Assembly: GCF_001518015.1 (NCBI RefSeq)
Contig: NZ_LPUY01000075.1
Location: forward strand, 1-64,000
Reading direction: 5' to 3'
DNA: 64,000 nucleotides
Source of the DNA: Tritonibacter horizontis
Lineage (GTDB): Bacteria > Pseudomonadota > Alphaproteobacteria > Rhodobacterales > Rhodobacteraceae
The position numbers were made by a program, and so were the translations under genes. Below are positions 1 to 64,000 of this stretch, in pieces (within the stretch, counting starts at the first letter, position 1; each line of letters begins with the position of its first letter). The notes beneath the pieces were generated by a model. That model worked only from the letters and a program-made list of their open reading frames with translations, was not told the origin of the DNA and did not search any database.

Positions 1-12
1 CCCCCGCCCCGG

Positions 13-33
13 TCGGATCGCAAAGCGATCCGA
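13..33. repeat. Perfect 9-bp inverted repeat with AAA loop
   Basis: TCGGATCGC and GCGATCCGA flank an AAA loop just beyond the stop of the lytic transglycosylase gene. Neither side carries the T-run expected of an intrinsic terminator in the gene's direction, so it may be an mRNA 3'-end hairpin or part of the neighbouring gene's signal. Nothing else is seen in bases 1-63. Confidence 0.4.
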
Positions 34-63
34 AACCACCCTGAAAAAGACCGCCGTCGGCAG

Positions 64-873
64 CTATTTCATCGCCTGGAAAACACAGCCATCCGACATC
101 ATGATCGGCGGCGTCGCGCAAAGGTTTCGTGCCACGCGATAGGCGGCCAGTACTTTGGGGACATAATCACGGGTCTCGGCGAAAGGCGGCACGCCGGCGT
201 GTTCCCGCACGGCGCCCGCCCCGGCATTGTATCCAGCCAGCACGAGCATCGGATCCCCTGAAAATTCCTGCATCAACCAGTCGAGAAACCGCACGGCCCC
301 GGCTATATTCTGCACGGGATCAAATGCATCGCTGACCCCAAAACGTTCCGCCGTCGCAGGCATCAGCTGCATCAGCCCCTCGGCCCCCACCCGACTGACC
401 GCGTCAACACGCCCACCGGATTCGACCGCCATCACCGCCAGCACCAGGGCCGGCGAAACCTCGGTCCCGATCGTGGAGGTCAATAGCGAAACCCCATGCG
501 CCCCGATCATGTCCTGCATGTCCTGCAACCGGGGCGTGGCGATTTCACTGCGCCCCTCCAATACCGATAGCGCCTCGACCAGGCGCCCCGGCGAGGCGCC
601 CGCAAGGTCGCCGCCGACGGCCTCCCAGAACCAGGGGTAGCGGGTGACGGTGCTGTTGGGTTGGATGGACCCATCCGGTCTTGCGGTGCTGACGGCCGGG
701 ACCGGGGCTGCCGGGTCGATTTGAACCGTGATACGCTTTTGCGCCCCGGCCGTTGGCGGACGCACCCGCTTGGCCTCAAAGTCAGGAAACACTGCCGAAG
801 GGCGGCTTTCGTCCTGCGCCGCCACAAGACTTGCGACCACAAGGCCGAACACTGTTGCTGCCACCCGCTTCAT
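64..873 (-). CDS. Lytic transglycosylase (SLT domain), exported
   Basis: A 269-residue periplasmic peptidoglycan-cleaving enzyme of the Slt/MltC-like lysozyme fold. Residues 1-19 form a signal peptide (Lys-Arg, then a hydrophobic run ending Val-Ala-Ala). The SLT domain covers about 138-250: catalytic Glu151 in the ESGG motif, GLMQLMP at 166-172, AGYNAGAGAV at 213-222, and RDYVPKV at 235-241. Residues 20-130 are a proline-rich linker of unknown function. The frame stays open upstream to 972, but the added 33 residues are basic and precede the signal peptide, so the internal Met is preferred. The gene is divergent from the Tad pilus locus, and roseobacter Tad loci often carry a transglycosylase, so it may open the murein for the secretin. 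That role is inferred. Confidence 0.85.
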   Translation of the reverse strand: MKRVAATVFGLVVASLVAAQDESRPSAVFPDFEAKRVRPPTAGAQKRITVQIDPAAPVPAVSTARPDGSIQPNSTVTRYPWFWEAVGGDLAGASPGRLVEALSVLEGRSEIATPRLQDMQDMIGAHGVSLLTSTIGTEVSPALVLAVMAVESGGRVDAVSRVGAEGLMQLMPATAERFGVSDAFDPVQNIAGAVRFLDWLMQEFSGDPMLVLAGYNAGAGAVREHAGVPPFAETRDYVPKVLAAYRVARNLCATPPIMMSDGCVFQAMK

Positions 874-1062
874 CTTGATTTTGCGCGTCCTGCCGTCTGA
901 TTTCGGCTGAACCCTGAGCGAAAGTGCCGCAAAAATCCAGACGGATGCGCCAGAATTGGACCTTTTTGCCACATTTGCTCCTTATTCGTCGCAGGTGAAA
1001 AAGGAAAAAGCGGCAAAATGCCAGACAATCATGAGCAAATTCAAAGCTTTGATGAATTTCCT

Positions 1063-1079
1063 AAGATTTTTTTAATCTT
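1063..1079. promoter_or_regulatory. Inverted repeat AAGATT-N5-AATCTT
   Basis: Two 6-bp arms (1063-1068 and 1074-1079) flank five T residues in the A+T-rich part of the divergent region. The spacing suits a dimeric regulator or a small hairpin. Which it is cannot be decided from sequence. Confidence 0.4.
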
Positions 1080-1177
1080 GCCGAACGCCTTCCGGGTTTC
1101 GGCCCAATTCCTGCCACGCTGACTAGGGATAACAGTGACATCCAAAGCGGAACGTCATCAAGCAGGTGAGAGAGCGG

Positions 1178-1204
1178 ATGACACAGAAGTTCCAGCAAGG
1201 GTAA
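1178..1204 (+). other. Eight-codon upstream open frame (possible leader peptide)
   Basis: ATG at 1178 is preceded by a purine-rich GTGAGAGAG stretch and reads eight codons (Met-Thr-Gln-Lys-Phe-Gln-Gln-Gly) to TAA at 1202. It ends about 30 bases before the pilin start. It may be a translated leader affecting pilin expression, or chance. It is too short to judge by coding statistics. Confidence 0.25.
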
Positions 1205-1235
1205 CACTTTTTTCGATCCTCAGGAGGGACGTACC

Positions 1236-1436
1236 ATGATCAAATTCTTCAAAAACTTCCGCAAAGACGACTCTGGCGCCGTAACCGTTGACTGGGTTGT
1301 GCTGACCGCCGCCGTCGCCGTACTGGCAGGCGTTGTCTACACCTCGATCCAGGATGGCGCATCCGACCTGACCGAAGGCACCGGTAACTTCCTGTCCGAT
1401 CTGGACCCAAGCGCAGAAGAAGCACCGACCACCTAA
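1236..1436 (+). CDS. Flp-family type IVb pilin 1
   Basis: A 66-residue prepilin and the probable major subunit of the Tad pilus. Residues 1-14 are a basic leader ending in Gly14, where the prepilin peptidase should cut. The mature protein begins AVTVDW and continues as one hydrophobic helix (about 15-38), then an acidic tail. Canonical Flp pilins have Glu5-Tyr6 after the cut; here the pair is Asp5-Trp6, in both pilins of this locus. The ribosome binding site AGGAGG is the strongest in the cluster, fitting high expression. A 14-bp hairpin follows before the second pilin. Confidence 0.88.
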   Translation: MIKFFKNFRKDDSGAVTVDWVVLTAAVAVLAGVVYTSIQDGASDLTEGTGNFLSDLDPSAEEAPTT

Positions 1437-1473
1437 GCCTCGCTTCGGGGATCATGGGATCCTGACGTAAATG

Positions 1474-1504
1474 TTTCGGGCCGCAAATCGTTTGTGGCCC
1501 GAAA
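1474..1504 (+). repeat. Intercistronic 14-bp hairpin between the two pilins
   Basis: The arm at 1474-1487 pairs with 1491-1504 over 14 positions, including one G-U pair, around a TCG loop. No T-run follows, so it is unlikely to be a plain terminator. In pilin operons such hairpins commonly protect the upstream message or dampen read-through, which would favour the first pilin. That function is inferred. Confidence 0.6.
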
Positions 1505-1536
1505 TCATCCGGGGGCGCCAGCCGGGAGGTTTACTG

Positions 1537-1710
1537 ATGAAGACACTCAAGAGATTTCTGGCGCGTGATGACGGAGCTGTCACCGTCGACTGGGTCGTAT
1601 TGGCCGCCGCCGCCATCGTCTTGGCGGCTTTGATTTCATCCGCGATGCAAGACGGGGCTCTCGGCCTGGCCGATGGCCTGGCGAGTTACATGTCGGACTG
1701 GACGTTCTGA
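1537..1710 (+). CDS. Flp-family type IVb pilin 2 (minor or alternative pilin)
   Basis: A 57-residue prepilin, clearly a paralogue of the gene just upstream. The basic leader ends at Gly13 and is followed by AVTVDWVVL and a single hydrophobic helix. The acidic C-terminal tail of pilin 1 is replaced by a short aromatic end (SDWTF). GGGAGG at 1524-1529 lies seven bases before the ATG, so the start at 1537 is preferred over the open frame's start at 1471, which falls in the hairpin. It may be a minor pilin, an alternative subunit or an assembly initiator. Confidence 0.82.
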   Translation: MKTLKRFLARDDGAVTVDWVVLAAAAIVLAALISSAMQDGALGLADGLASYMSDWTF

Positions 1711-1742
1711 CCACGGCTTTCCACCGGCGCGCCTCGCGTCTT

Positions 1743-1760
1743 GGGTGCAGGACCGCACCC
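1743..1760 (+). terminator. Short hairpin after pilin 2, partial terminator candidate
   Basis: GGGTGC and GCACCC (six pairs) flank a six-base loop, followed by TTCT. It lies in the 161-bp gap before cpaB. The weak T-tract suggests attenuation at most, lowering expression of assembly genes relative to pilins. Confidence 0.35.
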
Positions 1761-1871
1761 TTCTGATATCACTTTCAGCGCCTGTCCCGGTGACGGGTCT
1801 GCGCGACCTTTGCCCCTTGGCAGGGTGGCACGTGACATCCTCACGCGGATACAGCACAGAAAGGGACCCCC

Positions 1872-2735
1872 ATGAGAGCGGTTTTTGGACTCGTCCTCAT
1901 CGTCGGTGTCGCCCTTGCCGGCGGCGCTGTCATGATGGCAAAGAATTACATCGAAGCGCATCAGACCGCCCTGGCACGGGAACGCGCCAAAGGTCAGCAA
2001 AGCGCCCCGACCGTCGACGTCTACGTCGCCAACAAGCAACTGAACTATGGCCGTCGCCTGACCAAGGACGACATCCAGCTGATAAAATGGCCCAAGAACG
2101 CGGTGCCCGACGGTTTCTTTACCGCTGCCGAGGAGCTGTTCCCCTCCGATCATCAGAACGATGCACGCTATGTGCTGCGCACGATGGAAAAGGGCGAACC
2201 GCTGATGGCGGTGAAAATTACCGAACCGGGACAGGATGCAGGCCTCACGTCGCGGCTTGAACGCGGCATGCGTGCCTTTGCGATCCGTGTCGATGTCGCC
2301 AGCGGCGTGTCTGGTTTCCTGCGCCCCGGCGATCACGTCGATGTTTATTGGTCCGGTCGCCCGCCCTCCTCTCGCGGCGAGGACAACCGTGGCGAAGTCA
2401 CCCGACTGATCCAGCCGAACATCGAATTGATCGCGGTCGATCAGACCGCTGGCACAGATCTCAGCGGCGCCCTGATTGCCCGGACCGTCACCGTCACCGT
2501 GCGCCCCGAACAGGTCGCCGCCCTGGCGCAAGCCCAGACAACCGGACGCCTGTCGCTGTCGCTGGTCGGCGCCGAGGACGACACGATTGCCACTTTGGTG
2601 GAGGTTGACCAACGCAAATTGCTCGGCCTGGGCGAAATCGAAGCGCCCCAGCGCGTCGAGGAAGAAAAGGTCTGTACCATCCGAACCCGCCGTGGTGCCG
2701 AGGTGGTCAATATCCCGATCCCCTGCAGCAATTAA
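1872..2735 (+). CDS. cpaB: Flp pilus assembly protein CpaB/RcpC
   Basis: A 287-residue periplasmic partner of the Tad secretin. Residues 1-23 form an uncleaved membrane anchor or signal. A SAF domain lies at about 48-110 (VDVYVANKQLNYGRRLTKDD), followed by the RcpC beta-clip domain at about 133-250 (AFAIRVDVASGVSGFLRPGDHV). The C-terminus has two Cys near the end that may form a disulfide. Length and domain order are normal for CpaB. GGGA lies just before the ATG. It is the first assembly gene after the pilins, followed by the secretin after a 218-bp gap. Confidence 0.93.
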   Translation: MRAVFGLVLIVGVALAGGAVMMAKNYIEAHQTALARERAKGQQSAPTVDVYVANKQLNYGRRLTKDDIQLIKWPKNAVPDGFFTAAEELFPSDHQNDARYVLRTMEKGEPLMAVKITEPGQDAGLTSRLERGMRAFAIRVDVASGVSGFLRPGDHVDVYWSGRPPSSRGEDNRGEVTRLIQPNIELIAVDQTAGTDLSGALIARTVTVTVRPEQVAALAQAQTTGRLSLSLVGAEDDTIATLVEVDQRKLLGLGEIEAPQRVEEEKVCTIRTRRGAEVVNIPIPCSN

Positions 2736-2768
2736 GCGTCAGGCAGCGAATTCAGACGGTTACCAATT

Positions 2769-2799
2769 GGCCCGCGCGGTGTTTCATCACCCGCGGGCC
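2769..2799 (+). repeat. 12-bp bulged hairpin between cpaB and cpaC
   Basis: GGCCCGCG (2769-2776) pairs with CGCGGGCC (2792-2799). After one bulged base, GGTG pairs with CACC around a TTTCAT loop. No T-run follows. It may be a message-stabilising or attenuating element. The rest of the 2736-2953 gap shows no gene. Confidence 0.45.
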
Positions 2800-2953
2800 A
2801 GTGCGTTCAGACCACAGGCCCGCGTCAACTTTCCATGAACCTGCACCCTGAAGTCATTGATTCTTGCAATGAAAGCCGAAGTAGCGCAGATTGACTTCAA
2901 AATTGGGGCAACAAGACCCCAGATGTTGAGGCGTGATCGGAAAGGCAGGTCAC

Positions 2954-4342
2954 ATGTCATTTGGACGTTATTTTGCGGCAGCCCTCACGGGGCTGACCCT
3001 ATTCTGCGCATCCCTCCCCGACGCCACGCTGGCGCAGGGGATCAAGGTCGTGAAAAAGGGCACCAATTCCATACTCGACGTGCCGATGAACCGGGCCGTT
3101 GTGGTGGAGGCGGATGTGCCATTCGCCGAATTGAGCATCGCCAATCCGGGCATCGCCGATATTTCATCCCTTTCGGATCGCACCATCTATGTGCTGGGGA
3201 AATCTCCCGGGATGACCACCCTGACGCTGCTGGATGGCTCCGGGCGGCTCATCACCAATGTCGATGTGCGCGTCGCGGCGGATGTGACCGAATTCAAACA
3301 GCGGCTGCAGCAAATCCTGCCGAACGAGAAAATCGAAGTGCGGACCGCCAACGACGGGATCGTCCTGTCGGGTAATGTCTCCAGCTCGCAACGCCTGCAA
3401 CGCGCAATGGATCTGGCGGAACGCTACGCACCGGACCGGGTCAGCAATCTGATGACTGTCGGCGGCGTGCAGCAGGTCATGCTCAAGGTGCGCTTTGCCG
3501 AGATGCAGCGCTCTGTCAGCAAATCGCTCGGCTCTTCGGTCGCACTTGGTACTGACCGCGTTGCCGGGGAAACCGGCACCTGGTTGCTTGGCGACAATGG
3601 CCTTGGCAACCCGATCCAGACCCAGGAAGACACCGTCGGCGCCCTGTTCTTTGGCTTTGACATCGGGTCGGTGGAATTTGGCGTATTGCTTGAGGCGCTG
3701 GAGCAAAAAGGTCTGGTCCGCACCCTTGCAGAGCCAAACCTGTCTGCCCTTTCCGGCCAAGAGGCCAACTTCCTGGCCGGTGGTGAATACCCGATCCCCG
3801 TGGCCCAGGAAGAAGGTGCGATTTCCATTGAATTCAAACCCTTTGGGATCGAGCTTAACTTCGTGCCGAGGGTTGTTGATGGCGATCTGATCAACCTTGA
3901 GCTCAAGGCGGCCGTCTCTGCCATCGACACCACCAACTCTGTCACGCTGAATGGTTTCTCGATCAATGCCTTCTCCCGCCGGGAAACCTCGACCACGGTT
4001 GAATTGCGGGACGGAGAAAGCTTTGCCATCGCCGGCCTGATCGAGGATCAATTCCTCGACAATGCCGCCCAGGTGCCATGGCTGGGCGATGTCCCTGTGC
4101 TCGGGGCGCTGTTTCGCAGTGCCGATTTTGAACGCAACCAGAGCGAACTGGTGATCATCGTTTCCGCCCATCTGGTCACACCGACACGGGGCGAGGCCTT
4201 CTCTTTGCCAACGGACCGGATCAAACCGCCGAGCGAAAAGAACCTGTTCCTGTTTGGGCGTACAGAACGCGTCCAGAAGGGCGCCGCCGGCGAAGTGGCC
4301 AATCAGGACTTTGATGGCTCCTACGGCTATCTCCTAGACTAA
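2954..4342 (+). CDS. cpaC: Tad pilus secretin CpaC/RcpA
   Basis: A 462-residue outer-membrane secretin through which the Flp pilus exits. A signal peptide covers 1-28. A pilus-formation N-terminal domain (about 35-105) and a BON-like segment (about 110-165) are followed by the secretin barrel domain (about 230-430). That domain carries the AEPNLSALSGQ motif, the VPWLGDVPVLGALF signature and the ELVIIVSAHLV end strand. The ATG at 2954 is preferred over 2933 because it starts the signal peptide and GGCAGG precedes it. The length suits Tad secretins, which are shorter than type II secretins. Confidence 0.94.
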   Translation: MSFGRYFAAALTGLTLFCASLPDATLAQGIKVVKKGTNSILDVPMNRAVVVEADVPFAELSIANPGIADISSLSDRTIYVLGKSPGMTTLTLLDGSGRLITNVDVRVAADVTEFKQRLQQILPNEKIEVRTANDGIVLSGNVSSSQRLQRAMDLAERYAPDRVSNLMTVGGVQQVMLKVRFAEMQRSVSKSLGSSVALGTDRVAGETGTWLLGDNGLGNPIQTQEDTVGALFFGFDIGSVEFGVLLEALEQKGLVRTLAEPNLSALSGQEANFLAGGEYPIPVAQEEGAISIEFKPFGIELNFVPRVVDGDLINLELKAAVSAIDTTNSVTLNGFSINAFSRRETSTTVELRDGESFAIAGLIEDQFLDNAAQVPWLGDVPVLGALFRSADFERNQSELVIIVSAHLVTPTRGEAFSLPTDRIKPPSEKNLFLFGRTERVQKGAAGEVANQDFDGSYGYLLD

Positions 4343-4355
4343 CGGATTAAGAACG

Positions 4356-4985
4356 GTGGCGCAGATGTTGAAATATACGGCAATTTTCGGACTGGCCCTG
4401 ATCACCGGTGCCTGCGCCTACAAAGAGGCCGGGCAGCCGTTGGATGGCCAGTATTTCGGGCAGGCCACCTTGAACAACACCGCCGTTTTATCTGGCGAGC
4501 GGGATTTCCGGGTCGAACTGGCCAAGCGGTTCGCCCAAGACGTGCCCACCACGATCAACTTTGATTTCGACAGTGCCCAGCTTGACGGGGCAGCGCGTCA
4601 GGTGCTGAGCGCGCAGGCCGAATGGATCCGGCAATTTCCCGAGGTCCGGTTCCGGGTCTATGGTCACACCGATGCGGTTGGCAGCCAGAGCTATAACAAA
4701 TCCCTCGGCCTGAGACGCGCGCGCGCCGCCGTCAACTTCCTTGTGTCACAGGGGATCAGCCGCCAGCGCCTGGAGGCCGTTGCCTCCTTTGGCGAGACGC
4801 AGCCCTTGGTTCTGACCGATGGTCGCGAACGCCGCAACCGCCGGACCGTGACCGAAGTCAGCGGCTTTGTCGCCGCCCGCGTGAACGAACTGGATGGAAA
4901 ATACGCCGCCATAATCTATCGCGATTATGTCGAAAGTGCGGTTGTTCCCAGTACCTTGACCAGCGAAAGCTCGCTCTCTGAATAG
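4356..4985 (+). CDS. OmpA-family lipoprotein of the Tad locus
   Basis: A 209-residue protein read from GTG at 4356; ATG at 4365 is an equally possible start. The N-terminus is a lipoprotein signal with lipobox LITGAC, lipidated Cys at residue 20. Residues 65-175 are an OmpA-like peptidoglycan-binding domain (INFDFDSAQL, VYGHTDAVGS, RRARAAVNFLVSQGI, RRNRRTVTEV). It sits where CpaD lies in other Tad loci and may serve as the murein-anchoring partner of the secretin. The role is inferred from position. The start lies 13 bases after cpaC, so the two are probably cotranscribed. Confidence 0.85.
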   Translation: MAQMLKYTAIFGLALITGACAYKEAGQPLDGQYFGQATLNNTAVLSGERDFRVELAKRFAQDVPTTINFDFDSAQLDGAARQVLSAQAEWIRQFPEVRFRVYGHTDAVGSQSYNKSLGLRRARAAVNFLVSQGISRQRLEAVASFGETQPLVLTDGRERRNRRTVTEVSGFVAARVNELDGKYAAIIYRDYVESAVVPSTLTSESSLSE

Positions 4986-5204
4986 CGCGGTGACCGCGCA
5001 GGGCCCCTGCGTGTTGGTGTGCGGCGGCGCCCGCGCATTAACCGGCTGTTAGGTACAATTAATTTTCCCAACAATCGGGGCTTTTTGGCCCTACTCTTGC
5101 CCATATTGAGGACGACACTCGTCCCATAAGGTGCCCCTCGCCGCATGGACAGGGTGCACCGGTCCGCAAACGGCTTCGGTCGGGACCATGCAATGTGGGG
5201 ATAC

Positions 5205-6455
5205 ATGGCAATGACGAATGGGAATTCGCAAGCAGATGCAGCGCCGATTTCGGCCTGTACCATCAGTCGGGATGTGCAGAACTTTGATCTGCTGATCGAA
5301 GACATGGAAGCCGTCATGGGCGAGGCCTGGGGCGACCTTGGCTTTACCGAAGCGCTTGCTTTTTTCTACCAACCCGAGGCCGAGGCGCTCGATTTTGTCG
5401 CCATCGCGATGGATGCCGAGGACGAGGAAATCCTGCCCTTGATGGGGGAGATCATCACCCAGGCCAAATCCCGCGGCATTAAGGTCATCCTGGTGGCCGA
5501 GGACGTCACCCCCGCCGCTCTGCACAAGCTCCTGCGCCAAGGCGCCGACGAATTCATCCCCTACCCCTTGCCGGAACAGGAACTGGCCGCCGCGATCGAA
5601 CGGGTTCGAAAGCCCGCCGAACCGGTCGCACCCGTGGCCGCCCCGGCGCGCGCCCACAAGCTTCATGCAGATAGCCAGCGTGAGGGCGCCGTGATCGTGG
5701 CCCAGGGCCTTGCCGGTGGCACCGGATCGTCGACCTTTGCCGTCAACCTCGCCTGGGAGCTGGCAGAGCTGAATTCAACCGAGCGGCCCAGCGTCTGCCT
5801 TTTGGATCTCGACCTTCAGACCGGCTCGGTTTCGACCTACCTCGACCTGCCGCGACGCGACGCCGTGATGGAAATGCTCAGCGAAACCGAGGCGATGGAC
5901 GAAGACATCTTTGGCCAATCCTTGCTGCCCTTTCAGGACAAACTGCAGGTCCTGACCGCGCCCGCCGATATGGTGCCGCTGGAATTCATTACCCCCGAAG
6001 ACATTCTTCGTGTGGTGGAAATGGCGCGCAGCCATTTCGATTTCGTGGTCATCGACATGCCGCATACGCTGGTGCAATGGACCGAAACGGTGATGACCCT
6101 GTCACATGTCTATTTTGCGCTGATCGAACTGGACATGCGCTCGGCCCAGAATGCCTTGCGGGTCAAGCGCGCGCTGCAATCCGAAGATCTCCCGTTTGAC
6201 AAGCTGCGGTTCATCCTGAACCGGGCGCCTAAATTCACCGACCTGAGCGGCAAAAGCCGGGTCAAACGCTTGGCAGAAAGCCTTGGTATTTCTCTCGACG
6301 TCCAGCTGCCGGACGGTGGGAAATACATTCTGCAAAGCTGCGACCACGGACAGCCGCTGGCCATCTCTGCTCCGAAAAACCCGCTGCGCAAGGAAATCGC
6401 CAAACTGGCGCGAAGCCTGCACGAGCTGGGAAAATCCGAAGCCGAAGCTGCCTGA
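5205..6455 (+). CDS. cpaE: CpaE/TadZ-family localisation ATPase
   Basis: A 416-residue cytoplasmic protein that places the Tad machine in the cell. Residues 1-130 resemble a degenerate receiver domain. A ParA/MinD-type domain follows from about 160 (GLAGGTGSSTFAVNLAWELA, then the LLDLDLQTGS switch and VVIDMPHT). The P-loop lacks the usual Lys before Ser-Thr, as in many TadZ proteins, so ATP hydrolysis may be weak or absent. GGGG at 5197-5200 supports starts at 5205 or 5211 rather than 5145. It is followed by cpaF after 30 bases. Confidence 0.9.
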   Translation: MAMTNGNSQADAAPISACTISRDVQNFDLLIEDMEAVMGEAWGDLGFTEALAFFYQPEAEALDFVAIAMDAEDEEILPLMGEIITQAKSRGIKVILVAEDVTPAALHKLLRQGADEFIPYPLPEQELAAAIERVRKPAEPVAPVAAPARAHKLHADSQREGAVIVAQGLAGGTGSSTFAVNLAWELAELNSTERPSVCLLDLDLQTGSVSTYLDLPRRDAVMEMLSETEAMDEDIFGQSLLPFQDKLQVLTAPADMVPLEFITPEDILRVVEMARSHFDFVVIDMPHTLVQWTETVMTLSHVYFALIELDMRSAQNALRVKRALQSEDLPFDKLRFILNRAPKFTDLSGKSRVKRLAESLGISLDVQLPDGGKYILQSCDHGQPLAISAPKNPLRKEIAKLARSLHELGKSEAEAA

Positions 6456-6485
6456 ACGCTCGCGTGAACACCTGGGGTTAATACA

Positions 6486-7937
6486 ATGTTTTCCAAGTAC
6501 AAAAAGACGTCCGCCGTGCCAGTTCAGGCACCGCCCAAACCGGCCAATCCCGCGCCCGCCGCAGCCACGCCTGCTGCCGAGGGTGTCAAAACCGTTCTGC
6601 GTCGCCCACTCGAGCGCAAGGCCGCCGAAGCGGCACCGATGGACCGCGAGCGCAAGCGCAAGGAACGGCTGGGCGAGATCAAGATCGAACTCCACCGCGA
6701 GCTGCTGGAAAACCTGAACCTGGCCGCGCTTGAAAAGGCCACCGAAGCAGACCTGCGCAACGAAATCGCCTCGATCTCTGGCGAGGTCCTGCAGGAAAAG
6801 AACATTGTCCTGAACCGTGAGGACCGCCAGCAGCTCAACAAGGAACTCTATGACGAGGTCACCGGGCTCGGGCCGCTGGAAACCCTGCTCAAGGATGACA
6901 CGGTGTCCGACATTCTTGTGAACGGCCCGCACCAGATTTTTGTCGAACGCAACGGCAAGCTGGAAGTGTCCGACATCACCTTTAAAGACGAGCGCCATCT
7001 GATGCGGATCATTGACAAAATCGTCTCTGCCGTGGGGCGGCGCGTCGATGAATCCAACCCCTATGTGGACGCCCGTCTGGCGGATGGATCGCGGTTTAAC
7101 GCGATGGTTCCGCCGGTGGCTGTGGATGGATCGCTGGTTTCGATCCGAAAGTTCAAAAAAGACAAGCTTGGCATCGACGATCTGGTGAATTTCGGCGCCT
7201 TCACCGAAGAAATGGCTGCATATCTGCAAGCCGCCGTCTCGACCAGATTGAACGTCATCGTCTCTGGCGGCACCGGTTCGGGCAAGACAACCACCCTCAA
7301 TGCGCTGTCATCCTTCATCGACAACGCCGAGCGGATCCTGACCATCGAGGACACCGCGGAACTGCAACTGCAACAGTCCCATGTGGGGCGGATGGAAAGC
7401 CGCCCACCCAACGTCGAAGGCAAGGGCGAAGTCTCGCCCCGCGACTGTCTGAAAAACGCCCTGCGGATGCGCCCCGACCGCATCATCGTCGGCGAGACAC
7501 GCGGCAGCGAGGTCATCGACATGCTGCAGGCGATGAACACCGGCCACGACGGGTCGATGACCACGATCCACGCCAACTCTGCCCGCGACGGGATTTCACG
7601 GCTGGAAAACATGATCGCCATGGCCGGGATCGAAATGCCGATCAAGGCGGTCCGCAGCCAGATCGCATCGGCGGTAAACCTGATCGTACAGGCCTCCCGC
7701 CTGCAGGACGGCTCGCGCCGGATGACCTCGATCACCGAAATCACCGGCATGGAAGGCGATGTGATCTCGATGCAGGAAATCTTTCGCTTCCAGCGGGTTG
7801 GCCTGACACCAGACAACAAGATCATCGGTCATTTCACCGCAACCGGCGTGCGCAGCCACTATTCGGAACGGTTCCGTCTCTGGGGCTATGACCTTCCTGC
7901 GTCAATCTACGAACCCACAGTGATGGAGCGCCGCTGA
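6486..7937 (+). CDS. cpaF: Tad pilus assembly ATPase CpaF/TadA
   Basis: A 483-residue hexameric secretion ATPase driving Flp pilus extension and retraction. A Pro/Ala-rich N-terminus (1-40) precedes a helical domain (55-130). The ATPase core has Walker A GGTGSGKTTT near 260-269, an Asp box (TIEDTAELQL), Walker B MRPDRIIVGETRGSE near 325-340 and the His box DGSMTTIHANSARD. All catalytic residues look intact and the length is typical. The stop overlaps the tadB start in TGATG, so the two are translationally coupled. Confidence 0.96.
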   Translation: MFSKYKKTSAVPVQAPPKPANPAPAAATPAAEGVKTVLRRPLERKAAEAAPMDRERKRKERLGEIKIELHRELLENLNLAALEKATEADLRNEIASISGEVLQEKNIVLNREDRQQLNKELYDEVTGLGPLETLLKDDTVSDILVNGPHQIFVERNGKLEVSDITFKDERHLMRIIDKIVSAVGRRVDESNPYVDARLADGSRFNAMVPPVAVDGSLVSIRKFKKDKLGIDDLVNFGAFTEEMAAYLQAAVSTRLNVIVSGGTGSGKTTTLNALSSFIDNAERILTIEDTAELQLQQSHVGRMESRPPNVEGKGEVSPRDCLKNALRMRPDRIIVGETRGSEVIDMLQAMNTGHDGSMTTIHANSARDGISRLENMIAMAGIEMPIKAVRSQIASAVNLIVQASRLQDGSRRMTSITEITGMEGDVISMQEIFRFQRVGLTPDNKIIGHFTATGVRSHYSERFRLWGYDLPASIYEPTVMERR

Positions 7938-8905
7938 TGCAAATCGGAATGGAACCACTCATCTACGGCCTGATCTTCGTTGGCGTGCTGGTGCTGGTCG
8001 AAGGCATCTACCTTGTCACCTTTGGCAAGTCGATCAGCCTCAACAGCCGGGTCAACCGTCGCCTTGATATGCTGGAAAAGGGCGGCAATCGCGAACAGGT
8101 GCTTGAACAGCTTCGCAAGGAAATGCAGCAACACCTCAGCTCGCGCTCGATCCCGCTCTATTCCCTGCTTGCCGAACGGGCCCAAAAGGCAGCCATCGCC
8201 TTTTCACCGCGTCAGCTGATCATGATCATGTGCGGTCTCGCTGGCCTGGCCTATGTCGGCCTCAGTGTCGGCACCCAGGCTGAACCGCCCGTCCGGGCGC
8301 TCGCCTCCATTGTCATCGGCGTCGGCGCGGTGTTCTTCTGGGTCAATTCAAAGGCCAAGAAACGTCTCGCGATGCTGGAAGAGCAACTCCCCGACGGGGT
8401 TGAGCTGATGGTGCGGAGCCTGCGCGTCGGCCACCCTTTCACCTCCGCCATCCAGATTGTCGCCAAGGAAGTCGAAGATCCGCTGGCCACCGAATTCGGG
8501 ATCATTTCCGACGAATGTGCCTATGGGCGTGATGTCGGCGAGGCGCTGAAAGACATGGCCGAACGCCTCGACATTCAGGATCTGCGCTTTCTGTCCGTTG
8601 CCGTGACCATTCAGCAGCAATCGGGCGGCAACCTGGCCGAGGTTCTGGCCGGGCTGGCCAAAGTCATCCGCGCCCGCTTTCGCCTGTTCCGCCGGGTCAA
8701 GGCCATTACCGCCGAGGCCCAGTGGTCTGGCAAGTTCCTCTCTGGCTTTCCGCTGTTCTGCCTCGCCTCAACCCTGATCAACGATCCGGCCTATTATGAC
8801 GGCGTCGTCGATCATCCCTGGTTCATTCCCGCCTGCTTCATCGTCGGGGGCATGCTGACGGCCAACCTTTTCGTGATGCGCATGCTCACCAACATTCAGG
8901 TCTGA
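7937..8905 (+). CDS. tadB: Tad inner-membrane platform protein TadB
   Basis: A 322-residue type II secretion F-domain protein. An N-terminal membrane helix (about 6-26) and a pair around 95-140 precede the cytoplasmic F domain (about 155-280: LPDGVELMVRSLRVGHPFTSAIQ, FLSVAVTIQQQSGGNLAEVL). Two C-terminal helices end near 318. With TadC it forms the membrane base on which CpaF acts. Its ATG shares bases with the cpaF stop, and tadC follows after 10 bases. Confidence 0.93.
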   Translation: MQIGMEPLIYGLIFVGVLVLVEGIYLVTFGKSISLNSRVNRRLDMLEKGGNREQVLEQLRKEMQQHLSSRSIPLYSLLAERAQKAAIAFSPRQLIMIMCGLAGLAYVGLSVGTQAEPPVRALASIVIGVGAVFFWVNSKAKKRLAMLEEQLPDGVELMVRSLRVGHPFTSAIQIVAKEVEDPLATEFGIISDECAYGRDVGEALKDMAERLDIQDLRFLSVAVTIQQQSGGNLAEVLAGLAKVIRARFRLFRRVKAITAEAQWSGKFLSGFPLFCLASTLINDPAYYDGVVDHPWFIPACFIVGGMLTANLFVMRMLTNIQV

Positions 8906-8915
8906 GGAACCCGCC

Positions 8916-9887
8916 ATGAACCCGATTACCTTTGTTCAAGACGCGTTGATTGCCCAATTCGGAGAGGCCGGCCCGTTGCTGGCGCTGGGGTTCCTCGGCC
9001 TCGTGCTGGTTGCTGTCGCCGTGGGTCTGCTGCTGAACCAACCAGAGGATCCGCTGAAAAAACTGCAGCGCAGCCTGAACGAAAGCCAATCCGGAACACC
9101 GCAAAAAGAGCGCCTGCGCCAGGCCAACCGCAACGAACAGCTGCAGAAATTCGCAAACTTCCTCGAACCGCAAGACGCCGAGGAACTGTCCGCGATGGAA
9201 CTGAAACTGCGCCAGGCCGGCTATCAGTCCAAGGATGCGGTCCGGCTGTTTCACTTCGCTCAGTTTGCGCTTGGCCTTGTCGGGCTCGGCCTTGGGCTGG
9301 TGTTTGTCTATGTGCTCAATCCCGATGTCGAATACAGCACCCAGGATATTGCCTTGCGGGTGATCGGCCCCGGTGGTGCCTGCTATTTCCTGCCGCGCTA
9401 CTGGATCACCCGCCGCATCGAAGAACGCAAACAGGCGATCACCCGCGCCTTTCCCGATGCGCTGGACATGATGCTGGTCTGTGTCGAGGCGGGTCAGTCT
9501 CTGGACCAGGCGATTGTCCGCGTCGCCCGTGAACTGCAGGCCTCCTACCCGGAGTTGGCAGAAGAATTCGAGGTGGTCGCCCATGAGATGAAGGCCGGCA
9601 AGGACAAGGACAAGGTCATGCGCGATATGGGAACCCGTTGCGGGGTGCAGGATGTTTCGTCCTTTGTCACCGTGATGATCCAATCCGCGACCTTCGGGAC
9701 ATCCATCGCCGAGGCGCTCCGGGTCTATGCCGGCGAAATGCGCGACAAACGCGTGATGCGCGCCGAAGAGGCTGCAAACAAGTTGCCAACCAAAATGACC
9801 CTTGCCACAATGGGTCTGACAGTGCCGCCGCTGCTGATCATCCTCGTTGGTCCTTCGGCGCAAGGTATTTCAAACCTGGGAAAATAA
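8916..9887 (+). CDS. tadC: Tad inner-membrane platform protein TadC
   Basis: A 323-residue type II secretion F-domain protein, paralogous to TadB. Membrane helices lie near 22-42, 118-145 and 292-315. The F domain (about 180-290) has FPDALDMMLVCVEAGQSLDQ and the later TSIAEALRVYAGEMRDKR. Its partner TadB lies directly upstream and the TPR lipoprotein starts 11 bases after its stop, so tadB, tadC and tadD form one transcription unit. Confidence 0.93.
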   Translation: MNPITFVQDALIAQFGEAGPLLALGFLGLVLVAVAVGLLLNQPEDPLKKLQRSLNESQSGTPQKERLRQANRNEQLQKFANFLEPQDAEELSAMELKLRQAGYQSKDAVRLFHFAQFALGLVGLGLGLVFVYVLNPDVEYSTQDIALRVIGPGGACYFLPRYWITRRIEERKQAITRAFPDALDMMLVCVEAGQSLDQAIVRVARELQASYPELAEEFEVVAHEMKAGKDKDKVMRDMGTRCGVQDVSSFVTVMIQSATFGTSIAEALRVYAGEMRDKRVMRAEEAANKLPTKMTLATMGLTVPPLLIILVGPSAQGISNLGK

Positions 9888-9898
9888 GGCAGACCTCC

Positions 9899-10504
9899 AT
9901 GACGTTCAGGACCTGGCGCACCCACCTTTTCCGCCTGGTCCCACCCGCGGCCGCCGCCAGCGCATCTGCGTTGGTGGCGGCTTGCGTGTTGGGATCGGGG
10001 GATGGCGTGCTCAATGGCAAGGGCGACCGGGTCTGGGCCCCCGGCGTTGACACCCGCGCCGAGGCCGTCAACGGGCTGGATGTCGGCCACCGGCTGATGG
10101 CCGCAGGACAATACGAACTGGCGATCGACGCTTTCAACCGGGCCGCCTTGCAGGAGGGGCTGACGCCTGAGGTGCTGTCCAGTCTGGGCTCCGCCAACCT
10201 CGGGCTTGGGCGATTGGGGCAGGCCGAGGATCTGTTGCGCCGGGCGGTGAAGGATGCTCCCGAATGGCTCGAAGCGCTGAATAACCTCGGGGTTGTGCTG
10301 CTGGAACGCGGCAAGACGGCCGAGGCCGAACAGATCCTGCGCCGGGCCTATGCCTTCGACAATGGCGAAAGTGACGCAATCCGCGATAATTTGCGGCTGG
10401 CCCTCGAAAATCTTGACAATCCGGGCCATAGTGACGCCACAGGCAGTGACTATAAATTGGTGCGGCAGGGCGGCGGTGTATATCGCATCCAGACGACACC
10501 ATAG
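9899..10504 (+). CDS. tadD: TadD-like TPR lipoprotein
   Basis: A 201-residue lipoprotein, probably the pilotin-type assembly factor of the secretin. The signal peptide ends in the lipobox LVAAC with lipidated Cys29. TPR motifs occupy about 65-175 (repeats near LMAAGQYELAIDAFNRAA and LGRLGQAEDLLRRAV). The open frame extends upstream into tadC, but the start at 9899 begins the signal peptide. A second TPR lipoprotein follows after 33 bases. Confidence 0.87.
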   Translation: MTFRTWRTHLFRLVPPAAAASASALVAACVLGSGDGVLNGKGDRVWAPGVDTRAEAVNGLDVGHRLMAAGQYELAIDAFNRAALQEGLTPEVLSSLGSANLGLGRLGQAEDLLRRAVKDAPEWLEALNNLGVVLLERGKTAEAEQILRRAYAFDNGESDAIRDNLRLALENLDNPGHSDATGSDYKLVRQGGGVYRIQTTP

Positions 10505-10537
10505 CGCCAGAGGCAGAGCAGAAAAGGACGCAGAAAA

Positions 10538-11389
10538 ATGCGCCAAATGGTTCTTTTGTCCGCAGGTTTGATCGGGGTGTTGACCCTTGCCTCCTGCAGC
10601 AAGGAGATCGACAAAGAAGCCGTCGAACGGGCCTTGCAGGACGTGAATGTGATCGACGAGAGCAATCTCAACAACGTTATCCTGAACAGCTCCGACCCCA
10701 ACGAGGCGGTCAGCTACTTCCAGCGCAGCGTCGCCAGCAACCCGGATCGGATTGATTTTAACCGAGGCCTCGCAGCGTCGCTCGTACGCGCCAAACGCTA
10801 CACAGAGGCCGCCGCCGCATGGCAGCGGGTCACCTCCCTGCCGGCGGCAACGGATGCCGACCGGGTAGAGCTGGCAGACGCGCTGATCCGCACCAACAGC
10901 TGGGATCAGGCCAAGGAAACCCTCAATACCGTCCCGCCCACCCATGAGACCTTCAAACGCTATCGTCTCGAGGCGATGGTGGCCGACTCTCAGAAGGACT
11001 GGAAAGCGGCGGACAGTTTCTATGAAACGGCCATTGGGCTCACGACGACTCCGGCGGGTGTCTTTAACAACTGGGGCTATTCCAAGCTGAGCCGTGGCGA
11101 CTATGCCGAGGCGGAGCGGCTGTTTGGCGAGGCCCTGCGTCAGGACCCGAACCTGTTCACCGCCAAGAACAACCTTGTGCTCGCCCGGGGGGCACAGCGC
11201 AATTACAGCTTGCCCGTCATCGCAATGACCCAGACCGAGCGGGCACAGCTGTTGCATACGATGGCCCTGTCGGCGGTCAAACAAGGCGATGTCAGCACCG
11301 GCGAAGGCCTGCTGCGCGAGGCGATTGATACCCATCCGCAACATTTCGACGTTGCCGCCCGCGCGCTCGAAGCGCTCGAAAACGGCTAA
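10538..11389 (+). CDS. Second TPR lipoprotein of the Tad locus
   Basis: A 283-residue lipoprotein with lipobox TLASC (Cys20). TPR-like helices run from about 60 to 275 (FQRSVASNPDRIDFNRGLAA, FNNWGYSKLSRGDYAEAERL, LFTAKNNLVLARGAQRNYSL). Tandem TPR lipoproteins are common in alphaproteobacterial Tad loci, and TadD-type proteins are needed for pilus assembly. The division of labour between the two copies is not known from sequence. The prepilin peptidase begins 16 bases downstream. Confidence 0.85.
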   Translation: MRQMVLLSAGLIGVLTLASCSKEIDKEAVERALQDVNVIDESNLNNVILNSSDPNEAVSYFQRSVASNPDRIDFNRGLAASLVRAKRYTEAAAAWQRVTSLPAATDADRVELADALIRTNSWDQAKETLNTVPPTHETFKRYRLEAMVADSQKDWKAADSFYETAIGLTTTPAGVFNNWGYSKLSRGDYAEAERLFGEALRQDPNLFTAKNNLVLARGAQRNYSLPVIAMTQTERAQLLHTMALSAVKQGDVSTGEGLLREAIDTHPQHFDVAARALEALENG

Positions 11390-11404
11390 GGCGGGGGCGC
11401 ACGG

Positions 11405-11902
11405 ATGCATTTCCCGGCCCAAGCCGCCCTGTGGTTCCTGCCCTTCGTGCTGCCGCTGTGTGCCGTGGTGATGCTGACCGACCTGCGCGAAATGCGCATT
11501 CCGAACTGGACCGTGGATAGTCTCGGCGCGGTCTATGTCCTTCTTGGCCTTCTGGTGATGCCCACCTGGGCCGACTATGGCTGGCAGCTGTTGCATCTGC
11601 CAATCGGCGTCGGCCTCGGCTTTCTGTTCTACGCGGCGGGGCTCGTGGGGGCGGGAGATGCGAAATTTGCCGGCGCCGCCGCGCCCTATGTCGCCTTTGC
11701 CGATCTGTCGCTGGTGGTGATCATCTTTGCCGTCACGCTGCTGACCGGGTTCCTCGCCCACCGGTTTGCCCGGCACACCGCCCTGCGCCGCCTGGCGCCC
11801 CACTGGAAAAGCTGGGACGTCGGCCGCAAGTTCCCGATGGGTCTGTGTCTGGGCGCGACCCTTGCACTCTACCTGTGCCGGGCGGCGGCCTCCGGGGTCT
11901 AA
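11405..11902 (+). CDS. cpaA: Prepilin peptidase, A24 family (CpaA/TadV)
   Basis: A 165-residue inner-membrane aspartyl protease that removes the leader from the Flp prepilins. It lacks the methylase domain of PilD, as usual for TadV. The two catalytic Asp are at 26 (LTDLREMRIPN) and 85 (GAGDAKFAG). Membrane helices lie near 8-25, 38-55, 62-82 and 98-115. It closes the run of closely spaced assembly genes. Its expected substrates are the two pilins at the start of the locus, whose Gly-Ala junction fits. Confidence 0.9.
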   Translation: MHFPAQAALWFLPFVLPLCAVVMLTDLREMRIPNWTVDSLGAVYVLLGLLVMPTWADYGWQLLHLPIGVGLGFLFYAAGLVGAGDAKFAGAAAPYVAFADLSLVVIIFAVTLLTGFLAHRFARHTALRRLAPHWKSWDVGRKFPMGLCLGATLALYLCRAAASGV

Positions 11903-12058
11903 TCCTGCGCCTTTGCCCTGGCCCGGGCAGCCCCCCTCAAACCCGGACAATCAAACAGGCTCTTCGCGGAAATGCTGCAACGCTGCCGTGGTCTTGCCAC
12001 AGTATTCCATAGTCTCTGTCGGGACGGTTCCGCCCTGTCCACATCCTGAAACGAGGCC

Positions 12059-13375
12059 ATGCCAGAGATGAACATGCAGACCACCTCCGTGATCGCCCCC
12101 CCCGCGCCCAAAGGCCTGGCAGAGATGCGCCTGCCCCTGGTGATGATGCGCGACATTCTGTTGAAAACCATGTTCCGCAAGACCCTGGACATGGTGACAG
12201 AATTGGCCGAAGCGATCTGCCTGCCCTCCTCGGTGACGCAGGAACTGGTGGATATCGCCCGCGAACAGAAACTGGTCGAGGCGACAGGCACGCTCAACGC
12301 CAATGCCGGCAATGAAATGGGCTATCAGCTGACCGATGCAGGCAAGGCCCGCGCCCTGGATGCCTTGTCTCAATCCGAATACTTCGGCGCCATGCCGGTG
12401 CCGCTGGACGTCTACCGCGAACAGGTCAAACGCCAGTCGATCCGCAATATCATGGTGACCCGCCAGCAACTGACCGCCGCCATGGGGCATCTGATCCTGC
12501 CCGACAGTCTGCTCGACCACCTTGGCCCTGCTGTCAGCGCAGGCCGCTCGATCCTGATGTATGGCCCGCCCGGCAACGGCAAATCCTCGATCTCCAACGG
12601 TATTCGCGACGCATTGGGCGACCGCGTCTACGTGCCCCGCGCCATCGAATACGCCGGGCAGGTGATCACCGTCTATGACCCCATCGTGCACAGCGAGGTC
12701 GCCGCCGACGTCGAAGACCCCAACGCCCTGCGCAAGCACCGCCGGTTCGACGAACGCTACGTCTGTTGCGAACGCCCGACCGTGGTGACCGGGGGGGAAC
12801 TGTCGCTGTCGATGCTGGATCTGGTCTACAACCCTACCGCGCGCACCTATCAGGCGCCGCTGCAGCTGAAATCCACCGGCGGGATCTTTATCGTCGACGA
12901 CCTTGGCCGCCAGGCCGAAAGCCCGCAGGCCCTTGTCAACCGCTGGATCGTTCCCCTGGAAGAGGGCCGCGACATCCTGTCCCTGCAATCCGGTGAAAAA
13001 TTCGAAGTCCCGTTTGACACATTGGTGATCTTCTCGACCAACTTCCATCCGAACGAGATTTTTGACCAGGCCGCCCTGCGCCGGATCTTCTTCAAGATCA
13101 AGATTGACGGGCCCAATCAGGAAAACTACCTGAAAATCTTTGCCCTTGTGGCCCGCAAGAAAGGCATGCCCCTGGACGAGGCCGCGCTGGTGCATCTGCT
13201 GAAGGTCAAATACCCGACAATCAACAATATCTATGCCAACTATCAGCCGGTGTTCCTGGTCGATCAGATGATCTCCATCTGCGAATTCGAAGGCATTCCC
13301 TATCAGATGAGCCCCGAACTGATCGACCGCGCCTGGGCCAATATGTTCGTCAAGGACGAGACGATTGTGAAATAG
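12059..13375 (+). CDS. AAA-family ATPase associated with the Tad locus
   Basis: A 438-residue soluble ATPase. Walker A (GPPGNGKSS) lies near 168-176, Walker B (GIFIVDDLG) near 277-285, and an arginine-finger segment (FDQAALRRIFFKI) near 338-350. An N-terminal helical region of about 130 residues precedes the core. It resembles conserved ATPases beside roseobacter Tad loci and is loosely MoxR-like. It is not CpaF or CpaE. GAGG at 12053-12056 fits ATG 12068 better than 12059, so the true start may be nine bases later. A 156-bp gap separates it from the peptidase gene. Its role is not established. Confidence 0.8.
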   Translation: MPEMNMQTTSVIAPPAPKGLAEMRLPLVMMRDILLKTMFRKTLDMVTELAEAICLPSSVTQELVDIAREQKLVEATGTLNANAGNEMGYQLTDAGKARALDALSQSEYFGAMPVPLDVYREQVKRQSIRNIMVTRQQLTAAMGHLILPDSLLDHLGPAVSAGRSILMYGPPGNGKSSISNGIRDALGDRVYVPRAIEYAGQVITVYDPIVHSEVAADVEDPNALRKHRRFDERYVCCERPTVVTGGELSLSMLDLVYNPTARTYQAPLQLKSTGGIFIVDDLGRQAESPQALVNRWIVPLEEGRDILSLQSGEKFEVPFDTLVIFSTNFHPNEIFDQAALRRIFFKIKIDGPNQENYLKIFALVARKKGMPLDEAALVHLLKVKYPTINNIYANYQPVFLVDQMISICEFEGIPYQMSPELIDRAWANMFVKDETIVK

Positions 13376-13436
13376 CGGGCCTGCCCCGGCAGGGCTGTGC
13401 GCAAAATCCTTTGGCGGCGACACCGCTTTGGACTAA

Positions 13437-15863
13437 ATGGGGAACATGACCTCCCTGCCCCCACAGATTCTGTCCTGGTTCGCGGCCCGCGCCTGGTCGA
13501 TCCATCCGCATCAACATGCGATGCTGGCACGCAAGGACGCACCCGCGACGTTGCTTATTGCACCCACCGGTGGTGGCAAGACGATGGCCGGCTTCTTGCC
13601 AACCCTGGCCGAACTGGCGACCGGGAACCACGCGGGGCTGCACACGCTCTATGTTTCGCCGCTCAAGGCGCTGGCCGCCGATATCAAGCGAAACCTCACC
13701 GGCCCCGTGACTGAGATGGGCCTGCCGATCCGGATCGAGGATCGGACCGGCGACACCTCTGCGACGCGCAAGCGCCGTCAGCGCGCAGATCCACCGCAGA
13801 TCCTGCTGACCACCCCCGAAAGCCTGGCGCTGATGGTGTCATACGAGGACGCACCGCGCATCTTTCGGGGCCTGCAACGGATCATCATTGACGAGGTCCA
13901 CGCCCTCGCTGAAAGCAAGCGTGGCGATCAGCTGATGCTGGCGCTGAGCCGCCTGCAGGCACTGTGCCCCGATTTGCGTCGGGTGGGTCTGTCGGCCACA
14001 GTGGATGACCCGCAGGCGATTGCACACCGGCTGGCGCGGCATCCGGACCCTTGCGAGATTCTGCTGGCCGACCCCGGTCCCGCACCGGATATCCGCATGC
14101 TGGAAACGCAAGAGGCGCCCCCTTGGGCCGGGGGCGGCGCGGCCTATTCTATTCCCGCGGTGCTTGACCAGATCCGCCAGCACAACACCACGCTGATCTT
14201 TCACAACACCCGCGCCCAGGCGGAAATCTTCTTTCACAACCTGTGGCTGGCGAATGAGGACAGCCTGCCGATCGGCATCCATCATGGCTCGCTTGATCGG
14301 ACGCAGCGCGAACGGGTCGAGGCCGCGATGGTTCGGGGCGAGCTGCGTGCGGTGGTCTGTACCGGCTCTCTGGACCTCGGGATTGACTGGGGCGACGTGG
14401 ATCTGGTGATCCAGATCGGCGCGCCGAAGAACGTCAAACGGCTGGTGCAGCGCATCGGCCGTGCCAATCACCGCTACAATGCCCCGTCCAAGGCGCTGCT
14501 GGTGCCCGCCAACCGTTTTGAGGTGGTGGAATGCCGCGCCGCGCTGGAGGCCGTCCGGGACAACGATCTCGACGGTGACCCGCTGCCAACCGGCCCCCGA
14601 GACGTCCTGTGCCAGCATATCCTGATCGCAGCCTGCGCCGGGCCCTTTGAGGCCACCGATCTTTATCAAGAGGTGACCAGCGCCGGGGCCTATGCCAGCC
14701 TCAGCCGGGCCGAGTTTGATGCCTGTCTCGCGTTCTGTGCCACCGGCGGCTATGCGCTGCGGGCCTATGATCAATGGCAGCGGTTGCTGCAACGCCCCGA
14801 TGGCCGCTGGCAATTGCGCGATCCCCGCGCCAGCACCCGCATCCGCATGAACCTCGGCACCATCCAGGACACCGATACGCTCAAGGTCCGGCTCAAACGC
14901 AGTCGCGGTGGCAAACCGCTGGGCGAGATCGAAGAAGGCTTTGCCGCGACGCTCACGCCCGGTGATACCTTCCTGATTGGAGGCCAGATCGTGCGCTATG
15001 AAGGGCTGCGCGAAATGACCGTCGAAGTCACCCGGAACGCTGCCAAAAAACCCAAGGTCGCGACCTTCAACGGCACCAAATTCGCCACCTCCACCCAGCT
15101 TTCGGCCCGCATCCTGCGGATCCTGAACCAACCCGACTGGGACGATCTGCCCCCCCACACCGCGGAATGGCTGGCCCTGCAGCGCGAGGTTTCGCAGATG
15201 CCCCGCCATGGACGCCTGCTGCTGGAAAGTTTTCCGCATGAGGGGCGCGAATATCTCTGTGTCTTTGGCTTTGCCGGGCGCAATGCGCAGCAGACGCTGG
15301 GGCTGTTGCTGACCAAGCGGATGGAGGATCTCGGGCTTGGCCCGCTTGGCTTTGTCGCCTCGGATTACGCAACGCTGATCTGGGGGCTGGAACCGGTGAC
15401 AGCCCCACAGGACCTGCTGGATCTTGCAACCCTGCGGGACGGTCTGGACGGCTGGCTGGCCGGAAACGCCGTGATGAAGCGGGCCTTCCGCTCTGCCGCG
15501 ATCATCGCGGGCCTGATCGAGCGCAACACCCCCGGTCAGCGCAAAAGCGGCAGGCAGGCCAGTTTCTCCGCGGACATCCTCTATGACACGCTGCGAAAAT
15601 ACGACCCCGATCACCTGTTGCTCGACATCACCCGCGAGGAAGCCCTGCGGGGGCTGGTCGATTTTGGCCGCATCGAAGAGATGATGGCCCGGGTCGGCAC
15701 GCGACTGGACCTTCGACGGCTGACGCGCATCTCGCCGTTGGCGGCACCGCTGCTGCTCGAGGTGGGCAAGATCCAGATCAAAGGGGCGGGAATTGAACGC
15801 CTGATGGCGCAGGAAGCGGCGGCCTTGATGGCGGCCTCCGGCCTTGCGGGGCTGTCGCAATGA
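13437..15863 (+). CDS. Ligase-associated DNA repair DEXH helicase (Lhr-like)
   Basis: An 808-residue superfamily 2 helicase. Motif I is TGGGKTMAGFLP (about 42-53), motif II IIIDEVHALAESKRGDQL, motif III GLSATVDDP, motif V GSLDLGIDWG and motif VI VQRIGRANHR. A long C-terminal region (about 400-800) matches the winged-helix and Lhr core architecture. In many bacteria this helicase is found with PdeM, an ATP-dependent ligase and an exonuclease. Here only pdeM is attached, overlapping by four bases. ATG at 13446 is an alternative start. Confidence 0.9.
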   Translation: MGNMTSLPPQILSWFAARAWSIHPHQHAMLARKDAPATLLIAPTGGGKTMAGFLPTLAELATGNHAGLHTLYVSPLKALAADIKRNLTGPVTEMGLPIRIEDRTGDTSATRKRRQRADPPQILLTTPESLALMVSYEDAPRIFRGLQRIIIDEVHALAESKRGDQLMLALSRLQALCPDLRRVGLSATVDDPQAIAHRLARHPDPCEILLADPGPAPDIRMLETQEAPPWAGGGAAYSIPAVLDQIRQHNTTLIFHNTRAQAEIFFHNLWLANEDSLPIGIHHGSLDRTQRERVEAAMVRGELRAVVCTGSLDLGIDWGDVDLVIQIGAPKNVKRLVQRIGRANHRYNAPSKALLVPANRFEVVECRAALEAVRDNDLDGDPLPTGPRDVLCQHILIAACAGPFEATDLYQEVTSAGAYASLSRAEFDACLAFCATGGYALRAYDQWQRLLQRPDGRWQLRDPRASTRIRMNLGTIQDTDTLKVRLKRSRGGKPLGEIEEGFAATLTPGDTFLIGGQIVRYEGLREMTVEVTRNAAKKPKVATFNGTKFATSTQLSARILRILNQPDWDDLPPHTAEWLALQREVSQMPRHGRLLLESFPHEGREYLCVFGFAGRNAQQTLGLLLTKRMEDLGLGPLGFVASDYATLIWGLEPVTAPQDLLDLATLRDGLDGWLAGNAVMKRAFRSAAIIAGLIERNTPGQRKSGRQASFSADILYDTLRKYDPDHLLLDITREEALRGLVDFGRIEEMMARVGTRLDLRRLTRISPLAAPLLLEVGKIQIKGAGIERLMAQEAAALMAASGLAGLSQ

Positions 15864-16546
15864 GCCCGGCTCGGCCCCATGATCGGCAGGACGCACCGGC
15901 CGGTTTTGATGTCCTGTTCTGTGGCGAGCGGCTGTCCCTGCTGGGCGCGCGGGCACTTTGGTGGGCGGCGCAGTCGACCCTTGTCGTATCCGATCTGCAT
16001 CTGGGCAAATCCGAACGGGTGGCCCGGTGCACCGGTGTTTCGCTGCCGCCCTACGAAACCCGTGATACGTTGGACCGGCTGGAGACATTGATCGCAGCGC
16101 AGCGCCCGGCGCGGATTGTCTGCCTCGGTGACAGTTTCGACGATGACCATGCCGCCCGAAACCTGCCTCTGAGCGATCTGGACAGGCTGCGTGGTATGAT
16201 GGTGGGGCGTCACTGGGTCTGGGTCGAGGGAAACCATGACCCCAGCCCGCCAAACCTGGGTGGTATCGCGCTGGCAGAGTTCGCCCTCGGCCCTCTCACC
16301 CTGCGCCATATCGCAGACCCCGCAGCGACCGGCGAAATCAGCGGTCACTACCACCCCAAAGCCAGCCTGCGCGGCCAGTTCAGACCGGCGTTTCTGTTGG
16401 ACCGGACCCGCCTGATCCTGCCGGCCTTCGGGACCTACACCGGCGGTTTGCGCAGCACCGACAAGGCCTTGACCGGATTGTTGCAAAGCGACGCATTGGC
16501 AGTGCTGACGGGACCACGCCCCCTGCCCTGCCCGATGCCGCGATAG
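15860..16546 (+). CDS. pdeM: Ligase-associated DNA damage response phosphoesterase PdeM
   Basis: A 228-residue calcineurin-like metallophosphoesterase. Metal-binding motifs are VVSDLHLGKSE (about 44-54), LGDSFDD (about 91-97), EGNHDP (about 120-125) and SGHYHPK (about 159-165), in family order. Its ATG overlaps the helicase stop (ATGA). The pair encodes a helicase and nuclease thought to act together in DNA repair. The usual ligase and exonuclease partners are not in the window. Confidence 0.9.
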   Translation: MSPARPHDRQDAPAGFDVLFCGERLSLLGARALWWAAQSTLVVSDLHLGKSERVARCTGVSLPPYETRDTLDRLETLIAAQRPARIVCLGDSFDDDHAARNLPLSDLDRLRGMMVGRHWVWVEGNHDPSPPNLGGIALAEFALGPLTLRHIADPAATGEISGHYHPKASLRGQFRPAFLLDRTRLILPAFGTYTGGLRSTDKALTGLLQSDALAVLTGPRPLPCPMPR

Positions 16547-16601
16547 ACATAGGCCCCGCCAGAAGATCCCAGGCCCCGGCCAGGGCGACGAGAAAACACA
16601 A

Positions 16602-16629
16602 CGGCGGCGCGCGCCGTGGCACGCCGCCG
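16602..16629. terminator. GC-rich hairpin between convergent pdeM and folD
   Basis: CGGCGGCG (16602-16609) and CGCCGCCG (16622-16629) flank a 12-base loop in the 132-bp convergent gap. On the minus strand it is followed by TTGTGTTTT, which could act as a weak T-tract for folD. No other gene is seen in the gap. Confidence 0.45.
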
Positions 16630-16678
16630 CAAAAAGTTGTCAGCTGTCAACTCGGGGCAGTCCTCGCCGCGCGGGGCC

Positions 16679-17581
16679 TCAGGCGGTCAGCCCCTCGGGT
16701 TCCGCGATGCCGTTTGCCCGGCAGCAGGCGGTCACCGTATTGGCCAGCAGGCAGGCAATCGTCATTGGCCCGACGCCCCCCGGCACCGGGGTGATGGCCC
16801 CGGCGCGCGCGGCGGCGCTTTCGTAATGCACATCGCCCACCAGGCGTGTCTTTCCGGCGCCCTTTTCCGGGGCGTCGATGCGGTTGATACCGACGTCTAT
16901 GACCGTCGCACCCGGCTTGATCCAGTCACCGGGCACCATTTCGGGGCGGCCCACGGCCGCCACGACGATATCGGCACGGCGCACCACCTCTGGCAGATCC
17001 TTGGTCCGCGAATGCGCGATGGTCACCGTACAGCTGTCGCCGAGCAGCAATTGCGCCATCGGCTTGCCGACAATATTGGAACGCCCAATCACCACCGCAT
17101 CCATGCCGGAAATCGACCCATGGTAATCGCGCAGCATCATCAGGCAGCCCAGCGGCGTGCAGGGCACCATGGATTTCTGCCCGGTTCCCAGCAACCCGAC
17201 GTTGGAAATGTGGAACCCGTCCACATCCTTGGCCGGTGCGATGGCGTTGATGACAAGATCCTCGTCAAGATGCTTGGGCAGCGGCAGTTGCACCAGAATG
17301 CCATGGATGCTGTCATCGCGGTTCAACTGGTCGATCAGCGCCAGAAGATCGGCCTCGGAGGTATCGACCGCCAGTTTGTGCTCGACGGATTTCATGCCCA
17401 CTTCGAGGGTCTGCTTGCCCTTCGAGCGAACATAGACCTGCGAGGCAGGATCTTCGCCGACCAGCACCACGGCCAGCCCCGGCACCAGATCGTGATCCGC
17501 CTTCAGCCGCGCGACATGTTCGGCCACCTGACCGCGCACCTTGGCCGCAAAGGCCTTACCGTCAATGATTTCTGCTGCCAT
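16679..17581 (-). CDS. folD: Bifunctional methylene-THF dehydrogenase/cyclohydrolase FolD
   Basis: A 300-residue cytoplasmic enzyme interconverting 5,10-methylene-THF, methenyl-THF and 10-formyl-THF with NADP. Visible signatures are [10 protein letters not shown] (active-site Tyr and Lys), [23 protein letters not shown], and the Rossmann motif [16 protein letters not shown]. The longer frame to 17677 adds no family sequence, so Met at 17581 is used. The formate-THF ligase gene lies just upstream on the same strand, giving two complementary routes to 10-formyl-THF. Confidence 0.96.
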
Positions 17582-17770
17582 CGCTTTGTTCCTTCTCTGG
17601 TGACAGAGCCCCCCGGGGACTCTGTTCAAATCTCTGGGATGTCCCTCGCTGCGCGCAAACTGGACATATCGGCACATCCACGCGGTGGCTTTCGGCTGGT
17701 CATCGCCACATCAAACACGGCCTACGGCCCGAGATCTATGCCCCGGGCCGCAGATTGCCTATTTCGGCCC

Positions 17771-19447
<1,677 letters not shown>

Positions 19448-19547
19448 GGCCTGGTTCCTAAGTGTCGAGTTGGCAGGGTCCGGCGTGGGCACCGGCGTCC
19501 CCTCTACGCTTAGCCGCTCGGGAAAAAACCGCGCCATAGGTTTCCGA

Positions 19548-19557
19548 CACAATTGTG
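19548..19557. promoter_or_regulatory. 10-bp palindrome upstream of fhs
   Basis: CACAATTGTG is a perfect palindrome about 100 bases before the fhs start, in the 182-bp gap between fhs and the MOSC gene. It could be an operator half-pair or a chance palindrome. Confidence 0.3.
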
Positions 19558-19629
19558 CCTCAGAGCGTCGTCCCTTGTTTTCGATAGGGGCGCGCAGGCG
19601 TCAAAAGGAAAACAATGTTCCCTGCCGGT

Positions 19630-20211
19630 TCAGCTTTCCCCCTGCCAGGCGCGTTGCGCAGGCAGGAACAGACGCAAGGCATCGCCCAGCTTCACCTGAC
19701 CGGGACGTTCGACCCAGGCTGTGATTCCCCGCCGGTTTTCCGCCGCGCGCTTGAATTTGGGACCAAACCCGCCGTGATCCTTTTCGATCTCGCGCCCCGG
19801 CAGCACGCAAGGCTGGTTTTCCATATCAATGGTCAGCGTAGCCCCATCCGGCGCCTGCAGGCGGGCCGAAGGCGGCACAAATGTAAGGTCGGGAATGCCC
19901 CGGATCACCATCGACGCCCCAAGGTGGCGTGGGTCGATCTGGTCCAGCCCCATCTCGGCAGCGATGAGCGCCAGTTCTTCTTCGGAAAGGATCGTCAGCT
20001 GTCGCACGTTGCGGATCTCGGTGCCTTGCGGGTAGAGGTTTTTCACCCGCACACAAGAGGCGCGTTCGCGCCCTTCATGCCGTTCGCCGGAGATCCCGTC
20101 AAAGCCAAGGTCGAGCGCCTCACGGCGCTCCGCCTGAATGCCGCCCCCCGCCGGCACCATGCCGAGCCAGGTGATTTCCGCGATGAAACGTGATTCCGTC
20201 AGTACTGGCAT
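19630..20211 (-). CDS. MOSC domain protein
   Basis: A 193-residue single-domain MOSC protein, a family tied to molybdenum-cofactor sulfur chemistry. The conserved segment ENQPCVLPGREI carries the likely sulfur-carrier Cys. RNVRQLTILSEEEL and the basic end segment ITAWVERPGQVKLGD match stand-alone MOSC proteins. Met at 20211 gives the family start; the longer frame adds 24 unrelated residues. Substrate is unknown. It lies between ftsH and fhs on the same strand but has its own gaps on both sides. Confidence 0.82.
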   Translation of the reverse strand: MPVLTESRFIAEITWLGMVPAGGGIQAERREALDLGFDGISGERHEGRERASCVRVKNLYPQGTEIRNVRQLTILSEEELALIAAEMGLDQIDPRHLGASMVIRGIPDLTFVPPSARLQAPDGATLTIDMENQPCVLPGREIEKDHGGFGPKFKRAAENRRGITAWVERPGQVKLGDALRLFLPAQRAWQGES

Positions 20212-20360
20212 GTTCCACTCCGTTGTTGTGCGGCCCGCCGAGGTGACCGGCCTGCAATTTAGCAGCAGCCCATGGGGATGCAATTGCCGATCCGCCTGTG
20301 CGGATGTGCCCTCCCCTCAGCGCCCGGCGCAGCCCGGTCGCCAAGGCGCCCCGACAGAAC

Positions 20361-20392
20361 AAAAAAGAGGGGCACCCGCTTGGGTACCCCTC
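20361..20392 (-). terminator. Intrinsic terminator of ftsH
   Basis: Read on the minus strand, GAGGGG-T-ACCC and GGGT-G-CCCCTC form a 10-bp stem with one mismatch around AAGC, followed by six T. It lies 28 bases beyond the ftsH stop. Confidence 0.85.
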
Positions 20393-20420
20393 ACTTTGCT
20401 GCGTTGCCGCGGCGCATGGA

Positions 20421-22334
20421 TCACGCCGACGGTTCCGGCTCCATGTCGCCATCGGGCGGTGTTTTCTTCGGCTTGGCCTTGGGGATCGCGGTGATGGATG
20501 GCGCGCCGGTGTCGGCGTCATCGCCCGCATCATCGTCCGCCTGCGGCGGTTCGCCGTTCATCACCCGCTTGATCTCGTCCCCGGTGAGGGTTTCGTATTC
20601 CAGCAGCCCCTGCGCCAGACGTTCCCATTCATCCTTGTTTTCCACCAGGATCCTGTAGGCGGTCTGATAGGCCTCTTCGATGAAACGTTTGACCTCGTCC
20701 TCGATCAGCTCCTTGGTGTTTGCCGACACTGAGAACCCACCGGTGTTGCCAGAGTATCCCTCGTGGGCCTCGGCATAATCGATGTTGCCGACCTTGTCCG
20801 ACATGCCCCAGCGCAGAACCATCGCCCGCGCCAGTTGGCTGGCCTGTTGGATGTCACCTGCGGGGCCATTGGACACATGACCTTCGCCGTATTTGATGAT
20901 CTCGGCCGCCTTGCCCGCCATGGTCATCGCCAGCTTCTGCTCACATTCGTCCTTGTGCCAGTTCAGCCGGTCCATTTCAGGCAGGGACACCACCATGCCG
21001 AGCGCGCCACCACGGGGGATGATCGTGGCCTTGTAGACCGGGTCGCATTCCGGCAACCGCAGCCCGACGAGCGCATGGCCGGCCTCGTGGTAAGCTGTCT
21101 TTTCCTTCTGATCCGCCGTCAGGACCATGGATCGACGCTCTGCGCCCATCATGACCTTATCCTTGGCGCTCTCGAAGTCTTCCATCGTCACGAACCGGCG
21201 CCCGACGCGGGCGGCCATCAGCGCCGCCTCGTTCACCAGGTTGGCCAGATCGGCACCGGAAAAGCCCGGCGTGCCGCGTGCGATGATGCGCAGATCCACG
21301 TCAGCGCCCAATGGCGTCTTGCGCGCATGCACGCCAAGGATCTTCTCGCGGCCCTTGATGTCCGGATTGCCGACGGTGACGTTGCGGTCAAAGCGACCGG
21401 GACGCAGCAGCGCCGGGTCCAGCACGTCCTTGCGGTTTGTGGCCGCCAGGATGATCACGCCTTCGTTGGCCTCAAACCCGTCCATTTCGACCAGCAGCTG
21501 GTTGAGCGTCTGTTCGCGTTCGTCATTTCCGCCGCCATAACCGGCACCACGGTGACGGCCCACAGCGTCGATTTCGTCAATAAACACAATGCAGGGCGCG
21601 TTCTTTTTGGCCTGCTCGAACATGTCACGGACACGGGAGGCACCGACACCGACGAACATCTCGACAAAGTCGGAGCCCGAGATGGTGAAGAAGGGCACAC
21701 CTGCTTCGCCGGCAATAGCGCGGGCCAGCAGCGTCTTACCGGTGCCCGGAGGGCCCACCAGCAGCGCACCTTTTGGGATCTTGCCGCCAAGACGCGAGAA
21801 TTTCTGCGGGTTGCGCAGGAATTCGACGATCTCTTCCAGCTCTTCCTTGGCCTCGTCGATACCGGCGACATCATCAAAGGTCACGCGACCGTGTTTTTCG
21901 GTCAGCATCTTGGCCTTGGATTTGCCAAAGCCCATGGCGCCGCCTTTGCCGCCGCCCTGCATCCGGTTCATGAAATAGATCCAGACACCGATCAGCAACA
22001 GGAAGGGCAGGAAGGTCAGCAACAAGGACTGAAAGCCCGACTGCTGCTGCTTTTCCGCCCGGACGGGGATGTTATTGTCGATCAGCATCTGGGTGACTTC
22101 GGCGTCGCCCGGTTTGATCGTGGTATAGCTCTGATTGTCGGAGGTGGTGAACCTGACCTGTTCGCCATCGAGCGTCACCCGGCTGACCTGACCGTTCTCA
22201 ACAGCGGTTACGAATTCCGAATAAGTCCTTTCGCGGCTCTGCAACGTGCTGCCGGATCCGCTGAACAAATTGAACAGGGTCACGACAAGCAGGAACAGAA
22301 CAACCCAAAAGGCGATATTACGTGCGTTGCCCAA
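20421..22334 (-). CDS. ftsH: ATP-dependent zinc metalloprotease FtsH, probable TTG start
   Basis: A 637-residue membrane-anchored AAA protease for quality control of membrane proteins and regulators. Two membrane helices (about 6-25 and 100-120) flank a periplasmic loop. Walker [12 protein letters not shown] lies near 196-206, Walker [13 protein letters not shown] follows, then the second-region Arg residues, and the zinc site HEAGH near 417. TTG at 22332-22334 has a good GGGAGA six bases upstream and begins the sequence shared by the family (GNARNIAFW). The ATG of the open frame at 22388 adds 18 residues with no family match and lacks a clear ribosome site. Confidence 0.95.
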
Positions 22335-22423
22335 AATGGCTCTCCCAAGAATTCCAAGGACGCCACGGCAGTAGCACGTGACGACCATCAGTTATACCTA
22401 GAATAAGGATGATTTGGTCAGGT

Positions 22424-23710
22424 TCAATGCGATAAAGCATTCACCGCCCATGTCTCTGCGGGACGAAGGGCGGTTATTGTCCATTCAGAAGAGCGGAAAA
22501 GCAGCGGCGCGGCAAGCATTTCCTCGCCTTTCCAGACGCTGGGCAGTGTCATCAGGACCTCGCGCGGGGTGGCAAATTGCCGCCAGTCCCCGATGTGTCG
22601 CAGCCCCGCCGCCCCAAGGGGCCGGATTTCTGTACCCGGCGCCACGTCCTTCGGTCCCTGCACCCGCCACGCCGCCGCCCAGAGCTGGGCCGCAGCTGCA
22701 CCCTTGGGCCAGGATAGGCAGCTATCCTGCACCGTCCGAGACTCGCGACAAATCCAGAACGACGCCCCGCGTTTGAAAATCTGGCAGCCCTGAAGGGTCA
22801 TGCCGCGCCCGGCCTCCATGGCGCGCAGCGCCTCTTGCAGTGGCGCGCGGCGGGGCGGATAGCCCGGCCCGTTCACAAATGTGATCGCCTGCAGCAGAAG
22901 CCGCCGCGCCACGTCTTCTGGCAGCGCGCCAAACCCGTCAGCGTCAATCATAACAGCGCCATAGCGCACCTGACCGATCGCCCTGGCCGCCGTCAGCATG
23001 GCCTGCGCCAGCGCACTGTCGGCCATGCGCATATTGTCTGCAACGGTGCCCAGGGCCTCGACCGTCAGGCCAAGCGGTTCCAGCGCCCGCAGCGCATCGC
23101 GGATCCGCACCCGTTCAAACCGCATGTCCTGATTGCTGGGGTCCTCGATCCAAGTGATGCCCCGCGCCGTCAGGTAGTCGCGCAGGTCCTCCCGCCGGAG
23201 GTGCAGCATCGGGCGCAGCAGGGTGAGGCTGCCCCGGACCTGCCGCAGGGCCATCCCCGCCAGACCGGTCACCCCGGAGGCCCGGCGCAGTCGCATCAGG
23301 ACGGTTTCAGCCTGATCGTCGGCCGTGTGCCCCACCGCGACCTGGTCGATGCCGCGTCCCCGGGCCCAGGTTTCAAGCAGCCGGTAGCGGGCCGTGCGCG
23401 CCGCATCCTGAAGATTGCCCTCTTCTGTCGGCTCCTGCCAGGTCAAGATATCGTGTGACAGGCCCAGTTGCGCCGCCTGCGCTGCGACCGCCTCGGCCTC
23501 CTGCCGTGATTCGCGGCGCAGACCATGGTCCACCGTCGCAATATGGAGCTGCATCGTCCCCTCATCAGCGAGGGTCGCGAGCAAATGCATCAACGCCACG
23601 GAATCGCTGCCGCCCGACACCGCCACGCCAAGGCGAGATGGCAGGGCCGTGCCGATTTGACGACGGATTTCTTCGGTCAGAGCCTCTTCTGTCGGCGGGG
23701 TCAGGAACAC
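22424..23710 (-). CDS. tilS: tRNA(Ile) lysidine synthase TilS
   Basis: A 428-residue PP-loop ATPase that changes the anticodon wobble C of tRNA-Ile2 to lysidine, allowing AUA decoding. The SGGSDS motif is at 32-37, followed by TVDHGLRRES and VGHTADDQAETVLMRLRRASG. The C-terminal half is weaker but of normal length. The start overlaps the cpoB stop by 10 bases, so it is coupled to the Tol-Pal operon, an arrangement usual in Rhodobacterales. Confidence 0.93.
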   Translation of the reverse strand: MFLTPPTEEALTEEIRRQIGTALPSRLGVAVSGGSDSVALMHLLATLADEGTMQLHIATVDHGLRRESRQEAEAVAAQAAQLGLSHDILTWQEPTEEGNLQDAARTARYRLLETWARGRGIDQVAVGHTADDQAETVLMRLRRASGVTGLAGMALRQVRGSLTLLRPMLHLRREDLRDYLTARGITWIEDPSNQDMRFERVRIRDALRALEPLGLTVEALGTVADNMRMADSALAQAMLTAARAIGQVRYGAVMIDADGFGALPEDVARRLLLQAITFVNGPGYPPRRAPLQEALRAMEAGRGMTLQGCQIFKRGASFWICRESRTVQDSCLSWPKGAAAAQLWAAAWRVQGPKDVAPGTEIRPLGAAGLRHIGDWRQFATPREVLMTLPSVWKGEEMLAAPLLFRSSEWTITALRPAETWAVNALSH

Positions 23711-24552
23711 GCCAGTTTGGCCCGCTCCTGTTCAGCGTTTGCCACCATCGGATGTGCGGGAAAGCGGACCGCGACTTCGGCCAGCGTGATGCAAGCCTGA
23801 TCCAACTGCCCCAAACGACCAAGCGCCGCCCCCAGTTCAAACAGTGCCTCGGGCGCGACAGACCCCGTGGTATCCCCGGTAAAGGCCGCCAGATAGGCGC
23901 GCGCGGCTTCGCGGGTATCGCCAAGCCCGTCGAGGGCCTTGCCCCGGTTGAAATCGACCTGCGCGGTCAGCGGGCTGCCCGGATAGGCCGATTTGAAGGC
24001 TTCAAGTTTATCCGCGGCGGCCTGATAGGCCTGCGCGTCAAGGTCGCTGACCGCAGCCTGAAAATCGGTCTCCTCGCCAATGGCGAGTTCCCCTGTCACC
24101 CCATCGGTCGGGCTGGCCAGAGGCGGTTTCTGACCCAGACCAAGCCCGGCGGCGGTGTCTTCGCTCGGCCCACCGAGGGTTGTGGTTTCGCCCAGCTGGG
24201 ACAGGTCGCCGCCCTCCAGTTCAACCAGACGAAACTCCAGATCGCCGACCCGGTTGGTGCCATCCTCAACGACGCGCTGAATGCGATACTGCAACTCTTC
24301 GGTCTGTGCCGTCAGCCGTTGCAGTTCCTCTTCAATGGCGGTCACCCGCTCCAGAACCGAGGACCCCGCCAGCGAAGCCGAGGGCGCCCCCGTCGTGGAC
24401 AGCTCGCGGTTCAGGCGCTGGATTTCCACGTGCAGGACGGTCAGTTCCTGACGGATGTCCGCCAGGGTCTGGTCCCGTTCCTGCGCGACCGAGGGAAGCG
24501 CGCCGGCCACAACCAGCGCTGTCGAAAGGAGGATCTGGCGCATACGCGTCAT
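23701..24552 (-). CDS. cpoB: Tol-Pal system protein CpoB (YbgF)
   Basis: A 283-residue periplasmic protein coordinating Tol-Pal with peptidoglycan synthesis. The signal peptide ends near residue 24 (SVAQ). A coiled coil covers about 27-90 (IRQELTVLHVEIQRLNRELS, ERVTAIEEELQRL). A C-terminal TPR domain (about 160-280) includes YPGSPLTAQVDFNRGKALDG. ATG at 24552 lies six bases after the pal stop; ATG 24543 is also possible. Confidence 0.9.
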   Translation of the reverse strand: MTRMRQILLSTALVVAGALPSVAQERDQTLADIRQELTVLHVEIQRLNRELSTTGAPSASLAGSSVLERVTAIEEELQRLTAQTEELQYRIQRVVEDGTNRVGDLEFRLVELEGGDLSQLGETTTLGGPSEDTAAGLGLGQKPPLASPTDGVTGELAIGEETDFQAAVSDLDAQAYQAAADKLEAFKSAYPGSPLTAQVDFNRGKALDGLGDTREAARAYLAAFTGDTTGSVAPEALFELGAALGRLGQLDQACITLAEVAVRFPAHPMVANAEQERAKLACS

Positions 24553-24557
24553 CTGCT

Positions 24558-25061
24558 TCAGCTCACTGCGCCGCCAGCCAGGACTGTCACCGCGCGACGG
24601 TTCTGGGCATAGCAACTTTCTTCGGAACAGATCTCGATCGGGCGTTCCTTGCCGTAGGACACCACCTGGATGCGGCCGCCTGCGACGCCTTGCGAGATCA
24701 GATACTCGCGCGCGGCATTTGCACGACGGGCACCGAGGGCGAGGTTGTATTCGCGGGTGCCCTGCTCGTCGGCGTGGCCTTCAATGGTCACCACGTAATC
24801 GCCGTTTGCATTCAACCAGCGCGCCTGACCGTCGAGGATGGCCTGCGCTGTTGGTGAGATGCTGGATTGATCAACCAGAAACAGAACACGGTCGCCAATC
24901 GCTTCGCGGAAATAGGCCGGGCTGGAGGGGTCATGCAGACTGCCCCCCGCGCTCAGCCCCGCGCCGCCGCTGCCGGAATTGGTATCGTCCCAACGCGCGT
25001 CGGAACAGGCTGCAAGGGACAGGCCCGCAACCAGGAAAATTACTGTTTTCATACTGCTCAT
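24558..25061 (-). CDS. pal: Peptidoglycan-associated lipoprotein Pal
   Basis: A 167-residue outer-membrane lipoprotein that links the outer membrane to murein during division. Lipobox LSLAAC with lipidated Cys19. The OmpA-type domain (about 60-165) contains VTIEGHADEQGTREYNLALG, RRANAAREYLISQGV and the NRRAV end motif. GAGG nine bases before ATG 25061 fixes the start; the longer frame adds only 16 residues. It lies between tolB and cpoB as expected. Confidence 0.96.
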   Translation of the reverse strand: MSSMKTVIFLVAGLSLAACSDARWDDTNSGSGGAGLSAGGSLHDPSSPAYFREAIGDRVLFLVDQSSISPTAQAILDGQARWLNANGDYVVTIEGHADEQGTREYNLALGARRANAAREYLISQGVAGGRIQVVSYGKERPIEICSEESCYAQNRRAVTVLAGGAVS

Positions 25062-25163
25062 CTGAAATCGCCTCGTGTCATCGGACATTTCTTGCCGAAG
25101 TGTTAGCATATTCTGGCCCGCCGCGCCACGGGCTTGACCGCCCGGACCCGAGAGAGCCGCGTA

Positions 25164-26492
25164 TCAGTTCTGCAACGGCGACCACGATGGATCGGACGCG
25201 CCGTCAGGTGTTTTTACCGGTTTGAGGTTACGCCCGGAAACATCCACCGAATAAAGCCGCGCCTGCCCTGCCGCGCCTTGGGTTTCACGGGTGAACATGA
25301 TCACCCGCCCGTTCGGCGACCAGGTCGGCCCCTCATCAAGGAAGGAGGCCGTCAGCAACCGTTCCTCGCTTCCATCTGTCCGCATCACACCGATGTGGAA
25401 CCGGCCGGCGTTCTGCTTGGTAAAGGCAATATAGTCCCCGCGCGGCGACCAGACCGGCGTGCCATAGCGGCCCTGGCCAAAGCTGATCCGCTTGGCCTCG
25501 CCGCCCGAGGACGCCATCACATAGAGCTGCGACGCCCCGGACCGGTCGCTTTCAAACACGATCTGGCTGCCGTCCGGGGAAAAGGACGGCGCGGTTTCGA
25601 TCGAGGGCGCGCTGGTCAGCCGCTGGCTCTGCCCGGAGTTGATGTTCATTGTATAGAGGTCAGAGTTGCCGCCCTCTGACTGCGAATAGACAATGGTCGT
25701 TCCGTTCGGCGCAAACCGTGGTGAAAAGGTCATCGCGGCGTCGTTGGTCGACAGCACCCGGCGCTGCACCTTGCCGACATCCAGCACATGGATCTGCGGA
25801 AAGCCGCTCTCGTAGCTGGTGTAAAGCACCCGGTCGCCGGTGGGCGAGAACCGCGGCGCCAGCACGATGTCGTTGGAATTGGTCAGATACTGAACGTTGG
25901 CCCCATCGTAGTCCATGATCGCCAAGCGTTTCTTGCGGTCGTCCTTTGGCCCCGTTTCGGAGACAAAAACCACCCGACTGTCAAAATAGCCGCCCTCGCC
26001 GGTCAGGCGGGAATAGATCGTATCCGCGACCTTGTGGGCGATGCGGCGCCAGCCGTCCGTGGTGCCGGACAACTGCAATCCCGACCCCAGCTCCTGACCT
26101 GCGAAGACATCATAGGCGCGAAACCGCACCGTAAGGCGGTCACCGGACAGGTTGACCGCCCCGGCAATCAGCGCTTGGGCGTTGATCGCTTTCCAGTCGG
26201 TGTAGTTCACCGCCGCGTCGAAATCGGACAGGCCGGAAATATAGGAGACCTCGGGGATCTCGCGGAACAGGCCGGAGCCGACCAGATCGGCCGCGATCAC
26301 CCGCGCGATGTCAGCCGCGTATTGCGACGCGGCCGGAGTATCGGCGATGAATGCGGGCGCTGCAAAGGGCAGCGGTTCGATCACACCGTCGGTGATCTCG
26401 ATCCTCAGCGGCCCGTCCTGCGCCTGTCCCGCCGGAGCCAAAGTCAGCAGCGTCGCAAGGCCAAGGCATAATGTCGCCAGCGCGTTTCTCAT
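25164..26492 (-). CDS. tolB: Tol-Pal periplasmic protein TolB
   Basis: A 442-residue periplasmic beta-propeller that binds Pal and TolA. Signal peptide 1-24 (ends GQAQ). The N-terminal TolB domain (about 28-160) precedes five to six PD40 repeats ([56 protein letters not shown]). Length is typical. Its ATG overlaps the tolA stop by four bases. Confidence 0.96.
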
Positions 26493-27658
26493 TTGATCCG
26501 CATCCTTTCAGGATTGAATGTCATCTCAATATCACGCCACTGCGCATATTTGTCAGTGGGAAGTTCAAAACCTTTTGCACCGCAGCGCATAATGGCCCTG
26601 CGGGCCGTTTCATAGGCCTGTGTTGCCGCGCCTTGCGACCCACCCGAGCTGGACAGCATCCGAATGGAGCCTGCGTCCGGGACGCCCTGGCGCGACAGGC
26701 TGAGGCCGACGACCACAGTCGTGCGCATCGCCTCGCTGGAGAGCGAGCCGACGTTCCAGCATTGCGACACCGCCAAACGCAGCGCATCTCTTTCTCCTTC
26801 AGTCATCGGCGGGCCGGACGGCTCCGGGGCCTCGACCTCGCCCGCACCGGTCAGCGCCTCTTGCAGGGCGTCCTCCACGGCGGAACTTTCGACCTCTGGT
26901 TTTGGTTCCGGCGCGGGGGCAGGTTTTTCATCAACCTGGGCCGACTGTGGCGCGGGCGCCTCAGTTTCCGGCGGCGCGGGGGTCTCTGCCTCTTGCACCA
27001 CCGGGCGCGTGGGTCGGGGTTTGGGCCGCGAGGTGATCAGCGGCGCCGTCGGCTCGGCCTGTTCGGCCTCGGCTTCGGTCACGATGCGATCGCTGGCCGC
27101 TTCGGGCGCGGTTTCTTCCTGAACCGGCTGGTTTGCCTCGGCGCCCTGGTCCGGCGCAACCTCGTCCTGGGCGATGTCATCGACCCTGACGTCTGGCTCC
27201 GGCGGCTGAACCGGCTCTGGCGCAACACGATCCGTCGGCTGCGCCGTTTCGGGTTCGGCAACGCGGGGCAGCTCGGTGATCAGCTCCGGCACATCTGGCG
27301 CATCCGGAACCGTGGCGGGAACCTCCGGTATCACCTCTGGTGCTGGCGGTTCGGGTGCCACTTCGGCCTCGGCCGGTGGCGCAATCGGTTCTGCCGGGGC
27401 CGGTGCCGGCACCGGGTCCGGGCGGTTGGGCACACGGGGCGTGTTTTCTGCCAGGGTCGGCACCTGCGGCGCCACCGGGATCTCTGCCACTTCGGGCGCG
27501 GCGCGCACGGCGCTCAGGCGCTCGAATTCCTCGGCCGAGATGATCGAAACCTCCTGGCTCTGGAACGGCAGCGGGTCGGACTCGAACCAGCCGCCGACAA
27601 GCGCCCAGGTGACCAGAAAGGCATGGCCCGCAACAGAGATCTTTGTGCCGGTTTGCAC
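26489..27658 (-). CDS. tolA: TolA-like cell envelope protein
   Basis: A 389-residue protein. It has a short N-terminal membrane segment (about 8-24), then a long Pro/Glu/Ala-rich region (about 55-290) expected to span the periplasm. The C-terminal domain (about 295-389) resembles TolA/TonB-C, with a Cys-Trp pair in [14 protein letters not shown] and [15 protein letters not shown]. The low-complexity middle differs from the Ala/Lys-rich helix of E. coli TolA, as is common in alphaproteobacteria. Identity rests on its place between tolR and tolB. Confidence 0.85.
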
Positions 27659-27671
27659 ATCGGCCCCCGTC

Positions 27672-28160
27672 TTACTCGTCCCGGGGCGCAGGTCGCCCGT
27701 CGAGCGCAGGGCCGCCGGTGTCTGTCACCAGCCCCACATTGCCAAAGCCACCGGCGTTCAACGCGCCCATGACCTGCATCACGTCGCTATAGGCAATCGC
27801 CCCATCCGCCCGCAGGTACACCCGGTCAGATGTCCGCTCTGCCGCGATGCCCCGCAGCCGCGCCACCAGTTCGTCGCGGGCGACAGGTGTCGTCTGGATC
27901 TGGATCTCGCCGGTTGCCGTCATGGTCACGGTCAGGGGTTCCTCGTCCTCGCCTGGCAATGCGCCGGCGGCGGTTTTCGGCAATTCGACCGGCACCCCGA
28001 CGGTCATCAACGGCGCCGCAACCATGAAGATGATCAGCAACACCAGCATCACATCGACAAAGGGTGTGACGTTGATTTCCGCCATCGGCCGCGCGCGAGA
28101 GCGCCGCCGCCCGCGCCTCCGTCCGCCGCCTGCGTCTTTTTGTTGAACCGCTGCGCCCAT
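27672..28160 (-). CDS. tolR: Tol-Pal proton-channel protein TolR (ExbD family)
   Basis: A 162-residue inner-membrane protein. A strongly basic N-terminus (Arg-rich, 14-24) precedes one membrane helix in INVTPFVDVMLVLLIIFMVA. Asp36 is the conserved proton-path residue. The periplasmic ExbD domain covers about 60-145. tolQ lies three bases upstream and tolA 13 bases downstream. Confidence 0.95.
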   Translation of the reverse strand: MGAAVQQKDAGGGRRRGRRRSRARPMAEINVTPFVDVMLVLLIIFMVAAPLMTVGVPVELPKTAAGALPGEDEEPLTVTMTATGEIQIQTTPVARDELVARLRGIAAERTSDRVYLRADGAIAYSDVMQVMGALNAGGFGNVGLVTDTGGPALDGRPAPRDE

Positions 28161-28163
28161 GGA

Positions 28164-28859
28164 TCAGCCGTCCAGCTGGCGGGAGAATATGGTCGCGAAC
28201 TCATCGGCAAAGGCCTCGTAGCCGCCCATGATCCGATCCGCATCCGCCGACAGTTTGTTGTAGAAAATCACCGCCGGGATAGCGGCCAGCAGACCAAGCC
28301 CGGTTGCCAGCAGCGCCTCGGCGATGCCCGGCGCCACAACGGCCAGGTTGGTGTTTTGCTGTTCTGCGATTTCGATAAAGGCATTCATGATGCCCCAGAC
28401 GGTGCCGAACAGACCGATGAACGGGGCCGTGGATCCGATGGTCGCAAGCACTTGCAGCCCGCGCTGGAGGCTCTCGCTTTCCTTGGAGATCGCCACGTCC
28501 ATAGACCGGTCAATCCGGGCCTGCGCGCCGGGGATCAGCGCCCCGTCGGTGCGATGACTGCGCCGCCATTCCGTCATGCCAGCGGCAAAGATCCGTTCGG
28601 AATGGCCCGAAGGGTCCGGGCCGATGTCGTCGAACAGCTCATCCAGCGGATTGCCCGACCAGAACGCACGTTCAAACACCTGTGCCTCGCGCCGGGCGGA
28701 GCGATAGGTGATCAGTTTTTGCAGGATGATCGACCAAGACCAGACCGACGCGACGATCAGAATGACCATCACGAATTTCACCGTCAGCGTTGCTCGCGTG
28801 AACAACCCCCACATGGAGAAATCAATCTCCTGCGCCAGTGCCAGAGTTTCTACTTCCAT
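28164..28859 (-). CDS. tolQ: Tol-Pal proton-channel protein TolQ (ExbB family)
   Basis: A 231-residue inner-membrane protein with three membrane helices: about 28-48, 138-160 (TIGSTAPFIGLFGTVWGIMN) and 170-195 (GIAEALLATGLGLLAAIPAV). It forms the ion channel with TolR. The cytoplasmic loop 55-130 carries the EREKESLQRGL-like segment usual in the family. It is the first tol gene; ybgC lies 115 bases upstream. Confidence 0.95.
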   Translation of the reverse strand: MEVETLALAQEIDFSMWGLFTRATLTVKFVMVILIVASVWSWSIILQKLITYRSARREAQVFERAFWSGNPLDELFDDIGPDPSGHSERIFAAGMTEWRRSHRTDGALIPGAQARIDRSMDVAISKESESLQRGLQVLATIGSTAPFIGLFGTVWGIMNAFIEIAEQQNTNLAVVAPGIAEALLATGLGLLAAIPAVIFYNKLSADADRIMGGYEAFADEFATIFSRQLDG

Positions 28860-28974
28860 CAGCCTGCTCTATCGCCCAATGCCGCGTCGTTTGTATCGCA
28901 CGGCCCAATTGGACGTGACGCTAGCGGAAAACAAGCGCCATTGCCAAGGGATCCCCGTCAGGATGGGTCTTTTG

Positions 28975-29361
28975 TTACAAGGATGCGCGAACTTCTGCCG
29001 GAAGTCGGACCGGTCGGCCGCTTTGCATCGCCATGCACACCGCCGTGACGCGGGCGCGGAACAGTTCCTGGCCGTCACGCCACACGGTCTGCGCCATGGT
29101 CAACCGGGCCGTGGTAACCGTTTCGACCGTGGTCCGCACTGTCAGGTTGTCCTCGAAACGCGCGGGGGAGAGGTAGTCGGCCTCGATCCGGGTCACCACC
29201 CAGACGATGCCCGCGTCACGCATGGCGTTCTGATCGACGCCGAGCCCCCGCACAAAATCACTGCGGGCGCGTTCGATAAAGCGCAGGAAATTGGCGTGAT
29301 AGACGACACCGCCCATATCCGTATCTTCGTAATAAACCGTGACGGGAAAGCTATGGGTCAT
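28975..29361 (-). CDS. ybgC: Tol-Pal associated acyl-CoA thioesterase YbgC
   Basis: A 128-residue hot-dog fold thioesterase. The active-site motif YYEDTDMGGVVYHANFL carries Asp15, and FIERARSDFVRGLG follows. YbgC acts on acyl-CoA or acyl-ACP and is widely encoded at the head of the tol operon. Its ATG overlaps the stop of the upstream unknown gene (ATGA), so the two are coupled. Confidence 0.94.
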   Translation of the reverse strand: MTHSFPVTVYYEDTDMGGVVYHANFLRFIERARSDFVRGLGVDQNAMRDAGIVWVVTRIEADYLSPARFEDNLTVRTTVETVTTARLTMAQTVWRDGQELFRARVTAVCMAMQSGRPVRLPAEVRASL

Positions 29362-30014
29362 GTGGGTGCGCCCGGTCTGGGGCCCTGCAATCGTGCGTAA
29401 AGCCGCAGCGCATGACTGCGATCCTGCGCCGCAACCGGCATCATCCGGTCATAGGCGGCGGCGATCACCCCCGAAATCTCAGGCCGCAGAATGGTGGCGC
29501 CACTGTCCGGCAGAACCGCCAACGGCGAGACCTCCGCAAAGGCGCGTTCCCCCCAAAGGAGCACAACCTGCACCGCCTGGGTCAGCGCCAGCGTTTCGGC
29601 CGGAATCTCCGCCAGCGGGCCCGACATGCGCAAGAACACAAACGCCGCCCGAATGCCGCCCTGATCGTCAAAGCAAAACGCGCGGTACTGTTGCGCCTGC
29701 ACGTCGGACAAACGCGCGACCAGCGCCGCCAGATCGGGAATCATCCGGTCAAGGTCCGGCACCGCCAGCAATTCCGACCAGTCCCGAAAGAAAAACACCA
29801 TCAGGTTGGAGCCCAGCTCCGGGTCGGTTTCCGCCATCTGGTGACCCGCCAGGGTCACCACCGCTTCCAATGCGCCTTTGACCGTCGCCAGCGTGTCGTC
29901 CGCCACCCCAAAGACGATCGGCGCGATCGGACGTCCCCAGCGGGCAAAGGCGTAAGTCCCATCCGCGCCTGTGAACAGCGCCTCGATTTTCTCGGGTGTG
30001 ATCAATTCTGTCAT
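29358..30014 (-). CDS. Unrecognised conserved-looking protein upstream of ybgC
   Basis: A 218-residue soluble protein with no signal peptide or membrane helix and no family I recognise. It is acidic and Ala/Leu-rich, with FARWGRPIAPIVFGV near 23-37, NLMVFFFRDWSELLAVPDLD near 70-89, and FCFDDQGGIRAAFVFLRMSG near 113-132. These alternating hydrophobic segments suggest a compact alpha/beta fold. The coding pattern matches its neighbours. The four-base overlap with ybgC suggests a role linked to the Tol-Pal operon. Function unknown. Confidence 0.75.
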   Translation of the reverse strand: MTELITPEKIEALFTGADGTYAFARWGRPIAPIVFGVADDTLATVKGALEAVVTLAGHQMAETDPELGSNLMVFFFRDWSELLAVPDLDRMIPDLAALVARLSDVQAQQYRAFCFDDQGGIRAAFVFLRMSGPLAEIPAETLALTQAVQVVLLWGERAFAEVSPLAVLPDSGATILRPEISGVIAAAYDRMMPVAAQDRSHALRLYARLQGPRPGAPT

Positions 30015-30192
30015 GCTGCTCTACCTTGCAAGCAGGCCTGGCGCGGCCTGACCCTCGTCTGGGGCCGGTTTTATGCGTCATGTCGCGCCCCATCAAGAGG
30101 CGGCGGATATTGCGCCGATCACCGGCCGGTTGCGCGGTCCCGCCTGGGTGGACGGATCGCCGGGCACAGTTCTGTCGCGTCCCGTTTCGACC

Positions 30193-31224
30193 TCAGGAGA
30201 ACAGGTCGTCGGTGGACCGCGTGGCCGATTGCGGTTGCGCCAGACCAAGATGTGTCCATGCCTTTTGCGCCAGCATGCGGCCGCGCGGGGTGCGCTGGAT
30301 CAACCCCTGCTGCAGCAGATACGGCTCGATCACCTCTTCCAGCGCATCCCGGCTCTCGCTCAGGGCGGCCGACATGGTTTCAACCCCAACCGGTCCGCCA
30401 CCGTAGTTCTCGGCCACCAGCCGCAGATACCGCCGGTCGGCCCCGTCCAGCCCCAGTTGATCCACCCCGAGACGGGTGAGGGCATTGTCGGCCAGCTCTC
30501 GGGTGATGGTGCCATCGCCCTCCACAACCGCAAAGTCCACAACGCGGCGCAAGAGCCGTCCTGCGATCCTTGGTGTGCCGCGCGCGCGCCGCGCGATCTC
30601 GCGCGCGCCCGCGTCTTCGGCGGGAGCGCCCAGCTTGCGGGCGTTGCGGCTGACGATCTCGAACAGCTCGTCAATCGTATAGAACTGCAACCGGGTCGGA
30701 ATCCCGAACCGATCCCGCAACGGGGTCGTCAGCAACCCCATCCTGGTGGTCGCCCCGACCAGCGTAAACGGTTGCAATTCAATCCGCACCGTCCGCGCCG
30801 CCGGGCCTTCACCAATAACAAGGTCAAGCTCAAAATCTTCCAGGGCCGGGTAGAGCACCTCTTCGACCGCTGGATTCAGGCGGTGAATCTCATCGATGAA
30901 CAGAACGTCGCGCGCCTCCAGATTGGTCAGGATCGCCGCCAGATCACCCGCTTTGGCCAGCACCGGCCCGGAGGTCATCCGGAAGTTCACCCCAAGCTCG
31001 CGTGCAATGATCTGCGCCAGAGTGGTTTTCCCAAGACCCGGTGGCCCGTGAAAAAGCGTATGATCCATCGCCTCATTTCGGCGGCGGGCGCTTTCGATAA
31101 AGATGCGCAGGTTGGCGCGCGCCTCGGCCTGGCCGATGAACTCTGACAGACCCTGTGGGCGCAGGGCTCTGTCGTTGTCTTCTGGCAGCGGATCCGGGCG
31201 CAGGGCGGGGTCGGCATCAATCAT
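30193..31224 (-). CDS. ruvB: Holliday junction helicase motor RuvB
   Basis: A 343-residue AAA+ ATPase driving branch migration. Walker [13 protein letters not shown] near 63-74, Walker [15 protein letters not shown] near 113-126, [21 protein letters not shown] sensor region, and the C-terminal winged helix with [14 protein letters not shown] and [18 protein letters not shown]. Length is normal. ruvA lies 83 bases upstream on the same strand. Confidence 0.97.
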
Positions 31225-31307
31225 AGCCAGACACCGCCCGCTTGCGGATCAGGTCTGGCCACTCGGGTCCGTTCAATCGTCACGCTGCGCGTCTCCATAC
31301 CCTTATC

Positions 31308-32003
31308 CTACCCCTTTGGCGCCAGCAGCCGCAATGCGGCGCGGATCAGATCCGCCTCGCCCGCGTCAGGCACATTGGCCGCCGCTTCGGCCACCGCAGC
31401 GGCGGCATCCGAGGGACCATAGCCGAGGTTCGCCAAGGCAGACAGCGCTCCGGCAGCGGCCGCCGCCGCCCCTGTGGCCACCGACTTGGGCGCGGACTTG
31501 CGCGGTGCTGCCGCAGCGCGCCCCTCCCCGACAGGTTCGACCAGCCCGTCCAGATCCGGCCCCGCCAGCGCATCAGAGACCGTGCCCCCCATGGCCATGA
31601 CGCCGGGCGCCTTGTCCTTCAGGTCCAGCACGATCCGTTGCGCGGTTTTCGGGCCGACCCCTTTTGCGGCCTTGACCGTCGCCCAGTCCCCAAGCGCGAT
31701 GGCGCGACTGACCCCATCGGGACCAAGCGTGCCGAGGATTGCCAGCGACACCTTGGCGCCGACGCCCTGAACGGAGGTCAGCAACCGGTGCCATTCCTTT
31801 TCCACCAGCGAAGTGAAACCAAAAAGCTGCATCAGATCTTCGCGCACCAGAAGCTCGGTATAGAGCTGCACGGCCTCCCCGACGGGGGGCAAGCTGGCCA
31901 GGGTCCGGTCCGAACAATAGACGATATAGCCAACGCCCCGGACATCAATCATCACGTGATCCAGCGCCTTGTAGTCGAGCCGCCCGGTCAATTTCCCGAT
32001 CAT
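31308..32003 (-). CDS. ruvA: Holliday junction DNA-binding protein RuvA (long linker)
   Basis: A 231-residue protein, about 30 residues longer than typical RuvA. An OB-fold (1-62, [20 protein letters not shown]) and two HhH motifs ([16 protein letters not shown] and [19 protein letters not shown]) are intact. An Ala/Pro-rich linker (about 145-185) precedes domain III, which binds RuvB ([21 protein letters not shown]). The extra length lies in the linker. The ATG overlaps the ruvC stop. Confidence 0.95.
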
Positions 32004-32497
32004 GCGCGCACCTCTTTCAGTTGTCGCTGCTTGGTGCCGCCGTAATAGGCATGGCAGATGGCAATCGCCAGCGCATCCGCCGCATCCGGCCCCTTTGGCG
32101 CGCTGCCGGGCAATTGCAGTTTGACCATATGGAGGACCTGTTCCTTTTCGGCATGCCCAACCCCGACAACCGTTTTTTTGACCCGGTTCGGCGCATATTC
32201 ACCAACCGGCAATCCCGCCTTGGCCAGGGTCAGCAGGGCGACCCCGCGCGCCTGACCGAGCTTCAGCGTCCCGGCCCCGTCCTTGTTCACAAAGGTCTGT
32301 TCGATTGCCGCCTCGTCCGGAGCGTAGGCAAGGATGATCTCGGTGACCTGATTGTGCAGCGACAGCAGCCGTTCGCCCAGATCGTCACCATCGGACTGGC
32401 AGACCCCGTTCGCAACATGGCTGAGCCGTGCACCGTTTGATTCGATTACGCCCCACCCAAGGGATCGGAGCCCCGGATCAATGCCCAGTATTCGCAC
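32000..32497 (-). CDS. ruvC: Holliday junction resolvase RuvC, GTG start
   Basis: A 165-residue endonuclease resolving Holliday junctions. Catalytic acids are visible: Asp7 in [14 protein letters not shown], Glu in [11 protein letters not shown], and the paired Asp in [19 protein letters not shown] at 32497 gives the normal family start; the open frame continues another 74 codons upstream without family sequence. It heads ruvC-ruvA-ruvB, each closely spaced. Confidence 0.95.
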
Positions 32498-32867
32498 CTG
32501 TTTGCCCGCCGTTTGCCAGAGAGTTTGATTTTTGTTGATCCCGCCTAGCACAAAACGCGAACATAGCAAAATGTTTTCCAGTCCGCTCCGCCGGTCTTGG
32601 CCGCCTGGCATGCTGTGGGCAATGCGGCCTTGGTGCAGAAACCCGTCGTCGAATGGACAAATACGACACCTCAGGAAACGTCGGCGACAGCATTTTCCAA
32701 ACCCTGTTGAATTGTCCAATGCCCCTTCTTTTTAAGGGGAAATGCTATGCAGGTTGTGCATGGAACACATGCAGAAATTGCACTTGTGGCGACATCACCG
32801 CCCGACTAAGTGCCGTCCATCGCACAGATGCGACATGAATGACCTTCGACCTAGAGAGAACGTGGAT
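32498..32867. promoter_or_regulatory. Divergent intergenic region between ruvC and the DUF1127 gene
   Basis: This 370-bp region should hold the ruvC promoter and that of the DUF1127 gene. It contains ATTGTCCAAT (32711-32720, palindromic apart from its two centre bases) and CCCCTT-N6-AAGGGG (32722-32739) in a local A+T-rich patch about 130 bases before the DUF1127 start. No convincing gene is seen; the open frames inside lack ribosome sites and family features. Confidence 0.5.
32722..32739. promoter_or_regulatory. Inverted repeat CCCCTT-N6-AAGGGG
   Basis: A 6-bp perfect inverted repeat with a CTTTTT loop, directly beside the 10-bp element ATTG-TC-CAAT. It could be an operator or a hairpin in the 5' leader of the DUF1127 message. 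Confidence 0.35.
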
Positions 32868-33086
32868 ATGGCTGCAATCGACACCACCCGCACCGCCCAA
32901 GGCACCCTCGGCCTGATCGGCCGTATCGGCGCTCTTGCAAGTACAATTTACGCAACCGTGATGGTCTGGAATGACCTGCGCATGACCCGGAATGCGCTCG
33001 GGGCGCTGACCGACAGAGAGCTGTCGGACATCGGCCTGATCCGCGGTGACATTGACGCGCTCGGCAGCGACTCGCCGCTGATCTGA
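32868..33086 (+). CDS. DUF1127 (YjiS-like) small protein
   Basis: A 72-residue protein. The C-terminal half holds the DUF1127 pattern (WNDLRMTRNALGALTDRELSDIGL), with the Leu-Ser-Asp-Ile-Gly-Leu core. The N-terminus has one moderately hydrophobic stretch (about 14-33). Related small proteins in alphaproteobacteria are stress-induced, Arg-rich and in some cases RNA-binding. ATG 32868 follows GAGAGAACGTGGAT; ATG 32835 is an alternative. A strong terminator follows at 33187-33225, leaving a 100-base 3' region with repeats. Confidence 0.82.
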   Translation: MAAIDTTRTAQGTLGLIGRIGALASTIYATVMVWNDLRMTRNALGALTDRELSDIGLIRGDIDALGSDSPLI

Positions 33087-33186
33087 TCACTGGCGCCAGA
33101 GCCTGGCACCGGAAGCCTGGCTCGTGAAACGAACCTGTGTCGCCGCACCTGTGTCGTTCGGGCCCGCATTGGCAGCCTGAAATCAG

Positions 33187-33225
33187 AAAGCCGCGCCGCC
33201 GGAATGCCCGGTGCGCGGCTTTTTC
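33187..33225 (+). terminator. Intrinsic terminator of the DUF1127 transcript
   Basis: AAAGCCGCGC (33187-33196) pairs with GCGCGGCTTT (33213-33222). CCGG and CCGG form an inner stem around AATGC, and the T-run extends to 33224. A two-step stem with a T-tract is a confident terminator. Confidence 0.88.
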
Positions 33226-33242
33226 TGTCTGCCCAGAGAGTT

Positions 33243-33590
33243 CTAACGCAGGATGGGCATCAGTTTTTCGGCAATTTTGGTGGACAAGGGATCGCTTCGC
33301 ATCACCCAGGCCCCCGCCTGTTCCAGCGTCGATCCCTGGCGCAGCTCGGCGACGCGGTAATTATAGCTATCATAGCCAAGCGAGGCCATCAAAAGCCCCT
33401 TGAACAACAGGATCGCCGCCACAAAGAGAATGACAGAGCGCCCGGAAATGCGGGATTGGGCTTTTTTGCGCGGCTCGATGACGATCAGCCCATCCGCACG
33501 CATCTTGGCAGTATATCCCTGCCCTGCCTGCGCATGTTTCCTGTCCAGCCGACGAAGCCGGTTGCGAAATTCTGCGTGTTGTTCGCTCAT
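33243..33590 (-). CDS. Small single-pass membrane protein, unknown
   Basis: A 115-residue protein. A charged, Arg/Lys-rich N-terminus (1-52) precedes one membrane helix (SVILFVAAILLFKGLLMASL, about 56-75) and a C-terminal periplasmic segment of about 40 residues (YNYRVAELRQGSTLEQAGAW). GAGAG before ATG 33590 supports this start over the longer frame to 33629. No family is recognised. Codon use looks like that of the neighbours. Confidence 0.72.
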   Translation of the reverse strand: MSEQHAEFRNRLRRLDRKHAQAGQGYTAKMRADGLIVIEPRKKAQSRISGRSVILFVAAILLFKGLLMASLGYDSYNYRVAELRQGSTLEQAGAWVMRSDPLSTKIAEKLMPILR

Positions 33591-33694
33591 TGCGACTCTC
33601 CGAACTGGCCCCCACCAGCGGATGGTCACAACTTAGGCTGGGAATGTGTCGAAAGGAAGGCAGATACCTAAAAGTCTATTAAACTGCACGCCTT

Positions 33695-34570
33695 TCAGTC
33701 AGCGCGGCGCAACGTTAGCGTCGTCCATTCACCAATTTGGTCACGCACCTCCAGATTGATGCCATTTTCGGCATAGACAGAGATCACATCATCCGCCTGC
33801 TCATTGAGGATACCGGACAGAATCGCATAACCGCCTGCGCGCAAGTGTGCTGCCATGTCCGGGCTCAACGCCAGCAAGGGGCCTTTGAGGATATTGGCAA
33901 AGATCAGATCGTAAGGCGCGGCGTCATGCAGTGCGGGCGCGTCAAAGCCGGCCGCCTCCAGGCAGGTCACAGCGCCCTTCAGGCCGTTGGCGTCCATATT
34001 TGCCACCGCCACATCAACCGCAACCTGGTCGATGTCACTGGCAAGAATCTCGGCCTCGGGCCAGACGCGGGCCGCCGCCATCGCCAGCACCGCAGTGCCA
34101 CAGCCGATATCGGCCACGCTCTGGCCGACGAAACCTTCTTCCAGCAGATGATCAAGCGCCCGAAGGCAGCCCAACGTCGTGCCGTGATGACCGGTGCCAA
34201 AGGCCATCGCCGCCTCGATCAGCAGCGGGATCTTGTCACCTGGCAACTTGTCTGCATCGTGGCTGCCGTAGACGAAGAAACGGCCCGCTTCCACCGGTGC
34301 CAGCTCGCGGCGCACATGGGCCACCCAGTCGGTTTCCGGCAGCTCGGACACGGCAAAAGGTTTGGCGCCATGGATCGTCGCCAGCAGCGCCAGCCCGGCC
34401 GGATCCGGGGTTTCGGTGAAATAGCCGCCCACTTCCCACAGACCGGAGCCATCTTCGACCTCAAAGACGCCAACGCCGGTCGGCTCAGGCGTCAGCCGCT
34501 CCATCGCCTCGCCCAGCGCCTCGGCCTGGGGTTTTCCGGTCAAGGTGGTGAGGGCGGTAAAGGTGGGCAT
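33695..34570 (-). CDS. prmA: Ribosomal protein L11 methyltransferase PrmA
   Basis: A 291-residue S-adenosylmethionine-dependent methyltransferase that trimethylates L11. An N-terminal substrate-recognition domain (about 1-95) precedes the methyltransferase core: FGTGHHGTTLGCLRALDHLL, the SAM motif VADIGCGTAVLAMAAARVW, ILASDIDQVAVDVA and FANILKGPLLALSPDM. Length and motifs are normal. Confidence 0.94.
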   Translation of the reverse strand: MPTFTALTTLTGKPQAEALGEAMERLTPEPTGVGVFEVEDGSGLWEVGGYFTETPDPAGLALLATIHGAKPFAVSELPETDWVAHVRRELAPVEAGRFFVYGSHDADKLPGDKIPLLIEAAMAFGTGHHGTTLGCLRALDHLLEEGFVGQSVADIGCGTAVLAMAAARVWPEAEILASDIDQVAVDVAVANMDANGLKGAVTCLEAAGFDAPALHDAAPYDLIFANILKGPLLALSPDMAAHLRAGGYAILSGILNEQADDVISVYAENGINLEVRDQIGEWTTLTLRRAD

Positions 34571-34665
34571 GTCGGGATCTCCGAAAGAGCAAAGGGGCGC
34601 GGCTGTGACGCGCCTACGCCAGCCTTCGGGCCTTGGTCAAGGGGTGAGCGCGCCGGGCGGCGGCG

Positions 34666-35901
34666 CTATTGGGCCGGGGCAGGCGTGACGAGCCGGGCAA
34701 AAATCGTCTCGTTGCCGGGTTCGGGATGGCGCGGGATCAGACAGGCCAGGGCCAGCGAGATCAGCGCCATCGACGCCGCCAGGGCAAACACGAGGGGCGG
34801 CGACACCACCCACAACAGGCCAAGAAGGACCGGCAGGAACACCGCTGCGATGTGATTGATGGTAAAGGCGACAGCCGCGGTTGGCGCAATATCCCCCGGG
34901 TCGGCGATTTTCTGGAAATAGGTCTTCAGCGCCAGCGCCAGCCCGAAAAAGATGTGGTCAATCACATACAGCGTCGCCGCCAGCGCCACGCCCCAGCTGA
35001 ACCAGTAGAGCCCCCCATAGGCCAGGAACACCAGCGCCAGCCCCGCGTATTCGAAGATCAGCGTCTTGCGTTCGCCGTAGCGGGCAACAATCTGGCCCAG
35101 AACCGGGGCCACCGCCATGTTGATGCCGAGGTTGATCAGATAGAGCCAGGCGATCTCGTGCACCTTGAAGCCGAATTTTTCGACCATCATGAAGCCGGCA
35201 AAAACGACAAAGATCTGCCGCCGCGCCCCGGCCATGAACTGCAGCGCGTAATAGAGCCAGTACCGGCGGCGCAGAATCAGCTTCTTGACCTGCGGATGCG
35301 GCGCCTCGAACTGCGGATAGAGCAGCATGCACAAAAGCGCGATCACCGTGGTCGCCATCCCGGCACCGACATAGACAGCGTTATACGTGAGGTTCAGCGG
35401 CTCCCAGAGCAGGATCACAATCACATAGACCACCGCTGTCATCGCCGATCCGGCGGCCAGCAACCAGCCCAGCATCTGTGGCGCGCGGTCCTTTGGCAGC
35501 CATTGCAGCTGCAACGACTGGTTCACCGTTTCATAATAGTGAAAGCCGATGGAACTGAGCATGGTCAGCGTCAGGATGCCCCCCATGGCGGGGAAAAACC
35601 CGGTCAATGCCGTCGCCACGCCGAGCAGGATCAGCGAGACCAGCCCCAGCACCTGCTCGCGCACGAACATGATCACGGCGATCACGCCGACGGCCAGGAA
35701 ACCGGGGATTTCACGGATCGTGTGCAATACGCCAATATCAGCGCCATCGAAATTGGCGGCCTCCTTGACGAAATTGTTCAGCAACAGGCTCCAGCCGTTA
35801 AAGGCAATGGGCATCGCCAATGCCATCATGAACAGCAGGGTGATGGGGCGGCGCCAGAAGGGAAGCGTACTGGCCTGATCAAGGGGCATGGGTGCAGACA
35901 T
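34666..35901 (-). CDS. MFS transporter
   Basis: A 411-residue membrane protein with about 12 hydrophobic helices and no signal peptide. Helices start near 18 (ITLLFMMALAMPIAFNGWSL), 58, 78, 95, 140, 168, 208, 243, 282, 315, 348 and 370. The loop LRRRYWLYYALQFMAGARRQ between helices 6 and 7 is basic, as expected. The A-motif of drug antiporters is not clear, so the substrate is unknown. A 115-bp gap separates it from priA, which is on the same strand. Confidence 0.82.
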   Translation of the reverse strand: MSAPMPLDQASTLPFWRRPITLLFMMALAMPIAFNGWSLLLNNFVKEAANFDGADIGVLHTIREIPGFLAVGVIAVIMFVREQVLGLVSLILLGVATALTGFFPAMGGILTLTMLSSIGFHYYETVNQSLQLQWLPKDRAPQMLGWLLAAGSAMTAVVYVIVILLWEPLNLTYNAVYVGAGMATTVIALLCMLLYPQFEAPHPQVKKLILRRRYWLYYALQFMAGARRQIFVVFAGFMMVEKFGFKVHEIAWLYLINLGINMAVAPVLGQIVARYGERKTLIFEYAGLALVFLAYGGLYWFSWGVALAATLYVIDHIFFGLALALKTYFQKIADPGDIAPTAAVAFTINHIAAVFLPVLLGLLWVVSPPLVFALAASMALISLALACLIPRHPEPGNETIFARLVTPAPAQ

Positions 35902-36016
35902 GAAATCGCTTTAGATCGCTTGCCGCGACAAGGCCAGCCAAGAATTGTACCAAGTCATATTGCCGGATGCACAGGTGATCTGCAGCCATGCAGATCGGGG
36001 GCGCGGCCTGCAAGTG

Positions 36017-38224
36017 TCAGAAGAAGTTTTGCGGGTCGATATCCACATTCAGGCGCAGATCGCCGCGCAGCCGGAACGGCGCGATCCAGCGTGTGATCGC
36101 ATCCTGCAGCGCGATGCCCTTGTCGGCCTTGACCAGAAGCCGGACCCGGTGGCGACCGCGAATGCGCGCGATGGGGGCTGGCGCAGGGCCAAAGAGCTGC
36201 GCGCCGACCTGCCGCAGCGGGCCGTCGCTGCGGGCCAGGGCATTGGCCAGATCAAAGACCTGCGCAAGATCGCCGCCCGAAACGATAATGCCGGCCATGC
36301 GCCCATAGGGGGGCACACCCGCCGCCCGGCGCTGCTCTGCCTCGGCGCGCCAAAAGCTTTCTTCGTCGCCCGACAGGATCGCCCGGATCACCGGATGCTC
36401 TGGCTGGAAACTTTGCAGCAAGGCCTCGCCCTGCCGTTCTGCCCGTCCGGCGCGCCCCGCCACCTGCCGCATAAGCTGGAACGTGCGTTCGGCCGCCCGC
36501 AGGTCAGAGCCTTGCAGGCCAAGATCGGCATCAATCACCCCGACGAGCGTCAGCAGGGGAAAGTTATGGCCCTTGGCCACCAGCTGCGTGCCAAGGATGA
36601 TATCCGCCTCGCCGCTTGCGATATCCTCGATCCGCTGTTTGAGCGCCCGCGCCGAGCCGAAAAGGTCGGAGCTGAGCACCGCAATACGCGCCTCGGGGAA
36701 AAGCGCCGCCGCCTCTTCGGCCAGCCGTTCGATGCCCGGGCCGACCGGCGCCATCTTGCCCTCGACCTTGCAGCTGGGGCATTCGGTGGGCACCGGTTTT
36801 GTCTCGCCGCACTGGTGACACATCAACCGCTTGAGAAAGCGGTGCTCCACCATGCGGGCATCGCAATTGTCACAAGCCACCTGCGCACCGCAGGCCCGAC
36901 AGATGGTGACGGGCGCAAAACCGCGGCGGTTCAGGAACAACAGCGATTGTTCGCCCCGCTCCATCCGCCGCGCGATGCCCTGCTTCAGCGTCGGAGAGAT
37001 CCAGGTCGAGGGCAGCAGCTCCTCGGTGCGCATGTCCACCGCCCGCATCTGCGGCAGCACCGCCGCGCCGAACCGCGCGGTCAGATCGAGGCGGGCGTAT
37101 TTTCCAGCCTCGGCGTTGGCCCAGGTTTCCAGCGATGGGGTCGCGGAGGCCAGCACCACCTGCGCGTTGCACAAGGACGCCCGCCAGACCGACAGATCGC
37201 GGGCGTTATACAGCACGCCCTCTTCTTGTTTGTAGGAGGTATCGTGTTCCTCATCGACGATGATCAGCCCCAGATCGCGAAACGGCAGATACAGCGACGA
37301 CCGCGCGCCGATCACCAGCTGGGCATCGCCCTGCCCCACCATGCGCCAGACCCGGCGCCGCTCGGTCATGGTAACGCCGGAATGCCATTCCGCCGGCACC
37401 GCGCCAAACCGCGCCTCGACCCGTTTCAGGAATTCGGCCGTCAGGGCGATTTCCGGCAACAGAACCAACGCCTGCCGCCCCTTGCGCAGACAGGCGGCCA
37501 CCGCCTCAAGGTAGACTTCGGTCTTGCCCGATCCGGTCACCCCCTTGAGCAGCGTCGTACCATAGCGGCCGGAGTTCACCCCGGCGGCCAGCGTTTCGGC
37601 GGCACGGGCCTGATCCTCCGACAGTTGCTTGCCGGGCAATTCCGGGTCCAGTGGCGGGAATGGCAGATCGCGGGGGGAGTCTTCTTCGCGCAGCGCCCCC
37701 TGTTTGATCAGCCCCTTGACCACCGATGTGGTCACCCCCGCCAGCCCAGACAATTCGCTGGGCGTAAAGGCGGCGCCATCGTATTCATCCATGATGTCGA
37801 GCACCTTGGCGCGCGCATCGGTCATCCGGTCCGGCTCCGCATCGCCCCGGCGCAGCACCTTGCGCATCGAAGGCGGGTCAGACAGGCCCGGCGCGCGGGT
37901 GGCCAGCCGCAGCATCATCGACAGCGGCGTCAGGGTATATTGCGCGCCGCGTTCCAGAAACTGGCGCATCTCGGCGCGCATCGGTGCCAGATCCAACACC
38001 CGGATGACCGACCGCAGCTTGGCCGCGTCGAAATCCCCCGCCCCCGGCCCCCAGACCACGCCCAGAACCTTGCGCGGGCCCAGCGGCACCTCGACAAAGG
38101 CGCCGAGGAAACAGCCCTCCTGCGGTGCGCGATAGTCCAGCAGGCGGTCCAGGGGCTGCGCGGTCAGCACAGCCACCCGCGCGTCGGCGGCAAAATACTC
38201 TGGACTTTGGTTGTCTTGCATCAT
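36017..38224 (-). CDS. priA: Primosomal protein N' (replication restart helicase PriA)
   Basis: A 735-residue superfamily 2 helicase that reloads the replisome at stalled forks. The N-terminal DNA-binding domain (about 15-105) has AVLTAQPLDRLLDYRAP and GAFVEVPLGPRKVLGVVWG. Walker A GVTGSGKTEVYL, the DEEHD box IIVDEEHDTSYKQ, and FLNRRGFAPVTICRACG are present. Paired zinc sites are formed by CRACG, CDNCDAR, CHQCG and CPSCK. All motifs are intact. Confidence 0.96.
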   Translation of the reverse strand: MMQDNQSPEYFAADARVAVLTAQPLDRLLDYRAPQEGCFLGAFVEVPLGPRKVLGVVWGPGAGDFDAAKLRSVIRVLDLAPMRAEMRQFLERGAQYTLTPLSMMLRLATRAPGLSDPPSMRKVLRRGDAEPDRMTDARAKVLDIMDEYDGAAFTPSELSGLAGVTTSVVKGLIKQGALREEDSPRDLPFPPLDPELPGKQLSEDQARAAETLAAGVNSGRYGTTLLKGVTGSGKTEVYLEAVAACLRKGRQALVLLPEIALTAEFLKRVEARFGAVPAEWHSGVTMTERRRVWRMVGQGDAQLVIGARSSLYLPFRDLGLIIVDEEHDTSYKQEEGVLYNARDLSVWRASLCNAQVVLASATPSLETWANAEAGKYARLDLTARFGAAVLPQMRAVDMRTEELLPSTWISPTLKQGIARRMERGEQSLLFLNRRGFAPVTICRACGAQVACDNCDARMVEHRFLKRLMCHQCGETKPVPTECPSCKVEGKMAPVGPGIERLAEEAAALFPEARIAVLSSDLFGSARALKQRIEDIASGEADIILGTQLVAKGHNFPLLTLVGVIDADLGLQGSDLRAAERTFQLMRQVAGRAGRAERQGEALLQSFQPEHPVIRAILSGDEESFWRAEAEQRRAAGVPPYGRMAGIIVSGGDLAQVFDLANALARSDGPLRQVGAQLFGPAPAPIARIRGRHRVRLLVKADKGIALQDAITRWIAPFRLRGDLRLNVDIDPQNFF

Positions 38225-38400
38225 TCCAAGCGTAGACCCGCTGCTGTCTTTCCCCTACGGTGTGCGCGTTGCGATGTTTTCGCTAACATACGCAAGGACG
38301 CGCCCTGAACCGCCTCTTCGTCATTCGCACTTTTCGCGAGACGTCCTATCAGGTAAAGGCATGGCGCACCGAGGCCAAGCCATCCAGAGGACCAAAGCCC

Positions 38401-39054
38401 ATGAAATTCTTCGTAGACACCGCCGAAATCGACGCCATCGCCGAGCTGAACGATCTCGGCATGGTCGACGGCGTCACCACCAACCCCTCCCTGATCAAGA
38501 AATCCGGCCGGGACATCATCGAAGTCACCAAGGAGATCTGCGATCTGGTCGACGGACCGGTTTCAGCCGAGGTCACCGCCACCGACGCTGCAACCATGAT
38601 CGCCGAAGGCCGCAAACTGCTGGAGATCGCCGACAACATCACCGTCAAGGTGCCGCTGACATGGGATGGCCTCAAGGCCTGCAAAACCCTGACCGATGAC
38701 GGCCACAAGGTCAACGTGACCCTGTGCTTTTCCGCCAATCAGGCGCTGCTGGCCGCCAAGGCGGGCGCGACCTTCATTTCGCCCTTCATTGGCCGCCTGG
38801 ACGATATCAACATCGACGGCATGGAGCTCATCGAAGACATCCGGACCGTCTATGACAACTACGGATTCGAAACCGAGATTCTGGCCGCGTCGATCCGCAC
38901 CGTGAACCACATCCTCGACAGTGCCCGCCTTGGCGCCGATGTGATCACCGCGCCGCCGGCCGTGATCAAATCCATGGTCAACCACCCGCTGACCGACAAG
39001 GGCCTTGCGGCATTCCTCGCGGACATCGAGGCCGCCGGCATCAAGATTCTGTAA
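38401..39054 (+). CDS. tal: Transaldolase / fructose-6-phosphate aldolase family (short TalC type)
   Basis: A 217-residue class I aldolase of the short transaldolase subfamily. Conserved Asp6 (FFVDTAEI), GVTTNPSL at 24-31, the Schiff-base Lys83 ([12 protein letters not shown]), [20 protein letters not shown] and SIRTVNHIL are visible. It acts in the non-oxidative pentose phosphate pathway or as an F6P aldolase; sequence alone does not separate the two. A strong terminator follows. Confidence 0.93.
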
Positions 39055-39085
39055 GCGACTCTTTGCGTAACCGCACAAGCCCGAC

Positions 39086-39114
39086 TGGCGCCACCCACAA
39101 GGTGGCGCCATTTT
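39086..39114 (+). terminator. Intrinsic terminator of the transaldolase gene
   Basis: TGGCGCCACC and GGTGGCGCCA form a perfect 10-bp stem around CACAA, followed by TTTT. It lies 31 bases after the stop. Confidence 0.88.
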
Positions 39115-39237
39115 CGTGTGTTATTTCAACAGGATTTCCCCGCCGACAGCGCCCGGTGTTTTTCCATCTTTTTGGTGGGCCTTGTTAAAAGCCTCATGTT
39201 ATAGTGGCCAAAACCCGGTCAGAAGTCGGTGACAAGA

Positions 39238-39951
39238 ATGAGCAGTATCAACGCCGGGCTGGAAGAAAGCCTGCGCAAGAAAATCATTGACGAGCCCCAG
39301 ATGGTGCTGGACGACCCGAACGTGATGCGTGCGTTGGTTGCCGGTAACGAACGGTCGATGGGCAGCAATATCGTCGACATGCGCGGCCTCGCGATGGAAC
39401 GGCTGGAAACCCGGCTTGACCGGCTTGAGGATACCCATCGGTCGGTCATTGCCGCCGCCTATGAAAATCTGGCCGGCACCAACCAGATCCACCGCGCTGT
39501 CCTGCGCCTGCTCGACCCCGAAAGCTTTGCCGGGTTCATGGAGGTGCTGCGCGGTGATTTCTGCGACATCCTGCGGATTGACGCGATGGCGCTCATCCTC
39601 GAAACCACCCAGGAAGAAGCCGGAGCCGCGGTGGAGCGGGTGGGGGATGTGCTGAAATTTACCGAGGCCGGGTTCATCGACGGCTACCTGTCACAGGGGC
39701 GTTCCTTTGGCGGGGAGCGCAGCGTGTTGCTGCGCCAGATCGACACCGCGCCCGCACGCATTTACGGTGAAAAGTCGGCGAGCTTGCGGTCGGAGGCCTG
39801 TCTGAAACTGGATCTTGGCAGCGGCCGTCTGCCCGGTCTGCTGGTCCTCGGCGCCGAGGACCCGGGGCAGTTCACGCCGCAACATGGTACTGATCTGCTC
39901 AGTTTCTTCGCCGGCGTTTTTGAGCGCAGCATGCGCCGCTGGCTGTCGTGA
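39238..39951 (+). CDS. DUF484 family protein
   Basis: A 237-residue soluble protein. A helical N-terminus (ESLRKKIIDEPQMVLDDPNV) precedes a coiled stretch (MERLETRLDRLEDTHRSVI) and a GAF-like C-terminal domain (about 85-235). DUF484 genes commonly lie beside xerC, as in E. coli yigA-xerC. The function is unclear. GTG 39229 is an alternative start three codons earlier. The stop overlaps the GTG of xerC (GTGA). Confidence 0.85.
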   Translation: MSSINAGLEESLRKKIIDEPQMVLDDPNVMRALVAGNERSMGSNIVDMRGLAMERLETRLDRLEDTHRSVIAAAYENLAGTNQIHRAVLRLLDPESFAGFMEVLRGDFCDILRIDAMALILETTQEEAGAAVERVGDVLKFTEAGFIDGYLSQGRSFGGERSVLLRQIDTAPARIYGEKSASLRSEACLKLDLGSGRLPGLLVLGAEDPGQFTPQHGTDLLSFFAGVFERSMRRWLS

Positions 39952-40883
39952 CCACACAGGGAACAGCCCTGATTTCGCCTGCCGCGCGGGATGCCCTGCA
40001 GACCTGGCTTGCCACCCTCAGCGCCCTGGACGGGGCTGCGGAAAATACGCTCAGCGCCTATCGCGGCGACGTCACCGAATTCCTCATGTTCATGACGTTG
40101 CATTCTGGCGAACCGCAGGGGCTGGGTGCGCTGGCCCGTATTGCGACCTCTGACATGCGCGCCTGGATGGCATCCTGTCGCGCGAACGGCACTGGCGCGC
40201 GCTCGCTGGCGCGCAAGCTGTCGGCGGTGAAGAAGTTCTATGGCTGGCTCGCCCCTCGGGAAGGGTTTGAGCCGACCGCCGTGCTGTCGATCCGCGCGCC
40301 CAAATTCCAAAAGAAGCTCCCGCGTCCGCTCGACACCCAGGCGGCCCGTGCCATGATCGACACGGTCGAACTGCAATCCCTGCAGGACTGGGTTGCCGCC
40401 CGCGACGGCGCCGTGGTGACCCTGCTCTATGGCTGCGGGCTGCGCATTTCCGAGGCGCTGGGGCTCAAGGGACGGGATGCGCCGCTGCCGCCAACGCTGC
40501 GCATTCGCGGCAAGGGGGACAAGGATCGCGTGGTGCCGGTGATTGCGGCCGCCCGCACGGCCGTGGACCGCTATATGCGTCTGTGTCCGCACCCGATGGA
40601 GCAGGATGCGCCGCTGTTTCGCGGCGTGCGCGGCGGGCCGCTGAACGCTCGCACGGTGCAAGGCGTGGTGGCGGCTGCGCGCCGTCAGCTCGGTCTGCCG
40701 GCCTCGGCCACGCCCCACGCCATGCGCCATAGCTTTGCCACCCATCTGCTGGAGGCCGGTGGCGACCTGCGGGCGATCCAGGAGCTTCTGGGACATGCCT
40801 CGCTGTCGACCACCCAAGCCTATACCGCCGTGAACAGCGCGCATCTGCTTGACGTGTATAACCGCGCCCATCCCAAAGCCTGA
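39948..40883 (+). CDS. xerC: Tyrosine recombinase XerC
   Basis: A 311-residue site-specific recombinase for chromosome dimer resolution at dif. An N-terminal core-binding SAM-like domain (about 12-110) precedes the catalytic domain. The catalytic set is Arg in GCGLRISEAL, Lys in GKGDKDR, His-x-x-Arg in HAMRHSFATHLLEAGGD, His in ELLGHASLSTTQ and Tyr in TQAYTAVNSAHL. It is adjacent to DUF484 as in other proteobacteria, so it is the housekeeping enzyme, not a phage integrase. Confidence 0.94.
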   Translation: MTTQGTALISPAARDALQTWLATLSALDGAAENTLSAYRGDVTEFLMFMTLHSGEPQGLGALARIATSDMRAWMASCRANGTGARSLARKLSAVKKFYGWLAPREGFEPTAVLSIRAPKFQKKLPRPLDTQAARAMIDTVELQSLQDWVAARDGAVVTLLYGCGLRISEALGLKGRDAPLPPTLRIRGKGDKDRVVPVIAAARTAVDRYMRLCPHPMEQDAPLFRGVRGGPLNARTVQGVVAAARRQLGLPASATPHAMRHSFATHLLEAGGDLRAIQELLGHASLSTTQAYTAVNSAHLLDVYNRAHPKA

Positions 40884-40997
40884 CCAAAGTGATGCACATC
40901 CAACTGTCATACCCCTGTCACCCGGGCTGGACATAGGCATCAGAGACCGATTTCACACCAGCACGGCGTCCCGCTATATTCATCCAAGGCCTGTTAA

Positions 40998-42656
40998 ATG
41001 ATGCAGCAAGTTGACACCGCTCTGCTCCGTTTCGCCAATCGGGGCACCCTGTTGCCGCAGCTGGTGCTGGTGGTCTTTACCTTGCTGATGATTCTGCCCG
41101 GTTTCTTTGTCCTGCCGCCGGTGGACCGGGACGAAAGCCGGTTTTCACAGGCTTCGCGGCAAATGGTGGAAAGCGGCGATCTGATCGACATCCGACTGGG
41201 CGAGGACGCCCGCTACAAAAAGCCGGTTGGTCTGTATTGGCTGCAAACCGCCGCCCAGACCCTGATCGGTGCGGAGGCGCATCTGAACGACATCTGGGCC
41301 TATCGGCTTCCGTCCGCCTTGGCGGCGGTGGTGTCGGTGCTTCTGACCTATCTTGTCGCCCTGCAGCTGATGGGGGCGCAAGCCGCGTTTCTGGCCGCCG
41401 CGCTTTTGGCCAGCAGCTTTGTCTTTGGAGCCGAAGCGCGGCTGGCCAAAACCGACGCGACATTGCTGGCCACCATCCTGATCTGTCAATGGAGCCTCGC
41501 CCGGCTCTGGTCCGACGGGCGTTTGTCCCGGGGCGCCGCCCTGCTGTTCTGGGGCGCGCTTGCCGCGTCGATCCTGGTCAAAGGGCCGCTGGGTCCGATG
41601 GTGATTGGCAGCACGATTGCCCTTCTGGCGCTGCATCGGCGTGGCCTGTTGTGGCTGGCGCCGCTGCGGTTTCGACAGGGCGGCATCCTGCTTCTGGTGC
41701 TGGTGCTGCCCTGGTTCATCGCCATCAGCCTGCGTTCGGGTGGTGCGTTCTGGACCGCCTCCCTGGGCGCGGATCTGCTGGCCAAGGTCGGCGAGGGGCA
41801 GGAAAGCCATGGCGCGCCGCCCGGCAGCTACCTGCTGGCCGTGTGGCTGACGTTCTGGCCGGCCGCGATCCTGCTGCCCTTTGCGGGGCTTTATGCCCTG
41901 CGCAACTGGAAATCACCTGAGGTGGTCTTTTGCCTCGCCTGGATCATCCCGACCTGGCTGATCTTCGAACTGGCCGCCACCAAACTGCTTCACTATGTGC
42001 TGCCGACCTATCCGGCCCTGGCGCTACTGGCCGCCGCCGGCTGGCTGTCTCGCCCCGCTCAGCTTCGGCCGGGCCTCGGGTTTCGCATATTCCTTGCCGT
42101 GATCCTGGCGCTGGCGCTGGTCTTTCCTGTCGCCTCGGCCTGGCTCAGCCAGTCGCTGGGCGGTGGCCTGTCGCTCTGGTGGGCTGGCGGCCTTTGCCTC
42201 TGCCTGATGGGCATTGCCCTTGGCTGGTGGAGCTTCGGGCGAGGTGCCCGCCTGCTGCCTGCCTGCGCCTGCGGTGTCCTGAGCCTCGGACTGTCAGTGT
42301 CGCTCTACGCCCACCTCGCCCGGACACCGCAATTGTGGCCATCGGTGGCCATGGCGCGTCTCGTGTCCGAGACCGAGCTGTGCACAAGACCGCTGCTGAT
42401 CTCGATCGGCTATGAAGAGGCGTCGCTGATGCTGCTCAACGCCCAGCCGGTGGTTTTCGGACTGGCGCCGGACGATGCGGTCCGCCGCCTGCAGGGGCAT
42501 GACTGTGGGATTGCCTTTGTGACGGCACCGCAGCTGGCGGCGTTTCAGCGCGCCGCCGCCGACGCCGGCCTGTCACTGCAGCGAGGTGATCCGATCAGCG
42601 GGTTTTCGATAGGTGGCGCGGAGCAGGTCGAACTCTCGGTCTTTCTGCGAAACTAG
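40998..42656 (+). CDS. GT39-family glycosyltransferase (ArnT-like), plus-strand copy
   Basis: A 552-residue integral membrane glycosyltransferase of the polyprenyl-phosphate-dependent (PMT/ArnT) type. The first periplasmic loop has the catalytic-type acidic pair in DRDESRFSQASRQM, followed by the Lys-Lys-Pro motif in ARYKKPVGLYWLQT. About 11 membrane helices follow, then a soluble C-terminal segment of about 130 residues (from about 420). ArnT-like enzymes move a sugar from a polyprenyl carrier to lipid A or core. The acceptor here is inferred from the neighbouring cluster. Its stop shares CTAG with the stop of the convergent PAP2 gene. Confidence 0.85.
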   Translation: MMQQVDTALLRFANRGTLLPQLVLVVFTLLMILPGFFVLPPVDRDESRFSQASRQMVESGDLIDIRLGEDARYKKPVGLYWLQTAAQTLIGAEAHLNDIWAYRLPSALAAVVSVLLTYLVALQLMGAQAAFLAAALLASSFVFGAEARLAKTDATLLATILICQWSLARLWSDGRLSRGAALLFWGALAASILVKGPLGPMVIGSTIALLALHRRGLLWLAPLRFRQGGILLLVLVLPWFIAISLRSGGAFWTASLGADLLAKVGEGQESHGAPPGSYLLAVWLTFWPAAILLPFAGLYALRNWKSPEVVFCLAWIIPTWLIFELAATKLLHYVLPTYPALALLAAAGWLSRPAQLRPGLGFRIFLAVILALALVFPVASAWLSQSLGGGLSLWWAGGLCLCLMGIALGWWSFGRGARLLPACACGVLSLGLSVSLYAHLARTPQLWPSVAMARLVSETELCTRPLLISIGYEEASLMLLNAQPVVFGLAPDDAVRRLQGHDCGIAFVTAPQLAAFQRAAADAGLSLQRGDPISGFSIGGAEQVELSVFLRN

Positions 42657-43456
42657 CGGGCGGTGTGGCTTTGCTCCGCCAGTTTTGTCACCTCTTGCGG
42701 CGTGTCAGACAGGCTCTGGACGGCCAACCCCGCCGCAAGCGCAACCGCCACTGCGACCCCAAGGCCAAAGGTTTGCGCCGCCCCCGACCGGTCGCCGCTC
42801 CGGGTGGGCAACCGCGACACCACCGCCCGGCGGACGGTTGAGACCGCAGCCGCCGCCCCTAGCCAAAGACGGCGGAAAGCCCGGTCAAAGGCGGCAAGGG
42901 AGGCGATTTGCAGCATCCAGCCCAAGGCCGCGCCCGCGACGACCTGCCAGATCGTATGCGCCCCGGCCTCTACCCGGCTGGTGCCGACAAACCCGGCAGA
43001 GATGACCACCGCCGCCTGGGCGGTCTTGTTCGCGGCAAGGCAGCCCTGAACCAGCGCTGTCGCGCCAAACGCCGAGGCCGTCATATGACCCGACGGAAAC
43101 CCCTTGTCACCGCCATTCGGGCGCTGGTTCAACGGCGCCTTCCCCAGGCCGGCTTTGGACCCATGGATGGCAAATTCCATCAGGATGAAACGGCCGAAGT
43201 ACTGGACGCCCCGCCCTTCGGCAACGGCGCACCCCAATCCCGCCAGCGGCAGGGCGATCTGGATATTGTCGCCGATCCGCTCGACCGAACGATTGGCGAA
43301 TGACATGCACACAAGCAGGATCGCGAGGATGAGGAACGCCCCAAACTGCCGCACCACCCAAAGCGCCAGCCGCCGCAGCCGATCCGGGCTGCGGCGGGCC
43401 GGTCTTCGGGGACGTGTCAGGACAGGCTCACCGTGATCCGGGCGTTGGTCGAACAT
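42653..43456 (-). CDS. PAP2-family lipid phosphatase A
   Basis: A 267-residue membrane phosphatase. ATG 43456 follows AAGGAG, so it is preferred over the longer frame to 43486. Motif C2 GFPSGHMTAS is intact. Motif C1 (GKAPLNQRPNG) has five rather than six residues between Lys and Arg-Pro. Motif C3 SRVEAGAHTIWQ ends in Gln where Asp is usual. About five membrane helices are visible. PAP2 enzymes dephosphorylate lipid A, phosphatidylglycerol phosphate or polyprenyl pyrophosphate. The substrate is inferred to be lipid A or its carrier from context. The start overlaps the previous gene by 29 bases. Confidence 0.8.
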   Translation of the reverse strand: MFDQRPDHGEPVLTRPRRPARRSPDRLRRLALWVVRQFGAFLILAILLVCMSFANRSVERIGDNIQIALPLAGLGCAVAEGRGVQYFGRFILMEFAIHGSKAGLGKAPLNQRPNGGDKGFPSGHMTASAFGATALVQGCLAANKTAQAAVVISAGFVGTSRVEAGAHTIWQVVAGAALGWMLQIASLAAFDRAFRRLWLGAAAAVSTVRRAVVSRLPTRSGDRSGAAQTFGLGVAVAVALAAGLAVQSLSDTPQEVTKLAEQSHTAR

Positions 43457-44342
43457 CTGCCGGTCTCCTTTTTGTGGACGGCGCAAGGGCCAGGCGTCGC
43501 TCTTTCGGTCGGGCGAGCAGGCTGCGTCCCAGGGTCAGGGCAAACAATCTGCGCCCGCCGCGCAGCAGCCGCGCGAGCTCTCGCAAGGCCGGGGTCAGGC
43601 ACAGGCGGATATCGCCCCAGAACAGCCCCGCATCGTTGCGCAGCGCCTGCCCCGTGACCCGCGGCAAGGCCGAGGCAAGCCGAAACAGGCGGCCCAGCCA
43701 GACCGCAAGGGTCATCATCATCAGGGCAGCCCAGACAACATCCGACAGGAAATGGCGGCCCTTCATCACCCGGAGGCTCGCACCGATCACCACAAAGCTG
43801 ATCAGGACCACCACCAATGGGCGGCGGCGGTGCGGGGGCACCACATTCCACAACACCAGCCCCGCGATGATGGCGGACACCGTCGCCGCGGCTGCCTCGC
43901 CCGACACGAAGGAACAGTTGCGGGCGCATTCATCCGCAAACTGCAACGCCGGGGTAAACTGCGCCTCGCCTCCGAAACTGTCGATCTGCGCCGGGCGTGC
44001 CCGGCCCCAATGGGCCTTGAACCCCAAATTCACCAGCAGCACCGGCCCCAGCACGATCAGGCTCGCACAGAACGCCCAGAACCGCCCCGGGATCTCCAGC
44101 TTCTGGTTGCTATACCAGGCCTGAAGCCCAAACAGGATGACGACCAGCGCCACCAGATGGAACAGATTCCAGATGACTTCGCGCAGCAGCGCGAGGCTTT
44201 TGACGTGGTCCAGATAGAAACCGCCCAGCGCCGGGACGTAGAACTGTTGCGCGACCCAGATATCCACGTTGGGAAACATCGCAAAACCTAGCGCGACAAG
44301 CAGCCATGCCCGCGCCAGTGAGGCCGTTGCAAGGGCGTTCAT
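43428..44342 (-). CDS. PAP2-family lipid phosphatase B with variant C2 motif
   Basis: A 304-residue membrane phosphatase. Motif C1 KAHWGRARP is intact. In C2 the usual Pro-Ser-Gly-His is replaced by Val-Ser-Gly-Glu (NCSFVSGEAAAA), and C3 SLRVMKGRHFLSDV keeps the nucleophile His and the Asp. Six membrane helices are predicted. A basic, Arg-rich C-terminal tail of about 70 residues is unusual. The start overlaps the GT39 stop by four bases. LpxE-, LpxF- or PgpB-like activity are alternatives. Confidence 0.8.
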   Translation of the reverse strand: MNALATASLARAWLLVALGFAMFPNVDIWVAQQFYVPALGGFYLDHVKSLALLREVIWNLFHLVALVVILFGLQAWYSNQKLEIPGRFWAFCASLIVLGPVLLVNLGFKAHWGRARPAQIDSFGGEAQFTPALQFADECARNCSFVSGEAAAATVSAIIAGLVLWNVVPPHRRRPLVVVLISFVVIGASLRVMKGRHFLSDVVWAALMMMTLAVWLGRLFRLASALPRVTGQALRNDAGLFWGDIRLCLTPALRELARLLRGGRRLFALTLGRSLLARPKERRLALAPSTKRRPADVRPTPGSR

Positions 44343-45796
44343 CGCGACAGCTCCCAACAGGTCGCGGGCACGCGAAAGCCATGTAATCCCCTGTCGGCAT
44401 AGGCCCCCGGCCCCTGCCCCACCGGACCAAGCGCATCGGCTTGCCCGCAAGGCGCAGCCCTGCCGACATAAAGGACGTCGCCCTCAAACTTGGCTGGCAA
44501 AGGGAACCGCTCGGCATAGTAATGCGGGCTCTTGGCCGGATGGGGCACCGCATACAACGCCAGCCCCGCATCACGCCCATAGTAGAACAGATCCGCAAGG
44601 ACCGGTCGGCTGTCCGCCACGATGGCAGCAAGCTGCGCGTCCCGGGCCAGATCGACCACCTCCTGCACCGCCCTGTCGCGGCCGGTGTAGCGTTTCAGAA
44701 CCAGCCGGTCGCCAATGCTCCATTGCGTAACCTGTGTTGCGGCGCACGCCACCGCGAGGCTCAGGCACAGGTTGATGCCAAGCCCGACCCAAAGCAGTCG
44801 ACGCGCCCGGTGCAACAAAAATGGCACCCCCAGCAGCAAGGCTGCCGGATAGGTCATCGCCGCCCAGTTGGCATAGGCCTTTGACAGGAGCGCCTGCGCA
44901 CAGACCAGCGCCAGGATCGGCAACGACATGCACAACAGCCACCTTGCACGCGGATCGTCGTGCCGCGCCGCATGCCAGCCCGCCCAGATGAACCCGATGA
45001 ACAACACCGGCCCCATCACGACCCCTTGGGACAGCAGGAACTCCGCCAATGCGGCAAAATGCAGGCGCGGCGCTGCCTCCTGCCGGATCCAATCGACATT
45101 GTCGGCCGTGTGGCTGACGGTGGCAAAATCGTGGGCCATGTTCCAAACCACATTCGGCGCGATCACGGCGGCAAAAACCACAGCCGTCAGCGCCAGATGG
45201 CGCAGCGGCAACCGCGATGCCGGAACCGCCAGCGCAGCGATGCCAGCCCCAAGGAGGAAATAAGCCGCCGCATATTTCGCCAGCATGCCAAGCCCCAGGC
45301 ACAAGCCCATCACGGCCGCATCCCGCAGATTTGGTGCCTCCAGCTGCCGCAGCCACAGCAACAGCGCCGCGCACCAGAACGGCAACAGGATCGTGTCCGT
45401 CGAGATCAACGCCGAGCCGACAGCGATCAGCGGCAGGCTGACATAGGCGAGCCCGACCGCAAGGGCGGCCTCGGCGTCGGTCAGGCGTCGGGCCGCAGCC
45501 ATCAGCGCCAGCGCCGCTGCGCCATGGCACAGGGGTGCCGCCGCCCGGATCCAGACCACGCTGTCGCTCCCTGACATGTCGGTCACCAGCCGGATGACCC
45601 AGCCGATCAGCGGGGGCTTTGAATAATAGCCGAAATCGAGGTTCTGCCCCCAGAGCCAATATTGCGACTCGTCAAAGAACAGGTCAGCGTCACTCGCCCA
45701 GAGCAGGGTCAGGCGGAGCGCGGTGACAGCGGCGATCAGCCCCACCCCGACGGTCGACAGGTCAAACGCTTTGGGTTGTGGTACGCTTTTCTGCAT
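44339..45796 (-). CDS. GT39-family glycosyltransferase, operon copy
   Basis: A 485-residue integral membrane protein of the PMT/ArnT type. The first loop carries the acidic pair in DLFFDESQYWLWGQNLDFGY and the Lys-Pro-Pro motif in YYSKPPLIGWVIRL. About 11 helices follow, with a short soluble C-terminus (from about 400). It is only distantly similar to the plus-strand GT39 protein downstream, so the two likely act on different sites or sugars. It overlaps the LAB-N gene by 35 bases upstream and the PAP2 gene by four bases downstream. Confidence 0.85.
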   Translation of the reverse strand: MQKSVPQPKAFDLSTVGVGLIAAVTALRLTLLWASDADLFFDESQYWLWGQNLDFGYYSKPPLIGWVIRLVTDMSGSDSVVWIRAAAPLCHGAAALALMAAARRLTDAEAALAVGLAYVSLPLIAVGSALISTDTILLPFWCAALLLWLRQLEAPNLRDAAVMGLCLGLGMLAKYAAAYFLLGAGIAALAVPASRLPLRHLALTAVVFAAVIAPNVVWNMAHDFATVSHTADNVDWIRQEAAPRLHFAALAEFLLSQGVVMGPVLFIGFIWAGWHAARHDDPRARWLLCMSLPILALVCAQALLSKAYANWAAMTYPAALLLGVPFLLHRARRLLWVGLGINLCLSLAVACAATQVTQWSIGDRLVLKRYTGRDRAVQEVVDLARDAQLAAIVADSRPVLADLFYYGRDAGLALYAVPHPAKSPHYYAERFPLPAKFEGDVLYVGRAAPCGQADALGPVGQGPGAYADRGLHGFRVPATCWELSR

Positions 45797-46079
45797 AGAT
45801 CAGCCACAGGTTGCGGGCGTAGATCACAACGCCCAGAGATTGGCCCAAGATGAAAACCGGGTCTTGTCGGTGCAGGGCATAGGCAAACAACGTCAGACCG
45901 CCGAAAATGGAAAACCACCAGAAGACTTCGGGGATGACCGACCGGCCCTCTTTTTCCGATGCCCACCACTGCAGGACAAATCGCATCGAGAACATCATCT
46001 GCGCGCCAAGGCCGACGATCACCCAAGTCAGTTCGAGGGTGCTCTCCACCTTGAAGAATTCAAGAATTCCTTCGATCAT
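45762..46079 (-). CDS. Lipid-A-disaccharide synthase N-terminal domain (LAB-N) membrane protein
   Basis: A 105-residue protein with three membrane helices: about 17-35, 52-70 and 75-97. It matches the LAB-N family (WVIVGLGAQMMFSMRFVLQW and PEVFWWFSIFGGLTLFAYAL). Free-standing LAB-N proteins lie beside polyprenyl-phosphate glycosyltransferases in many proteobacteria. They may be accessory subunits or flippase-like partners. It overlaps the GT2 gene by four bases and the GT39 gene by 35 bases. Confidence 0.85.
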   Translation of the reverse strand: MIEGILEFFKVESTLELTWVIVGLGAQMMFSMRFVLQWWASEKEGRSVIPEVFWWFSIFGGLTLFAYALHRQDPVFILGQSLGVVIYARNLWLIYAEKRTTTQSV

Positions 46080-46948
46080 GCTGCGGCTTCCTTGGTTTTT
46101 GTTAGCGCCCTCTGCGCCTGCGGCTGCCCGGGCGCGTCAGCACTGGTGACGGCGCCGATCAGATCTTGCGCAGACCGCTCCTGCGGGCGGGCCGTTTTGG
46201 ACCGTCGGACCAGCCAGGCGACACCCAGCAAATCCGAGATGCCGACCAGCGCCCGTTGCAGGTTGGTGTATTTCGACGCGCCGGCCTCGCGCGCGCGGTG
46301 GGCGACATCAACATGCGCAACCTCCCAGCCCGCTCTGGCAAAGAGCGCCGGCAAGTACCGGTGCATGTGGTTGAAATACGGCAGTTCCAGAAACGCCGCG
46401 CGGCGAAACGCCTTGAGACCGCATCCGGTGTCACGGGTATTGTCGTTCAGCACAGCGGCGCGCAGCGTGTTGGCGGCGCGAGAGGCAAGTTTCTTGGTCA
46501 GCCGGTCCTGACGGTGCTGTCGTTGCCCGGCGACCAGCCCCAAACGGTCTGGCGCGGCCGCTGCCAACAGCGGCGCGCAGAGGTTCGGCAACTCGGCCGG
46601 TGGGTTTTGCAGGTCGCCATCCAGCGTGCAGATCAGCCATCCCCGCGCGGCCAGCACGCCACTATGCACCGCAGCCGATTGCCCGGCGGCCTGCCCGTGC
46701 TGCACGAGGCGGAGCCAGGGCCGGGTCATCATGTGTTCGCCGATCAGGCGGGCAGTCCCGTCCCGAGATCCATCATCGACCAGAATGACTTCGCTTTCGG
46801 GAAGAAAAGCCCGTGCCTGCTCCAGCTCTGCCAGGAGCGGGGCCACATTCCCGGCCTCATTGTGCATCGGGCTGATGATGGTGACGATGGGCGTCTGGCC
46901 CGCCATCTGGCCTGTCGTCACGCCCTGTTGCGGATCCGTCCGCGTCAT
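46076..46948 (-). CDS. DPM1/ArnC-type family 2 glycosyltransferase
   Basis: A 290-residue GT2 enzyme making a polyprenyl-phosphate-sugar. Motifs: ISPMHNEAGN near 25-34, VILVDDGSRDGTARLI, the metal-binding region TLDGDLQNPPAELP, the QRQHRQDRLTKKLASR basic motif and DTGCGLKAFRR. A GASKYTNLQRALVGISDLL segment ends the domain. The C-terminal 40 residues are polar and carry no clear second membrane helix. GGGAG before ATG 46948 supports this start. It is the first gene of the five-gene overlapping operon. Sugar unknown. Confidence 0.88.
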   Translation of the reverse strand: MTRTDPQQGVTTGQMAGQTPIVTIISPMHNEAGNVAPLLAELEQARAFLPESEVILVDDGSRDGTARLIGEHMMTRPWLRLVQHGQAAGQSAAVHSGVLAARGWLICTLDGDLQNPPAELPNLCAPLLAAAAPDRLGLVAGQRQHRQDRLTKKLASRAANTLRAAVLNDNTRDTGCGLKAFRRAAFLELPYFNHMHRYLPALFARAGWEVAHVDVAHRAREAGASKYTNLQRALVGISDLLGVAWLVRRSKTARPQERSAQDLIGAVTSADAPGQPQAQRALTKTKEAAA

Positions 46949-47106
46949 TTTGGTATCGCTCCCTGCCGGTTTCGGGTGGCCGAGATCTGCCACGGCACAG
47001 GGGCGTGGATCTCAGGCTACCGGCAGAGGATTACATCACCAGCTTGAGGCTTTTTTTAAAGTTATGTGTAGTTTTGTGACAGACCCGGATCGGCCGGGAG
47101 CGCCCC
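46949..47106 (-). promoter_or_regulatory. Likely promoter region of the envelope-lipid operon
   Basis: This 158-bp gap lies between the LptF-like stop and the GT2 start. On the minus strand it contains CTGTCAC (reverse of 47076-47082) followed by AAAA and an A+T-rich block. CTGTCAC resembles one half of a Pho box, but the second half is poor. A single half-site is weak evidence for phosphate control. Confidence 0.3.
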
Positions 47107-48228
47107 CTAGGATGACGGGCGGCGCGGCATGCGGATGGGGCGCCCGGCCATGGCGAGAAACGCCCCGGCGACCAGGCAGCCCGCTACCGTCGGCAGATGG
47201 TAGATCCACCACAGGTCAGGCGTTTCAAGCACCAGCCCAGACGCACCGCCGCGCGCGGCTTCGACACCGATCAAGATCACGAAGGCCAGGCAGATCTGGG
47301 TCCAGAGCCCAAACCGCGAATGGGCCCCTGTCATCAATGCGGTAAAGCCGATCAACGCCACCGCGACGCAAATCCCGACCCAGGACAGGCGTTCGTGCAG
47401 TTCTTCGACCAGCTGCCCCTCCGAATAGCTGCCCTGCGCCACCAGCTCTGCGCGCCCGCGCAACAACACGCTGGTGGGCAGCGCGCGCAAGCTGTCATGA
47501 TCTGTCGCCTCCAGATCACCATAGCGCGAGATGTCTACGGTCAGATCATCGAACCAGGTGGCGGACAGCTCTTCGGCGGCGGCATTGTAGCGCGCCACCA
47601 TGCCCTCGACCATGACGACATAGATCGCGTCGTTTTCCTGCACCAGATAGGCCTGAGAGGCCGTATAGGTCTGCGGCCGTTCGGCGACGCGCCGGTCCGA
47701 GATATAGACATCCCGCAGGGTGCCGGTCGGGTCGATGGTTCCGAAATAGACCACGACCCCATCCATCGGGTGAAGGAAGGTTCCCTCCTTCAACAGCTTC
47801 GCCGCGAGATCCTGCTCCAGTTCCGCTTCGCGCTCTTCAAATGCCGCCAGAGAGGCCGGACGCAGAACGGTGGTCAGGGTCGCGACCATCACCGCCGCAA
47901 GCGCGGCAAACATGATCACCGGTCGGGCCAACCGCATCGGGCTGGCACCGGTGGCCTGCATGACCACCAGTTCGCTCTCGCGGCGCAAACGGTTGGTGAC
48001 ATAGACGACCGCCGCGAAAATCGCCATCGGCATCACTGTGCGCAGCAGGGTCGGAAAGGTCAGGGCGGTAAGTTCAAAAAACACCCAAGGCGAATGCCCG
48101 CCCCCCAGCAGCGTCGAGAACAGGCCGATAGAGCGCGAAATCCAGAAGACCCCGGCCAGGACCAGGGTGAAAAAGCTCCACATCACGATCAGTTGGCGCA
48201 GAACATATCCATCGTAACGTGCAAACAT
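47107..48228 (-). CDS. LptF/LptG-family (YjgP/YjgQ) permease
   Basis: A 373-residue integral membrane protein. Three N-terminal helices (about 15-38, 60-85, 100-122) are followed by a periplasmic beta-jellyroll domain (about 135-275: VVYFGTIDPTGTLRDVYISD) and three C-terminal helices (about 285-365). This is the architecture of the LPS-transport permeases. LptF and LptG are normally adjacent genes; here one stands alone beside the lipid cluster. It may be the true LptF or LptG, or a specialised paralogue. Met 48228 is preferred over the frame to 48330. Confidence 0.83.
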   Translation of the reverse strand: MFARYDGYVLRQLIVMWSFFTLVLAGVFWISRSIGLFSTLLGGGHSPWVFFELTALTFPTLLRTVMPMAIFAAVVYVTNRLRRESELVVMQATGASPMRLARPVIMFAALAAVMVATLTTVLRPASLAAFEEREAELEQDLAAKLLKEGTFLHPMDGVVVYFGTIDPTGTLRDVYISDRRVAERPQTYTASQAYLVQENDAIYVVMVEGMVARYNAAAEELSATWFDDLTVDISRYGDLEATDHDSLRALPTSVLLRGRAELVAQGSYSEGQLVEELHERLSWVGICVAVALIGFTALMTGAHSRFGLWTQICLAFVILIGVEAARGGASGLVLETPDLWWIYHLPTVAGCLVAGAFLAMAGRPIRMPRRPSS

Positions 48229-48377
48229 TGGTCTCTCGGGCCCTGTGGATTGGCATGCCTGACCGAAGGCCGGCACGGGGTTTCTTGCTCTGTCCCTGTC
48301 TACGAGACTTTTCCGGTGCACCGCCAGCAAAGTTATTCAGACCGACACGGCGTTGTGACGCTTGCGGGTTGCAGCTT

Positions 48378-48393
48378 TGACGTAAATTCGTCA
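48378..48393. promoter_or_regulatory. Palindrome TGACG-N6-CGTCA before pcs
   Basis: Two 5-bp arms flank TAAATT, ending ten bases before the pcs start codon. The position suits an operator of a repressor or two-component regulator. The regulator is unknown. Confidence 0.4.
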
Positions 48394-48403
48394 TCAGAGA
48401 GGG

Positions 48404-49096
48404 ATGACAAAAGAACTTCGCGCCCTGTCCGTACACCTGTTAACTGCAACCGGTGCCGTTTTCGCCATGCTCGCCATGTTAGCCGCGGTAGAGGCGAAAT
48501 GGGATCTGATGTTCTTGTGGCTGGGGGTCGCCTTTGCGGTCGACGGCATCGATGGCCCGCTGGCCCGCCACTATGACGTGAAACGCAACGCGCCGCAGTT
48601 TGATGGTGTCTTGCTCGATCTGATCATCGATTATCTGACTTATGTCTTCATTCCCGCGTTTGCCCTGTTCACATCTGATCTGATGTCGGGCTGGACCGGA
48701 TGGGTCGCGATCATCGTGATCACCTTCACCAGTGCGATGTATTTTGCCGACACCCGGATGAAGACCAAGGACAATTCCTTTTCGGGCTTTCCGGGCTGCT
48801 GGAACATGCTTGTGTTGGTCATCTTTGCGCTCGAGCCCAATCACTGGATCAGCCTGGCCCTGGTGACGGTGCTGTCGGCCACCATGTTCCTGCCGCTGAA
48901 ATTCATCCATCCGGTGCGCACAGAACGCTGGCGGCCGCTGTCCCTGCCGATCGCCCTGCTCTGGACCGGTCTTGCAGGCTGGACCGCCTGGGTCGATTTT
49001 GCGCCTGGTCCCCTGGTGCATGGGTTGCTCCTGGCGACCTCGGTCTATCTGCTGTTTGTCGGGATTGCCCAGCAGGTGATCCCACAACGCCGCTGA
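48404..49096 (+). CDS. pcs: Phosphatidylcholine synthase (CDP-alcohol phosphatidyltransferase)
   Basis: A 230-residue integral membrane enzyme condensing CDP-diacylglycerol with choline. The CDP-alcohol motif lies at 48-74: DGIDGPLARHYDVK, then GVLLDLIIDYLTYV, with all Asp residues in place. About seven membrane helices. The family start RALSVHLLTATGA is at residues 6-18. Pcs is common in alphaproteobacteria and scarce elsewhere. AGAGAGGG abuts the start codon, leaving unusually short spacing. Confidence 0.93.
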   Translation: MTKELRALSVHLLTATGAVFAMLAMLAAVEAKWDLMFLWLGVAFAVDGIDGPLARHYDVKRNAPQFDGVLLDLIIDYLTYVFIPAFALFTSDLMSGWTGWVAIIVITFTSAMYFADTRMKTKDNSFSGFPGCWNMLVLVIFALEPNHWISLALVTVLSATMFLPLKFIHPVRTERWRPLSLPIALLWTGLAGWTAWVDFAPGPLVHGLLLATSVYLLFVGIAQQVIPQRR

Positions 49097-49297
49097 CACC
49101 CCGCGCAGGTGGCAGGCCTTAATTGTTGGTGCCCCCAAGAATACAGTCAAATTTTGGGCAAATATTGCTTTTTTCACTGTAAGCTGGCGCAATTGATCGT
49201 GGTTTTCAGGAGATTTAAGTAAAACGTTAAGCATAACTCCAGAATATCGGTCGGGCACGTTAACCGTATACCCCTTTCATGTTCAGGAGTGACTTTG
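49097..49297. promoter_or_regulatory. A+T-rich region before the first small unknown gene
   Basis: This 201-bp region is clearly more A+T-rich than the average, with TTAA-N8-TTAA at 49215-49230. It resembles but does not match the CtrA site TTAA-N7-TTAA. A further TTAACCG lies at 49260-49266. A promoter for the small genes is likely here. The regulator is not identified. Confidence 0.4.
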
Positions 49298-49612
49298 ATG
49301 TCGACGCAACAGGAAAATCAGGCAGAGCTCGCCAATGTTCCGGACATAGCAGCCAGATATCGGGCTGCCAGCAGCTCGGCGTCGACGCAACAATTGGCCA
49401 ATGCGATGGCGCTTTTGCAGAAATCCGCCGCCGGCGCCGTTTTCCCGCGCGAAGCCACATCGGACGACGCGCCCGCCCCCGACGTCCCCAGCAAGAAAAT
49501 GGCCCGGACCTGTGCCAGCAACGAACTGGCCTTTATGTCGCGCCGCAGCCCGTTCCGCACCTCGGAAAGAGAAGCAAGCCGACGCTATGCCGGTGCCAAA
49601 ACAGTGATCTGA
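49298..49612 (+). CDS. Small unknown protein 1
   Basis: A 104-residue soluble protein with no signal peptide, membrane helix or family I recognise. It is rich in Ala, Ser and Gln at the N-terminus, acidic with Asp/Pro in the middle (ATSDDAPAPDVPS) and basic at the C-terminus (RRSPFRTSEREASRRYAGAK). AGGAG at 49285-49289 lies eight bases before ATG 49298, which fixes the start over GTG 49289. A terminator-like hairpin follows at 49681. Confidence 0.7.
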   Translation: MSTQQENQAELANVPDIAARYRAASSSASTQQLANAMALLQKSAAGAVFPREATSDDAPAPDVPSKKMARTCASNELAFMSRRSPFRTSEREASRRYAGAKTVI

Positions 49613-49680
49613 CAGCCCCGGCGCCGCCTTTTTGCGCCCGATCCGGACAATTCGAATAAAACTCACCCAAAAGCCAATTT

Positions 49681-49720
49681 GCCGCCCCAAGTCCCATCAC
49701 CGGGCTGACGGCGGCTTTTT
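49681..49720 (+). terminator. Terminator of small unknown gene 1
   Basis: GCCGCC (49681-49686) pairs with GGCGGC (49710-49715) around a 23-base loop that can form a partial inner stem, followed by TTTTT. A second GGCGC/GCGCC hairpin lies near 49618-49638. Confidence 0.65.
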
Positions 49721-49852
49721 CCTCGGCGTGGCGCTATACTTCCGGATAGGCCAAAGACCCGAACGAAAATGCCACTACGCTTTCCCGCCCGTGATTTTCC
49801 GCACCACTTGTATAAAATTGAATCAACTTGGTACTCGTTTGAGGTGAATAAG

Positions 49853-50227
49853 ATGAACAGCATTTCCGTCGACACAGGGGTTTACCGCATGATGCAGGGT
49901 CATCTGTCTGGCCAGACACAGGAAAATTCTGACCGCCTGGCCCGCGAAGAGGCCCGCAAGCCGGTGGCGGCAGCAGAAACCAATTGGGTTGATGCGTCCC
50001 GCGCGTTTGAGACACGGACCAGCGCCGCCCCCATTTCCAGCCTCGTCCCCATTGCCGAGACCGCCGACCCAATTCGCTCTGGCGACATCACGCAGATGAA
50101 CGCGGGCAGCACAGATATGGCCCGCTACGTGCAGAGCGTCATCGAAGGAAGCGTGAACGGTCCAGTCCCGATGAGCGCGCTGATCGCCAAGCAAAACTAC
50201 GAAACCGCGCTCAAGGCGGCAGCCTAA
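49853..50227 (+). CDS. Small unknown protein 2
   Basis: A 124-residue soluble protein with no signal or membrane segment and no recognised family. The N-terminus MNSISVDTGVYRMMQGHLSG is followed by a charged helix (ENSDRLAREEARKPV), an Ala/Ser/Thr middle and an amphipathic end (YVQSVIEGSVNGPVPMSALI). GAGG eight bases before ATG 49853 supports this start; the longer frame from 49769 lacks one. It is the second of three such genes, separated by non-coding DNA. Confidence 0.7.
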   Translation: MNSISVDTGVYRMMQGHLSGQTQENSDRLAREEARKPVAAAETNWVDASRAFETRTSAAPISSLVPIAETADPIRSGDITQMNAGSTDMARYVQSVIEGSVNGPVPMSALIAKQNYETALKAAA

Positions 50228-50583
50228 GCCCCCCTGCCCGCGCGACAACAGGGCCGAGAATCAACAGAGCGGCCCGTTGCTCCGGATGCATCTGCGACTT
50301 AAAAATTCGCGACCACAGCTCCGGCAATTTTAAGAAAATTGATAAAGCTACATACTGACAAGACGAATCTGTATTTTCCCGAAGGCGCCATAAAAAGGTT
50401 AAAGTTTTACTGAGCCATCACCTCATCCTCCGTTTCCTGCTATGATGAATGTCTGGACAGTTTGGAATGTCATGTGCCGATGCAGGCCTCTTTCTGGAGG
50501 CCGGCGAAAGGCAGGCTCCGCGCCACATTCCAAGCGTTCGACACGTTGCAAGAACCCGACACTTTCGTGGAAAGGGATAAGGC
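50228..50583. promoter_or_regulatory. Long A+T-rich leader region before the third small gene
   Basis: This 356-bp region has no convincing gene. Its first 200 bases are A+T-rich and may hold a promoter near 50320-50430. Bases 50461-50534 can fold into a three-way structure (separate entry), and AAAGGG at 50571-50576 serves the downstream gene. Confidence 0.5.
50461..50534 (+). ncRNA. Candidate structured 5' leader RNA
   Basis: An outer stem of 9 Watson-Crick pairs plus one G-U joins 50461-50470 to 50525-50534 (TTTGGAATGT with ACATTCCAAG). Inside it, GGCCTC-TTTCTG-GAGGCC (50485-50502) forms a hairpin, and GGCG (50503-50506) can pair with CGCC (50521-50524). Together these make a three-way junction ending about 50 bases before the start codon. 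It could be a riboswitch-like or sRNA-target leader. No known class is recognised. Confidence 0.35.
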
Positions 50584-51045
50584 ATGATTACAGCGATACG
50601 TGGATACGCAAACGCGCCCATGAATACCGCAGATATCTCGGTTCTGACGCAGACCGACACCGTGACAGCGGTGAGCGAAATCGGCGGCGCCACCGGCTCG
50701 GAATTTGCCAACAGTCGATTGGGCAATTTCCTGAGCGACGATGCTGCGCCGCGCGACCGCGATCTTGATACCCTCATGAGCAGTGAGCCGCTTGGGCTTT
50801 ATGACAAAGGTCCGCAAGCCCCCGATTCGCAGGCGGAGGCACGATCGGAAGCGCCCCCACCGCCGCCACCGCCCGAGGATGTGGACCCCATCGCTTTGCC
50901 GCCCATGGAAAGCCTGGTGAACAGCCAGATGCAACAGGCGGCAGAGATCCAGCAGGATCTGGTGTTCACCGGGATCTCCTCGGGGAGCTTCGCGCAAGAG
51001 ATGTATACCAACACCCAGGACGTTCTGTCCCGGATCGCGGCCTGA
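50584..51045 (+). CDS. Small unknown protein 3
   Basis: A 153-residue soluble protein with no recognised family, signal peptide or membrane helix. An N-terminal Thr/Ala-rich segment (NTADISVLTQTDTVTAVSEI) leads to an acidic, proline-rich spacer (a run of seven Pro near 92-98), then a C-terminal amphipathic segment (MQQAAEIQQDLVFTGISSGS). AAAGGG seven bases before the ATG fixes the start. The C-terminal segment is the part most likely to be structured. Confidence 0.7.
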   Translation: MITAIRGYANAPMNTADISVLTQTDTVTAVSEIGGATGSEFANSRLGNFLSDDAAPRDRDLDTLMSSEPLGLYDKGPQAPDSQAEARSEAPPPPPPPEDVDPIALPPMESLVNSQMQQAAEIQQDLVFTGISSGSFAQEMYTNTQDVLSRIAA

Positions 51046-51105
51046 TCTCGCGCCCTTGCGGGTGCCACGCGGTCGGCTCCGCCAGATGACACCGCCAGAT
51101 GACAT

Positions 51106-51143
51106 AAAACACCGCCCGGAGGCAGACCTCCGGGCGGTGTTTT
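51106..51143. terminator. Perfect 17-bp bidirectional terminator
   Basis: The arm at 51106-51122 (AAAACACCGCCCGGAGG) pairs perfectly with 51127-51143 around a CAGA loop. T-runs on both strands make it a terminator for the small unknown gene 3 and for the convergent ileS. Confidence 0.93.
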
Positions 51144-51160
51144 CTATTTCGCCATGTCGC

Positions 51161-51186
51161 TGTGACCCTCGCACCTGAGGGTCACA
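51161..51186. repeat. Perfect 10-bp hairpin between ileS stop and its terminator
   Basis: TGTGACCCTC and GAGGGTCACA flank a six-base loop. It lies 23 bases past the ileS stop and before the main terminator. T residues precede rather than follow it in the ileS direction, so it is not a classical terminator. Confidence 0.5.
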
Positions 51187-51208
51187 AAAAGACACGCCAA
51201 GGTCGGGC

Positions 51209-54133
51209 TCAGCCGCCCAAGGCCGTGCTGCAGCGGCCGCAGGTGCCCGCGTGGGCATGGGTGCCCACATCCGGCAGGATTTTCCAGCAGCGTTGGCATT
51301 TTTCGCCTTCGGCCTTCTCAAACACCACCGAGACCCCCTCGACCTCCGGCAGGCGGAAGGCTTCCGACGGGCTCGGGTCGCCGGTCAGCTGGACATCGGA
51401 GGTGATGCAGACATCCGCGAAGGGCACCCGCGTCAGCGCATCGAGCACATCCACATCGCGCACGTGCACAACAGGCGCCGCTTCGAGCGACGCGCCGATC
51501 ACCTTTTCCGCGCGCTGCACTTCAAGTGCTGCGGTCACGACCCGGCGGGCCTGACGCACCTTGGCCCATTTCGCCGCAAGTGCCTCGTTGATCCAGTCAT
51601 CGGGTGTTTCAGGCATGTCCACCAGATGCACAGAGCTGTCCGCCCCCGGGAAGCGTTCCAGCCAGACCTCTTCCATCGTGAAAACGAGGATCGGCGCCAG
51701 CCATGTGGTCAGGCGGTGGAACAACAGATCCAGCACCGTGCGCGTGGATCGCGCGGTCAGCGTTTCCCCATCGCAATACAGTGCGTCCTTGCGGATATCG
51801 AAATAGAAGGCCGACAGATCGACCGTCGCAAAGTTAAAGATCGCCTGCCATACCCCGTTGAAGTCAAAGGACTTATACCCTGCCTTCACGGTTTTATCGA
51901 GCTCCGCTAGCCGGTGCAGAACCCATTGCTCCAGCTCGGGCATATCTGCGGCATCGACCCGCTGACCCTCGTCGAAATCCGCCAGCGACCCCAGCAGGAA
52001 CCGCATTGTGTTGCGCAAACGCCGATAGCTGTCGGCGGTCCCTTTCAGGATCTCCGGCCCGATCCGCTGGTCCGCAGTATAGTCGGCCTGCGCCACCCAG
52101 AGACGCAGAATATCGGCGCCGTATTGCTTGATGACCTCTTCGGGCACGATGGTATTGCCAAGCGATTTGGACATCTTCATGCCCTTCTCGTCCAGCGTGA
52201 ACCCATGGGTGACCACATTGCGATAAGGCGCGCGGCCCTTGGTGGCGGAGGCCTGCAGCAAGGAAGAGTGGAACCAGCCCCGGTGCTGGTCGGTGCCTTC
52301 CATATAGACATCGGCGATGCCATCCTCGGTGCCGTCTTCCCGGTCGCGCAGCACAAACGCATGGGTGGAGCCGGAATCGAACCACACGTCGAGCACGTCA
52401 AACACCTGCTCGTAGTCATCCGGGTTCACGATCCCGTCGAGCACCCGCGCCTTGAACCCGTCCTCGTACCAGACATCGGCGCCGTTTTCCTCAAAGGCGG
52501 CGGTGATGCGGCTGTTCACCTCAACGTTGCGCAACAGGAAGTCGGCATCGGTGGGCAACGCACCTTTCTTGGTAAAGCAAGTGAGCGGCACCCCCCAGGC
52601 GCGTTGCCGTGACAGCACCCAGTCGGGGCGGTTCTCGATCATCGAATGCAGACGATTGCGCCCCGTCTGCGGCGTCCATTTCACCAGTTCGTCGATGGAT
52701 CGCAGCGCGCGTTCGCGAATGGTATCGCCATAGTCGCCCATGCCATCATCCAGCTTGCGGTCCACGCCAGCAAACCACTGCGGCGTGTTGCGATAGATGA
52801 TCGGTGCCTTGGAACGCCAGGAATGCGGATAGCTGTGCTTGATCTTGCCGCGCGCCAGCAGGCCGCCGACCTCGACCAGCTTGTCGATCACCGCCTTGTT
52901 GGCATCGCCCTCGCCACCCTTGCGGTTGAGGATGTATTTGCCACCAAAGAACGGCAGATCGGCACGGAAGCCGCCATCGTCCATCACGTTATAGGTGATG
53001 ACCTGTTCAAGCATGCCGAGATCACGGTAGAGTTCAAATTCCTCCATCCCGTGGCTTGGGGCGCAATGCACAAAACCGGTGCCTTCGGTGTCGGTCACGA
53101 AAGGCGCAGCGCGAAAATCGCGGATATCGTCCCATTCGCCGTTGGAACCTTCGGCCCCGGCCAGCGGGTGGGTCAGGCCGAGACCCGCCAGATCGGACGC
53201 CGAGACATCGCCAACGCGGGTGTACTGGTCCTCCGCCAGTCGCGCGCGTTTGAACACATCCGCCGCAAGATTGTCGGCCAGCAGGTATTTGTCGCCCACA
53301 TTGACCCAGCATTCCTCCGGCGTGCCGGTGACCTCATAAAGGCCATAGGCAATGTCGGCGCCATAAACCACGGCCTTGTTCGACGGCATGGTCCAGGGGG
53401 TCGTGGTCCAGATCACCACATGGGCACCGGCCAGCTTGTGTTCGGCAGGCTCCGCGACCTTAAACTTCACCCAGACGGTAAAGCTCTCCTTGTCGTGATA
53501 CTCCACCTCGGCCTCGGCCAGAGCGGTTTTTTCGACCGGCGACCACATCACGGGTTTGGAGCCCTGATAGAGCGTGCCGTTCATCAGGAACTTCATGAAT
53601 TCCTCGGCGATGACGGCCTCGGCGTGGAAATCCATGGTGATATAGGGGTTCGGCCAGTTACCGGTGATGCCGATCCGTTTGAATTCTTCGCGCTGGATGT
53701 CGATCCAGCCCTCGGCGAACTTGCGGCATTCCTGACGGAATTCGATGACCGGCACCGCGTCCTTGTTCTTGCCCTTCTTGCGGTACTGTTCTTCGATTTT
53801 CCACTCGATGGGCAGGCCGTGACAGTCCCAACCGGGGACATAGCGGCTGTCGAAACCCATCATCTGATGGCTGCGAACGATCATGTCCTTGATGGTCTTG
53901 TTCAGCGCGTGGCCGATGTGCAGATGTCCGTTGGCATAGGGCGGGCCGTCGTGCAGGACAAAGGGGGTGCGGCCCTGTTTTTCGCGCAGGCGGTCATACA
54001 CGCCGATCTCTGCCCAGCGGTCCAGCCATGCGGGCTCGCGCTTGGGCAGGCCTGCGCGCATGGGGAAATCGGTCTTGGGCAGGTTCAGCGTGTCTTTGTA
54101 GTCGGGGGCGGTGTCGGTCTTTTCGGCGCACAT
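51209..54133 (-). CDS. ileS: Isoleucine-tRNA ligase IleS
   Basis: A 974-residue class I aminoacyl-tRNA synthetase. The HIGH motif is in [16 protein letters not shown], the KMSKS loop in [10 protein letters not shown], and an editing domain lies between. The C-terminal zinc site [12 protein letters not shown] with CGRCS is intact. AAAGGA precedes Met 54133; Met at 54154 is possible. TilS, which modifies the minor tRNA-Ile, lies elsewhere in the window. Confidence 0.96.
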
Positions 54134-54462
54134 ATCGGTGGCGTCCTTTTGCATCAACGGGTCGGATTGGGGATATTCGGTTCGGTGCGATCACTCAAGC
54201 ACCTTTGCCCGGCGTCTCGATCTGTCAGAGCGCCGGGGTCGTAATTCGAATAATGATGGCCACGCGTCGTGTTGCGGTCGAGGTCATAGGCCCGCTTATA
54301 GGGCGATGTGCCGCGCGGGTAAAGCACGACAAAATTGCCGTGACACCCGCGCGACAAAAGACAGCGCAGGCGCGGTAAAAACGTCGCATGGTCTGACCCG
54401 GGCCGAACCGCTAGGCTGCTGTCATCGCTATCAACTTGCGCATAGGCACAAAGGATTTCGTG

Positions 54463-54873
54463 ATGGATGCACGGCCCCTCGCCCTGTTTCAGATCAGCCC
54501 CGACGACATCAACCGGGTTGTCCGGCTCTTTTATGCCGAGATCCGCAAACACCCCATTCTTGCACCGGTCTTTGCGGCCCATGTCGAAAACTGGCCCGAG
54601 CACGAAGAAAAGATCGCGTCGTTCTGGCGCAATGCGATCCTGCGGGAACGGGTCTATTCCGGCAATCCCATGCGGGTGCATGCCAGCACGCCAGAGATCA
54701 AGGCAGAGCATTTCAGCGATTGGCTGGACCTGTTTCACGCAGTGCTGGCCCGCACTGTGACGCCGCAGCAGGCGCAGGCCTGGGGCGCATTGGCGGACCG
54801 GATCGGCGAGGGGTTCCGAACCGGAGTTGTCTCCCTGCGTCAGCCCAGAGGGGCGCCACCGCGGCTGGTCTGA
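54463..54873 (+). CDS. Group III truncated haemoglobin
   Basis: A 136-residue globin of the trHb group III type. The helical segment INRVVRLFYAEIRKHPILAP, HVENWPEHEEKIASFW and the proximal His region EHFSDWLDLFHAVL are visible. Such proteins may bind or detoxify nitric oxide or oxygen in microaerobic cells; the ligand is not shown here. AAAGGA before ATG 54463 supports this start over 54436. Its 3' end overlaps the convergent YcjF-like gene by 34 bases. Confidence 0.87.
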   Translation: MDARPLALFQISPDDINRVVRLFYAEIRKHPILAPVFAAHVENWPEHEEKIASFWRNAILRERVYSGNPMRVHASTPEIKAEHFSDWLDLFHAVLARTVTPQQAQAWGALADRIGEGFRTGVVSLRQPRGAPPRLV

Positions 54874-55871
54874 TCCGAGGCCGCCGGTCGCTGCCCGAAC
54901 ACGCCTGTCAGCGCCCGTTGCACCACCTTGCGGGTGGACGGCTTGCGGCAGGCGTGGAATGCCATCGGACGGCAGACCTCTATCGCGGCCAGCCCGACCC
55001 GTGCGGTCAGGGCGCCATTGACCAGCCCCTCGCCAAACCGTCGCGAGAGTTTGGACAGCACCGACCCGCCCAGAATGGGTTCCAGCAGATCATCGCCCAC
55101 CGCCACGGCCCCCGTTGCCACCAGCTGCGACAAGACCGCCCGCGTCAGCCGCCAGGAGCTGAACAGCCCGGATCGGCCGCCGTAAATCTCGGCTATGCGG
55201 CGGATCATCCGCAGGCTGGCAACAAGCGCGGTGATCACATCCGCCAGAGCCAGGGGCACCAGCGCTGTGACGCCCGCCACCTGACGGGCCGCGCTTTCGA
55301 CCTCGGCCACGGCCCGCGCATCAAGCGGGGTCATCAGCTCCGCCTCGGTCAGGTCAATCAGCGCATCCGCATCCAGAATGTCGCCCCGGCGCTCGGACAG
55401 GTTGCGGCGCGCCCAATCAAGATCGGCGCGGCCCGCATAGAACCGCAGAAATCCGTCCACCTGGGCCTGTGCGGACTTCAGATCGCCCTCCCGCGCCCCG
55501 GCGCAGGCCCGGCGCAGCTCATCAATGCGGCGCAGCCGACCCAGGGCGGCCAGCTCCTTGAGACAAACGATCAGGGCCACCAGGACAAGAACAGCCATCG
55601 CGGCCGAAACAATCAGCCCCAGGATCGGGACACGGTCCAACAGGCGCGTCGCATAGTCCCAGGCGGCGACCGAAAGGATGGTGGTCACCAGCCCCGCCAG
55701 CACCGGCCAGATCCAGCGCGACCAGCCGGACCCGCGCCGTGCCTCCATCGCTTTGACCGTGGCCTGCAGGGCGGTCGGCTGGTCAAGATCTGGCACCGGC
55801 GGTGCATCCCGGACGTTGGGGGTGGCGTCTGTCTCGTCGTCGAGATCAAAAATCACCGGCTTAGGGCTCAT
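54840..55871 (-). CDS. YcjF-like (TIGR01620/DUF697) membrane protein
   Basis: A 343-residue inner-membrane protein. A charged cytoplasmic N-terminus (1-60) precedes two helices (about 62-85 and 92-118), a charged domain and the DUF697 region (about 200-300: SARQVAGVTALVPLALADVI, RMIRRIAEIYGGRSGLF). YcjF is the usual partner of YcjX, encoded two genes upstream. Both belong to envelope-stress regulons in other bacteria, function unclear. Met 55871 is preferred over the longer frame to 55964. It overlaps the GNAT stop by 11 bases. Confidence 0.85.
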   Translation of the reverse strand: MSPKPVIFDLDDETDATPNVRDAPPVPDLDQPTALQATVKAMEARRGSGWSRWIWPVLAGLVTTILSVAAWDYATRLLDRVPILGLIVSAAMAVLVLVALIVCLKELAALGRLRRIDELRRACAGAREGDLKSAQAQVDGFLRFYAGRADLDWARRNLSERRGDILDADALIDLTEAELMTPLDARAVAEVESAARQVAGVTALVPLALADVITALVASLRMIRRIAEIYGGRSGLFSSWRLTRAVLSQLVATGAVAVGDDLLEPILGGSVLSKLSRRFGEGLVNGALTARVGLAAIEVCRPMAFHACRKPSTRKVVQRALTGVFGQRPAASDQTSRGGAPLG

Positions 55872-56331
55872 GGTCAGATTCTCCCTGTTTGGGCGGCCAA
55901 TGGTATTCGACATCCGGCAGACCTTCGCCGTTGGCGGCGCCATCGGTACGCTGCACTTCGACAAACCCTTCGCGCAGATAGAACCGCTGCGCCCCGGTGT
56001 TGGCCTGGAATGTCCACAGCTTCAGAGACGGCGATGCCGCCTTTGCCCGGGCCAGAAACGCCTTGCCGATCCCCTGCCCCCGGGCCTCTGCTGTCAGGTA
56101 CAGCGCGCAGATCTCTGCCCCGTCCTGCGCCATGAACCCCACAATCCGCCGGTGCGTTTCCACTTCGGCCACGCTGACCCAGCCCTTGGCAATCATCTGG
56201 TCGCAAAAGGAAATAGCCTCCGCCCCGGAGTGTTCTTTCGGCATCCAGCTGGTGTCCTGCTGGAACCGGTGCAGGATCGCGCCGGCCTGTCCCGCATCCA
56301 GCGGCGTCGCAGGGCGCAACCAAACGTTCAC
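55861..56331 (-). CDS. GNAT-family N-acetyltransferase
   Basis: A 156-residue single-domain GNAT protein. The acetyl-CoA motif is LTAEARGQGIGKAFLARAKA (about 79-98), followed by LWTFQANTGAQRFYLREGFV. The substrate is unknown. It sits inside the ycjX-ycjF pair and overlaps both (four bases with ycjX, 11 with ycjF), so it is cotranslated with them. This insertion is not part of the E. coli ycjX-ycjF arrangement. Confidence 0.88.
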   Translation of the reverse strand: MNVWLRPATPLDAGQAGAILHRFQQDTSWMPKEHSGAEAISFCDQMIAKGWVSVAEVETHRRIVGFMAQDGAEICALYLTAEARGQGIGKAFLARAKAASPSLKLWTFQANTGAQRFYLREGFVEVQRTDGAANGEGLPDVEYHWPPKQGESDHEP

Positions 56332-57776
56332 AGGCGGTCACCGAACAGGAATTCCGCCGCCCGGTCCAGCCGGATATGGGGCGGCCCCTCGCCCGGACGC
56401 AAGGTCAGGGGCTGCGGCGCGAACCGCATCGCGGCATAGCTGCCGTCAAGCCAGCGTTCTGCCCCCTGTCGCGCCGGTGTCAGCAGTTGGCTCGGATCCT
56501 CGGGCAATCGGCCCGGATACAAGGCCGCCGGTCGCTGGGTGTCGGCCAGAAGGCCCCGCACACAGGGAAGATCCTCGCCGTTGTGCGTCCGCATTTCCTC
56601 GGTTGTGGCCCGCAGTGACGCAAGCGACAGCGCCGCCGTCTGCGCACCGGCAAAGCGTGCACGATCCCGCGCGTCCTGCGTCAGCGCCTCTATGATCGCT
56701 GTCATTTGCGGGTGTTGCTGGTGGTGCAGGTGATCCGCCTTGGTGGCGGCAAACAGAATTTTCTCCACCCGCTTGCCGCGCAACAGCCGGTTGAGGAAGC
56801 CATTGGTGCCGGGCCGGAAGGCGGCAAGGATATCCCCCATGGCGCGGCGCAGGTCCTCCATCGCCGGGGGGCCGGAATGAAGCGCGCCGAGCGCATCCAC
56901 CAGCACCACCTGCCGGTCGATACGGGCAAAATGGTCGCGAAAGAAGGGGCGCACGACCTGTGCCTTGTAGGCCTCGAACCGGCGGGCCATCTCGCGGGCC
57001 ATACTGCCACGCGGGGCAGCGCTTTCGGGCAGTGGGGCAAAGGTCAGCACCGGCGACCCCGCCAGATCGCCGGGCAGCAAGAACCGGCCCGGCGTGCAAT
57101 CGGAGTATCCCTCGGCGCGGGCCGCCTGCAGATACGCAGCAAAAGCCTTGGCCAGGGCCTGCGCCACAGGTTCTGCGTGGGGGGCATCGGGATCGGCCTC
57201 GTCCAGCGCCGCCAGAAACCCGGCCGCCGCGCTGCGCGATTTGATCCGGCGCAGCACATCCGCCGACCAATCGGCATAGTCCTTGTCCAGAAGCGCCAGA
57301 TCCAACAACCATTCGCCGGGATAGTCGATGATATCGAGATGCAGGATGCGCGGACCGGTCAGCCCGCCGAACATCCCCGCCGGACGTATCCGCAGGCTCA
57401 GCCGCAGTTCCGACACCGCGCGGGTGCTGTCGGGCCAATGCGGCGCCGGGCCGGTCAGCGCGCCAAGGTGGTTTTCAAACTCGAACCGGGGCACTGTGTC
57501 GTCTGGCTGCGGCTGCAGATAGGCGGCTTCGATCCGGCCTTCCCGCGCGGCGCTGAGCTGCGTCATACGCCCCCGCTGCATCAGGTTTGCCACCAGCGAC
57601 GTGATGAAAACCGTCTTGCCCGCCCGCGCCAGACCGGTCACCCCTAGCCGCAGGGTCGGTTCCGAAAACGGGCTGGCGACCACGCCGCCCAGGGTCTCTG
57701 CGCTGCGCAGCACACCTTCGGCCACGTCGGCGGCCAATCCCGTTACCCCTGAACCTCGCGCCACGTTCTGCCTCAC
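56328..57776 (-). CDS. YcjX-family P-loop GTPase-like protein (DUF463)
   Basis: A 482-residue protein read from GTG 57776. The Walker A-type motif GLARAGKTVFITSLVANLMQ lies near 45-64. The ILHLDIIDYPGEWLLDLALL segment has the DxPGEW signature of YcjX. The switch and specificity region includes LFAATKADHLHHQQHPQM. No membrane helix. No good ribosome site is seen before the GTG; the longer frame to 57938 would overlap the truA start, so the start is uncertain. The YcjF-like partner is encoded downstream. Confidence 0.82.
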   Translation of the reverse strand: MRQNVARGSGVTGLAADVAEGVLRSAETLGGVVASPFSEPTLRLGVTGLARAGKTVFITSLVANLMQRGRMTQLSAAREGRIEAAYLQPQPDDTVPRFEFENHLGALTGPAPHWPDSTRAVSELRLSLRIRPAGMFGGLTGPRILHLDIIDYPGEWLLDLALLDKDYADWSADVLRRIKSRSAAAGFLAALDEADPDAPHAEPVAQALAKAFAAYLQAARAEGYSDCTPGRFLLPGDLAGSPVLTFAPLPESAAPRGSMAREMARRFEAYKAQVVRPFFRDHFARIDRQVVLVDALGALHSGPPAMEDLRRAMGDILAAFRPGTNGFLNRLLRGKRVEKILFAATKADHLHHQQHPQMTAIIEALTQDARDRARFAGAQTAALSLASLRATTEEMRTHNGEDLPCVRGLLADTQRPAALYPGRLPEDPSQLLTPARQGAERWLDGSYAAMRFAPQPLTLRPGEGPPHIRLDRAAEFLFGDRL

Positions 57777-57927
57777 TTCTGTCGATGTCTTTGGTTTCGT
57801 TTCGATCTTCGTGCCATCGCCTGCCGGGTCAACATAGGCATCAGAGGGCCCTGTTGCCAGCCCGGTGGCGCGACATCCTGCATCCGGGGGCTTGCCAGTT
57901 TCAGCGCGCCGCGCTACGCCGCGCCTC

Positions 57928-58707
57928 ATGCCGCGCATCGCTTTGAAAGTCGAATATAACGGAAAACCCTTTGCCGGCTGGCAAAGGCAAAAAGATCAGC
58001 CTTCCGTGCAGGGCGCGATCGAGGCCGCCTTGGCGCGCCTTGAGCCGGGCGAACACACAATCGCCGCCGCCGGGCGCACCGATACTGGCGTTCACGGGTT
58101 GGGTCAGGTGGCCCATTGCGACCTGCAAAAAGACTGGGATCCCTTCCGGCTGAGCGAGGCCCTGAACTATCATCTGAAACCCTTGCCGGTTGCCATCGTC
58201 AACGCCGCCCGGGTCGATGACGACTGGCACGCCCGCTTCAGCGCGGTGGAGCGGCAATATCTGTTCCGCATCCTGATGCGCCGCGCGCCCTCGGCCCATG
58301 AGGCAGGACAAGTCTGGCAGATCAATCACCAGCTTGATGTCGAGGCGATGCAGGCCGGGGCGAACTATCTGCTGGGGCAGCATGATTTCACCACCTTCCG
58401 CTCCTCCATCTGTCAGGCCGCCAGCCCGGTCAAAACCCTGGACGCACTGCGGGTGGAGCGGGTGCAGGGACTGTCCGGCCCAGAAATCCAGTTCCACGTC
58501 CGCGCCCGCAGTTTCCTGCACAATCAGGTTCGCAGCTTTGTCGGCACGCTGGAACGGGTGGGCACCGGGGCCTGGTCGCCCGAAGACGTGCGCGACGCGC
58601 TTGCCGCGCAGGATCGCGCCCGCTGTGGCCCGGTCTGTCCCGGACATGGGCTTTATCTGGCACGGGTTGTCTATCCCTCGGCCGTTTTTGCCAGCGACCC
58701 GGACTGA
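57928..58707 (+). CDS. truA: tRNA pseudouridine(38-40) synthase TruA
   Basis: A 259-residue enzyme isomerising uridines 38-40 in tRNA anticodon arms. The catalytic Asp lies in [20 protein letters not shown] (about 46-65). [20 protein letters not shown] and [20 protein letters not shown] are intact. The start at 57928 begins the family sequence [19 protein letters not shown]. It is divergent from the ycjX-like gene. Confidence 0.95.
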
Positions 58708-58718
58708 GGTCGCCGCCC

Positions 58719-59513
58719 CTAGCCCGCCGGAAACAGCGATAAGGTCTGCAGCGCGGTGCCAACCGGCCCCTCGGTGTCAAACAACACCGCCTGAGACATA
58801 CCGATCCCGTTGGAATGCCAATGCGAGATCGCATCGGAGGCATGCCATCCCGGTTTCGGTGCCCGGTGGATCTGCAGCGTCAGATCGGTGTTCATAAACC
58901 CCATCTCGGTCGCCGGCAGGTTCCACGATATGCCATTGCCACAGTCCGCCAGCGCGCAAATGCCCTGGATGGGCGAGGTTTCCTCCCCCGCCACCAGATC
59001 CGGGGTCCGCAGCCAGATCATCTTGGGCCCCGGACCAAAGCCATGCCCCGGCGGGTACCGCGTTTCCAAGAGCCGGGCAAAATTCGGCAGATCGTGCCGC
59101 GCCGCGCCGATGGCAAATTCCCCCGGCGTCGCCTCGTCAAATGCGGGCGACGGCAGCATCGGCGACGGCAGCGGCCCAAGGTCGCGTTCGGCCAGATGCA
59201 TGGTGGTGGCCTGCACCAACAGCGTATCCTCGAGGTCATGCACAGTGACCCGGGTGGCCGCGACGGATCTTGTGTGGCGCGTGGTTTCCGCCGCCACCCG
59301 CACGCCTTCGACCGGCACCGGGCGCAGCACATCCATCGTCAGCCGGGTCAGCATCTTCTCCGGTCCGACCTCGACCTCGGCGGCGCGGGCCACCAGCCCG
59401 GCCACCGGCCCCGCGTGGCAATGATCTGGCGACCAGGGGCCACGGGCGGCATCATTGCCCACAAAAACGCCGTCGGCCCGTTGATGAAAGAAAGCAGCGA
59501 GAGGCTCTGTCAC
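58719..59513 (-). CDS. Acyl-CoA thioesterase (TesB-like double hot-dog), GTG start
   Basis: A 264-residue thioesterase-superfamily protein. An N-terminal hot-dog repeat ([40 protein letters not shown]) precedes a second with [20 protein letters not shown]. It resembles TesB-like thioesterases. The GTG start overlaps the acyl-CoA dehydrogenase stop (GTGA), suggesting joint function on the same CoA ester. The substrate is unknown. Confidence 0.85.
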
Positions 59514-60745
59514 GTGTTCTCCTGTGTGTAGCGTTTGAGTTCCGCCCGCGCCACCTGCCGCCGGTGCACCGCATCCGGCCCGTCCGCCAGCCGCAATGTC
59601 CGCACATGGGTCCAGGCCCGCGCCAGCGGCGTTTCCTGGCTGATGCCAGCGCCGCCATGCATCTGAACAGCCTCGTCAATCACCTTGAGCGCGACGCGCG
59701 GCGCGACCACCTTGATCTGGCTGATCCAGGGGGCGGCCGCCCGCGCGTCGCCCTGATCCATGTACCACGCCGCCTTGAGGCACAGCAGCCGCGCCATTTC
59801 GATCTCCATCCGGCATTCGGCGATGATGTCGTAGTTCGCCCCCAGCTGCGCCAGCGGCTTGCCAAAGGCCTCCCGCGCCAGGGACCGGCGGCACATCAGC
59901 TCCAGCGCCGCCTCGGCCTGACCGATGGCGCGCATGCAGTGGTGAATGCGGCCGGGGCCCAGCCGCCCCTGGGCGATCTCGAACCCGCGCCCCTCGCCCA
60001 GCAGCATATCCGCCGCCGGCACCCGCACGTCGGTGAACCGCAAATGCATGTGGCCATGGGGGGCGTCGTCGTGACCATAGACCTGCATCGGGCGCAGCAC
60101 TTCGATGCCGGTGGCCTCTGCCGGGACCACGATCATGGAATGTCGCCGGTGTTTCGGCACCTCCGCGTCGCCGGTGCGCACCATGGTGATATAGACCCGA
60201 CAGCGCGGATCGCCGGCCCCGGAAATCCACCATTTTTCACCGTTGAGCACATAGTCATCGCCGTCGCGCACGCAGGACATTTCGATGTTTGTCGCGTCAG
60301 AGCTCGCCACCTCTGGTTCGGTCATCAGATAGGCGGAGCGGATCTCCCCCGCCAACAACGGCTTCAGCCAGCGCTCCTTCATCGCGTCGGTGCCATAGCG
60401 TTCGAACACTTCCATATTGCCGGTGTCGGGCGCCGAGCAGTTGAACACCTCGGCCCCCAGCGGCGTTTTCCCCATTTCTTCGGCGAAATAGGCGTATTCG
60501 ACCGTGCTCAGGCCAATGCCACGTTCCGAATCGGTCAGCCAGAAATTCCACAACCCCTCGGCCTTGGCGCGGGTCTTCAGCCCTTCGAGGATCTCCGCCT
60601 GGCGTGGCGTATAAGCCCAGCGATCGCCCTTGCCGATCTCGGCGTGATACTCGGCTTCCAGCGGCGTGATCTCATCGCGCACCATCGCCGCCACCCGGTC
60701 GAGCAACACACGCACCTCCGGCTTCAGTCCCAAGTTCATGTCCAT
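59510..60745 (-). CDS. Acyl-CoA dehydrogenase family protein
   Basis: A 411-residue FAD-dependent dehydrogenase. The N-terminal helical domain (1-130), the FAD-binding segment [20 protein letters not shown], the [20 protein letters not shown] strand region and the C-terminal helices ([40 protein letters not shown]) match ACAD10/11-like members. GGGAG before Met 60745 sets the start, with a second in-frame ATG two codons later. The CoA substrate is unknown. The downstream thioesterase overlaps by four bases. Confidence 0.9.
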
Positions 60746-60843
60746 GGCCGTTCTCCCTCTTTCGTCGCGCAGCATGGCTTGGCAAAGCGCGCCCTGTCCA
60801 GCACAGTGACGGCACGTAACTGACATAGGCAACGGAGCATCAA

Positions 60844-61779
60844 ATGGCATTGCTGATCGAGATCGGGCACAACGGCTGGTATAGCGAAGAAGAGCTGGCG
60901 GCCGAGTTGCTGAAACTCGACCCCAAGGCCGATATCCGCACCATGGCCGACCCTGGCGATCTGGCGGAGGTGACGATGATGGCGGTGTCCACCCTGAAAT
61001 CGGACCTGCCGACGCGGTTGCCGAACCTGCAGCTGGTCCAGAAACTGGGCGCGGGCGTGGAAACCATCGTCGCCCATCCCGCATTGGGCCCGGATGTCCG
61101 CGTCGCCCGGCTGAAACCCGAAGAGCCCGCGCGCGAGATTGCCCAGTATTGCCTGGCCTATGTGCTGCGTGGCACCCGCAATATGCGGTATCATGAAACC
61201 GCACAGGCCCGCGCGATCTGGGATCCGGTGGCGCCGCGCCGCCCGCAAGACATCAGCGTCGGCGTGCTGGGGCTGGGGCATATCGGTGGGCTGACGGCGG
61301 CGTTGATGCGCGACATGGGCTTCGACACCTATGGCTGGAGCCGCACCCAAAAGGACATCGACGGCGTGACCTGCCTGACAGGCGACCATGGCCTGAACGG
61401 CGTGCTGGCCTCCTGTGACTACGTCTGCGCCATCCTGCCCTCCACCGATGACACCCGCGACCTGCTGAATGGCGACAGGCTGGCCCGGATGAAAGAGGGC
61501 GCGACCCTGATCAACGCCGGGCGCGGTGATCTGATCGACGAGGCGGCGCTGATCTCGGCGCTGTACCAGCGACGCCCGGGCCACGCGGTGCTGGATGTGC
61601 TGCGCAAAGAACCGTTGCCAGCTGACAATCCCCTGTGGAAACACCCCTGCGTGACGATCACGCCGCATGTCTCCGGCTGGCATCTGGGCGACGCGCTTGG
61701 TGATGTGGTTGAAAACCTGCGCCGCCTGCAGGCCGGCAGCCCGCTGTTGCACGAAGTTGACCGCGCGCGCGGATACTGA
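60844..61779 (+). CDS. D-2-hydroxyacid dehydrogenase (GhrA-like)
   Basis: A 311-residue NAD(P)-dependent dehydrogenase resembling glyoxylate/hydroxypyruvate reductase A. Rossmann motif [20 protein letters not shown] near 140-159, catalytic Arg in [12 protein letters not shown], Glu in [12 protein letters not shown] and His in [10 protein letters not shown]. These match the GhrA branch. It is divergent from the acyl-CoA dehydrogenase across a 98-bp gap. Confidence 0.9.
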
Positions 61780-61834
61780 TCCCGGGGCGGCGATGGATCC
61801 GGCGCCCCGGCGTTTCTTTGCACCCCCTGTCCGG

Positions 61835-62740
61835 TCAACTCAGGTTGCGGCCAAAGAACTCCATCGTGCGCGCCCAGGCCAGCGCGGCGGCGGCCTCGTC
61901 AAAGCGGGGGGTGGTGTCATTGTGAAAGCCGTGGTTCACATCCGGGTAGAAATGCACCGAGAACGCTTTTTGATGCGCTTGCAGTGCCTCGGAATAGGCC
62001 GGCCAGCCTGCGTTGATCCGGTCATCGAGACCGGCATAATGGATCATCAGCGGCGCCTCGATTGCCGCCACATCGGCAGCGGCCGGCTGGCGACCGTAAA
62101 ACGGCGCCGAGGCTCCCATCTCCGGATAGGCCACCGCCAGCGCGTTACACACCCCGCCGCCATAGCAAAAGCCGACCGCGCCCACCTTGCCAGTGGATCC
62201 GTCGTGATCGCGCAGGAATTCAAAAGCAGCGAAAAAGTCGTTCATCAGCTTTTCACCGTCCATCGAACGCTGCATCTCGCGCCCTTCCTCATCGGTACCC
62301 GGATAGCCGCCGAGCGGCGACAGACCGTCCGGGCCAAAGGCGAGATAGCCCGCCTTGGCAGCGCGGCGAACCACGTCTTCGATGTAGGGATTGAGCCCTC
62401 GATTTTCGTGCACCACCAGAACGGCAGGCAGTTTTCCAGTGGCCCCGGCCGGTTTGGCCATCAGGCCCTTGATCGTGCCATGGCCCGCCGGGCTTTGGTA
62501 GTCCGCCACCATCGTTTCAATCTCGGGATCATCAGGCGCGACCTGCTGCGCCAGGGCGTAATCCGGTTTCAGCTGATCCAGCAACATTGCCCCGGTCACA
62601 CCCGCAGCGGCATAGCGCCCCGCCTGGGTCATGAATTCGCGCTTGGAGATCTTGCCATGCACATAGCCGTCAAAAATCTCAAGGATGCGCGGATCGAAAT
62701 CCTTTGCCGTTTTCCGGCCCGTTGTCGGTGTCTTGGTCAT
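61835..62740 (-). CDS. Dienelactone hydrolase family protein
   Basis: A 301-residue alpha/beta hydrolase. The catalytic triad is visible: Cys in VGFCYGGGV, Asp in YAGLDDRINA and His in VNHGFHND. Glu in HENRGLNPYI fits the family. The N-terminal 60 residues carry SKREFMTQAGRYAAAG, similar to a Tat signal but with Lys-Arg instead of twin Arg, so export is uncertain. AGGGGAACC before Met 62740 supports this start. Confidence 0.88.
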   Translation of the reverse strand: MTKTPTTGRKTAKDFDPRILEIFDGYVHGKISKREFMTQAGRYAAAGVTGAMLLDQLKPDYALAQQVAPDDPEIETMVADYQSPAGHGTIKGLMAKPAGATGKLPAVLVVHENRGLNPYIEDVVRRAAKAGYLAFGPDGLSPLGGYPGTDEEGREMQRSMDGEKLMNDFFAAFEFLRDHDGSTGKVGAVGFCYGGGVCNALAVAYPEMGASAPFYGRQPAAADVAAIEAPLMIHYAGLDDRINAGWPAYSEALQAHQKAFSVHFYPDVNHGFHNDTTPRFDEAAAALAWARTMEFFGRNLS

Positions 62741-62837
62741 CCTGTGGTTCCCCTGCTGTTGACGCACACAAGGTAATCCAGAATGCAGGTTGGACAACGA
62801 CGGAGTGCGCCGCTCCAACAGAATTGAACGCTTCACC

Positions 62838-62865
62838 AAAAAGGGCCCCCGCTTGCGGGAGCCCC
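62838..62865 (-). terminator. Terminator of gcvP
   Basis: On the minus strand, GGGCTCCCGC and GCGGGGGCCC form a 10-pair stem with one G-U pair around a two-base AA turn, followed by TTTTT. It lies 24 bases after the gcvP stop. Confidence 0.85.
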
Positions 62866-62888
62866 TGGTATCATCAACATCTGGTGGT

Positions 62889-64000
62889 TTACTCGGCCGC
62901 CTCGGCGTAGTCTTCCATCGGCGGGCAGGTGCAGATCAGATTGCGGTCGCCGTAAACATTGTCGACGCGGTTGACCGGCGGCCAGTATTTGTCGACGCGG
63001 AAGGCACCGGGCGGAAAACACCCCTGCTCGCGCGTGTAGGGGCGATCCCAGTCCTTGACCAGATCCTCCATCGTGTGCGGCGCGTTCTTCAGCGCGTTGT
63101 TCTCGCGCGGCATTTCGCCCGTCTCCACGGCCTTGATCTCGGCGCGGATCGACAACATCGCATCGACAAACCGGTCCAGCTCGGCCTTGGTTTCCGACTC
63201 CGTCGGCTCCACCATCAGCGTGCCCGCCACCGGCCAGCTCATGGTGGGCGCGTGAAACCCGCTGTCCATCAGCCGTTTGGCCACATCATCCACGGTCACA
63301 TCGGCGCTGTCGGCAAAGGGGCGCGTGTCGAGGATGCATTCATGCGCGACCCGGCCCGTCGGCCCTTTGTACAGCACGTCATAGGCCCCCTCAAGCCGCT
63401 TGGCGAGGTAGTTGGCCGACAGGATCGCCACCTTGGTCGCCTGCGTCAGCCCGGCCCCGCCCATCATCAGGCAATACGCCCAGGAGATGGTCAGGATCGA
63501 GGCAGAGCCAAGCGGTGCGGCAGAGACCGGCCCCTCGACGCCACCGGTTTCCGGATGGCCGGGAAGATGCGCAACCAGATGCGATTTCACCCCGATTGGC
63601 CCCATGCCGGGACCGCCGCCGCCATGCGGAATGGCAAAGGTCTTGTGCAGGTTCAGGTGGCTGACGTCACCGCCCAGATCGCCCGGACGGCTGAGGCCGA
63701 CCATCGCGTTCATATTGGCCCCGTCGATATAGACCTGACCGCCGAACTGATGGGTGATCTTGCAGACCTCATGCACGGTTTCCTCGAACACACCGTGGGT
63801 CGAGGGATAGGTGATCATGCAGCCCGCCAGAGCGGCCGCGTGTTTTTCCGCCTTGGCGCGGAAATCCTCAAGGTCGATGTCGCCCTTGTCGTCGGATTTC
63901 ACCGGCACCACCGTCCAGCCGACCATTTGGGCCGAGGCCGGGTTGGTGCCATGGGCCGACATCGGGATCAGGCAGATGTTGCGATGGCCCTCGCCCTGCG
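62889..64000 (-). CDS. gcvP: Glycine dehydrogenase (decarboxylating) GcvP, C-terminal part
   Basis: The last 370 or so residues of the PLP-dependent P-protein of the glycine cleavage system; the gene continues past 64000. Motifs include [20 protein letters not shown] at the edge, [40 protein letters not shown] (the PLP Lys in [10 protein letters not shown]) and [21 protein letters not shown]-terminal Cys-x-Cys in [14 protein letters not shown]. The window shows no gcvT or gcvH. Confidence 0.96.

What the first reader, a model, noticed from the sequence alone, without database searches (positions are those of the whole stretch)
42653..46948. Five-gene overlapping operon that may build a lipid A/core sugar-modification and dephosphorylation pathway
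A DPM1/ArnC-type GT2, a LAB-N membrane protein, a GT39 transferase and two PAP2 phosphatases overlap end to end by 4, 35, 4 and 29 bases. A second GT39 gene converges on them. ArnC/ArnT and the rhizobial Rgt systems use such parts to make a polyprenyl-phosphate sugar and attach it to lipid A or core, and LpxE/LpxF-type PAP2 proteins remove lipid A phosphates. The gene coupling is seen in sequence; the shared pathway is inference. The sugar and attachment site are unknown.
Basis: partly seen in the sequence, partly recalled or inferred. Interest (0 to 1): 0.72.

Follow-up and report, generated by a model that had tools for sequence, protein, structure and literature searches.

The report
Lipid A dephosphorylation and sugar-capping island
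Six neighbouring genes look like a kit that strips the phosphates off the outer-membrane anchor lipid A and puts sugars in their place, and one of them, a tiny membrane protein shaped like a sugar transporter, may be the part that handles the lipid-linked sugar.

Summary
Five minus-strand genes (46948-42653) overlap by 4, 35, 4 and 29 bases, and a second GT39 gene (40998-42656) converges on them. The six form an island between xerC and lptF, found complete in 3 of 18 genus genomes; three others show that junction without it. The convergent GT39 falls in the clade of RgtF, the Mesorhizobium lipid A alpha-(1,1)-galacturonosyltransferase. The first PAP2 resembles the 4'-phosphatase LpxF and is coupled to the first GT39 in other families too. 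The second PAP2 is a divergent LpxE candidate. GT2 plus LAB_N would supply polyprenyl-phosphate sugar to both ends. Expected product: phosphate-free lipid A with (galact)uronic acid at C-1 and C-4', as reported for Caulobacter and Oligotropha. The least ordinary part is LAB_N: predicted SemiSWEET fold, beside a GT2 in 30 of the 31 genomes where it was found, and in a Paenibacillus plasmid next to UDP-glucose dehydrogenase, an epimerase and GT2, where no lipid A is expected. That suggests it moves or presents polyprenyl-phosphate sugars, comparable to eukaryotic MPDU1; but many RgtF-carrying genomes lack it. Nothing was tested biochemically; the sugar is inferred.

The parts
46076..46948 (-). 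GT2, RgtE/ArnC-type polyprenyl-phosphate sugar synthase without C-terminal membrane helices
   Evidence: Pfam PF00535; best solved relative ArnC, E 1.9e-23; no C-terminal helix by hydropathy, E. coli ArnC control shows two
45762..46079 (-). LAB_N, 105-aa membrane protein with predicted SemiSWEET fold
   Evidence: PF07578 109.7 bits; AlphaFold2 pLDDT 87.8; top Foldseek matches are SemiSWEETs; beside GT2 in 30 of 31 genomes that have it
44339..45796 (-). GT39a, GT-C glycosyltransferase, proposed lipid A 4' transferase
   Evidence: PF13231; predicted fold nearest ArnT 5ezm; own clade of 18 rows, 100/99; overlaps an LpxF-like PAP2 gene in other families
43428..44342 (-). PAP2a, LpxF-like phosphatase, proposed lipid A 4'-phosphatase
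   Evidence: best NCBIfam match LpxF 90.2 bits, cut-off 400, same in four relatives; KX6RP, SGE, RX5HX3D motifs
42653..43456 (-). PAP2b, divergent PAP2, proposed lipid A 1-phosphatase
   Evidence: PF01569 44.1 bits; only NCBIfam match at E 0.001 is LpxE, 22.8 bits, cut-off 177; PSGH and SRX5H present, K-x10-RP and HX3Q unusual
40998..42656 (+). GT39b, RgtF-clade (ArnT-like) glycosyltransferase, proposed lipid A C-1 transferase
   Evidence: NF009784 ArnT 73.6 bits, cut-off 567; 5ezm E 5.1e-14; one clade with Mesorhizobium RgtF orthologues, 100/99

Best explanation
A two-ended lipid A remodelling island. GT2 transfers a sugar, most likely galacturonic acid, from its UDP form to polyprenyl phosphate on the cytoplasmic side. 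LAB_N, a SemiSWEET-fold half-transporter, docks the helix-less GT2 at the membrane and/or lets the polyprenyl-phosphate sugar reach the periplasmic side. In the periplasm PAP2a (LpxF-like) removes the 4'-phosphate of lipid A and GT39a caps that position; PAP2b (LpxE-like) removes the 1-phosphate and GT39b (RgtF clade) caps C-1. Both transferases draw on one donor. The product would be phosphate-free lipid A with a sugar at each end. Shown: genes, order, families, conservation, predicted folds. Inferred, with my odds: donor synthesis by GT2 0.85; GT39b at C-1 0.75; PAP2a at 4' 0.65; GT39a at 4' 0.55; PAP2b at C-1 0.5; uronic acid as sugar 0.55; LAB_N as transporter or presenter of the donor 0.4.
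For: GT39b lies in one clade (28 rows, 100/99) with Mesorhizobium, Afipia, Phyllobacterium, Azospirillum and Acetobacteraceae proteins. In Mesorhizobium carmichaelinearum the order is GT2, LAB_N, GT39b of 549 aa, PAP2 of 271 aa; M. loti RgtF is given as 549 or 547 aa and LpxE as 271 aa, with rgtE upstream and, by locus-tag numbering, one gene between (my inference). 58 of the 80 loci kept hold both GT2 and LAB_N. PAP2a's best NCBIfam match is LpxF in 5 of 5 members tested. GT39a and PAP2a genes overlap in G074, G081 and Hoeflea too. Clear PAP2a homologues occur in two Afipia and a Bradyrhizobium, but three Mesorhizobium give only 22-26 bits; the paper's table likewise found no lpxF in M. loti. 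UDP-glucose dehydrogenase and an SDR epimerase lie with LAB_N in Cetobacterium, Paenibacillus and G024; the window genome has an SDR 60-63% identical to the Paracoccus LAB_N-linked ones.
Against: PAP2b is not an orthologue of the rhizobial-type LpxE, and no clear LpxE of that type was found in G000, G004 or G012; PAP2b's co-occurrence with GT39 is not significant (3 of 7, p 0.3). All LpxF and LpxE scores are far below curated cut-offs. No experimentally named RgtD sequence was reached, so GT39a rests on gene coupling. LAB_N is dispensable for the RgtF type: 24 of 25 genomes or records with GT39b but no local LAB_N lack it altogether. Gluconacetobacter (G110), Acetobacter (G111) and Azospirillum (G106; G107 21.5 bits) show no clear PAP2a, although the related Granulibacter has phosphate-free lipid A, so other 4'-phosphatases must exist. 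The passage on A. lipoferum contradicts itself on the C-1 sugar. The SDR epimerase also occurs in three genus members without the island, and its substrate is not known.
Confidence: 0.6

Rival explanations
1. Only one lipid A position is modified, by GT39b, and the GT39a-PAP2a pair acts on another acceptor (core sugar, another glycolipid, or a recycled carrier).
For: GT39a forms its own clade away from GT39b and ArnT; GT39a occurs without GT39b in 9 of its 19 genomes. Some LpxE-type PAP2 enzymes also act on undecaprenyl pyrophosphate (PMC6581854, start of abstract in the listing).
Against: PAP2a matches LpxF best, and GT39a and PAP2a genes overlap in several families.
Confidence: 0.25
2. An Arn-like system that adds L-Ara4N to lipid A phosphates.
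For: Among solved structures GT2 is nearest to ArnC and GT39b to ArnT.
Against: With E. coli ArnA as query, no listed match in six genus genomes spans both halves of the fused enzyme. None of the ten frames scanned with Pfam between 39229 and 49096 is ArnA, ArnB, ArnD, ArnE or ArnF. Two phosphatases in the operon would remove ArnT's acceptor phosphates (inference). ArnB and ArnD were not searched for genome-wide.
Confidence: 0.07
3. LAB_N is only a membrane anchor for the helix-less GT2 and moves nothing.
For: 100 of 101 LAB_N- or RgtF-linked GT2 frames show no C-terminal membrane helix, while E. coli ArnC shows two.
Against: The 12 GT2 frames without LAB_N nearby are helix-less as well, so an anchor is not always needed; a transporter fold with invariant Q27, R33, Q37, E42, R89 and N90 in 29 rows is more than an anchor requires.
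Confidence: 0.3

Closest known systems
Mesorhizobium loti rgtE-rgtF-lpxE cluster
   Same: Mesorhizobium loci fetched here have GT2, LAB_N, RgtF-clade GT39 and a PAP2 in a row; papers give rgtE, rgtF and lpxE clustered and alpha-(1,1)-GalA on lipid A
   Different: Here a second GT39 and an LpxF-like PAP2 are added, the 1-phosphatase candidate is a different PAP2 family, and the RgtF-clade gene is on the opposite strand
Rhizobium leguminosarum RgtD/LpxF/RgtE (4'-GalA)
   Same: Phosphatase plus transferase plus polyprenyl-phosphate GalA logic; RgtD is 473 aa, GT39a 485 aa
   Different: Not clustered in R. leguminosarum; no RgtD sequence was compared here
Enterobacterial arn operon
   Same: GT2 plus small membrane protein(s) plus ArnT-type transferase
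   Different: ArnE/ArnF instead of LAB_N, ArnA/B/D for the sugar, the phosphate as acceptor (recalled), no PAP2 phosphatase genes in the operon
Eukaryotic DPM1, MPDU1, PMT/ALG set
   Same: A GT2 makes the polyprenyl-phosphate sugar, a PQ-loop/SWEET-family protein is needed for its use, GT-C enzymes spend it (MPDU1 function called unknown in PMC3281891, passages)
   Different: MPDU1 has two SWEET repeats (recalled); no sequence comparison with MPDU1 was made

Membership tests
RgtF (lipid A alpha-(1,1)-GalA transferase) | Groups with Mesorhizobium RgtF orthologues | tested here: met
   One clade of 28 rows, 100/99; the reference rows were recognised by synteny and length, not by accession
[quoted passage not shown]
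   GT2 in 69 of 80 kept loci, LAB_N in 60 of 80; window, G004, G012
RgtF (lipid A alpha-(1,1)-GalA transferase) | Partner 1-phosphatase of rhizobial LpxE type | tested here: not met
   Best matches 29.5 (G000) and 31.0 bits (G004) are PAP2a itself; G012's 29.8 bits lie elsewhere (C43); clear members score 122-270 bits in G047, G064, G067, G074, G087
RgtF (lipid A alpha-(1,1)-GalA transferase) | Enzyme activity | not testable with these tools
   -
LpxF (lipid A 4'-phosphatase) | Scores over the NCBIfam cut-off | tested here: not met
   90.2 bits against 400, though it is the best match
LpxF (lipid A 4'-phosphatase) | PAP2 catalytic motifs | tested here: inconclusive
   KX6RP and RX5HX3D present; the H of PSGH is E or D in 19 of 22 proteins looked at
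LpxE (lipid A 1-phosphatase) | PAP2b scores over the NCBIfam cut-off and has canonical motifs | tested here: not met
   22.8 bits against 177; K-x10-RP, HX3Q
ArnC | Two C-terminal membrane helices | tested here: not met
   None in GT2, two in E. coli ArnC by the same hydropathy measure
ArnC | Scores over the NCBIfam cut-off | tested here: not met
   96.4 bits against 529
SemiSWEET / MtN3-like fold (LAB_N) | Three-helix SemiSWEET fold | tested here: met
SemiSWEET / MtN3-like fold (LAB_N) | Transport activity | not testable with these tools
   -
RgtD (lipid A 4'-GalA transferase) | Sequence relation of GT39a to RgtD | not tested
   No named RgtD sequence was reached

The most novel reading that the evidence does not exclude
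LAB_N proteins are a general bacterial carrier or presenter of polyprenyl-phosphate monosaccharides, a half-size SWEET-fold counterpart of eukaryotic MPDU1, working with a DPM1-like GT2 and PMT-like GT-C enzymes and not tied to lipid A at all; the window island is one use of this trio, in which one donor module serves two phosphatase-transferase modules at the two ends of lipid A.
Probability: 0.38. Interest if true: 0.78.

Novelty: new variant of a known kind. Interest (0 to 1): 0.55.

Why it matters
If right, the charge at both ends of lipid A in this lineage is set by one 6-kb island that species keep or lack as a unit (complete in 3 of 18 genus genomes), which gives a natural with/without comparison. 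More widely, how a polyprenyl-phosphate sugar comes to be used on the far side of the membrane is an open point for many systems, and human MPDU1, needed for all known dolichyl-phosphate-monosaccharide reactions in mammals, is called of unknown function in the 2012 paper whose passages I read (PMC3281891). A 105-residue bacterial protein of the same fold family, encoded beside the synthase and the user enzymes, would make that question testable with purified parts.

Tried and rejected
Arn pathway: disfavoured and gene content. Core glycosylation alone: not excluded, but less favoured than lipid A. PAP2b as orthologue of rhizobial LpxE: rejected; the profile comparison covers only the second half (70 columns). 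LAB_N as a strict requirement for RgtF: rejected (that set includes MAGs and one plasmid record). A substitute small membrane gene in LAB_N-less loci: none in 13 of 14 loci, one frame 800 bases away in L161; but the same hydropathy measure misses LAB_N's own helices, so this is weak. Naming the sugar from the epimerase: NCBIfam gives no decisive name. GT39a against solved structures by sequence: nothing under E 0.2; the fold search did better. Papers: no statement of LAB_N function found (swamped by unrelated words), nor by word search in four rgt papers; the key rgtF paper (PMC3608353) is not held, so this absence is weak. Co-occurrence counts use presence lists I copied, with a cut of about 100 bits for GT39, and ignore shared ancestry. 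Rows left out: L015 from A1 (stop in the matched stretch); L114 was not held, so searches covered 19 of 20. The 80 loci are the best 80 of at least 577, and one genome (G087, L077) appears in both locus sets, so counts over loci are not fully independent. No tRNA gene lies in the window.
Full report
What is there. The window carries GT2 46948-46076, LAB_N 46079-45762, GT39a 45796-44339, PAP2a 44342-43428 and PAP2b 43456-42653 on the minus strand and GT39b 40998-42656 on the plus strand. Domains are confirmed by Pfam.

An island with an empty site. The six genes lie between convergent xerC (39948-40883) and lptF (ending at 47107). LAB_N was sought in 101 genomes (the window's own and 100 relatives) and found in 31; in the genus 3 of 18 have it (G000, G004, G012), and these three carry all six genes in the same order. 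In G010 and G011, whose LptF is 86 and 85% identical to the window's (closer than G004 at 76 and G012 at 65%), and in G006, xerC and lptF are convergent neighbours with about 169, 143 and 31 bases between the tblastn matches. In G013 and G003 the LptF match had no xerC beside it, the contig of G015 is cut, and the other nine genus genomes were not looked at in this respect. The simplest reading is loss of the whole block in some lineages, since identities of the block genes broadly follow those of LptF; repeated gain at the same place is not excluded.

GT39b is of the RgtF clade. A maximum-likelihood tree of 59 proteins puts the 28 GT39b rows on one side of a branch (100/99), among them Mesorhizobium, Phyllobacterium, Afipia, Bradyrhizobium, Azospirillum and Acetobacteraceae, with E. 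coli ArnT next to them (ArnT has a long branch). The reference identity comes from context: in Mesorhizobium carmichaelinearum (L098) GT2, LAB_N, a 549-aa GT39b and a 271-aa PAP2 with PSGH follow each other, and the papers give M. loti rgtE (MAFF_RS01125, 244 aa), rgtF (RS01135, 547 or 549 aa) and lpxE (RS01140, 271 aa), rgtE upstream of rgtF (table and passages). The experimental basis for RgtF (Brown 2013) was seen only as cited there. Alpha-(1,1)-GalA on lipid A is listed for A. lipoferum, Mesorhizobium, Caulobacter and Aquifex, though the same passage then says that the A. lipoferum backbone lacks the reducing-end substituent; both-end GalA is reported for Oligotropha, terminal alpha-GlcA and mannose for Granulibacter. 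A. lipoferum 4B carries GT2-LAB_N-GT39b on plasmid p5; whether 4B is the strain whose lipid A was studied I did not see.

Two phosphatase-transferase modules. GT39a forms a separate clade of 18 rows (100/99) and its predicted structure (pLDDT 91.1) is nearest to ArnT (5ezm, E 4.9e-7, TM-score 0.64 by query). Its gene overlaps an LpxF-like PAP2a gene in G074 and G081 (other families) and in Hoeflea, as in the window. In the same G074 genome the GT39b gene overlaps a rhizobial-type LpxE gene at another place, and an LpxE-type PAP2 lies within the fetched flanks (8 kb or less) in 56 of the 80 GT39b loci kept (the profile was built from nine loci of that set). So the pairing 'one phosphatase, one transferase' is seen twice, with different families. 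PAP2a is LpxF-best in NCBIfam though below the cut-off. Of 19 named genomes searched with the PAP2a profile, clear matches (over 90 bits) were in two Afipia (128 and 130), two Bradyrhizobium (134; 94 in a piece cut by a contig end), Hoeflea (214), a Cohaesibacteraceae MAG (142) and Nitrospirillum (142); three Mesorhizobium gave 22-26 bits, and Phyllobacterium, Gluconacetobacter, Acetobacter and one of two Azospirillum nothing. In this group the His of PSGH is Glu or Asp in 19 of 22 proteins. PAP2b matches the LpxE model best, weakly (window 22.8, G004 27.2, a homologue outside the genus 29.8 bits), and has altered motifs; it is the least certain part. No clear rhizobial-type LpxE was found in G000, G004 or G012, so PAP2b is the candidate for the 1-phosphate by elimination.

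Beyond lipid A. LAB_N matches 18 plasmid records, of which I opened 8, besides A. lipoferum 4B. GT2, LAB_N and GT39 lie together in Paracoccus (two records), Thalassospira, Ilyobacter and Cetobacterium, and in Pelagovum with a protein called hypothetical that has no Pfam match but 49 bits to the GT39b profile. Two-component regulators are close by in five of the eight. Hymenobacter has LAB_N without GT2 beside it. In Paenibacillus cellulosilyticus, a Bacillota, the run is UDP-glucose dehydrogenase, SDR epimerase, GT2, LAB_N, with no GT39 found in the 10 kb held. Cetobacterium has GT2, LAB_N, SDR, UDP-glucose dehydrogenase, GT39, and the LAB_N locus of G024 holds both SDR and dehydrogenase. Together these suggest a UDP-uronate as the usual donor. 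The window genome holds an SDR 60-63% identical to the Paracoccus ones, but so do G010, G011 and G006, which lack the island (55-64%). Martelella sp. NC18 has GtrA in the LAB_N slot between GT2 and a GT39, which suggests that the two do the same job. Against a strict need, 24 of 25 genomes or records with GT39b but no local LAB_N lack it altogether.

Verdict.

Noticed in passing
window 47107-48330: lptF stands apart from lptG here; in 9 of 18 genus genomes a second LptF/G-like match lies right beside lptF, in G004 and G006 it lies elsewhere, in the rest none was listed.
   Followed up: partly
window 42653-43456: PAP2b belongs to a PAP2 family with K-x10-RP (7 of 7) and HX3Q (6 of 7, one cut off) that also occurs without the other island genes nearby (L154, L155, L156).
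   Followed up: partly
L082, L087, L106 and other Acetobacteraceae loci: GT2-RgtF pairs exist without any LAB_N found in the genome; what replaces it is unknown.
   Followed up: partly
L151:5705-9354: Martelella plasmid with PAP2, GT2, GtrA and GT39 in a row: GtrA in the LAB_N position.
   Followed up: no
L252:1862-5333: Paenibacillus plasmid run of UDP-glucose dehydrogenase, epimerase, GT2 and LAB_N in a Bacillota, where lipid A is not expected.
   Followed up: partly
window 48404-49096: A phosphatidylcholine synthase-like gene (248 bits, cut-off 350), divergent from lptF, in the same envelope-lipid neighbourhood.
   Followed up: no
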